Assembly: GCA_020848455.1 (NCBI GenBank)
Contig: JADLAB010000569.1
Location: forward strand, 1 to 44,918
Origin: Polyangiaceae bacterium
Lineage (GTDB): Bacteria > Myxococcota_A > Polyangia > Polyangiales > Polyangiaceae
Direction of reading: 5' to 3'
DNA length: 44,918 bases
Every line of letters begins with the position of its first letter. Within the stretch, counting starts at the first letter, position 1. The notes under the pieces were generated by a model. That model saw nothing but the letters and a program-made list of their open reading frames with translations. It did not search any database and was not told the origin of the DNA. This document shows positions 1-44,918 of the stretch, in pieces. The position numbers were made by a program, and so were the translations under genes.

Positions 1-1295
1 AGGTAGCCGTCGACGGGGATGCGCTCGTCGTGCCCGTGGTACATCGCGGTGAAGTTGAGCTCCGGCCCGAGGCGCACGGGCGAGAAGCCGTAGCAGACGG
101 CGCCGAGCCGCGCGTAGGCGAAGGCGTCCGTGAAGCCCGGGATCATGTAGGGCACGGCGACCCCACCCGGATCGTGGCGCGCGAGCACGGCGCGGATGGC
201 GTCGAAGAGCGGTGTGTCGGACGGGAACACCGTGCCGTCGTGCTGGTGCAGCACCGTGAGCGCGAGGTCCTTGCCGACCACGGCCTGCACCTCGGCGAGG
301 AACGACGCGACGGACTGGCCCGGCACGACGCGCCCGTCGACCTGCACCGAGGCCGACGACGGAAGGACGTTGATCTTGCTGCCCGCGCTGAGCATCGTCG
401 GCGAGGTCGTGTTGCGCAGCATGGCGTCGATGCCGCGCGCCTGATCGAGGTTCTGCTTGGCGATGCGGTCGAGCAGGAAGCCCGCGAGACTCGGCGACAG
501 CACGAGCGGCAGGAGCTTGTTCTGCGGGAAGGGCGCCCGCGCCGCGAGCGCGCGCAGGAACTCGGCCACGACCGGCGTGACGTGCTGTGGCAGGCGCGTC
601 CCGCCCAGCGCCGCGATGGCGCGCGCCAGGCGCACGACGGCGTTCTTCGGGTGGGGCATCGAGCCGTGGCCCGGCTCGCCCTCGGCCGTGAGCTCGAACC
701 AGCAGATGCCCTTCTCGGCGACCTGGATCGGGTAGAAGCGCGCGTCGCCCATGTGCAGGGTGTGGCCGCCGACCTCGTTCAGCACGTAGTCGGCCCGCAC
801 GAGCTCGGGGTGCTCGGTCACGAGGAACTCCGAGCCGAGACGCGAGCCCGCCTCCTCGTCCGCGACCGCCGCGAAGAGGACGTCGCGGTCGAGCGCGACC
901 CCCTGCCGCTTGAGCAGCACGAGCGTCATGAGGCTCATCGTCACCATGTTCTTCATGTCGACGGTGCCGCGGCCCCAGACGCAGCCCTCGGCCTCGTCGG
1001 CCAGGAAGGGGTCGTGGCGCCACTTGTCGCGATCGGCCGGCACGACGTCGAGGTGCCCGTTGAGGAGCAGCGGGCCCTTTTTCCCCGAGCCGCGCAGGCG
1101 CGCGACGACGTTCGTGCGACCCGGCTCCTTCTCGCGCGTCTCGAAGGCGATGCCCTCGGCCTCGAGCACGCGCACGACGACGTCGGCGGCGAGGCGCTCG
1201 TTCCCGGGGGGGTTCGTGGTGTCGGCGCGCAGCAGCTCCTTGAACAGGGCGAGGCTCTCGCGGCCGAAGGCGTTCCAGTCGAGGTCGGCAGCCAT
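1..1295 (-). CDS. M20-family metallohydrolase (partial, C-terminus off window)
   Basis: Predicted zinc-dependent amidohydrolase/peptidase of the M20 (ArgE/DapE/CPG2) family, likely cytosolic. About 431 codons are present and the frame runs off the left edge; family members are roughly 440-460 residues, so only the tail is missing. Metal-site motifs are visible in order: NGHLDVVP, the WGRGTVDMK bridge aspartate, DEEAGS with the catalytic Glu pair, and near the C-terminus YHGHDERIP. The ATG at 1295 opens MAADLDWNAF and is preferred because the family's first helix starts there; a nearby upstream ATG is in another frame. It lies 53 bp behind the hypothetical gene at 1349-2152 and is probably the last gene of the minus-strand set that begins with the thiolase. 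Substrate cannot be told; fold confidence is high. Confidence 0.9.
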   Translation of the reverse strand, partial: MAADLDWNAFGRESLALFKELLRADTTNPPGNERLAADVVVRVLEAEGIAFETREKEPGRTNVVARLRGSGKKGPLLLNGHLDVVPADRDKWRHDPFLADEAEGCVWGRGTVDMKNMVTMSLMTLVLLKRQGVALDRDVLFAAVADEEAGSRLGSEFLVTEHPELVRADYVLNEVGGHTLHMGDARFYPIQVAEKGICWFELTAEGEPGHGSMPHPKNAVVRLARAIAALGGTRLPQHVTPVVAEFLRALAARAPFPQNKLLPLVLSPSLAGFLLDRIAKQNLDQARGIDAMLRNTTSPTMLSAGSKINVLPSSASVQVDGRVVPGQSVASFLAEVQAVVGKDLALTVLHQHDGTVFPSDTPLFDAIRAVLARHDPGGVAVPYMIPGFTDAFAYARLGAVCYGFSPVRLGPELNFTAMYHGHDERIPVDGY

Positions 1296-1348
1296 GCGCT
1301 CGGCATACCACCGCGCGCGTGCCGCGGGCGGCGGGTCGTCTGGGCTCG

Positions 1349-2152
1349 TCAGTGCCTGAGCTCGCTCGCCGGGACGTCGGCCGGCGGGGGGCGCAGCTCG
1401 TGGTGCTCGAGCGCGACCGCGCGCACGACGGGCGGCAGATCGAGCGCGCGGCTCACCATGGCGAGCTCCATGCGGCCGAGCAGGCCGAGCAGCGGCACGG
1501 CCACGGCCGCCGGCGAGCCCGGGTTCAGCACGATCGCCATGCGCACGCGCGCCCGCATCGACCAGCTGCGCGCGATCTCCACCTGCACCTCGGCCACGGC
1601 CGGCCGGCGCGCCGCCATGAAGACGACGTCCTGTTCGGTGACGCGCGGGTTGCCGAGCAGGATGCGCGCCACCATCGGATGGGGATCGCGCAGCAGCTTG
1701 TTCACCGTGGCGCGCGAGGGTTGCCGGGCGAGGGCGCGCCGCTCGCCGAGGCTGAGCTCGCGCCCGTTGCGCGTCGGCACGCCGCCCGCGCGCCGGGGCC
1801 CCTCCTCGACCTCGAGCGGGGAGCGATGGTGCTCGGCCGAGGCGCAGCGCAGGAGCCGTCCGAGCGCGGGCAGGGCCGCCGTGAGCGCCTGCTCGCGCAG
1901 GGCACCGAGCCGCTCGAGCTCGGCCGGCTCGACGACCACCGGCACGAACGCTCCGAGCGTCTCGGTCGCCACGGGCTCGGCCGCCTCGGCGCGCAGGCAC
2001 AGGTTGTTGAGCTCGACCGCGACCCGCTCGGGGCGCTCGACGTGGAGCTCGGCGCGCGCGAACGACACGCGCAGCTCGTGGGGCAAAAGCGCGGGGACGG
2101 TGCGGATCCAGCGCTCGCACGAGCGCTCGCTCGCTCCGCGCTCCGCGCCCAC
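1349..2152 (-). CDS. Conserved hypothetical protein, HEAT-like C-terminus
   Basis: A protein of 267 residues that I do not recognise by function. A GTG at 2152 is chosen because it sits 2 nt after the stop of the cation-efflux gene, implying coupled translation. The N-terminal half (PHELRVSFARAELHVE onward) is beta-rich by eye. The C-terminal half carries helical segments such as DPHPMVARILLGNPRVTEQD that resemble degenerate HEAT-type repeat proteins in which position-specific hydrophobics recur. There is no signal peptide or membrane segment, so it should be cytosolic. Its place in the thiolase, CDF, M20 set gives no clear role. Confidence 0.7.
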   Translation of the reverse strand: MGAERGASERSCERWIRTVPALLPHELRVSFARAELHVERPERVAVELNNLCLRAEAAEPVATETLGAFVPVVVEPAELERLGALREQALTAALPALGRLLRCASAEHHRSPLEVEEGPRRAGGVPTRNGRELSLGERRALARQPSRATVNKLLRDPHPMVARILLGNPRVTEQDVVFMAARRPAVAEVQVEIARSWSMRARVRMAIVLNPGSPAAVAVPLLGLLGRMELAMVSRALDLPPVVRAVALEHHELRPPPADVPASELRH

Positions 2153-2154
2153 GC

Positions 2155-3179
2155 TCAGCGCGCCTCCGCTGCGTCCGCCGCCGCCCGGCGTGCGCGCGTC
2201 CCGAGCGTCACGAGCGCGGCGCCGCGCGGAGCCTCGGGCTGGATGGTCGTGTGGGCGATGCCGTGCGCCGTGCGCAGGGCGCGCCCGGCCGCGCCGGCCA
2301 CCACCGTGCCGTGGTGACCCGCGGCGATGACGACGTGGACCGTGAGCACGTTGAAGCCTTCCGAGATCGACCACACGTGCAGGTCGTGGAAGTCGGCGAC
2401 GCCGGGCACCTGCCGCAGGGTCGCCTCGACCTCGTGCACGTCGATCTCGACCGGGGTGCCCTCCATGAGCACGTGGGCCGTGTCGCGCAGCAGGCGCCAG
2501 CCCCCGTAGAGCACGAGCAGCCCGATGGCGGCGCTCGCCACCGCGTCGGCGCGCGTCGAGCCGCCCGCGAGCATCACCGCGCCGGCCGCGATGGCGCCGA
2601 CGCTCCCGAGCCCGTCCGACAGGACGTGCAGGAAGGCGGCGCGCGTGTTCGGGTTGTGGCTGCCGCGCGACAGGATGAACGCCGAGGCCGCGTTGACGAC
2701 GAGGCCGGCGACGGCCGTGGCGAGCATGGGTAGCGCGGCGATCTCCGGCGGCTCGGCCCAGCGCACCACGGCCTCCTTGCACACCCAGACGGCGACGAGA
2801 GCGAGCGCGATGCCGTTGACGAACGCCGCCAGCACCTCGGCCCGCCTGAAGCCGTAGGTGCGGCGCCGCGTGCGATCGCGGACCGCAATGCGCTGAGCGG
2901 CGATGGCGAGGCCGAGCGCGGCCGAATCGCTCAGCATGTGCCCGGCGTCGGCCACGAGCGCGCGGCTGCCGGTGAAGAAGCCGACGGCCGCCTCGACCAG
3001 CATGAAGCTCGCCGTGAGCCCGAAGGCCCAGGCGAGCCGGCGTAGCGGCGTCGCCCGGTGATCGTGACCGTGGGCGTGCCCGGGCGCTCGAGCGGCGTGC
3101 TCGTGCTCGTGCTCGTGGCCGGCCTCGTGCTCGTGCGCGTGCTCGTGGCCGGGCTCGTGCTCGTGCGGGTGGTCGGGCA

Positions 3180-3180
<1 letters not shown>
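2155..3180 (-). CDS. Cation diffusion facilitator (Zn/Co/Cd efflux) with His-rich N-terminus
   Basis: Inner-membrane proton-coupled divalent-metal exporter of the CDF family (CzcD/ZitB/ZnT-like), 341 residues. Residues 1-41 are a tandem His-Glu tract, the sort of cytosolic metal-binding arm seen in ZnT-type proteins. The transport site is intact: HxxxD in TM2 (H81 and D85, in HMLSDSAALG) and again in TM5 (H185 and D189, in HVLSDGLGSV). The C-terminal cytosolic domain contains the HDLHVWSISEG motif usual for CDF ferredoxin-like domains. The GTG start at 3180 shares its first G with the last base of the upstream thiolase TAG stop (TAGTG), so translation is probably coupled. The pairing with a thiolase is metabolically odd and may be only positional. 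Confidence 0.93.
3051..3180 (-). repeat. Tandem His-Glu codon repeat in the CDF gene
   Basis: On the plus strand this reads as repeated GCTCGTG units; on the minus strand it encodes repeated HEH, GHEH and GHAH steps. It is a low-complexity coding repeat prone to slippage, so its copy number may vary between strains. It explains the periodic DNA pattern here without any need for an RNA or CRISPR feature. Confidence 0.8.
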
Positions 3181-4412
<1,232 letters not shown>

Positions 4413-4565
4413 GTCGACCTCTTCGCCGCCTCCTCGGCCGGGATGACCCCCGGACGGCGCGCGCCACGAGCACGGCGGCTCTCGTCGAGTTACTAGCACG
4501 GTTCGGCCGCCAGGCGGGGCGCGCGGGCTGCGCCGGTCGGGCCGTGTTAAGCGAGGTCGCGCGTC

Positions 4566-5441
4566 GTGCTGCCTCGCCTCGCCATCCTCGCCGCCGCCCT
4601 CCTGTTCTCGACGGGCGGCGCGGCCATCAAGGCCTCGACCTTCGGCGGCTGGCAGGTCGCGTGCCTGCGCTCGGCCATCGCCGCCGTGGCCGTCCTCGCG
4701 CTCGTGCCGACGGCGCGCCGCCACGTGGCGAGCTGGCGGGCGCTGCTCATCGGTGTCGCGTACGCGGCGACGCTCGTCTTGTTCGTGCAGGCCAACAAGC
4801 ACACGACGGCGGCCAACAGCATCTTCCTCCAGTCGACGGCGCCGCTCTACCTGCTCGTGCTCGCGCCCACCGTGCTGAAGGAGCGCGTCGAGCGGCGCGA
4901 CCTCGGCCTCATGTTCGTGCTCGCCGCGGGGCTCGCGCTCTTCTTCGTCGGTGCCGAGCCCGGGCAACCGTCGGCGCCCGACCCCTTCGTCGGCAACCTG
5001 CTCGGCGTGAGCTCGGGGCTGACCTGGGCGTTCACGCTGCTCGGCCTGCGCTGGCTCGAGCGCCGCGGCGCCGAGCCGGGCGCCGGGCTCGGCGGCGTCG
5101 TGGTCGGCAACCTGCTGGCGGCGTTCGCGTGCCTGCCCTTCGCGTGGCCGCTCTCGTACGGCCTCTTCGGCGACTGGCTGCTCATCCTCTACCTCGGCGT
5201 CTTCCAGATCGGCGCCGCCTACGCCTTGCTCACGCGCGGCTTCCGCGAGGTGCCCGCCCTCGAGGTCTCGCTCCTCATCCTGGTGGAGCCCGCCCTGAGC
5301 CCGGTCTGGGCCTGGCTCTTCCAGGGCGAGCGGCCGGGCGCCTACGCGGCCGCCGGCGGCGCGCTCATCCTCGCGGCCTCGGTCGGCAAGGCCGCCCTCG
5401 ACCGGCGGCGCCCCCGCGCGCCCGACGTGGAGCTAAGCTGA
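4566..5441 (+). CDS. EamA/DMT-superfamily transporter
   Basis: Inner-membrane drug/metabolite-type exporter of 291 residues with about ten hydrophobic helices in two EamA repeats. The first begins at [20 protein letters not shown] and the second at [18 protein letters not shown]. The usual Pro/Glu-rich end of the second repeat ([16 protein letters not shown]) is intact. The start is GTG at 4566. The substrate is unknown; members export amino acids, nucleobases or other metabolites. The stop lies 3 nt before the GNAT gene, suggesting co-transcription, and the GNAT may act on a related substrate (inference). Confidence 0.9.
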
Positions 5442-5444
5442 GCC

Positions 5445-6254
5445 ATGTCGATCCCGACCGGTCTCGCGCTCGCCACGCTCGTCGAGCGGCACCAGGCCGA
5501 GGCGCTCCACTTCCTGCCGTTCGAGCGCCTGCGCGTCGCCGACGGCTGGGCCGTCTGCAGCGGCCCGGGCTCGCACCTGAACAAGGCTGCCGGTCTCGGC
5601 CTCACCCGACCCGTCGACGCCGCCGACCTCGACGCGCTCGTCGCGTTCTTCGAGACGCGCGGCGTCGAGCCCAAGGTCGAGCTGTCGAGCTTCGCCGAGC
5701 CGGCGCTGCTCCGCGCGCTCGCGGACCGCGGGCTCGTGCTCGAGGGGCTCGAGACCGTGCTCGTGCGCGCGGTGGAGCCGGTGCCCGCGCCGCCCACGCC
5801 GCCGGACGTCACCCTCGTCCACGTGCGCCCCACCGACGAGGCCGCGCTCCGCGAGGCCGTGACCACGTCGGCGCAGGGGTTCGTGCCCGAGGGCGGCGAG
5901 GTGGCGGCGGAGCTGCTCGACTTCGCCCTCGCCGTCGCGCGCTTGCCCGTCGCCGACACCTTCGTCGCCCGGGCGGACGGCCGCGCGGTCGGGGCCGGCA
6001 CCGCCGTGACCTCCGACGGCGTCACCGGCCTGTTCGGCACCTCGGTCGCACCCGCCTACCGCCGCCGCGGCATCCAGCAGGCCCTCATCGCCGCGCGGCT
6101 CGCCGGCGGACGGGCGCGCGGCAGCCGCCTCGCGTACATCGTGTCCCTGCCGGGTATCGCGACCGAGCGCAACGCGGCGCGGCTCGGCTTCGCCCTCGCG
6201 TACACGCGCGTCGTGCTCGTCAAGCGCGGGCCCGGGCTCGCGCCGTCGCCCTAG
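5445..6254 (+). CDS. GNAT-family N-acetyltransferase, two-lobed
   Basis: Predicted acetyl-CoA-dependent N-acetyltransferase of 269 residues, larger than a single GNAT domain. The C-terminal lobe carries the acetyl-CoA loop at VAPAYRRRGIQQALIAARL (the R/QxxGxG/A-type motif A) and the following NAARLGFALAYTRVVL strand. The N-terminal ~120 residues look like a second, degenerate GNAT lobe. It begins with ATG 3 nt after the exporter stop. The target is unknown. Confidence 0.85.
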   Translation: MSIPTGLALATLVERHQAEALHFLPFERLRVADGWAVCSGPGSHLNKAAGLGLTRPVDAADLDALVAFFETRGVEPKVELSSFAEPALLRALADRGLVLEGLETVLVRAVEPVPAPPTPPDVTLVHVRPTDEAALREAVTTSAQGFVPEGGEVAAELLDFALAVARLPVADTFVARADGRAVGAGTAVTSDGVTGLFGTSVAPAYRRRGIQQALIAARLAGGRARGSRLAYIVSLPGIATERNAARLGFALAYTRVVLVKRGPGLAPSP

Positions 6255-6280
6255 GCACGCCCATCACGAAAGAGACAGCC

Positions 6281-6847
6281 ATGCAGACCACGAGCTCCGA
6301 CCCCCGCAGCGCCCATCGTCCCCCCACCGCGGCGGCCGCCCCGCGCCTGTCGCTCGAGGATCTCGCGCGGCTCGACTGCCGCGCGCTCGCCGATCTCTAC
6401 GCCGTCGGCTCCGTCCCGGCCTCGCTCGCCGCGCTCGACGGCGCGCCCGTGGGTCGCATGCTCGCCGTGCGGGCGCTCGACCGCGGCCCGGTCGCGCGCC
6501 TGTTGCGAGGCATCGCCGGCTCGCGGCACTTCGTGTGGGCGGGCAAGAGCTTCGAGGCCGCGGGCCCGACGAGCGGACACGGCGTGAACCGGGTGCGCGC
6601 CCCGGGCCTCCTCGGGCTCCAGAAGCTCTTCCCCTTCGAGACCCGCTTCGGGGCCTCGGCGCTCGACGGTGCGCCCACGGTGGTGCTCGACTACGACCTC
6701 GCCGACAATCCCCCCTACATCCGGCGCGTCCACGACGAGATCCGCGAGGTGTCCCCGGGGCTGTTCCTCGGCCCGGCGATGTGGAAGGCGCAGGGCAGCC
6801 CCCGGCACACGGTGCTCTGGTTCGCGCTCGACACGGCGCGGCCGTGA
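6281..6847 (+). CDS. Conserved hypothetical protein (DUF4334-like layout)
   Basis: A 188-residue soluble protein without signal peptide. The central part (HFVWAGKSFEA, then HGVNRVRAPGL) and the C-terminal LDGAPTVVLDYDLADNPP / VSPGLFLGPAMWK segments resemble the layout of small lipocalin-like GXWXG/DUF4334 proteins, but this is from memory and not a firm assignment. ATG 6281 is the first Met after the GNAT stop. The stop TGA overlaps the GTG start of the SDR gene (GTGA), so the two are likely made together. Confidence 0.6.
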   Translation: MQTTSSDPRSAHRPPTAAAAPRLSLEDLARLDCRALADLYAVGSVPASLAALDGAPVGRMLAVRALDRGPVARLLRGIAGSRHFVWAGKSFEAAGPTSGHGVNRVRAPGLLGLQKLFPFETRFGASALDGAPTVVLDYDLADNPPYIRRVHDEIREVSPGLFLGPAMWKAQGSPRHTVLWFALDTARP

Positions 6848-7632
6848 CGGCGCGCCTCGGAGACGCGCCGCACGTGCTCGTCACGGGTGCGGCCGGGGCC
6901 ATCGGCGGCGCGACGGCACGCGCGCTGCGCCGGCTCCGCCCGCGTGCCCGGCTCACGCTCGCCGATCTCGACGGCACCGGGGCCGAGCGGCTCGGGCGCG
7001 AGCTCGGCGGCGAGGTCGCCGTCGAGGCCTGCGACCTCGGGACGGCGGCGGCGGCTCGAGCGCTCCATGCGCGCGCTGCGGCGCGGTTCGGGCCGCTCGA
7101 CGGGCTCGTCAGCTCGGCGGGGCTCATGCAGGTGGGGGCGCTCGAGCGCATGCCGTGGGATGCGGCCGAGCACCTGCTGCTCGTCGATCTCGTGGCCCCG
7201 CTCGCGCTCCTGCACGCGGCGGCAGGCGCGATGGCGGCGCGGGGCGCGGGCTTCGTCGTGAACGTGAGCAGCATGGCGGGCCGGGTCCCGCTCAAGGGCT
7301 GCGCGTTCTACGGCGCCGCCAAGGCGGGCCTCGCCATGGCCTCCGAGATCGCCCACGCGGAGCTCGCGGGCCGCGGGGTCCACGTCGTGACCGTGTACCC
7401 CGGCCCGGTGCGCTCCGCTCTCGAGGCGGGCGCGCGCGCCGAGTACCGCCCCGGCCTGCTCACACGCCACGTGCCGACGGGCGACGCGCCGACGCTCGCG
7501 CGGCACATCGTGGAAGCCGTCGAACGGGGCCGGGCGCGCGTCGTCTACCCCGCGGTCTACGCCCTCGGCTACCGCGCGCTCGGCCTCGCCAGTCGCGTCG
7601 CGCTCCGCCTCGGACCGGAGCCCCGCGCCTGA
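6844..7632 (+). CDS. Short-chain dehydrogenase/reductase (SDR)
   Basis: NAD(P)-dependent oxidoreductase of the classical SDR type, 262 residues. The Rossmann motif is TGAAGAIGG near the N-terminus, the acidic LADLDG after beta-2 suggests binding of the adenosine ribose (NAD preference, inference), and the active site is VSSMAG with YGAAK (Ser-Tyr-Lys). A PGPVRS segment follows as usual. The substrate is unknown. The GTG start overlaps the preceding stop in a GTGA, which decides the start over longer readings that would run through the upstream gene. The C-terminal YALGYRALGLASRVALRL is hydrophobic and may touch the membrane. Confidence 0.92.
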   Translation: MTARLGDAPHVLVTGAAGAIGGATARALRRLRPRARLTLADLDGTGAERLGRELGGEVAVEACDLGTAAAARALHARAAARFGPLDGLVSSAGLMQVGALERMPWDAAEHLLLVDLVAPLALLHAAAGAMAARGAGFVVNVSSMAGRVPLKGCAFYGAAKAGLAMASEIAHAELAGRGVHVVTVYPGPVRSALEAGARAEYRPGLLTRHVPTGDAPTLARHIVEAVERGRARVVYPAVYALGYRALGLASRVALRLGPEPRA

Positions 7633-7677
7633 GGTCGGGGTCGGGGTAGCCGTTGTGTCGCGGCACCCCCGCGCCCG

Positions 7678-7992
7678 TCAGACGCCGAGCTCCGCCATGT
7701 GGTAGGCGGACTTGTACCCGAGCGCGACCGAGCGCTTGACCGCCTCGTAGACGCGCTCGGTGTGGTGCACGTCCCACCAGGCACGCACGGCCTGGCTCAC
7801 GAGCCACGTCCAGCCCGGCATGCCGCCCGTGGGCCGCGGCACCAGGTGCATGGCCTTCGTGCCGTCGATGCACTTCTGCATCATCTCGGCCACGACGTTG
7901 CCGAGCTCCTCGGTCACCTGCGACGGCGCATGGCCGTAGAACCAAGATCCAACGCGGCGCACGTACTCTTTCTCGTCATCCGACATGCCCAT
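7678..7992 (-). CDS. Small hypothetical protein
   Basis: A 104-residue protein that I do not recognise. It is Trp/Tyr/His-rich (SWFYGHAPS, GWTWLVSQAVRAWWDVHH), with no signal peptide and no long hydrophobic span. Of two in-frame ATGs, the one at 7992 is chosen because GGAGG lies 8 nt upstream. It is convergent with the SDR gene and sits 87 bp downstream of the beta-lactamase-like gene. The even helical pattern and preserved frame argue that it is real. Confidence 0.7.
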   Translation of the reverse strand: MGMSDDEKEYVRRVGSWFYGHAPSQVTEELGNVVAEMMQKCIDGTKAMHLVPRPTGGMPGWTWLVSQAVRAWWDVHHTERVYEAVKRSVALGYKSAYHMAELGV

Positions 7993-8079
7993 GATCCTGT
8001 CCTCCTTGCCGTCTGGCGGCCCGCCATGTTCGCCCTCCCGCGGTGCTCTGGCAAGCGCGGCGTGTCGTCCGCACGGCGC

Positions 8080-9324
8080 TCAGCGCGCGCGGTAGAGCTC
8101 GGCCACCGTGTCGACCACGTGGAAGTCGAGGCCGCCCTGGTTCGACAGCAAGATCACGCTGAGGCCCTCGTCGAGGTAGCGCACGACGTAGGCGCTCGTC
8201 CCGGCCGCCGTGCCGGCACAGTGGACGCGGCGCGGGCCGGCCTCGGAGACGAACCAGCCGTGGCCGTAGCCGAAGCGCGCGCCCGAATCGAGGCGCCCCG
8301 GGCTCTCCGAGAGCTCGAGCGCGGCGCGCCCGACGAGCCCGGGCTCGCCGGCCTCGATGCGCCGCAGGGCGGCGTCCCATGCGACGAGATCGCGCAGCGA
8401 CGCGAGCACGCCGCCGTCTCCGAGCGTCGGGACGTCGTGGCGCGAGCGCGTGAAGCGGGTGGCGTCGCGGCGATAGCCGACCGCGCGGCCCGCCGGCTCG
8501 GGCCCGGCGTCGAGCACGCGCGCATCGGTCATCCCTAGAGCGGGCAAGACGTCCTCGCGCAGCACGCGCGCAAAGGGCTTGCCGGTGGCGCGCTCGGCCA
8601 CGTGGGCGAGCAGCACGTAGTTCGTGTTCGTGTAGTCGAACGCCGTGCCCGGCTCGCGCGTCGAGGGGCTGTAGCGCACCAGGCGGACGACGGCCTCGGC
8701 GGTCGGCGGCGCAGCACCGCCGAGGGCGTCGGCGGCGTTCGTGTACTCGGGCAGGGCCGAGCTCATCTGCAAGAGGTCGATGAGGCGCACCGGTCGGCCG
8801 GTCTTGCGCCGCCCGAGCTCGGGCAGGTAGCGCGCGAGCGGGTCCGCGAGGCGCACCGCTCCGCGCTCGGCGAGCGCCAGCACGGCGAGCGCCGTGAGCG
8901 GCTTCGAGAGCGACGCGAGGTCGAACAGGGTGTCGAGCTCGACGGGCGTCCCGGCCTCGATGTCCGCGTGGCCGTAGGTCTTCAGCAGGCGCACCCCGCG
9001 GCTCGTCACGACGGCGAGGGCCATGCCCGGCCCCTCGGCGGCCAGGGCCGCTCGGAGCAGCCTGTCGACCACCGGCTCGAGCACCGGATCGCCGATCGGC
9101 CGTAGCCGCCCGGGCGGGCCGGCCTCCGCCTCGGGCGCGGCGCTCGGCGTGGAGCTCGCGACGGGAGCGCCCGAGCCGAGGGGGCTGGGCGGCGCCGCCG
9201 GCGCGGGCTCGCCGGGCGAGGTCGAAGGACCGCCACAAGCGGCCAGCGCGCCGGCCGACAGCCCGACGACGGCGCGGCCGAGCCGCTGCCGCCACGAGCC
9301 CTGCGTCCGCCGACCCCGACCCAT
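8080..9324 (-). CDS. Serine hydrolase lipoprotein, class C beta-lactamase fold
   Basis: A 414-residue envelope lipoprotein of the S12/class C beta-lactamase-related family (esterase, DD-peptidase or beta-lactamase-like). The lipobox is LAAC with Cys30, followed by a Pro/Ala/Ser linker to about residue 70. The nucleophile motif SLSK is at 138-141 and YTN at 231-233. The third motif, normally HTG or KTG, appears here as HCAGTAAG, so substrate handling may differ. ATG 9324 gives a proper signal peptide; an upstream ATG would only lengthen the n-region. It is divergent from the vWA lipoprotein gene across 151 bp. Confidence 0.9.
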   Translation of the reverse strand: MGRGRRTQGSWRQRLGRAVVGLSAGALAACGGPSTSPGEPAPAAPPSPLGSGAPVASSTPSAAPEAEAGPPGRLRPIGDPVLEPVVDRLLRAALAAEGPGMALAVVTSRGVRLLKTYGHADIEAGTPVELDTLFDLASLSKPLTALAVLALAERGAVRLADPLARYLPELGRRKTGRPVRLIDLLQMSSALPEYTNAADALGGAAPPTAEAVVRLVRYSPSTREPGTAFDYTNTNYVLLAHVAERATGKPFARVLREDVLPALGMTDARVLDAGPEPAGRAVGYRRDATRFTRSRHDVPTLGDGGVLASLRDLVAWDAALRRIEAGEPGLVGRAALELSESPGRLDSGARFGYGHGWFVSEAGPRRVHCAGTAAGTSAYVVRYLDEGLSVILLSNQGGLDFHVVDTVAELYRAR

Positions 9325-9475
9325 CCTGCGGGAGTCTCGCCCGGGACGCGCGCCGCAACAACCCATGGGCGCCCGCCCGGGACCGGTGTAAACCTTGCTG
9401 GGGGCGTGCTCGTGTTCCCGTTGCCAATTGGCGCGCGAGGGCCGACGATCGAGCGGATCGCGTGCGGAGGAGCCG

Positions 9476-11335
9476 ATGAAGGCCACTTATCTGTTTGCTT
9501 GGCTGGCCGTTGCGTCCGCTGCGGCGTGCGCGCCGGAGACGACCTTGTTCCAGGGAACCGGCACGACGACGACCGGCACGGGCGGAGCGGGCGGCTCCGG
9601 CGGCCAGAGCGGCGCCGCCACCCGCGTGGATCTGTTGCTCGCGGTCGACAACTCGCGCTCGATGGCCGACAAGCAGGAGATCCTCGGGCTCGCGGTCCCG
9701 ACGCTCGTCGAGTCGCTCGTCAACCCGCGCTGCCTCGACGCCGACGGGGTGCCCGCCGCGAGCCAGCCCTCGGGCGCGGGCCAGGCCTGCACGCCCGGCA
9801 CGCACCGGCAGTTCGCCCCGGTCACGGATCTGCACGTCGGCGTCCTGTCGACGAGCCTCGGGGGCCACGGCGCCAACATCTGCGAGGGCAGCGTGGACCC
9901 GAGCGAGAACGACCAGGGCCACCTGCTCTCGCGCGACGATCAGGGTGGCTCGGTCGCGACCTACGAGTCGCTCGGCTTTCTCGCGTGGGATCCCGACCAG
10001 GTCCTGAGCCCGCCCGGCGAGAGCGACCCGGGTGCTCTCTCCGAGGATCTCGCCTCGATGGTGCGGGGCGTCGGGCAGGTGGGCTGCGGCTTCGAGGCGA
10101 CCCTCGAGAGCTGGTACCGCTTCCTCGTCGAGCCCAACCCCCACAGCTCGATCTCGATCGACGCCCAGAACAACGCGGTCCTCGTCGGCACCGACTACAC
10201 GGTGCTCGACCAGCGGCGCGCCTTCCTGCGGCCCGACTCGGCGCTCGCGATCCTGATGCTCTCGGACGAGAACGACTGCTCGCTGCGCGACGGCAGCCAG
10301 TACTACTTCGCGGCGCAGCTGCAGGTGAACGGCTCGGCCTACCACCTGCCGAAGCCGCGCGCCGCCTGCGCGGTCGATCCGAACGACCCGTGCTGCCGCT
10401 CGTGCGGCCAGCCCGCCGGCGCCGGCTGCTCGACGGCGGCGGACGACTGCAATTCGGGGCCGCTCGAGGCCCTCGACGACCACGTCAACCTGCGCTGCTT
10501 CGACCAGAAGGCGCGCTTTGGGATCGATTTCCTCTACCCGATCGACCGCTACGTGACCGGGCTCACCGCCGCGATCGTGCCGGATCGACAGGGCAACCTC
10601 GTGCCGAATCCGCTCTTCACCAACCTCGATCCCACCGACCCGGACGCCACCGTGCGCACGGCGGCGCTCGTCTTTCTCGGCAGCATCTCGGGCGTGCCGT
10701 GGCAGGACATTGCGCGGCGCGACGCGGGCGGCCTGCCCGACCTCGCCACGGGTCACGACGCGAAGGGCGCCCCGGTCGGCGGCTTCAAGAGCGCCGCCGA
10801 GCTCGTCGCGACGGGTGCCTGGGACCTCATCCTCGGCACCCCCGAGTACTACCACACGAGCCCGAACGCCCTGCCCGACGACCCGCTCATGCGGGAATCG
10901 ATCGCGCCGCGCTCGGGCGCGAACCCGGTCACCGGCGATCTCGTCGCCCCGCCGAGCGCCGGACCGATGGCGAACCCGATCAACGGCCACGAGTACACCG
11001 TGGCGGGCAACGGTGACCTCCAGTACGCGTGCATCTTCCCCCTGCCGACGCCGCGCGACTGCAGCCAGCCGGGGCAGGTCGCCTGCGACTGCGATCAGCC
11101 AGGCAGCAACAACCCCCTGTGCCAGGAAGCGAACGGCAGCTACGGCACGACGCAGTTCCGGGCCAAGGCCTACCCGGGCATCCGCCAGCTCTCCCTGCTG
11201 AAGGCGCTCGGCAACCACGGCGTGGTCGGGTCGATCTGCCCGCCGCAGCTCACGGTCGAGGCCGAGCTCGACTACGGCTACGTGCCGACGGTACGCACGC
11301 TGGTCGAGGCGATGGCGCCGCAGCTCGCCAAGTGA
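9476..11335 (+). CDS. von Willebrand factor A-like exported protein
   Basis: A 619-residue exported protein, probably a lipoprotein: the signal peptide ends at SAAAC, followed by a Gly/Thr linker. A vWA-type metal-ion adhesion site is visible at DNSRS (D58, S60, S62) after the strand DLLLAV. The middle part is Cys-rich (CAVDPNDPCCRSCGQ, then CSTAADDC), implying disulfides outside the cytoplasm. Such proteins are common in myxobacteria, with unknown ligands. ATG 9476 is chosen for the GGAGGAG site 5 nt upstream and because longer readings lack a signal peptide. The following peptidase gene is on the same strand 59 bp on. Confidence 0.85.
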   Translation: MKATYLFAWLAVASAAACAPETTLFQGTGTTTTGTGGAGGSGGQSGAATRVDLLLAVDNSRSMADKQEILGLAVPTLVESLVNPRCLDADGVPAASQPSGAGQACTPGTHRQFAPVTDLHVGVLSTSLGGHGANICEGSVDPSENDQGHLLSRDDQGGSVATYESLGFLAWDPDQVLSPPGESDPGALSEDLASMVRGVGQVGCGFEATLESWYRFLVEPNPHSSISIDAQNNAVLVGTDYTVLDQRRAFLRPDSALAILMLSDENDCSLRDGSQYYFAAQLQVNGSAYHLPKPRAACAVDPNDPCCRSCGQPAGAGCSTAADDCNSGPLEALDDHVNLRCFDQKARFGIDFLYPIDRYVTGLTAAIVPDRQGNLVPNPLFTNLDPTDPDATVRTAALVFLGSISGVPWQDIARRDAGGLPDLATGHDAKGAPVGGFKSAAELVATGAWDLILGTPEYYHTSPNALPDDPLMRESIAPRSGANPVTGDLVAPPSAGPMANPINGHEYTVAGNGDLQYACIFPLPTPRDCSQPGQVACDCDQPGSNNPLCQEANGSYGTTQFRAKAYPGIRQLSLLKALGNHGVVGSICPPQLTVEAELDYGYVPTVRTLVEAMAPQLAK

Positions 11336-11394
11336 CGGGCGCGGCGCGCGCGCCGGAGCACGGTTGCGACGGCGCGCTCGGCGGCTGCCGGGCG

Positions 11395-12948
11395 ATGTCC
11401 GTACGTCGACCCACGAACCGGAGCCTGCCCGTGGCCCATCGCGAAAGCCGCCTCGTCGCCCACCCCGCCCCGCGCCCCGCCCTGCGGGCCGCGCCCCTCG
11501 CCGCGCTCTGCCTCGCCCTCGGGCTCGGCTGCAACAACGGCCCGTCGTCCGCCTCGCCCCCGCGCGCGCCGAACGGCTCCGGCCCCGCGAGCTCGGCCGC
11601 CGCTCTGCGCTACCCGCGCGCGCTCATCGAGGGCGTGCCTCACGTGGCGCAGAAGCCCGACTTCTGCGGCGAGGCCGACGTCGAGATGTACACGGCCGCG
11701 CTCGGGCAGCGGGTCGAGCAAGATCAGGTGTTCGCGGCGAGCGGCATGGACCCCGCGCGCGGCATGGGCGCGACGACCCGCGAGCTCAAGACGGCGCTCG
11801 AGCGCCTGGGCTTCGAGGTCGGGCCGGTCTGGTCCCGGGTGCCCGCGGCCGAAGCCGAGCGCGGTCTCGAGGCCGAGTTCGCGGCCCTGCACGCCGATCT
11901 GGTGCGCGGAGTGCCCTCGATCGTGTGCATGCACTTCGACGACCGGCCGCGCACGACCGAGCATTTTCGCCTGGTGCTCGGTTACGAGCCCGAGACCGAC
12001 GAGGTCGTCTACCACGACCCGGCGGTCGCGGACGGCGCGTACCTGCGCATGAAGCGCGGCGCGTTCCTCGCGCTCTGGCCCCTCAAGTACGGCGCGGACG
12101 AGTGGACGGTCATCCGCTTCCCACTCGCCGCCAAGACGGTCGCGGCGCCCGGCCAGAGCGCCGGCCGCGGTCCGGCCGACTACGCGCAGCACGTGATGGC
12201 GCTCCGGAAGAAGCTGCCCGCGGGCTTCTCGGTCGTGGTCGAGCCGCCCTTCGTGGTGGTCGGGGACGGCGGGGTCGAAGCGGTGCGCCGCGCGGCCGAG
12301 CGCACGGTGCGCTGGGCGGTGGAGCTCCTGCAAAAGGACTTCTTCACCATGGAGCCGCGCGAGATCCTCGACATCTGGCTGTTCCAGGACGCCGCGAGCT
12401 ACCGCAAGGGCTGCGTCGAGCTCTTCGACGGCGAGCCCACGACGCCCTACGGCTTCTACTCGAGCGAGCACAAGGCGCTCGTGATGAACATCGGGACGGG
12501 TGGCGGCACGCTGGTGCACGAGATCGTGCACCCCTTCGTCGAGGCGAACTTCCCCGAGGCGCCCGCGTGGCTGAACGAGGGCCTCGGCTCGCTCTACGAG
12601 CAGGCGAGCAGCCGCGACGGGCACATCATCGGGCTGACCAACTGGCGGCTCGCGGGCCTGCAGGAGGCCCTGCGTGCCGGGCGGGTCCCGTCCTTCGCCG
12701 AGCTCACCGGGACGACGCGCGCCGCGTTCTACGGCGACGACCGCGGCACGAACTACGCACAGGCGCGCTACCTGCTCTACTACCTGCAGGAGAAGGGCCT
12801 GCTCGTCGACTTCTACCGGCGCTTCGCCGCGGCGCGCGCCACCGACCCGACCGGCTACCAGACGCTCGTGGCCGTGCTCGGCGAGTCGGACATGGCCGCC
12901 TTCCAGAAGCGCTGGGAAGCCTTCGTCCTCGGCCTGCGCTTCCCGTGA
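11395..12948 (+). CDS. Lipoprotein fusing C39-like cysteine peptidase and HExxH metallopeptidase
   Basis: A 517-residue lipoprotein (LGLGC, Cys46) with two apparent peptidase domains. The first, about residues 72-245, looks like a C39-type papain fold: Cys91 in QKPDFCGEAD, His190 in TEHFRLVLGY and Asp208 in VYHDPA, spaced as in C39 triads. The second, about 255-515, looks like a gluzincin: H375-E376-x-x-H379 in LVHEIVHPF and a likely third ligand Glu395 in WLNEGLGS. Both sets of catalytic residues are present, so both may be active. Start ATG 11395 is the first that yields a signal sequence with few extra residues. It converges on gyrB with only 8 bp between stops. Confidence 0.8.
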   Translation: MSVRRPTNRSLPVAHRESRLVAHPAPRPALRAAPLAALCLALGLGCNNGPSSASPPRAPNGSGPASSAAALRYPRALIEGVPHVAQKPDFCGEADVEMYTAALGQRVEQDQVFAASGMDPARGMGATTRELKTALERLGFEVGPVWSRVPAAEAERGLEAEFAALHADLVRGVPSIVCMHFDDRPRTTEHFRLVLGYEPETDEVVYHDPAVADGAYLRMKRGAFLALWPLKYGADEWTVIRFPLAAKTVAAPGQSAGRGPADYAQHVMALRKKLPAGFSVVVEPPFVVVGDGGVEAVRRAAERTVRWAVELLQKDFFTMEPREILDIWLFQDAASYRKGCVELFDGEPTTPYGFYSSEHKALVMNIGTGGGTLVHEIVHPFVEANFPEAPAWLNEGLGSLYEQASSRDGHIIGLTNWRLAGLQEALRAGRVPSFAELTGTTRAAFYGDDRGTNYAQARYLLYYLQEKGLLVDFYRRFAAARATDPTGYQTLVAVLGESDMAAFQKRWEAFVLGLRFP

Positions 12949-12956
12949 CCGACTAG

Positions 12957-15779
<2,823 letters not shown>

Positions 15780-16937
15780 TCAGGCGGCCGGAACGAGTGC
15801 GCCGCGCGCCACCCGAAAGCTCCGGAACGACATGCCCGTGGGCAGATCGGCGAGCAGATCGGGGCGTGCGGTCGTCACGAAGACCTGTCCGAGCCCGGCG
15901 CCTAGCAGCGCGAAGAGCGCCGTCGAGCGCGCCCGGTCGAGCTCGCTCGAGACGTCGTCGAGCAGCAGGATGGGCTCGAGACCGCGCGCTGCGGCGATGC
16001 ACCCGAGCTCGGCGAGCTTCAGCGCCATCGTGAGGGCGCGGTGCTGGCCCTGCGACGCCACCTGCCGCGCCGGCCGGCCGTCGAGCGTGAGCCCGAGATC
16101 GTCGTGGTGCGGCCCGAAGCGCGGCGAGGGCCGCCCGACGTCGCGCGCGCGCCCGCGCAGGAGCTCGGCGCGCGCCTGCTCCGGGTCGGGACTGCCGCCC
16201 GGCTCGTAGCGGACCCCGAGCGCGAGCTCCGGCGGCGCGAGCCGCGCGAAGGCGGCCGTCGCCTCGACCGCGAGCGTCTCGCAGGCACGGGCGCGCCGGC
16301 GGCAGAGCGCCGCCCCGTGCTCCGCCAGGACGGCCTCGAAGGCGTCGAGCTCGCGCGCCCCGGACCCCTGGCGCAGCAGCTCGCGCCGCGCGCGCAGCGC
16401 CCGCGCGTAGGCGGCCCGGTGGCGGCTGGTCTCCGGCGCCTGGAACAGGCTCACGCGGTCGAGCAGCTCGCGGCGGGCAGCGGGCGCCCCGGTCGACAGC
16501 TCGAGCTCGGCCGGGTGGAACACGACGACCGGGGTGCGCGTCGCGTAGTGCGCGAGCGAGACCGGCGGCTCCCCGTCGAGTCGCAACACGCGCCGGGCGC
16601 CGTCGAGACCGATCGATTGATGGCGCACGTAGCCGGGCGGCGCGTCGGCCGCCGCGGCGCCGTCGAGCTCGACGACGGCGGCCCGGATGGAGGCGGCGTT
16701 CGCGCCATGAGCGACGACCTGGGCGAGGCGGCTGGTGCGGAAGCTGCGCGACGTGGCCACGAGGTAGATGGCCTCGAGGATGCTCGTCTTGCCTTGCCCG
16801 TTGTCACCCGCGATGAGATTCAAGCCCGGGGCGGGCTCGAGCTCGAGATGCCCGAGGTTGCGGACGCGCTCGACCACGAGCTCGCGGAGCGCCACGTGCA
16901 ACGTGCCGCGGTCGTCGTGCGCGACGGCGTCGGGCAA
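15780..16937 (-). CDS. recF: DNA replication and repair protein RecF
   Basis: SMC-like ATPase that loads RecA at single-strand gaps with RecO and RecR; 385 residues. Walker A is GDNGQGKT (44-51) within a strand that begins NLIAGDNG; the signature region is QGQHRALTMALKLAEL; Walker B is ILLLDDVSSELD, including the D-loop. The listed start is TTG 16937, ten bases past the dnaN stop; a GTG within LHVALREL is an equally possible start because RecF proteins usually begin just before that strand. The close spacing implies a dnaN-recF transcript. Confidence 0.96.
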   Translation of the reverse strand: MPDAVAHDDRGTLHVALRELVVERVRNLGHLELEPAPGLNLIAGDNGQGKTSILEAIYLVATSRSFRTSRLAQVVAHGANAASIRAAVVELDGAAAADAPPGYVRHQSIGLDGARRVLRLDGEPPVSLAHYATRTPVVVFHPAELELSTGAPAARRELLDRVSLFQAPETSRHRAAYARALRARRELLRQGSGARELDAFEAVLAEHGAALCRRRARACETLAVEATAAFARLAPPELALGVRYEPGGSPDPEQARAELLRGRARDVGRPSPRFGPHHDDLGLTLDGRPARQVASQGQHRALTMALKLAELGCIAAARGLEPILLLDDVSSELDRARSTALFALLGAGLGQVFVTTARPDLLADLPTGMSFRSFRVARGALVPAA

Positions 16938-16947
16938 GGCCCCGGCC

Positions 16948-18075
16948 TCAGATGCGCATGGGCATCACGACCGCGATGTAGTCGGCGTGTCCGGCGGCGC
17001 CCTCGGTGCCGGGACGCAGCACGGCCGGGTCGAGCTCGCCGGACAGACCGAGCGTCACCTCGTCCTCGTCGATGGCGGCGAGCACGTCGAGCAGGTAGCG
17101 CGCGTTGAAGCCCACGCTGATCTCCGGGCCGACGTAGTCGACCGCGAGCTCGTCGAAGCCGACGCCGCTCTCGGGGCTCTCGCTCGTGATCTTCAGCGAG
17201 CCCGGCGAGACGGCGAGCTTGATGCCGCCCGTGCGGTCGCTCGCCGCGAGCGACACGGCGCGCAGAGCCTCGGAGAGCGCGAGACGCGGTGCTCGCACGG
17301 CGCGGTTCGTGACCGCGGGAATGACGGCCTCGTACGGGGGGAACTGTGCGTCGACGAGCTTGACCGAGAAGTGGATGCCGGCAATCGTGAAGAACGCGTT
17401 GGGACCGCTCTGCGCGATCTGCACGGTGGCGCCCTCGCCCGCCTCCTCGCACAGGCGGCGCAGCTCGAGGATGGCCTTGAGGGGCAGGAGCATGGCGCTC
17501 TTCTCGCTCAGGCCCTCGACCATGACGTCGATCTTGCTGAGCCGGTGGCCGTCCGTCGTGACCATGCGCACGCGGCCCGCGAGGCACTCGAACAGGGCGC
17601 TGTTCAGGTGCGCGCGCGTCTCGTCGGCCGAGATGGAGAAGTGCGTCTTGGCGATGAGCTGCGCCAGCGTCGCGACCGGCACCTCGATCTGCGGCGCGTC
17701 CGCGCTCGGCTGGGGCAGCGCGGGAAAGTCGGTGCCGGGCATGCCGTGCAGCGTGTAGCGCCGCGCGCTGCCGCCGGCCTTGAGCGTCGTGGCCGACCCG
17801 TCGCCCACGCTGATGTGGATGGGACCCTCGGGCATCGCCTTGACGCGCTCGAACACGTCGCGCGCCGGCACGGCCACGCTGCCGGCCCGGGAGACCAGCG
17901 CCTCGGTCGAGCCGCGCACGCCGAGGAACAGATCGGTGGCCGCGACGTGCAGCACGTTGCCCTCGGCGGTCAGGAGCACGTTGGCGAGCACCGGCATCGT
18001 GCTGCGCTTGTCTGCCACGCCCTGGCAGCGCGCCAGCAAGCGGACGAGGTGTTTCTTCGGCGCGACGAGGTCCAT
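16948..18075 (-). CDS. dnaN: DNA polymerase III beta subunit (sliding clamp)
   Basis: Ring-shaped processivity clamp of the replicase, 375 residues, the usual length. The N-terminal domain begins with DLVAPKKHLVRLLARCQGV. The middle domain has FSISADETR followed by TTDGHRLSK, a hallmark of bacterial clamps, and the C-terminus ends in YIAVVMPMRI, the standard final strand. The ATG is at 18075. It is the first gene of the dnaN-recF-gyrB set and transcribes away from the repeat-containing gap at 18.1-18.5 kb. No dnaA is seen on either side. Confidence 0.98.
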   Translation of the reverse strand: MDLVAPKKHLVRLLARCQGVADKRSTMPVLANVLLTAEGNVLHVAATDLFLGVRGSTEALVSRAGSVAVPARDVFERVKAMPEGPIHISVGDGSATTLKAGGSARRYTLHGMPGTDFPALPQPSADAPQIEVPVATLAQLIAKTHFSISADETRAHLNSALFECLAGRVRMVTTDGHRLSKIDVMVEGLSEKSAMLLPLKAILELRRLCEEAGEGATVQIAQSGPNAFFTIAGIHFSVKLVDAQFPPYEAVIPAVTNRAVRAPRLALSEALRAVSLAASDRTGGIKLAVSPGSLKITSESPESGVGFDELAVDYVGPEISVGFNARYLLDVLAAIDEDEVTLGLSGELDPAVLRPGTEGAAGHADYIAVVMPMRI

Positions 18076-18488
18076 GACGACGACTTGTCGGCCTTCTTAG
18101 CAGGGTTCCCCGTGGACCGCAGGGCTGAAACGGTACTGAACTGCGCGTGCCGAACGCTGCCCGGACGCGAGCCGGGATCTCTACCTCCGGATCTCGTAAG
18201 AAATATTGAAGTGATCGTGGTCGTAGGGCCTGTGGAAACCTGGGAAACAGCACGATTTGCAGGTAATTTCGCTAGGTTGGCCATGTGGGAAACGAGGTAG
18301 CCCAAGGTGGGTGTACCTGTGCAGGAAGGCGCCACCTGGAGCTCACGGGGGTTCCCCACAGGGAGCGTCCCGGACTTGCCGGTGCCGCGAGCGCAGGTTT
18401 CCCACACCCGCTCGGTCCGGGCCGACGGTGCCGGTGGGCGGGCGAGCTTGCCGCCCGCACCTCGCTACACTTAGCCTCGCGAGACGCC
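18076..18488. other. Divergent gap, candidate oriC region
   Basis: This 413-bp non-coding stretch lies between dnaN (minus) and a kinase gene (plus). It contains a locally AT-rich segment near 18198-18215 (GTAAGAAATATTGAAGTG) and, next to it, five related motifs: GTTTCCACA (18239-18231, minus), GTTTCCCAGG (18248-18239, minus), GTTTCCCACA (18293-18284, minus), GTTCCCCACA (18351-18360, plus) and GTTTCCCACA (18397-18406, plus). They share the CCACA/CCCACA end of DnaA boxes but not the full TTATCCACA. Genes run outward on both sides, as expected at an origin. An alternative is a regulator-binding cluster controlling dnaN and the kinase. Confidence 0.45.
18231..18406. repeat. Cluster of GTTTCCCACA-type motifs
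   Basis: There are two perfect copies in opposite orientation (18284-18293 minus, 18397-18406 plus) and three near copies (18231-18239, 18239-18248, 18351-18360). Nothing comparable was noticed in the other gaps of the window. Spacing is irregular, which is typical of protein-binding boxes and not of a tandem repeat. Confidence 0.7.
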
Positions 18489-20039
<1,551 letters not shown>

Positions 20040-20073
20040 CCCAGAGCACCCGGACGAGGTGCACGACCCCACC

Positions 20074-20733
20074 ATGAAGCGACGCCTCGACACGGTCCAG
20101 ATCCGCAACGTGACCCGCAACTTCGGTCCCACGGCCGTGCTCCGCGGCGTGAGCGCCGAGCTCGTGGCCGGCGAGCTGACGCTGCTCGAGGGGGCGAACG
20201 GCTGCGGCAAGACGACGCTCCTGCGCATCATCGGCACGCTGTTGCGGCCGACCGCCGGCACCGTCGCCTACAGCCCGATCGGCGCCGACACCATGGCGGT
20301 GCGCGCCGAGCTGGGCTGGCTGTCGCACGAGCTGCTCGGCTACGGCGACCTCTCGGCGCGCCAGAACGTGGAGCTGGCCGCGTCGCTCCAGGCCCTCGAC
20401 CCCGCCGCGGCGTGGAGCCGCGCCGTCGCGCGCTTCGACATGGCGAGCTTCGCCGACCGCCCCGCGCGCGCCTGCTCGCGCGGCCAGCGCCAGCGCATCG
20501 CGCTCGCCCGCGCCCTCGTGAGCGAGCCCTCGCTCTTGCTGCTCGACGAGCCGAGCGCCGGGCTCGATCGCGCCGGCGTCGCGCGGTTGCGCGACGTGGT
20601 GCGCGAGGAGGTGCTGGCGGGCGCGGTCGTCGTGGTCGTGAGCCACGAGCCCGAGCTCTTCCTGGGGATCGAGGTGCCGGTCGTGACCCGGCTCGCGCTC
20701 GAGCGCGGCCGCATCGCGCGCCAGGCGGACTGA
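20074..20733 (+). CDS. ABC transporter ATP-binding protein, CcmA-like
   Basis: A stand-alone ABC ATPase of 219 residues. Walker A is GANGCGKT (40-47), the signature is altered to CSRGQRQRIALARAL in place of LSGGQ, Walker B is LLLLDEPSAGLD, and the switch His is in VVVSHEP. The length and compact form resemble CcmA (heme/cytochrome c export) and similar small ATPases, but no CcmB or other permease is adjacent, so the partner is unknown. ATG 20074 precedes MKRRLDTVQIRN; a GTG five codons earlier is also possible. Confidence 0.88.
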   Translation: MKRRLDTVQIRNVTRNFGPTAVLRGVSAELVAGELTLLEGANGCGKTTLLRIIGTLLRPTAGTVAYSPIGADTMAVRAELGWLSHELLGYGDLSARQNVELAASLQALDPAAAWSRAVARFDMASFADRPARACSRGQRQRIALARALVSEPSLLLLDEPSAGLDRAGVARLRDVVREEVLAGAVVVVVSHEPELFLGIEVPVVTRLALERGRIARQAD

Positions 20734-20761
20734 ACCGATCCACGCCCTGAAGGACCCTCCC

Positions 20762-21622
20762 ATGCAGCCCGTGCTCTCCGACCTCATCGACCTCCTGGCG
20801 CTCGAGCGGCTCGACCGCGATCGCTTTCGCGGCCGCAGCCAGGACCTCGGCTGGGGTGCCATCTTCGGTGGCCAGGTGCTTGGCCAGGCGCTCTCCGCGG
20901 CGGTGCAGACCGTCGCCCCGGAGCGCCCGGTGCACTCGCTCCACGGCTACTTCTTGCGCGCCGGCGACCTCGCGCGGCCCATTCTCTACGACGTCGACCG
21001 GCTGCGCGACGGCGCGAGCTTCTCCGCGCGCCGTGTGACCGCGATACAGGAGGGCGCGGCGATCTTCTGTCTCGAGGCCTCGTTCCAGCGCGACGAGGTC
21101 GGGCTCGAGCACCAGGATCCGATGCCCGAGGTGCCCGCGCCCGAGACCCTGCTCTCCGAGCGCGCCATGGCGCTCGCCATCGTCGACAGCCTGCCGGAGG
21201 CCGTGCGCGCCATGGCGACCGGTGAGCGGCCCATCGAGATTCGTCCCGTCGAGCTGCGCAACCCGCTCCGCCCCGAGAAGGGCGAGCCGCGGCGTCACAT
21301 GTGGTACCGCGTCATCGACCGGCTGCCCGACGACCCGTCCTTGCACCGCTATCTGCTCGCCTACGCGTCGGACTTCTCGTTCCTCGGTACGGCGATGGAC
21401 CCGCACGCCGTCTCCTGGCTCACGCGCGGCATGCAGGTGGTCTCGCTCGATCACTCGATGTGGTTTCACCGCTCGTTCCGCTTCGACGACTGGCTGCTCT
21501 ACGCCGTCGACAGTCCGTCGGCGTCGGGCGGACGCGGCCTCGTGCGCGGGCGCTTCTTCGACCGGCACGGCCGGCTCGTGGCGAGCGCGGCGCAGGAGGG
21601 CCTCATCCGCCGGCGCAGCTAG
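20762..21622 (+). CDS. tesB: Acyl-CoA thioesterase II
   Basis: Double-hotdog thioesterase hydrolysing medium- and long-chain acyl-CoA to fatty acid and CoA; 286 residues, matching E. coli TesB. Characteristic blocks are LHGYFLRAGD, the Asp in AYASDFSFLGTA, the Ser in VSLDHSMWFHR in place of the usual Thr/Ser, and the Gln in SAAQEGLIR, which together form the Asp-Thr/Ser-Gln active site of the family. The ATG follows the ABC gene by 28 bp. A role in fatty-acid turnover could link loosely to the thiolase at 3.2 kb. Confidence 0.95.
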   Translation: MQPVLSDLIDLLALERLDRDRFRGRSQDLGWGAIFGGQVLGQALSAAVQTVAPERPVHSLHGYFLRAGDLARPILYDVDRLRDGASFSARRVTAIQEGAAIFCLEASFQRDEVGLEHQDPMPEVPAPETLLSERAMALAIVDSLPEAVRAMATGERPIEIRPVELRNPLRPEKGEPRRHMWYRVIDRLPDDPSLHRYLLAYASDFSFLGTAMDPHAVSWLTRGMQVVSLDHSMWFHRSFRFDDWLLYAVDSPSASGGRGLVRGRFFDRHGRLVASAAQEGLIRRRS

Positions 21623-21841
21623 CCGCCGCCGGGCTCGCGCCGAGCTCGCCCCGATCGGCCACGGCCACGACCCACGGGCTCGGGCTCGACGCGGCGCGCC
21701 GCCAGTGCACCCCGACCGACCTTCCCGACTCGACGCCGGGCTGTCGCTGGCTCCTGCCGCCCGCCGAATGAGCGAGCGGCATCGCGCGCGATGATCTAGC
21801 TTGCCCGTCCCGCCGCGAGCCTCGGCCCGGCGGCCCACGAG

Positions 21842-23281
21842 GTGACCCGCATGCCGCTCGAAGCCTTCGCCTCCCTCGACGCCACTGCCCAGGCGGACCT
21901 CGTCCGCGAGAAGGAGGTGACGCCCCTCGAGCTCGTCGACGCCGCGATCGCGCGCATCGAGACCTTCAATCCCGTGCTGAACGCCGTGGTGCTCGAGCGC
22001 TTCGACGAGGCGCGCCGCGCCGCGCGCGGGCCGCTGCCCGAGGGGCCCTTCGCGGGCGTGCCGACGCTCATCAAGGACATCCTCGCCTCGGTCGCGGGCT
22101 GGCCGACGACGAGCGGCTCGCGCTACCTGCGCGACTTCGTCCCGAAAGAGGACAGCGAGCTCGTCGCGCGCCTGCGTCGCGCCGGCTTCGTGTTTCTCGG
22201 CAAGACCAACACGCCCGAGTTCGGTTACCTGCCGACCACCGAGCCCCGGCTCTTCGGCGCGACCCGGAACCCCTGGGACACCCGGCGCTCGACCGGCGGC
22301 TCGAGCGGCGGCGCCGCCGCGGCCGTGGCCACGCGCATGGTGCCCGTCGCGCACGCGAGCGACGGCGGCGGCTCGATCCGCATCCCCGCCTCGTGCTGCG
22401 GGCTGTTCGGGCTCAAGCCCTCGCGCGGGCGCGTGTCGCTCGGGCCGGAGCTCGGCGACATCATGAGCGGGCTCGTGTGCGAGCACGTGCTCACCGTCAG
22501 CGTGCGCGACAGCGCGGGCGTGCTCGACGCGCTCGCCGGTCCGGGGCTCGGGGATCCGTACTACGCGCCGCCGCCGGCCCAGCCCTTCGTGACGGCGCTC
22601 GGTGGCGCGCGGCCGCGGCTGCGCATCGCGGTCTGGGGCCGCACGCTCTCGGGTGGCGAGGTGCACGAGGACGTCGGGCGGGCGCTCGCCGACGCGGCCG
22701 ATCTCTGTCGCGCCCTCGGCCACGACGTGCGCGAGGCGGCGCCCGAGCTCGACTACGCGCTGCTCAACCAGGCCTTCACGGCGGTGTGGGTGGCCGGCGC
22801 GGCGATGACGATGCAGCTGTACCCGCGCATCCTCGGGCGCGAGCCCGGCCCGGACGACATCGAGCCGTTCTCGCGCACGCTCGCCGAGCTCGGCAAGGCC
22901 GAGAGCGCGGCGACCTACCTCGGGTCGATCCTGATCCTGCAGCGCATGACGCGCGCCGTCGCACGCTTCATGCAGGACTGGGACGTCATCCTGACGCCCA
23001 CGCTGGCGGCGCCGCCGCCGCTGCTCGGCGCCTTCGAGCCCACGGCCGACAACCCGTTCCTGCCGCTGCTGCGCTCGGCCGAGCTCGCCGCCTTCACGCC
23101 GCTGCAGAACGCGACGGGGCAGCCCGCGATGAACGTGCCGCTGCACTGGAGCGCGGCCGGGCTTCCGATCGGCGTCCAGTTCGTCGGTCGCTACGCCGAG
23201 GAGGCGACGCTCTTCGCCCTCGGCGCGGCGCTCGAAGAGGCGCGCCCCTGGGCCGGGCGCCGCCCGCCGAGCGCGGCCTAG
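21842..23281 (+). CDS. Amidase (amidase-signature family)
   Basis: Ser-cisSer-Lys hydrolase of amides, 479 residues. Lys78 is in VPTLIKDI, the cis-Ser (about 154) in [11 protein letters not shown], and the nucleophile Ser178 in [13 protein letters not shown], so the triad is complete. The absence of GatB or GatC neighbours and the sequence around the substrate channel favour a general amidase over GatA. The GTG at 21842 or the ATG at 21851 can start it. The 219-bp upstream gap has a CTAG-containing -10-like element near 21796. Confidence 0.93.
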
Positions 23282-23305
23282 AGCACCGGGTCCGTCCGTG
23301 TCCGT

Positions 23306-23319
23306 GCCGGCGGACCGGC
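23306..23319. terminator. Short GC hairpin in convergent gap
   Basis: GCCGG and CCGGC flank a CGGA loop between the convergent amidase and fungalysin genes. The stem is only 5 bp and has no T-run, so it is at best a weak bidirectional terminator. Confidence 0.2.
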
Positions 23320-23324
23320 CCGGC

Positions 23325-26300
23325 TCAGCGCCGGCGCCGGCGCGCGAGGAGGCCCGCCCCGAGCGCGAGCCAGGCGAGCTCGCTCGCGCCGCCTGCGTCC
23401 GGCGTCCCGGCGAGCTCGCAGCCACAGCCGCCGCCGACCACCACGGGCTCGGCCGGGTCGGCGCCCGGCGGTGTCACCACGACGTCCACCGAGTCGCCGT
23501 CGGAGCTCGCGCCGTCGCTCACCGTGAGCGTGAAGCGCAACGTCGTCGCGACCGCGACCGTGGGGGCCGTGAAGGTCGGTGTCGGGCCGTCGGCGCTCGC
23601 GAGCGTGACCAGAGGCCCGTCGGTCTGCTGCCAGGCGAAGGCGAGCGTGCCGCCGTCGACGTCGTGGCTCGCCGAGCCGTCGAGCGCGGTCGGTGCGGCG
23701 GAGGCGACGCTCTGGTCGGGGCCCGCGTCGGCGACCGGCGGGAAGCAGCTGCCGGCGTCGGTGACGAGCGCGGGGAACGGGGTGTTGGTGAGCCCCTCGA
23801 AGGCGATGTCGTCGATGTCCCAGCCCGCCGCGCCGACGGCGTCGTCGGTGGCGATGCGAAAGCGCACGCGCACCGTCTGGCCCGCGAGCGCCGTACCGAG
23901 ATCGACGGTCGTCGTCGCCATGGCGGGCCAGGCCGGGCTCTCGGCCACGTAGCCGTCTCGGCCCTTCAGCACGTTGGTCGCGCCCCCGCCGAAGTCGCCG
24001 ATCGGCCCCGTGTAGCCGGGATCGCCGTAGGTGCCGATGTCCTGCCAGCTCGCGCCGTCGTCGGTCGAGATCTCGATGACGCCCCCGTCGTAGTTCGTCC
24101 CGTTGCTCGCTTCGAAGGCGTAGCGCTGCGAGAACTGGAGCGTGAGACCGGTCGAGCCGACCACGAGCGGCGGGGAGACGAGCGCCGTGTCGCTCGGCGC
24201 GCCGAAGTCGACCGCGTGCCACACGTGATCGCCGACGCTCGCGGCGAAGCGCGACCAGATGACGTCGGCCCCGTCCCCGTCGGTGGTCCACACGGTCGCA
24301 GCCGGTTCGACGTCGTCCGTCGTGGCGACGTCCGCCACCTCGTCGGCGTTCACGACCTCCGCGGTGGCGAGCGTGACCGACGTCTGACAGGCGTTCGGCG
24401 CGGCGAGCGTCACCGTGAACGCAGCCTGCGCCTTCTGCGTCGGCGCCGGAGCGAGCTCGGCGTCGAAGGTGACGGTCGCGTGCGCGAGCGGCCCGAGATC
24501 GCCGAGGTTGGCGACCGAGCCGTTCGGCAGCGTGAGCCCGCTCGCGCCCGCGTCGATCGTGAGCGTCGCTCCGGTGAGCGGCGCCACGCCACCGTTCATG
24601 ACCTCGACCACGAGCTTGCCCTGCTCGAAGGCATCGAGCCGGCCGTCGCCGTCGCAGGACGACACGCTGTCGTCGAGGCGCGTCGCCACGATGACGGCGT
24701 CCGGCTGCAGCGCGAAGCTCTCGACGACCCCGGCAAAATCGGTCGAGTCGCGCGCGGGCGACACGGCGCAGCTGCCCGCGCCGCGCGTCGCGAAGCCCTG
24801 CGCCAGGAGGAGCATGTCGCTCGGGTCCGCGGCGTAGGCCGCGGCGAGCAGGGCGTCGCGCTGCTCGGTGAAGGTCGGGTTCTCGGGCGCGAGCTTCATC
24901 CCGGCCACGACGTAGTCGGCCATGCGGCGCCGCGCCTGGTCGGCGTCGTAGGGCGGATTCGGCCCATTGGCCTGGACCAGCATCGCGCCGTAGCCCTGGA
25001 ACAGCATGGCGCTCCACACCTCGCCGGCGTTGTGGACCTCGGCGTTGTCGATGCCGAGCGAGGACGGGTTCTGCGGCGGTCCGCCGGGCAGCGCCGCGCC
25101 GCTCGTGATGTGGCCGAAGGTGAGCGGGTTCGCGCCGAGGCTCGTCGAGTACGGGTAGCGGCGCAGGCCGAAGTAGGCCGGGTCGGCCATCGCGCCGGCG
25201 GCGTAGGGCGTCAGGGCGTAGGTGCCGGCCGGATCGTCCCCGGGCCGCAGCACCTGGTGCATCGCCACGAAGTCGCCCCAGCCCTCGCTCTCGGCCGAGC
25301 ACTGGGCCTGACCGCACGCGACCAGGCGCAGGTGCAGGTAGTGGCCGAGCTCGTGCGCCACGAGCGTCGCGTCGATGTCTCCCTCGCGCAGCACGCCGAC
25401 GGAGCCCGTCAGGGTGGCCGTGACCGGGCCGTTCGCGAGGGCGGCCTTCACGGCGTTGCCTTCCGAGAGCGTGATGGACAGCATCGGAATGCCGACGGTG
25501 CCGGGCGGATTGCCGTCGGGCATGTCGGGCGGGACGTTGCCCGCCTGGTTGTTCACCAAGAGGACGCCGACGGCGCCGGCGGCCTCGGCGTACACTGCCT
25601 TCTGCTTGAAGGTGCAGGTGCCGCGGTCGACGAGGGCGATGGCGCCGGTGAGGTCGTTCTGGATGGGCTCGCAGGCGTTGCTCACCGGCGCCGTGCCGTC
25701 GTCGGCGACGACGACGTTGGCCGTCACCGCGAAGCTCGTCGGCCCGAAACCCGCGACGCCCGGCTGGTAGGTCTGGTTCAGGGGCTGCACCGTGACGCTC
25801 GTGCTGCTCGCCGCGCTCCAGAGGAAGATCTGGAGCCGCGGCGCCATGCCGTCGCCGAAGGTCGACATGTTGGCGTTGTCCGTCTGCCCCGGGGCGCCGT
25901 CCTGGGCCTGGGCGCGGAGCGCATCGTTGCCGAGGCCGCCGCGGCCGTAGTTCGAGGTCTGCGCGTTGCCGGCCGCCTCGTCGAAGCCCGAGTCGTACCA
26001 GTCGTCGTGGAACCAGTTGACGAGGTAGAAGAGCGACGTCACCGCGGCCATGCGCTGCTCGTCGGAGGCGAGCGGGCTCAGGCTCGTGTCGAAGGTGCGG
26101 TCGAACACGCCTGGCGCCGTCGTCGTGGCGCGCAGATCGCCGGCCGAGAAGCCGTCGGGCGCGTCGTCGTCGGTGTAGGCGTCGACGTTGTTGCCGCGCG
26201 TCTCGACGGCGCCCGGGTCGAGCCAGGGGTCGGCGGGGCCGTTGAAGCCGTCGGCGGTCACGAGGTTCGGCGCGACGAAGCCCGGGTAGCTGCCGTCGGG

Positions 26301-27239
26301 CGTGCCGGTCGGATGGGGGGAGTAGTCGGACAGGGGTCCGTCGAAGGGGCGGTGGTTGCCCGCGGGGTCGGCCCACACGCGGTAGGCGAACTCGGCGTCG
26401 CGCTCGAGGCTCGCGCGGTAGAGCACGCGCCCGTCGTCGGCCGCGATGGCGTAGGCGTAGGCGTCGTCGTCGCGCGCGCCCGGGTGCTCCCTGGCGAGCA
26501 GCTCGAGGTAGTAAGCCGGCACGAGGCGGTCGGGGAGCGCGAACCAGATCCGGCGCAGACCGGCGGGCTCGAGCAGCTCGGGGCCCGTCGCGGCGAGCGA
26601 AGGGCCGAGCGCGAGACCGTAGAAATGCAAGGGTCCGTTGTCGCGCTTGAGATCCACGATCTCGCTCGCGACGAGCGGAGCGTGGCAGAGATCGCCGAGC
26701 GCCGCGGCCACGGCGCCGCGCGCGTCGAGCGCGAAGCTCCCGGTCGCGAGCTCGGGCCGCGCCGCCGCGTGGAGGTTGCCCGCGATGGCCACGAGGCGGT
26801 TCTGCCGCGTGAGCAGCACCTTCGCCGCGACGCGGAACACCTCGACGTCCCGCACCCGCTGGCGGAAGGTGACGACGATGCCGCCGTGCCCGAGATCGTG
26901 CACCGTCGCGACCTCGGCGGCGTCGACGAGCGAGCGCTCGAGCCCGTAGCGCGCGGCCTCGGCGGTCAGATGGCGCCGCGCCGCCTCCGCGGGGCCGAGC
27001 GCCGCGTAGTCCGGCTGTCCGTCCTCGGCGGCCCAGAGGAAGGTCGGCACGCCGCGTCGGTCGTCGTGCGAGGCGACGAAGGCGGCGGTCGGCGCCGTGC
27101 CGAGCCGCAGCGGCGCCGCGGCCGGTCCCTCGGAGAAGTACGCGTCGTAGCCCGGCGGCGCGGCGTCGGACGGCGCGGCGGCACAGGTGACCAGCGTGGC
27201 GGCGAAGAGAGCCAAGAGGGGTCGGGGCGAGCGCAGCAT
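23325..27239 (-). CDS. M36 (fungalysin-type) metalloprotease, multidomain, MYXO-CTERM
   Basis: Secreted zinc protease of about 1304 residues. A signal peptide (LLALFAATLVTCAAA) is followed by an FTP-like propeptide, then the M36 catalytic domain with HELGH (H629, E630, H633) and the downstream ESEGWGDF bearing the third ligand. A PA-type insert precedes the zinc site (ALVDRGTCTFKQKAVYAE). After the protease come a CARDB-like region, a MAM/sugar-binding-like beta domain (YDGGVIEISTDDGASW) and a PKD-like domain (PVADAGPDQSV). The end is a MYXO-CTERM-type tail: GGGCGCELAG, a hydrophobic helix and RRRRR, expected to anchor or sort it at the surface in myxobacteria. ATG 27239 gives the signal peptide. 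Confidence 0.92.
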   Translation of the reverse strand: MLRSPRPLLALFAATLVTCAAAPSDAAPPGYDAYFSEGPAAAPLRLGTAPTAAFVASHDDRRGVPTFLWAAEDGQPDYAALGPAEAARRHLTAEAARYGLERSLVDAAEVATVHDLGHGGIVVTFRQRVRDVEVFRVAAKVLLTRQNRLVAIAGNLHAAARPELATGSFALDARGAVAAALGDLCHAPLVASEIVDLKRDNGPLHFYGLALGPSLAATGPELLEPAGLRRIWFALPDRLVPAYYLELLAREHPGARDDDAYAYAIAADDGRVLYRASLERDAEFAYRVWADPAGNHRPFDGPLSDYSPHPTGTPDGSYPGFVAPNLVTADGFNGPADPWLDPGAVETRGNNVDAYTDDDAPDGFSAGDLRATTTAPGVFDRTFDTSLSPLASDEQRMAAVTSLFYLVNWFHDDWYDSGFDEAAGNAQTSNYGRGGLGNDALRAQAQDGAPGQTDNANMSTFGDGMAPRLQIFLWSAASSTSVTVQPLNQTYQPGVAGFGPTSFAVTANVVVADDGTAPVSNACEPIQNDLTGAIALVDRGTCTFKQKAVYAEAAGAVGVLLVNNQAGNVPPDMPDGNPPGTVGIPMLSITLSEGNAVKAALANGPVTATLTGSVGVLREGDIDATLVAHELGHYLHLRLVACGQAQCSAESEGWGDFVAMHQVLRPGDDPAGTYALTPYAAGAMADPAYFGLRRYPYSTSLGANPLTFGHITSGAALPGGPPQNPSSLGIDNAEVHNAGEVWSAMLFQGYGAMLVQANGPNPPYDADQARRRMADYVVAGMKLAPENPTFTEQRDALLAAAYAADPSDMLLLAQGFATRGAGSCAVSPARDSTDFAGVVESFALQPDAVIVATRLDDSVSSCDGDGRLDAFEQGKLVVEVMNGGVAPLTGATLTIDAGASGLTLPNGSVANLGDLGPLAHATVTFDAELAPAPTQKAQAAFTVTLAAPNACQTSVTLATAEVVNADEVADVATTDDVEPAATVWTTDGDGADVIWSRFAASVGDHVWHAVDFGAPSDTALVSPPLVVGSTGLTLQFSQRYAFEASNGTNYDGGVIEISTDDGASWQDIGTYGDPGYTGPIGDFGGGATNVLKGRDGYVAESPAWPAMATTTVDLGTALAGQTVRVRFRIATDDAVGAAGWDIDDIAFEGLTNTPFPALVTDAGSCFPPVADAGPDQSVASAAPTALDGSASHDVDGGTLAFAWQQTDGPLVTLASADGPTPTFTAPTVAVATTLRFTLTVSDGASSDGDSVDVVVTPPGADPAEPVVVGGGCGCELAGTPDAGGASELAWLALGAGLLARRRRR

Positions 27240-27352
27240 CGCGCGATCGTAGTGCGCGCCCGGTCGGCGCGCGAACGGTGCCGCGTACATTTCGCGCTGC
27301 CGCGTCTGCCTCGAGCGGAATCGTGCGGCCGCCCTGTGCGTGCGGCCGCCCG

Positions 27353-27646
27353 TCAGCCGGCCAGGGCGTCGATGCGCCGCGCGAGCTCGAAGTCGCGCGC
27401 GCTGAGCCCGCCGCAGTCGTGGGTCGTCAGGTGGATGCGCACCGTGGCCCACACGTTGGACCATTCCGGATGGTGGTTCATCGCCTCGGCCGCGAGCGCG
27501 ACGCGCGTCATGAAGGCGAAGGCCTCGCTGAAGTCACCGAAGCGGAGCTCGCGAAAGAGCTTGCCGGCGTCGAGCGACCAGCCCGGCCCGAGGGTGGCGA
27601 GCTCGGTGGTCACGGTGGCCTCGTCGAGCTTGTCGGCGCGCTTCAT
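27353..27646 (-). CDS. 4a-hydroxytetrahydrobiopterin (pterin-4a-carbinolamine) dehydratase
   Basis: A 97-residue PCD/DCoH-family enzyme that dehydrates 4a-hydroxytetrahydrobiopterin to recycle pterin cofactor. The family block [18 protein letters not shown], with its active-site His pair, and the TTHD segment are intact. ATG 27646 is the first Met that gives the standard N-terminal helix. No aromatic-amino-acid hydroxylase is in the window, so its pterin partner is elsewhere. It is divergent from the his genes. Confidence 0.95.
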
Positions 27647-27743
27647 GCCCCGAAGGTAGCCGGATCGCTCGGCCGCGCAAGCGCACGAGCGCGCGAGCGG
27701 TCGGGCCCGTTTGCGGCTATCGTCCTCGGCGCGAGAGCGAGAC

Positions 27744-29047
27744 ATGATCATCGCGTCGATCGATCTGATGGGCGGCCAGGCGGTGCAGCTCGTGGGCGGC
27801 AAGGAGCACGCGCTCGACGCCGGCGACCCGATCCCCATCGCCGAGCGTTTCCGGCTCGCCGGCGAGATCGCCGTCATCGACCTCGACGCGGCGCTCGGGC
27901 GCGGCGACAACCGCGCGCTCGTCGAGAAGCTGTGCCGGGTCGCGCGCTGTCGGGTCGGCGGCGGCATCCGCGACGTCGCGACGGCGCGGCGCTGGCTCGA
28001 CGCCGGCGCGGCCCGGATCATCCTCGGGACGGCGGCCCGGCCCGAGATCCTCCGCGAGCTGCCGCCCGAGCGCACCCTGGCGGCGCTCGACGCCGTCGAC
28101 GGTGAGGTCGTGGTCGAGGGCTGGCGCCAGAAGACCGGCCGCCCGATCCTCGAGCGCATGGCCGAGCTCGCGGGGCTCGTCGGGGGCTTCCTCGTGACCT
28201 TCGTGGAGCGCGAGGGGCGGCTCGGCGGCACCGATCTCGGCCGCGTCGCCGGTCTCGTGGCGGCGGCGGCCCCGGCGCGCGTCACCATCGCGGGCGGCGT
28301 CACGACGACCGACGAGCTCGCCGAGCTCGACCGGCTCGGCGCCGACGCCCAGGTCGGCATGGCGCTCTATACCGGCCGGCTCGCGCTCGGCGACGCCGTG
28401 GGGGCGCCGCTCACGAGCGACCGCGCGGACGGGCTCTTCCCCACGGTGGTCGTGGACGAGCACGGCCGCGCCCTCGGCCTCGCCTACTCGAGCCGCGAGA
28501 GCCTGCGGCGCGCGGTCGAGACGCGCACGGGCGTCTACTGCTCGCGCCGGCGCGGCCTCTGGACGAAGGGCGCGACGAGCGGCGCCACGCAGGAGCTGCT
28601 CGCGGTCGACCTCGATTGCGACCGCGATGCCCTGCGCTTCACGGTGCGGCAACGCGGTCCCGGCTTCTGTCACCGCGACACCGCGAGCTGCTGGGGCGAG
28701 CTCGGCGGTCTGCCGAGCCTCGCGCGCCGGCTCGAGGCGCGCGGCGACGCCGCGCGGGCGCCCGCCGGCAGCTACACGGCGCGGCTCTTCGGCGACCCGA
28801 GCCTGCTCGCCCAGAAGCTCGTCGAGGAGGCCGGGGAGCTGGCCGCGGCCCGCACGCGCGAGGACGTCGCCCACGAGGCCGCGGACGTGCTCTACTTCGC
28901 GCTCGTGGCCATGGCGCGGGCCGGGGTGAGCCTCGAGGACGTGGAGCGCGAGCTCGCGGGGCGCGCCCTGCGGCTCTCGCGCCGGCCCGGCGACGCCAAA
29001 GCTCCGACACCGCGCGGCGCGGCGACGGGACGAGACGAGGGTGGATC

Positions 29048-29051
<4 letters not shown>
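27744..29051 (+). CDS. hisA-hisIE: HisA-HisI-HisE triple fusion (histidine biosynthesis)
   Basis: A 435-residue protein joining three enzymes. Residues 1-222 are a HisA TIM barrel (ProFAR isomerase), with Asp7 in ASIDL and Asp116 in AALDAVDG as the acid/base pair and two phosphate loops (VGGGIRD, IAGGVTT). Residues 226-320 are HisI (phosphoribosyl-AMP cyclohydrolase), with [14 protein letters not shown], the metal-binding LDCDRD, and Cys309 and Cys316 seven residues apart. Residues 325-425 are HisE (phosphoribosyl-ATP pyrophosphatase), with the MazG-like E361-E362-x-x-E365 and E378-x-x-D381. It would do histidine steps 2, 3 and 4. ATG 27744 fits the HisA start. Its stop overlaps hisD (ATGA). 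Confidence 0.92.
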
Positions 29052-30316
<1,265 letters not shown>

Positions 30317-30333
30317 CGGCGTCGCGCGCGCGC

Positions 30334-31695
30334 ATGAGCACAGAGCACGGCAGGAACGGGACGCCCGAGGACGGACCCGCACCCGACGAGCTCGCCCTCG
30401 CCCGCGCGCTCATCGCGCGCCTCGCGACCGAGACGGGCGCGGTTCCGACCTCGGCCCTCGGGCGTCTCGGTCGCACCGCCGGCGCGTTCCTGCGCGGCGG
30501 TCGCGCCGTCCTCGGTCGCAAGGACGGCGCGGTGGATGCCGCGGGCGTCGAGCGGCTCGTGCGGTCGCTCGGCGAGCTGAAGGGGGTCGCCATGAAGATG
30601 GGGCAGATCCTGAGCTACGTGGACGACGCAGTCCCGGCCGAGACCCGCGCGCTGCTCGGCGTGCTGCGCACCTGGTCGCCCGCGACGGCGTTCGATCGCA
30701 TCGAGGCCATCCTGCGCGAGGATCTGGGCGACCGCGCCGCGGAGCTGCAGGCGACGCTCGAGCGCACACCGGCCTCGTCGGCGTCCATCGGCCAGGTCCA
30801 CCGCGCCCGGCTGCCCGACGGCACGCCGGTCGCCGTGAAGGTCCGCCATCCCGGGATCGACGACGCCATCCGCGCCGATTTCCGCGCGGCGCGCGCGGGG
30901 ACCGTCCTCTCCGCGCTCCTCGCGCCCGGCGTGAACGTCAAGGAGCTCATCGCGGAGGCGCAGGCGGGGTTCCTCGAGGAGTGCGACTACGCGCTCGAGG
31001 CGCGCCGGCAGCGGCGCTTCGGAGAGCTCTACGCCCGGCACGACCGCCTCGTGATTCCCGCCGTCCACGAGCGCTTCTCGAGCGGCCGCGTGCTCACGAC
31101 GACCTGGCACGACGGCGCGACGCTCGAGGCGTTCGTCGCCGGTGCGCCCCCGGCCGCCACCACCGCGGCGCTCGGCGCCGCGCTCTACGAGTTCTACGTC
31201 GGCTCGCTCTACCGCCACGGTCTCTTCAACGCCGACCCCCATCCGGGCAACCTCCTCTTCGACGATCGCGGGCGCGTCGTCGTGCTCGATCACGGCTGCG
31301 TGCGCGAGTTCGACGACGCCACGGTGGCGGCCCTCGCGGCGCTGTCGCGTGCCGTGCGACTCGACGCGCGCGCCGCGGTGCGATCGGCGCTCGTGCAGCT
31401 CGGCGCGCGCGATCCCGGGGACGGCAAGCGCTACGACGCGACCCGCGAGCTCTTGCGCGCCTTCTACGGCCCGGTCCTCGAGCCGGGGAGCCGCACGCCG
31501 AGTGCCGGGCTGTCCCGCTCGTTCGCCGAGGTCGCCGCGACCAAGCGCTCCATCCTGCGCATGCACCTGCCGGGCAAGCTCCTCTTCCTCTTCCGCATCC
31601 GCTTCGGCCTCTACGCCGTGCTCGCGCGCCTGTCTGCGGAGCTCGATCTCCAGGCGCTCGAGGCGGCTCTGGCCGACACGCCACGCGTGTCGTGA
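30334..31695 (+). CDS. ABC1/UbiB/AarF-family atypical kinase
   Basis: A 453-residue protein of the UbiB/ADCK family of atypical kinase-like ATPases linked to isoprenoid-quinone metabolism. The family KxGQ motif is KMGQILSYVDD, the altered P-loop is SSASIGQVHRA, the lysine is in VAVKVRHPG, the catalytic loop is NADPHPGNLL, and the DFG equivalent is VVLDHGCV. The end has a weakly hydrophobic segment. Its target is unknown; adjacency to his genes is probably incidental. ATG 30334 lies 17 bp after hisD. Confidence 0.93.
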   Translation: MSTEHGRNGTPEDGPAPDELALARALIARLATETGAVPTSALGRLGRTAGAFLRGGRAVLGRKDGAVDAAGVERLVRSLGELKGVAMKMGQILSYVDDAVPAETRALLGVLRTWSPATAFDRIEAILREDLGDRAAELQATLERTPASSASIGQVHRARLPDGTPVAVKVRHPGIDDAIRADFRAARAGTVLSALLAPGVNVKELIAEAQAGFLEECDYALEARRQRRFGELYARHDRLVIPAVHERFSSGRVLTTTWHDGATLEAFVAGAPPAATTAALGAALYEFYVGSLYRHGLFNADPHPGNLLFDDRGRVVVLDHGCVREFDDATVAALAALSRAVRLDARAAVRSALVQLGARDPGDGKRYDATRELLRAFYGPVLEPGSRTPSAGLSRSFAEVAATKRSILRMHLPGKLLFLFRIRFGLYAVLARLSAELDLQALEAALADTPRVS

Positions 31696-31811
31696 GGCAC
31701 CGCGAGGCACGCCCCGACCGCGCCGCCCGGCGCTCTGCGTAGCTCGGGACATCGTGGCGCGCCGATGTCCTGGCCCCGCGAGCCGGGTAGCGTACGATAC
31801 CTGCCCGCCCC

Positions 31812-33776
31812 ATGCTGCCGCCCGAGCTCGCCGCCACGCTCGAGATGCGCTGGCCGACCCTCGCCCCGAAGGCCGCGACCATCGCGGCCGATCCGCGCGC
31901 CACCATCGTGCCGGAGCACGCGACGCCGGACAGCGCGGGCCGCCGCGCCCTCGACGAGCTCACCGAGCTCGCGGCGCGGGCCACGCGCGACGGCAGCCTC
32001 ACGGTCGAGGGCACCCTCGGCGAGGGCGGCATGGGCGTCGTGCACCTCGCCACGCAGCGCTCGCTCGGCCGCAAGGTCGCGGTCAAGACGCTGCGCACCG
32101 AGCACCGCAACCGCAGCGCCACCCTGAAGCTGCTGCGCGAGGCGTGGGTCACCGGGTCGCTCGAGCACCCGAACGTGTTGCCCGTCTACGACGTCGCGCT
32201 CGACCCCGAGGGCGTCCCGCACATCGTGTTGAAGCGCATCGAGGGCGAGCCCTGGAGCCGGCTCATGCGAGCCGACGAGTCCGCGCGCGCGCGCCTCGGC
32301 GTCGCCGACCTGCTCGACTTCAACCTCGACGTGCTCATGCAGACGAGTCGGGCGCTGCACTTCGCGCACAGCCGCGGCATCCTGCACCGCGACGTCAAGC
32401 CCGACAACGTGATGGTGGGTGCTCACGGCGAGGTGTACCTGCTCGACTGGGGCATCGCCGTCGCCCTGTGCGACGACGGCACCGGGCGCATGCCGGTGGT
32501 CGGGCCGGAACGCGAGCTCGCCGGCACGCCCTGCTACATGGCGCCCGAGATGCTCGGCGCCGAGTTCGGCGAGCTCGGCGTCGCGAGCGACGTCTACCTG
32601 CTCGGCGCCGTGCTCCACGAGGTGCTCGCGGGCCGACCGCCGCACGAGGGACCGAACGCGATGGCGATCGTGTCGAGTGTGCTCCTGTCGCGGCCCAAGC
32701 TCGGGCCCGAGGTGCCGGCCGAGCTCGCGGCCATCGTCGAGCGCGCCATGCAGCCCGATCCGGCGGCGCGCTTCCCGAGCGCCGAGGCCTTCCGGCTCGC
32801 CGTCCAGGACTTCCTGCACCAGCGCGGCTCGCTCCGCCTCGCCGAGCGCGCCCACAAGCGGCTCGCCGAGCTCGTGGCGCGGCTCGACGCGCCGCGCGAG
32901 GGCGAGGGCTCGAAGGAATGGCGTGCGGAGACCTACAACCTCTTCGGCGAGTGCCGCTTCGGTTTTCGCGAGGCCCTCGCTGCCAGCCCGGAGCTCGCGA
33001 CCGCCCAGGAAGGCCTCCGGTCGGCGACGGGTGCCATGATCCGCTACGAGCTCTCGGCCGGCGACGCGCGCGCCGCTGCCTCGCTCCTGGCGGAGCTGCC
33101 GGATGCTCCGGCGGAGCTCGCCGGCGCCGTCGAGCGCGCCCTCGCCGAGCACGAAGAGCGACAGAAGCGCTTCGCGGCGCTCGAGCGCGAGCACGACATG
33201 GGCACGGGGCAGCGCACGCGCTGGTTCCTGTCGCTGGTGCTCGGCCTGCTCTGGACGGTGAGCCCGATCGTGCTGTCGCGGGCCTTCCCGATGGAGCACG
33301 GCTCGGCGTGGGCCACGGTCGGCATCGCCGCGGCCTTCCTCGTGCTCGTGCTCCTGCTCGGCCTGTGGGCGCGCGACTCGATGTCGAAGACGGCCATCAA
33401 CCGCCGCGTCGGCGCCGCGGCGGTCATCGGGTGCGCGAGCTACCTGGCGCTCGCCGTGGGTGCCGGCGTGGCGGGTCTCGAGGCGCAGACGGTCGTCACG
33501 GTGGCGCTCGTGATGTGGAGCGCCATCGCCGCGATGGTCGCCCACGGCATCGATCGCCGCATGGTGCCGACCGCGCTCGGCTACCTCGCCGCCTTCTTCG
33601 TGGCGGCGCGCTTTCCGGCGCGCGCCTTCGACGCGATGGCGGGGGCGCACCTGTTGCTCACGGTCAACGTCGCCGCCATCTGGCGCCCGCCCGTCGTGTC
33701 GCCGCGGCTCGCGCGCCTGGTGGCCGCGCGCTCGTCGCGCCCGTCCGGCGACCCGTCCGACGCCGACGCCGCCTGA
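31812..33776 (+). CDS. Ser/Thr protein kinase with C-terminal membrane domain
   Basis: Hanks-type kinase of 654 residues. The kinase domain spans about residues 65-345: GEGGMGVVHLA, lysine in KVAVKTLRT, ILHRDVKPDN, and DWG in LLDWGIA replacing DFG. A linker with a helical segment rich in Ala/Glu follows. Several hydrophobic helices from about residue 478 (FLSLVLGLLWTVSPIVL onward, roughly five or six) form a membrane domain, with no extracellular sensor domain visible. No transmembrane partner is adjacent. ATG 31812 lies 14 nt after a TACGAT that could serve as a -10 box. Confidence 0.92.
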   Translation: MLPPELAATLEMRWPTLAPKAATIAADPRATIVPEHATPDSAGRRALDELTELAARATRDGSLTVEGTLGEGGMGVVHLATQRSLGRKVAVKTLRTEHRNRSATLKLLREAWVTGSLEHPNVLPVYDVALDPEGVPHIVLKRIEGEPWSRLMRADESARARLGVADLLDFNLDVLMQTSRALHFAHSRGILHRDVKPDNVMVGAHGEVYLLDWGIAVALCDDGTGRMPVVGPERELAGTPCYMAPEMLGAEFGELGVASDVYLLGAVLHEVLAGRPPHEGPNAMAIVSSVLLSRPKLGPEVPAELAAIVERAMQPDPAARFPSAEAFRLAVQDFLHQRGSLRLAERAHKRLAELVARLDAPREGEGSKEWRAETYNLFGECRFGFREALAASPELATAQEGLRSATGAMIRYELSAGDARAAASLLAELPDAPAELAGAVERALAEHEERQKRFAALEREHDMGTGQRTRWFLSLVLGLLWTVSPIVLSRAFPMEHGSAWATVGIAAAFLVLVLLLGLWARDSMSKTAINRRVGAAAVIGCASYLALAVGAGVAGLEAQTVVTVALVMWSAIAAMVAHGIDRRMVPTALGYLAAFFVAARFPARAFDAMAGAHLLLTVNVAAIWRPPVVSPRLARLVAARSSRPSGDPSDADAA

Positions 33777-33804
33777 GGCCTGCGGCCCAGCAGCCCAGGG
33801 GCGC

Positions 33805-34311
33805 TCAGCGGTCGCGCTCCTCGAAGCGCACCGCGGGCTCGGTGTCGCGCGCGGCCGCGCCGCTGCCGTTGGCCTCGAACACGATGGCGTCGAGCCGGTA
33901 CGCCTCGTCCGGCGCAAGCGCGAAATCGTGGCTGGCGCTCGTCGCGAGCCGTTGCGGCGCGAACGTGACCGCGAGGCCCGAGTAGGCGTTCCAGTCGCCG
34001 GTAGCCGTGAGCTCGACGGTGAGCGCGAGCGAGTGGTCGCCGGCGGAGAGCGAGCCGTCGAGCAGCACCAGCTCGTCGCCGGGGAACAGGCGGCGACCGA
34101 AGTCGACGGTGTCGGTCGGGCCGTGGTCGAGCGCGAAGGCGACGCGCTGCCAGCGGTAGTCCGCGGGCATGTGGTTCACGAGGCGGATGCGTGCCGGCAC
34201 GCGTGGCAGAACGGACGGTGAGCGCTTCGCGAGGCCCGCGGCCGGCGCGCCGCCGCACGCCGCGGCCAGGCACAGGAGCGCGAGCGCAGCGCCATGACCC
34301 ATCTGCTGCAT
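33805..34311 (-). CDS. Hypothetical lipoprotein
   Basis: A 168-residue predicted lipoprotein: LAAAC lipobox, then a beta-rich domain with no recognised motif (PARIRLVNHMPADYRW, LVLLDGSLSAGDHSLALTVEL). The pattern resembles an Ig-like all-beta fold, but I cannot name it. It lies 32 bp behind the MepA-like gene and is likely co-transcribed. ATG 34311 and ATG 34302 are both usable. Confidence 0.75.
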   Translation of the reverse strand: MQQMGHGAALALLCLAAACGGAPAAGLAKRSPSVLPRVPARIRLVNHMPADYRWQRVAFALDHGPTDTVDFGRRLFPGDELVLLDGSLSAGDHSLALTVELTATGDWNAYSGLAVTFAPQRLATSASHDFALAPDEAYRLDAIVFEANGSGAAARDTEPAVRFEERDR

Positions 34312-34343
34312 CGTAGCGTGGAGCGACCGCCCGCGTCACCGCG

Positions 34344-35705
34344 TCACGGCCGAAGCCCGGCGCTCCAGCTCGGCTCCGCGTCCTCGGCGCGCGTGCGGGA
34401 AGGTCGCGGGGCGAGCTCGAGCGGCGCCCCGTCCTCGCCCGCGAAGCGCAGGTGGACGTGATCGACGTGCCAGGGCGATGCCCGCAGGATGCCCTCCTCC
34501 ATCAGCGCGCCGTAGGCGTCGTCGTGGATCCAGTAGCGCGCGCGCAGCTCGGGCAGGACCTTGCGCACGGCGTCCACGTAGGCCTGGTCGGTGAGGATCG
34601 ACTCGACGATCGCCACGGGGCCGGGGCGGTGCTCCGGCATGTAGCGACCCTCGGGTGTCGGGCCATCGAGGAGCAGACCGAGGAAGTACGCGAGGCGCAG
34701 GGCGTCGAGCCCCTTGATCGTGCCGGGGGCGCACTTCAGCACGTCGCGGTCGACCATGATCGTCTGGCAGCGACTCGTGAAGTCCGACCGGTCGTCGTCG
34801 ACGCTCGGCAGCCCGACATCGACCTCGCGCCCGCCGGTGTGACCGATGTGGCGCGGCATGGCGGCGTCGCTCGCAGGCCGGTCGCCGTCCCACTGGCTGA
34901 GATCGTGCAGCGCGAGCGCGTTGCGCCGAAAGCGCGTGCGCGTCTGCGCGAGCGCCTGGCGCAGCGCGACCGCCACGTCGACGCGCGCGAACGCGTAGCG
35001 GTGGGCCGAGCCGAGGACGTAGCCGTCGGCCGCGCTCTGCGGGAACGGCAAGCCGACGAGCGGACGCGGGCTCGCGAGCCCGCGCTTGAGGTCGCGCCGG
35101 CTCGGCGCCGCGGTGGCGTCCGGATCGACGGCGCGCCCGACGGCGTGAGCCGGCGCGACGAGCGTGACGGAGAAGCGCACGGGCTCGGGCGCGTCGCCGG
35201 TCGCGAGCGACACGAAGACGGGCAGGGCCCCGTCCCCGGGTGCGACGGTGCCGAGTGCGGCGTGCGGCGCGTCGAAGGTGAGCCGCGACAGGCCGTGCCG
35301 CAGCCCCACGACACCGATGGTGACGAGGCGGTGGGGGGGCAGCGCCACCGTGACGTGCGACTCGCCCGGGGGCAGGGCGAGCTCGCCCGCCTCGAGATCG
35401 AGCGCGAGCTCGCGCGCCGTGGTCGCCCCCGTCCCGGCGCTCGGGCTCGCTGCGCCGCTGCTCGGCGCCGCCCCGTGCGTCGCCGCCGCGGGCGTCACGG
35501 GCACGGCGGGCGGCCGCTCGCGCCCCGCGCTCTTCGCCTCGGCCGCTCGGGCGCTCGACGTCCCCGCGGGCGGCGCGCTCGCGCCCTCGACCGCGGTCTC
35601 GAGCGGCGCCTGCCGTCCGAGCCCACACGCCGCGACCAGTGGGAGCAAGGCGAGCGACGCCCGGCCTGCGAGGCGCGCCCAGGCGGTGGCCGGTGTGCGA
35701 GCCAT
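34344..35705 (-). CDS. MepA-like murein endopeptidase lipoprotein
   Basis: A 453-residue lipoprotein (LVAAC, Cys27) with a long Ala/Pro/Ser linker, a beta-rich N-terminal part and a C-terminal domain like the penicillin-insensitive murein endopeptidase (M74). Zinc ligands are evident: His289 and Asp296 in GHTGGREVDVG, and His416/His418 in WHVDHVHLRF. It should cleave peptide cross-links of peptidoglycan in the periplasm. The extra N-terminal region is longer than in MepA. It is 11 bp behind the AcpH-like gene and precedes the lipoprotein at 33.8 kb. Confidence 0.88.
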   Translation of the reverse strand: MARTPATAWARLAGRASLALLPLVAACGLGRQAPLETAVEGASAPPAGTSSARAAEAKSAGRERPPAVPVTPAAATHGAAPSSGAASPSAGTGATTARELALDLEAGELALPPGESHVTVALPPHRLVTIGVVGLRHGLSRLTFDAPHAALGTVAPGDGALPVFVSLATGDAPEPVRFSVTLVAPAHAVGRAVDPDATAAPSRRDLKRGLASPRPLVGLPFPQSAADGYVLGSAHRYAFARVDVAVALRQALAQTRTRFRRNALALHDLSQWDGDRPASDAAMPRHIGHTGGREVDVGLPSVDDDRSDFTSRCQTIMVDRDVLKCAPGTIKGLDALRLAYFLGLLLDGPTPEGRYMPEHRPGPVAIVESILTDQAYVDAVRKVLPELRARYWIHDDAYGALMEEGILRASPWHVDHVHLRFAGEDGAPLELAPRPSRTRAEDAEPSWSAGLRP

Positions 35706-35715
35706 GCCGGATGGA

Positions 35716-36432
35716 TTAGCGCATTCCCCGGCCGGTGTGGCCGCTCGCGACCGGCCACTCGGACGCGAGGGCGTCGAGCCGCGCCTCGGCGGCGAGGAGC
35801 CGGCGCTCGAGCGCGCGCGCGAGCACGGCCCGCTCGGCCGGCTCGAAGAACGGTAGCCCGAACAGGCTGCGCACGCCTCCGAGCGGGAAGCACCTGCCCT
35901 CACCGGAGCAGTAGGCCTCGAGCCAACCGCCGTCGAGCAGGCGCTCCCAGAGCTCCGCGACGCGCTGCCCCACGCGCGCGTGGTCGTCGGACGTCGCGTC
36001 CGGCGCGGTCGTCGCGGCGAGCGCCGCGAGCACCTCCGGATCGAGTCGTGGCGCCGCCGCGCGCAGCTCCGCGAGCACGGCGCCGAGCCCGACGCGGCGC
36101 AGGTGCGCGCCGTCGAGGCACATCTCCCAGATCACGTGCGCGAAGAGCGCGAGCTTCGGCGGCGGCGCGGGCAGCGCGCGCATGAGCGCGGCGGTCTCGC
36201 GCTCGCCCTCGCGGAACACGCGCCCGACGTGGAACCAGCGGTCGGTCTCGAAGTGGTGGCCGATGCCGCGTCCGATCTCGTCGCCGCACGGGCCCGCGCT
36301 CGGCGCGTCCGGTCGGGGGGCGCGCAGCTTCCGCCCGGCCAGCCGGAACAGATCCGGCAGCATCGCGCCGACCCCCGCCAGCGCGGAGCCGAGCTCGATC
36401 GAGGCGAAGTGGCGGTGGAGCAGGAAGTTCAC
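35716..36432 (-). CDS. AcpH-like (ACP phosphodiesterase-type) protein
   Basis: A 238-residue protein that starts MNFLLHRHFA and has IGRGIGHHFETDRWFH, both matching the start and GI-x-x-H-x-x-x-D pattern of acyl-carrier-protein phosphodiesterases of the AcpH kind. The rest diverges, so another phosphodiesterase-like role is possible. The GTG start at 36432 is used, as no nearer ATG keeps the motif. It is the first gene of the MepA-like set. Confidence 0.7.
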   Translation of the reverse strand: MNFLLHRHFASIELGSALAGVGAMLPDLFRLAGRKLRAPRPDAPSAGPCGDEIGRGIGHHFETDRWFHVGRVFREGERETAALMRALPAPPPKLALFAHVIWEMCLDGAHLRRVGLGAVLAELRAAAPRLDPEVLAALAATTAPDATSDDHARVGQRVAELWERLLDGGWLEAYCSGEGRCFPLGGVRSLFGLPFFEPAERAVLARALERRLLAAEARLDALASEWPVASGHTGRGMR

Positions 36433-36555
36433 GAGCCGTGCGCGTCCGTGCGCTCGCCGGCGGCGCCGCCCCTACCTCTCACCGCGGCGACCGACCCTCC
36501 GTACATATCGCGTTTCGAGGGCCGCGTCGCCGCGGCAAGGGTCGCGCCCGCCCGA

Positions 36556-37071
36556 TCAGATGAGCAGCTGACCGGTGCGCAGTAGGTACGCGAGCTTGCG
36601 TCGCTGTGCGTCGTCGAGCACCGCGTGGATCGCGCCGAGGGCCTTGGCAATCGCGGCCTGCAGCCGGGCCGTGCTCGTGGCGTCCTCCGCGACGGCCTCG
36701 GCGACCTTGGCCTCGCCGAAGGTCGATCCCTCGATCGCGTCTGCCAGCGCCGTCGTGCGTCGCCGCTGGTCGACCGCAGCCTGCGCGCGCTCGGTCTTCA
36801 GGTCGTTCATGATCACGGCGAGCTTCGCGATCTGATCCTCGCCGAGCTCGAGCTTGTACGCGAGGAAGCGCAGCGGACGGCGCACGCCGAACCCGCCGCC
36901 CTCCTCGCCCCCGAAGCCCGGTCCGGCGTGGCGCGCCTCGCCGCCCTCGCCTTCGTGAGGCCCGCAGCGTCCGCCGTGGGCGCCGCCGCCCGTACCGCAC
37001 GTGGCCTCACCGCCCCAGCCGCAGCCACCCTGATGGTGACGCCTCCACCAGCCGAAGAAACCCGGATGCAT
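36556..37071 (-). CDS. Spy/CpxP-like heavy-metal-associated protein
   Basis: A 171-residue protein with a Gly/His/Cys-rich head (GWWRRHHQGGCGWGG) and a helical C-terminus carrying the LELGEDQIAKLAVIM pattern of the Spy/CpxP/ZraP LTxxQ class. It lacks a normal signal peptide, unlike typical Spy proteins, and may be cytosolic or exported by another route; the His/Cys head suggests metal binding (inference). A ribosome-binding site AGGAGGAAG precedes the ATG at 37071. Confidence 0.75.
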   Translation of the reverse strand: MHPGFFGWWRRHHQGGCGWGGEATCGTGGGAHGGRCGPHEGEGGEARHAGPGFGGEEGGGFGVRRPLRFLAYKLELGEDQIAKLAVIMNDLKTERAQAAVDQRRRTTALADAIEGSTFGEAKVAEAVAEDATSTARLQAAIAKALGAIHAVLDDAQRRKLAYLLRTGQLLI

Positions 37072-37147
37072 GTCACTTCCTCCTGCCGGGGCTTCGAACG
37101 CACCCGGCGGCGACTCGCGCGGGCGAAATGCCTCGCGCAACGAGGTC

Positions 37148-37175
37148 AATCTGGAGCGCCGGGGCCGGTTGTCAA
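37148..37175 (-). promoter_or_regulatory. Candidate promoter of the Spy-like gene
   Basis: On the minus strand a perfect TTGACA (37175-37170) is followed after 16 bp by CAGATT (37153-37148), a fair -10 box. It points toward the Spy-like gene, whose ATG is about 75 bp downstream. No known operator is evident. Confidence 0.4.
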
Positions 37176-37302
37176 CGCGCCCGGCGCTTTGTAGATGGCA
37201 TGGCGTCCGGGGTCGGTGTAAATGGTCGCCCCCGAGCGGGTCCGTCCCGCCGTTGAAAATGTGCTCTCCGCCGGCCCTTGCCCCGCCGGCGGTGGTCGAC
37301 GA

Positions 37303-37389
37303 GGAGAGGTGGCCGAGTGGCTGAAGGCACACGCTTGCTAAGCGTGCGTAGGGGAAACTCTATCGCGGGTTCGAATCCCGCCCTCTCCG
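37303..37389 (+). tRNA. tRNA-Ser (GCU anticodon)
   Basis: Class II tRNA of 87 nt. The acceptor stem GGAGAGG (37303-37309) pairs with CCTCTCC (37382-37388), with discriminator G at 37389. The anticodon loop TTGCTAA has anticodon GCT at 37337-37339, reading AGC/AGU serine codons. A long variable arm (GGGGAAACTC region) and GGTTCGAATCC T-loop are present. The CCA end is not encoded (CCG follows). Confidence 0.97.
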
Positions 37390-37423
37390 CCGGGCGCAGC
37401 CCCGCTCACGCGCACACGTGCGC

Positions 37424-38911
37424 TCACGGGGTCGTGCCGAGCAGCAGGCTCTTGAGCCAGCGCGAGACCGGCGCGCAGCCTGGCGCCTTCTGGGCAGCGC
37501 GCACCCCCTGCAGGTCCCGCTGGTACGGGCCGACCACGATGGCGACGCCGTCCTCGCGCTGCGCCCAAGCCATCGAGCCGAGCTTCGGCCGCTCCCGGCA
37601 GGTGCGGGTGAACTTCGCGCCGAGCACCGCGGCGAGCTCGGTGGCGTCGCGCACGCTGTCGAAGCGCAACACCCAGGCGACCGCGAGCTCGCCCGTGGGG
37701 GCCTTGTAGGTCGGCGGCGTGCCGTTGCGCACCGCGACGACATAGCGGTCCCCCGCCCAGCCGGCCGCGGCCGTCGCCGCGGCCTGCGGGGTCGTCCACT
37801 GCTCGAGCGCGAGGCGCAGCGTCTGCTCGCCGATGACGTCGTCGTCGAGCGTGCTCCAGCCTTCGCCGAGTGCGTCGAGCGCCGGCACGGGCACGCTCAC
37901 GGGGCGCTCGTCGCGCTCGTACTTGTCGAAGTGCAGGATCTGCTCCGTCGACACGGGCACGCGCTGCCAGATGGCGTCGAGGGTCTTCCAGCCTCCCTTG
38001 GCGCGCGCCTCCTGCACGAACGCGTAGCCGTCGGCGTACGGCGCCGCGAGGCTCGCCCGCAGGAAGGCCGGGATGGTCGCGGCCTGGGGTGAGCTCGCGA
38101 CGGCGCTCGTGATGAGCCGCCGGAACTCCGCCACGGGCATGTTGAGCGCCGAGCCCATCGACACGTCGAAGGTCGCGCTCGTGGCCTCCCCCTCGCCGAG
38201 CGCGTGAACGGCGGCGATGACGTCGGCGGCTCCGCGCCGGTACTTGAGGCGCGGCTCGAGCCCGAAGCTCTGGTCCTGCAGGGCGTGCACCAGCTCGTGC
38301 ACGAGGGTCTCGTGGGTCTCCGCTTCGCCGAGGTCGTTCAGCAAGAACATCGCGCCGCCGTCGTCCGGGTCGTAGAAGCCCGCGAGGTTGCTGCGCAAGA
38401 GCGCGTAGACGCCGGCGACGAAGTCGTAGTCCGGGGGGATGAGCTCGAGCGCTCCGAGCACCTCGCCCGGCCCCTGCAGGGAGGCGGGGGGCGAGTCGCG
38501 CTCGACCTTGGCGGTGATGCGCGCGATGACCTCGTCGCGGCCGAGCCGTCGGCCCGGCACCGGCCGGGTGAACGGCAGCCCGCGCACGGCCGAGAGCTTG
38601 CCGAGCGTCGCTTCGATGTCGCGCGCGAGCTCGGGGTCCGGCGGGTGCGGCGCGGACGGCGCGGCGCTCGCACTCGAGACGGCGCCCGCGCTGGCCGACG
38701 CCGAGCCGGGCCCCGTGGCGGTCGTCGTGGCGGTGGCGGTCGCGGCGGGCGCGCGCGCCGCGGTGCTCGCCGCAGCCATCGTGGCGCGCGAGGTCAGCGG
38801 GGTCGCGGCTTCCGTCGCCTGCCCGTTGCACCCCGCGATGGCGAGCAGCAGCCCGAGCAGTCCGCCGCGAAGGCGCGGACGGCCAGCGTGCGCGAACCCG
38901 CTGGGCGTCAT
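37424..38911 (-). CDS. HExxH metallopeptidase lipoprotein
   Basis: A 495-residue lipoprotein (IAGC, Cys28) with an Ala/Thr/Ser linker and a zincin-type motif HELVH (H205, E206, H209) in [14 protein letters not shown] third ligand is not obvious. Segments such as [13 protein letters not shown] resemble the small-peptidase proteins seen in myxobacteria. The start ATG 38911 overlaps the rpe stop (ATGA), so it is translationally coupled to the epimerase, an unusual pairing. Confidence 0.82.
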
Positions 38912-39603
38912 GACGCAGGGTCCCCGCGGAGCCCCGCGATGGCTCTGGCGTACGCCGCGCTGCGCGTCGCGGCGTCGGAGCCCGCGGGGGCGGCCCCGAA
39001 GACGGCCGAGCCCGCGACCAGCATGTCGGCACCGGCCGCCGTCGCGAGCGGGGCCGTCTTGGCGGTGATCCCGCCGTCGATCTCCAGCACGGCCTGGCTC
39101 CCGTGCCCGTCGAGCAGGGCGCGCAGCCGCTGCACCTTCGGCAGGACGGCGGGGATGAACGACTGCCCGCCGAAGCCGGGGTTGACGCTCATGACGAGCA
39201 CGAGGTCCACGAGGTCGAGCACGTACTCGAGCCCCGCCACGTCGGTGTGCGGGTTGAGGACGACCCCGGCCTTCGCCCCGAGCGAGCGCACGAGCGCGAG
39301 CGTGCGGTGCAGGTGGGGCGACGCCTCGAGGTGCACGCTCACGACGTCCGCACCGGCCGCGACGAAATCGGCCACGTAGCGCTCGGGCTCGACGATCATG
39401 AGGTGCACGTCGACGGGCAAGCGCGTCGCCGCCCGGACCGCCTTCACGACGAGCGGGCCGATGGTGATGTTCGGTACGAAGCGCCCGTCCATCACGTCCA
39501 CGTGCACCCAGTCCGCGCCCGCCTGATCGACGGTGCGCAGCTCCTCGGCGAGGCGACCGAAGTCGGCCGAGAGTATCGAGGGTGCCACGCGTACGGGGTT
39601 CAT
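38908..39603 (-). CDS. rpe: Ribulose-phosphate 3-epimerase
   Basis: TIM-barrel metal enzyme interconverting ribulose 5-phosphate and xylulose 5-phosphate; 231 residues, the usual length. Key blocks are [22 protein letters not shown] (metal His and Asp), [18 protein letters not shown] (phosphate/active-site loop) and [10 protein letters not shown] 39603. It lies upstream of, and coupled to, the HExxH lipoprotein. Confidence 0.97.
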
Positions 39604-39642
39604 GTCGGGCTCGCAACTCCCTGTAGCGATCCGGAGCTGCGT

Positions 39643-39652
39643 GTACTAGTAC
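39643..39652. promoter_or_regulatory. Perfect GTACTAGTAC palindrome
   Basis: A perfect 10-bp palindrome in the divergent gap between rpe (start 39603) and the GNAT gene (39782). It could be an operator or overlap a -10 box (TAGTAC, minus strand) for rpe. This is sequence symmetry only. Confidence 0.3.
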
Positions 39653-39781
39653 CACGCCCGCGCAGCAGCGTGGCGGCGTCTGCTGTGCGGCATGGATGCC
39701 GTCGGGGGCGTGCAGCGCGTCCCACGCGTCGCCACGGGCCTCGGCTCGCGCCGGGGTCGGCTAGCCCGAGCAGGTGAGCGC

Positions 39782-40216
39782 ATGAACACCAGGCCCCTGG
39801 TGAAGGCCGACTACGACCACATCGTCCGCATCATCGACGAGTGGTGGGGTGGGCCCACGAGCGCGCTCGCCCACCCCATCTTCTTCTACGAGCTCGGCGA
39901 GCTCGCGCGCGTGGTCGAGGTCGACGGGCGCGTGGTCGGCTTCCTGTTCGGCTTCATCGCCGGAAAGGTCGGCTACGTGCACCTGGTCGGCATCGACCCC
40001 GAGTTCCGTCGCAAGCGGGTGGGCACGATGCTCTACAACGCCTTCGAGGAGGCGTGCGTGCGCAGCGGGTGCGTGGAGCTCAAGGCCATCTCCACGCTCG
40101 GCAACGAGGCGAGCCAGCGCTTTCACCAGGCGCACGGCTGGTCGTGCGAGACGGTGGCCGACTACGCCGGGCCGGGGCGCAGCCGGGTCGTGTTCCGCAA
40201 GACGCTGACCGGGTGA
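39782..40216 (+). CDS. GNAT-family acetyltransferase
   Basis: Single-domain acetyltransferase of 144 residues. Motif A is VGIDPEFRRKRVGTMLYNAF, and the end has the usual beta-bulge strand (SQRFHQAHGWSCE). The start ATG 39782 is preferred; an upstream ATG would add an Arg-rich head without a domain. The substrate is unknown. It precedes the cyclic-nucleotide-type gene by 62 bp. Confidence 0.88.
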   Translation: MNTRPLVKADYDHIVRIIDEWWGGPTSALAHPIFFYELGELARVVEVDGRVVGFLFGFIAGKVGYVHLVGIDPEFRRKRVGTMLYNAFEEACVRSGCVELKAISTLGNEASQRFHQAHGWSCETVADYAGPGRSRVVFRKTLTG

Positions 40217-40278
40217 GCGAGCGCGCCCGGGAGCGCACCCGGCCTGGACGATCGCGAGAATCGGCGTACGCTTCCCGC

Positions 40279-40857
40279 ATGGCTCGCTCGGCGATGGGCG
40301 CTCGCGCGGTCGGGCCGATCGCGCCAGACGGCAGTGGCCAGCGCCGCGGGCGTGGAGTAGGGAGCGTGCCCGTGAAGCCCGACGTCCTGGAGCTCGACGA
40401 GATCGCGCTGTTCGCGGGGGTGCCGCGCCCCGTGCTCGAGGCGCTCGTGCCCGAGCTCGAGGCGCTCGAGCTCGCCGCGGGCGAGCGGCTGTGCACCCAG
40501 GGCGAGGTGGGTCGCGAGCTGTGGATCGTGCTGCGCGGCGAGCTCGAGGCGAGCCGAGCCGGGCCGGGCGGACGGCGCGAGCGCGGGGCGCTGCTCGGGC
40601 CGGGCGACTGGTTCGGCGAGATGGCACTGCTCGATCTGCAGGGGCAGCCCTTCACGGTGCGCACCCTCGCCCCGTCGCGCGTCGTGCGCCTGCGCGCGAG
40701 CACGCTCGACGGTCTCTACCGCCGCGACCTCAAGAGCTACGCTCTCATCTGGATGAACGCGGCGCGCGAGCTGTCGCGGCGGCTGCGGCGCAACCTCGAC
40801 GCTCCGCCCCGGCGTCGGCGCACGCCGGCGTCCCCGGCCCGCGGCCTGCCGTCCTAG
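40279..40857 (+). CDS. CRP-type cyclic-nucleotide-binding domain protein, degenerate pocket
   Basis: A 192-residue protein with a CRP-like effector domain (about 35-150): LDEIALFAGVP, GERLCTQGEVG, LRGELEASR, GDWFGEMALLDLQG. The conserved phosphate-binding Arg that follows the GE-x-x-L motif in cNMP binders appears to be replaced (QGQPFTVRT), so nucleotide binding may be lost (inference). No HTH domain is present. ATG 40279 was used; GTG 40372 behind a GGGAG would give a 161-residue form and is also likely. Confidence 0.82.
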   Translation: MARSAMGARAVGPIAPDGSGQRRGRGVGSVPVKPDVLELDEIALFAGVPRPVLEALVPELEALELAAGERLCTQGEVGRELWIVLRGELEASRAGPGGRRERGALLGPGDWFGEMALLDLQGQPFTVRTLAPSRVVRLRASTLDGLYRRDLKSYALIWMNAARELSRRLRRNLDAPPRRRRTPASPARGLPS

Positions 40858-40880
40858 CCTCGCACGCGTCCGCGCGGCGC

Positions 40881-41597
40881 TCAGGGCAGCGTGCGCACGC
40901 CGGTCGGCCGGACGCGCGGCGCCGCCTCGTCACGACGCACGTGCAGTCGGCACATCGTGTTGAGCCCGGTCGGCGCGCCGGCCTTCGGCGCGTCCGGTGC
41001 CTTGCCGTACGCCTTGTCGACCGTGCGCGGGCGCAGGTACAGCGCGCCCCCGGGCTGCGGCTGCCGCACGATGGCGCCGAGCGCCTGGGGCCGGTCGTAG
41101 GCCAGCTCCTCGACCACCACGACCACGTGCGGCTCCCAGATGTCGACGGCGGCGATGGACAGGCGCTTCACGTCGACGCCGTAGGCCAGCGGCGGACAGC
41201 CCGGGCCCTCGCTGCGGCGCAGCGCGACGACGAGCTGGTCGGGCGCCAGATCGGGGACCTCTCCCGACCACTGGAAGCGCGCGTCGTGCGTGTCGCCCAC
41301 TGCGGCGTCGAGGCAGGCGCACTTGGCGTCGGGTGCGGCGTCGGCCCGCAGCGCGAGGTCGTGGCGCACGCCGCGGAGCACGAAGCGGCGCCAGTCCTTG
41401 CCGTCGTTGCCGAAGAGCGACTCCGCCTGCCGCAAGGCGCCGGTGTCGATCTCGCCCTGCTGCGACCAGCTCGGGTCCTCGTTCACGAACTCGCGCTCGG
41501 CGGCGCAGCCGGCGAGCGGAGCGAGCGCACAGCCCAGGGCGAGCCACGCGACGGAGCGCGAGCCCGGGTCTCGAGCGCGGGGCGAGCGGCGCAACAT
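40881..41597 (-). CDS. Hypothetical lipoprotein
   Basis: A 238-residue predicted lipoprotein (LAGC) with no family I recognise. Regular strands such as RRFVLRGVRHDLALRAD and VVVVVEELAYDRP suggest a mostly beta fold; a Cys pair (CACLD) could form a disulfide. It sits 66 bp behind the J-domain gene and is probably co-transcribed. Confidence 0.75.
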   Translation of the reverse strand: MLRRSPRARDPGSRSVAWLALGCALAPLAGCAAEREFVNEDPSWSQQGEIDTGALRQAESLFGNDGKDWRRFVLRGVRHDLALRADAAPDAKCACLDAAVGDTHDARFQWSGEVPDLAPDQLVVALRRSEGPGCPPLAYGVDVKRLSIAAVDIWEPHVVVVVEELAYDRPQALGAIVRQPQPGGALYLRPRTVDKAYGKAPDAPKAGAPTGLNTMCRLHVRRDEAAPRVRPTGVRTLP

Positions 41598-41663
41598 ACT
41601 GCGAAGCTTGGCACTCCCGGCGTGGTCGATACAAGTTCGACGGCGGCCCGTCGGCCGACGCCG

Positions 41664-41987
41664 TCACTTCTCGGGGCGCGCGCGGCGCAGGTGCTCGTAG
41701 GCCGCATTGATCTCGGCCATGCGGCGCTCGGCGAGCTCCCGCAGCTCGGGCGCCATGCCCTCCATGCGGTCCGGGTGGTACTCGCGCGCCAGCCGCCGGT
41801 AAGCCCGCTGGATGTCGGCCTGCGGAGCGTCCGGCTCCACGCCGAGGATCTCGTGCGGCGCGAGCTGGCGCGCCGGCCGCGCGGTCGGGCGCCGCGTGCG
41901 CGCCGACGCGGGGCGCACGATCTGCAAGATCGCCCGCACGACCACGAACGCCCCGACGAGGATGAGGACCCAGCGCAACAGACCCAT
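41664..41987 (-). CDS. Membrane-anchored J-domain protein
   Basis: A 107-residue protein: an N-terminal transmembrane helix (WVLILVGAFVVVRAILQIV) and then a cytosolic J-domain (about 43-105) with the HPD motif at 71-73. J-domains stimulate DnaK-type ATPases, so it would recruit Hsp70 to the membrane. It lacks the Gly/Phe and zinc regions of DnaJ. No DnaK is nearby. ATG 41987. Confidence 0.9.
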   Translation of the reverse strand: MGLLRWVLILVGAFVVVRAILQIVRPASARTRRPTARPARQLAPHEILGVEPDAPQADIQRAYRRLAREYHPDRMEGMAPELRELAERRMAEINAAYEHLRRARPEK

Positions 41988-42128
41988 TGGTGACGCCTCG
42001 GCGCCGTGTGTGCGTTTCGCGGACCGAGTCGGCGCGCCGCGACGCGTGCGATGCTAGTACGGCTCGCTCGAAGTTCGTATCGGGATGAGCCGTCGCTCCT
42101 GCGCGCGCATCGGCGCGAGCGCGGTTGC

Positions 42129-42797
42129 TCACGTGGGCTCGAGGTAGACCGTCCACTCGGCGTACATCGCCGGCGCGCCGAGCATGAGCTGTGCGGCGAG
42201 CGACCAGCGCGGCGTGGTGGCCGGGCGCAGCAGCGGCATCGCGGCCTCGGTGGGGGTTCGGTGACCCTTGCGGCGGTTGCACGGCCGGCAGGCCGTCACG
42301 AGGTTGACCCACGAATTCTCGCCGCCTCGCGAGCGGGGCACCACGTGATCGATGTTGAGGTCGCGCGGCGCGGGCCGTCGACCGCAATACTGGCACTGGT
42401 GGTCGTCTCGCAGCATGACGTTGCGGCGGGTCAGGCGGATGGCAGGGCGCCGCGAGCGGCCGTAGCGCCGCAGGTAGAGCACGCGCGGCACGCGGAGCTC
42501 GCCCCGGACGATGCGCAGCGGGTCGTCGCGCCCCGCACGCACGGGCAGCTCCCGCCAGCGCGCGAAATCGTGAAGCTCGCCGGTCTCGTCGATGGCCCGG
42601 GCCGAGCCGCCGTAGAGCAGCACGAACGCGCGCCGGGCGGTCGTGATGCGGACCGGCTCGTAGAGGCGGTTCAGCACGAGGACCGGCAGCTCGAGCGGGT
42701 CGCGGCTGCGCGCGCTGTCGCGCACGAACCCGTCGCTCCCGCCGTCGTCGCCCGCGGGGTGCATCGCGCTCTCCGAGCTCGCGCGCGCGTCCAGCAT
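42129..42797 (-). CDS. HNH endonuclease-like protein
   Basis: A 222-residue protein with a C-terminal HNH domain: CQYCGRR, LNIDHVVPRSRGG, NLVTACRPCNRRKG, giving the paired Cys zinc site and the His-Asn-His catalytic set. The N-terminal ~110 residues (LVLNRLYEPVRITTARRAF) match the 5-methylcytosine-type HNH proteins common in Gram-negatives and myxobacteria, with housekeeping or unknown function. It is not next to a restriction system. ATG 42797 opens MLDARAS. Confidence 0.9.
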   Translation of the reverse strand: MLDARASSESAMHPAGDDGGSDGFVRDSARSRDPLELPVLVLNRLYEPVRITTARRAFVLLYGGSARAIDETGELHDFARWRELPVRAGRDDPLRIVRGELRVPRVLYLRRYGRSRRPAIRLTRRNVMLRDDHQCQYCGRRPAPRDLNIDHVVPRSRGGENSWVNLVTACRPCNRRKGHRTPTEAAMPLLRPATTPRWSLAAQLMLGAPAMYAEWTVYLEPT

Positions 42798-42931
42798 GGT
42801 GTCACCATTTCCATAACATGTGACTCCGTGCTGCTCACGGAAATCTCCTGGCGCGCGGCGGGCCGAATCAGCTCCAGCACCGGGCTGCGCCCGACCCGCT
42901 TCGCACGAAACGGTAGGCCGACACGGGCTCG

Positions 42932-42959
42932 AGGCTCCAGACTCCAGGCTCCAGGCTTC
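42932..42959. repeat. Four 7-nt tandem units (AGGCTCC-like)
   Basis: AGGCTCC, AGACTCC, AGGCTCC and AGGCTTC follow one another with single changes. They form the outer left arm of the imperfect hairpin described next. Confidence 0.8.
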
Positions 42960-43034
42960 GGGAGGGAGAGCGGGAGGCCACAGGCATCCACGCCGCGGCC
43001 TCCCCGTAGCCTGAAGCCACGTCACGCTGGAGCC
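42947..43034. repeat. Imperfect long hairpin behind the radical SAM gene
   Basis: Three left segments pair in order with three right ones: GGCTCCAG (42947-42954) with CTGGAGCC (43027-43034), GCTTC (42955-42959) with GAAGC (43013-43017), and GGGAGGCC (42972-42979) with GGCCTCCC (42997-43004). The right end lies ten bases past the stop of the radical SAM gene (minus strand). It could terminate or stabilise that mRNA or be a dispersed repeat element. Confidence 0.6.
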
Positions 43035-43044
43035 GAGCTTCCTT

Positions 43045-44166
43045 CTAGTGCATGCGGATGGGGAGCCGGCGGGCGCCCCAGCGACCGGGCTCGGCCTCGA
43101 AGACACCGGCGCAGCGCATGCCGCAAGCTGCGCAGGCGCCGTCCGGCGTCAGCGCGTACTTGCCGAGGCGGTACCAGTCGCGCTCGATGAGCATCGCGCC
43201 GCAGGCGTGGCAGTACGTGCTGCCGCCGCTCGGGTCGTGGACGTTGCCGGTGTAGACGTAGCGGACCCCGTTGCCGAGCGCGATGGCGCGTGCCCGCTCG
43301 AGCGTCGCCGGCGGTGTCGCGGGACGGTCGAGGAGCTTGTAGTCGGGGTGGAACGCGGTGAAGTGCAAGGGGACATCCGGTCCGAGCGCGTCGACGACCC
43401 AGCGCGACAGCGCGTCGAGCTCGTCGCTCGAGTCGTTGAGGCCCGGGATGAGCAGCGTCGTGATCTCGAGCCACACGTCGGTTTCGCGTTTCAGGTAGAC
43501 GAGGGTGTCCTTCACGGGCTCGAGGTGGCTCTTCGTCTGGCGGAAGTAGAACTCCTCGGTGAAGGCCTTGAGGTCGACGTTGGCCGCATCGATGTGGCGA
43601 AAGAGCTCGGCTCGCGGCTCGGGGCAGATGTAGCCCGCTGTCACCGCCACCGTTCGGACACCGCGCTCGTGGCACGCGGCCGCGACGTCGACGGCGTACT
43701 CGAGGAAGATGACCGGGTCGTTGTAGGTGAAGGCCACGCTGCGACTGCCGGAGGCCACCGCCGCGGCGGCGATCTCCGCCGGGGAGGCGCGGTCCGCGAG
43801 CGTGTCCATCTCGCGCGACTTCGAGATGTCCCAGTTCTGGCAGAACGAGCACGCCAGATTGCAGCCGGCCGTGCCGAACGAGAGGACCGGCGTGCCCGGC
43901 AGGAAGTGGTTCAGCGGTTTCTTCTCGATGGGGTCCACGCAGAAGCCGCTCGACCGGCCGTACGTCGTCAAGACGACGGCGTCGTCGTGGCGCGCGCGGA
44001 CGAAGCACATGCCCCGTTGCCCTTCGCGGAGCTTGCAGGCGCGCGGACACAGCTCGCACACGACGCGACCGTCGGCGAGGCGCGACCAGTAGCGCGTCGG
44101 CACGATGGTGCCGCGCTCCCATTCCGCGAGCTCGATGTCGAGCGCGTCGTCCGTGGTGCTTTCCAT
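43045..44166 (-). CDS. amrS: AmmeMemoRadiSam system radical SAM enzyme
   Basis: A 373-residue radical SAM enzyme of the AmmeMemoRadiSam family, related to pyruvate-formate-lyase activases. The [4Fe-4S] motif is CNLACSFC (C102, C106, C109) within GTAGCNLACSFCQNW. Extra Cys are found near the N-terminus (CELCPRACK, MCFVR) and C-terminus (CHACG, CAACGMRC), the latter like a zinc ribbon. It is divergent from the Memo-family gene. Start ATG 44166. Confidence 0.93.
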   Translation of the reverse strand: MESTTDDALDIELAEWERGTIVPTRYWSRLADGRVVCELCPRACKLREGQRGMCFVRARHDDAVVLTTYGRSSGFCVDPIEKKPLNHFLPGTPVLSFGTAGCNLACSFCQNWDISKSREMDTLADRASPAEIAAAAVASGSRSVAFTYNDPVIFLEYAVDVAAACHERGVRTVAVTAGYICPEPRAELFRHIDAANVDLKAFTEEFYFRQTKSHLEPVKDTLVYLKRETDVWLEITTLLIPGLNDSSDELDALSRWVVDALGPDVPLHFTAFHPDYKLLDRPATPPATLERARAIALGNGVRYVYTGNVHDPSGGSTYCHACGAMLIERDWYRLGKYALTPDGACAACGMRCAGVFEAEPGRWGARRLPIRMH

Positions 44167-44316
44167 GGCCCCTCATCCGCGCGGCGCGGCGCGCATCGCC
44201 CGGGCGGTGCGCAGGGCGCGGGGCGCTCGCACACGATTTGCGTACGTTTCGGCGCCGAGGCAAGTGCTGGCGCGCGCGGCGGGGCGAGAATCGCTTTCGC
44301 ATGGACTCGTCGTGCC

Positions 44317-44322
44317 TATATT
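44317..44322 (+). promoter_or_regulatory. Candidate -10 box for Memo-family gene
   Basis: TATATT ends 6 nt before the GTG start, so transcription beginning about 7 nt downstream would make a leaderless message. No good -35 box is visible. Low confidence. Confidence 0.3.
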
Positions 44323-44328
44323 GCCCTC

Positions 44329-44918
44329 GTGAGACACCGCCCACCCGCTGTCGCAGGCATGTTCTATCCAGCCCAGCCCGAGGTGCTGCGCGCGCAGATT
44401 CTCGGTTTTCTCGCGGAGGCCGAGCCCGGGGTGCGGCCGCACGAGGATGCCCCCAAGGCGCTCATCGCGCCGCACGCCGGCACGGTGTACTCCGGGCCCG
44501 TCGCCGCCAGCGCCTACGCGCGTCTCCGCGCGATGGCCGGTCGAGTCGAGCGCGTCGTGCTGCTCGGTCCTTCGCACCGCGTGGCGATGCGGGGTCTCGC
44601 GGCGCCGAGCGTCGACGCCTTCGACACGCCCCTCGGAGCCGTGCCCGTCGACGTCGAGGCGGTGGCGGACCTCGTGGCGCGCGGGCTGGTGCACGTCGAC
44701 GACGAGGCGCATCGTCGCGAGCACAGTCTGGAGGTGCACCTGCCCTTTCTTCAGGCGGTGCTGCCCACCTTCAAGCTCGTGCCCCTCGTGGTCGGGCCCT
44801 GTCCGCCTTCGGAGGTGAGCGCCGCGCTCGATGCCGTCTGGGGCGGCCCCGAGACGTTGATCGTCGTCAGCTCCGACCTCAGCCACTATCACCCGTACCT
44901 GGAGGCGCGCGCGCTCGA
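44329..44918 (+). CDS. amrB: AmmeMemoRadiSam system protein B (Memo family), partial
   Basis: The first 196 or so codons of a Memo-family protein, cut by the right edge. Memo proteins of about 260-300 residues adopt an extradiol-dioxygenase-like fold with metal-binding His. Family blocks present: AVAGMFYPA at the start, APHAGTVYSG, LGPSHRV, HSLEVHLPFLQ and SSDLSHYHPY. The GTG at 44329 opens directly at the conserved VRHRPPAVAGMF; no upstream alternative matches the family. Its partner AmrA (AMMECR1) is not seen and may lie just beyond the edge. Confidence 0.93.
   Translation, partial: MRHRPPAVAGMFYPAQPEVLRAQILGFLAEAEPGVRPHEDAPKALIAPHAGTVYSGPVAASAYARLRAMAGRVERVVLLGPSHRVAMRGLAAPSVDAFDTPLGAVPVDVEAVADLVARGLVHVDDEAHRREHSLEVHLPFLQAVLPTFKLVPLVVGPCPPSEVSAALDAVWGGPETLIVVSSDLSHYHPYLEARAL

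Follow-up and report, generated by a model that had tools for sequence, protein, structure and literature searches.

The intergenic gap at positions 18076-18488 of the window (the whole 44,918-nt stretch of DNA analyzed, which extends 18 kb beyond the gap on one side and 26 kb on the other) is predicted, with a probability of about 0.93, to be the chromosomal replication origin, with DnaA supplied from a gene located elsewhere. An oriC next to dnaN was favored because the gap contains a core that occurs once in the genome and accompanies dnaN across the order, because parS-like sites in relatives lie near dnaN, and because the intergenic skew of a relative has its axis there. The origin call is a strong one; the cellular function which it assigns would be ordinary, and it is the form that is informative, namely an origin left with dnaN that has divergent boxes and an unwinding repeat of a variant type. 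The genome itself is a 9.2-Mb draft in 742 contigs, and among named relatives a groundwater MAG with the label Myxococcales bacterium comes closest, its DnaN being 98% identical. The locus is made up as follows.

18076-18488, no strand assigned: candidate oriC region, the intergenic gap between the divergent dnaN and Ser/Thr kinase genes
16948-18075, minus strand: dnaN, DNA polymerase III beta clamp (Pfam PF00712, PF02767 and PF02768)
15780-16937, minus strand: recF-like gene (SMC_N/RecF and AAA_23 matches; the name is partly positional)
12957-15491, minus strand: gyrB (PF00204, PF00986 and PF18053)
18489-20039, plus strand: Ser/Thr protein kinase gene (PF00069; open reading frame 18285-20039, with a putative GTG start at 18489)

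The original prediction, made from the sequence of the window, described dnaN, recF and gyrB as running one way from the gap and several genes as running the other way. Pfam searches confirmed dnaN, a recF-like gene and gyrB, which run leftwards, and identified the first rightward gene as a protein kinase gene. The AT-rich patch which it placed in the gap was borne out by a dip in GC content to 57-60% at 18100-18399, compared with about 70-76% around it. The absence of dnaA also held: the scan of window proteins turned up none, and across the genome the DnaA C-terminal domain had a single match, on another contig (C356), which carries dnaA. The sole tRNA found in the window was tRNA-Ser(gct) at 37303-37391. 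In the sister species, 373 of the 413 positions of the gap were identical. The following features were assigned within the gap.

18398-18406, plus strand: DnaA box TTTCCCACA (10-mer GTTTCCCACA at 18397-18406; the sister genome, G001, has TTTTCCACA there)
18352-18360, plus strand: weak DnaA box TTCCCCACA (10-mer GTTCCCCACA at 18351-18360; TTTCCCACA in the sister genome)
18284-18292, minus strand: DnaA box TTTCCCACA (10-mer GTTTCCCACA at 18284-18293)
18241-18249, minus strand: upstream box of a tandem pair, TGTTTCCCA (relatives have TTWTCCCCA as the equivalent box; identical at 9/9 positions in the sister genome)
18231-18239, minus strand: downstream box of the tandem pair, GTTTCCACA (the TCCACA half shows almost no variation across the order)
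18227-18230, minus strand: 4-nt GC spacer GGCC, separating the downstream box from the trios
18209-18226, minus strand: DnaA-trio-like repeat CTA CGA CCA CGA TCA CTT (trio strand 3'-GAT GCT GGT GCT AGT GAA-5')
18195-18208, minus strand: AT-rich patch abutting the trios (AT-rich at an equal offset in relatives)

All five motif-like sites first reported for the gap, two of them perfect and inverted, were present (at 18397, 18351, 18284, 18241 and 18231). The accompanying description of a motif which keeps CCACA and has lost the TTAT half was in the wrong register, the 9-mer TTTCCCACA being one substitution from TTTTCCACA, as seen in the sister species. Read from these sequences, the motif is the DnaA 9-mer TTTYCCACA rather than just a CCACA half, because the sister genome has TTTTCCACA, TTTCCCACA, TTTCCCACA and GTTTCCACA at the corresponding positions. 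Sites resembling TTWTCCACA with at most one mismatch numbered three in the 44.9-kb window against 0.40 expected, a count reached in 0 of 100 shuffles, and all three fell inside the gap. With respect to the oriC criterion of at least three intergenic DnaA boxes, the gap thus held three at one mismatch together with two weaker ones. When the motif was sought elsewhere, as had been proposed, perfect GTTTCCCACA proved to be concentrated here, with two of the five copies in the 9.2-Mb genome lying in the gap (p about 3e-4 for two of five within 122 bp). The other three copies were at C319:1727, C457:9121 and C594:7617 of this genome (G000), and may represent either additional DnaA sites or coincidence.

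Enrichment of this kind was also observed in relatives, where the 500 nt upstream of dnaN contained 49 TTWTCCACA-like sites (at most one mismatch) over 30 genomes, this one included, against 3.0 expected. The original prediction had left open whether the motif was a divergent DnaA box or the site of a different factor; the former reading was upheld and the latter is now disfavored. Recognition of GTTTCCCACA by a regulator other than DnaA would fit sites in the gap that are one or two bases off TTATCCACA and the frequent occurrence of TTWTCCCCA in relatives, many of which have this sequence as the upstream box of the tandem pair. We nevertheless regard it as extremely unlikely, given that canonical TTTTCCACA occupies one equivalent position in the sister species, that several relatives have TTATCCACA or TTTTCCACA at places equivalent to the gap boxes, and that the domain IV signature of DnaA (GGRDHTTV) is kept in the organism's own protein. 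A non-DnaA factor was set aside because the corresponding sites in the sister species and in relatives match the canonical DnaA box. In the many family members whose upstream tandem box is TTWTCCCCA (C at position 7), the boxes upstream of dnaA were mostly TTATCCACA, TTTTCCACA or TTGTCCACA. Selection may, to judge from these sequences, have kept the origin boxes weaker.

Beyond the individual boxes, a 53-bp core was recognized at 18197-18249 on the minus strand, in which tandem DnaA boxes are followed by a 4-nt GC spacer, a trinucleotide repeat and an AT-rich patch (TGTTTCCCA G GTTTCCACA GGCC CTA CGA CCA CGA TCA CTT CAATATTTCTTA). The earlier reading of the gap as a candidate origin therefore stands, while this core, which resembles the B. 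subtilis BUS, had been overlooked. All 53 positions of the core were identical in the sister species, compared with 89% identity outside the boxes and core. Alignment of relatives, covering 49 genera, showed the same order of parts, with an adjacent box pair, a 4-nt GC spacer before the trios, a repeat starting CTA or TTA, and then AT-rich DNA. An AT-rich element was thus found beside the boxes (GC 57-60% compared with about 72%, with the patch at 18195-18208), and this patch is likely to be the DNA that melts first.

A sequence-only model of the core (50 positions) was trained on 16 family members, with the organism's own genus excluded. In the genome to which the window belongs, the model gave a single match, at 18202-18247 on the minus strand (28.3 bits, E 1.4e-5). 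Across 115 genomes of the order there were 46 matches at E<=1e-3, and 45 of these were on the dnaN strand, no more than about 250 nt upstream of that gene; the remaining match came from a genome in which no dnaN was detected. Nine of the 46 matching genomes belonged to the training set, and among the held-out matches 36/37 were at dnaN.

The repeat itself was examined for DnaA-trios across the order. In 49 dereplicated genera, which are not independent of one another, in-frame 3'-R(A/C)T-5' trios occupied 81/196 of positions 2-5, compared with 12 in within-sequence shuffles (maximum 25 over 5000 shuffles), and such trios were rare outside the frame of the repeat. Among R-N-T trios at positions 2-5 the central base was C in 49, A in 32, G in 15 and T in 1. 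C thus outnumbers G, and A outnumbers T, which speaks against GC bias alone as the source of the pattern. Members of families f3, f5 and f9 had runs such as TTA AGA CGA CGA CGA, which are 3'-GCT-5' repeats; members carrying the CTATCGACACCAC form fitted the trio frame poorly. The window is a mixed case, with the central bases A, C, G, C, G and A. Matches to a pattern of C-centered trios coincided with dnaN upstream regions only inside the order to which the genome belongs. As a phylum-wide pattern, three C-centered trios were rejected, since matches outside the order were mostly apparent coding runs (CCACAAGGTCTACGAGGACGA-like).

In B. subtilis the BUS consists of DnaA-boxes 6/7, a GC spacer, DnaA-trios and AT-rich DNA (PMC8287927, PMC10721633). 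DnaA-ATP extends from the boxes along one strand, capturing two bases per 3'-GAT-5' trio, the bases being taken up by Glu183, Asn187, Arg202 and Glu228, with the central adenine contacting Asn187 (PMC10721633). The core described here is similar in having two adjacent boxes, a GC spacer of about 4 nt, a repeat opening with 3'-GAT-5' and then AT-rich DNA, and the equivalents of these pocket residues (E183, N187, R202 and E228 in B. subtilis numbering, from alignment) are conserved in the organism's own DnaA. It differs in that, of the first five trios in the window, only trio 1 has a central adenine (trios 2 and 4 have C, and trios 3 and 5 have G), in that the central base across the order is mostly A or C, and in that this origin is not flanked by dnaA. 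At least three consecutive trios with a central adenine define the BUS (PMC8287927), and no such run occurs in the window; because of this the gap repeat is probably a variant that works like the BUS and not a canonical member. Trios without a central adenine have been suspected, and C, which shares the amino group, can replace A in B. subtilis (PMC8287927, PMC10721633). What appears new is the 3'-R(A/C)T-5' trio, often with a central C, which looks like a natural case of this C-for-A replacement. We lean somewhat towards a fuller reading, in which the trios of the order would be naturally C- or A-centered (3'-R-[A/C]-T-5', up to 3'-GCT-5' runs), DnaA would read an amino group rather than base identity as a counterpart of the A-to-C swap in B. 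subtilis, and the origin would have been kept by dnaN when dnaA departed.

The position of dnaA was compared across the lineage. In 39/39 sampled family members with both genes dnaA was apart from dnaN, on different contigs in 38 (which in drafts indicates separation only beyond the reach of the contig) and by 1.26 Mb in G110. A complete, separately sampled family genome, G021, has dnaA about 1.16 Mb from dnaN. Elsewhere in the order, other families (for example, G026, G028 and G037) have only a few hundred bases to about 1 kb separating dnaA from dnaN, and the core sits between the two genes. Further distances recorded in sister families were about 2.6 kb (G094), 5 kb (G079), 8 kb (G086), 21 kb (G074), 80 kb (G036) and 104 kb (G052), and these look like intermediate steps in the departure of dnaA. 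The simplest reading of these arrangements would be that dnaA moved off and the origin stayed beside dnaN. A second dnaN-like gene, in most cases divergent, was seen in G010, G011, G029, G036, G054, G082, G085 and G097.

Compared with the generic dnaA-oriC-dnaN-recF-gyrB region, the locus retains the order dnaN-recF-gyrB beside the origin, but it has lost dnaA and has a Ser/Thr kinase gene on the far side of the gap; the generic arrangement persists in other families, where dnaA and dnaN flank the core at a distance of a few hundred bases (G028, for instance). A likeness exists to Sorangium cellulosum So ce56, for which the relevant passage of PMC8538405 gives an oriC suggested (Gao and Zhang 2008) beside dnaN and nearly 2 Mb from dnaA, with no simple GC-skew inversion. 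The split of oriC-dnaN from dnaA is hence not new in kind. It had been flagged as worth noting in the original prediction, and while it is real, its novelty is reduced by being lineage-wide and by this Sorangium precedent. The So ce56 passage of that paper mentions neither the box variants nor the BUS-like core nor the distribution over the family found here.

Markers of the origin region were then compared for dnaN and dnaA. With at most one mismatch allowed, eight family members had parS-like palindromes at distances of 3-114 kb from dnaN: at 18 and 114 kb in G021 (dnaA at 1.16 Mb), as four sites at 6.6-12.5 kb in G110 (dnaA at 1.26 Mb), at 6.6-13 kb in G119, 6.5-12 kb in G015, 3.6 kb in G020, about 3 kb in G006, about 52 kb in G059 and 76 kb in G077. 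In both family genomes with dnaA and dnaN on one contig, these sites were 1.2 Mb from dnaA. G052, from another family, had a parS-like site 31 kb from dnaN and 135 kb from dnaA. G119 and G015 each had one additional single-mismatch site on another contig, and the sole single-mismatch site of G022 was on a different contig from dnaN. No parS-like site was found in the window at up to three mismatches or in the 742-contig draft at up to two; the sister genome had two variant sites, on another contig. Asymmetric parS-like clusters, with TGTTTCCCGTGAAACA replacing TGTTTCACGTGAAACA, were noted in two genera (G001:C347:10241-11084 and G006:C1:168752-168916).

Strand asymmetry was sampled in G021 using 80 stretches, each 20 kb long. 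For intergenic GC skew, an axis at dnaN gave r2 0.323 (best position 11.2 Mb, dnaN at 11.08 Mb, p<1/3000), compared with r2 0.098 for an axis at dnaA. Whole-sequence GC skew in this genome was weak (r2 0.117), skew at fourfold-degenerate sites and gene orientation were flat, and AT skew did not place the origin. The 7-mer polarity axis peaked at 4.9-5.0 Mb (dnaN axis 4.96), with 1/60 permutations scoring equally high. In G110, from 20 stretches only, the mean skew over 0-4.2 Mb was +0.019 (sem 0.009), with the sign expected. Local skew inside the window had a peak at the gap, not a dip. We take skew as supporting, not decisive.

In relatives, DnaA boxes immediately precede dnaA too (26 sites where 1.7 were expected; 0-4 per genome), so DnaA-bound promoters probably exist here. 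The boxes in the gap could then be a DnaA-controlled promoter of dnaN or of the kinase gene, with replication starting elsewhere, for example at dnaA. This we consider very unlikely, as the tandem boxes, fixed 4-nt spacer, repeat and AT patch of the core exceed the needs of a promoter, no second copy of the core is present at dnaA in the organism's own genome, and parS-like sites and intergenic skew favor dnaN over dnaA.

For the gap as origin, the following course of events is proposed. DnaA encoded elsewhere on the chromosome would bind the five boxes, with the tandem pair at 18231-18249 acting as the platform for a DnaA-ATP filament and the outer boxes (18284, 18352 and 18398) nucleating or regulating assembly. 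From there the filament would grow over the 4-nt GC spacer and along a single strand of the repeat at 18209-18226, and the AT-rich patch at 18195-18208 would open, allowing helicase loading and the formation of two forks, one of them co-directional with dnaN-recF-gyrB. From the BUS-like order of parts and the conserved DnaA residues, opening at 18195-18230 by DnaA is likely.

These data place the origin for a family in which assemblies may have been set to begin with dnaA, as in the complete genome G021, which starts at dnaA, about 1.16 Mb off dnaN. Assemblies rotated in this way would misplace replichores as well as inferences on gene dosage and terminus. Origin-search programs requiring a central A would miss origins with C-centered trios. 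Candidate natural origins with cytosine-centered DnaA-trios are now supplied, and with cognate DnaA and these origins the amino-group rule of single-strand recognition becomes testable.
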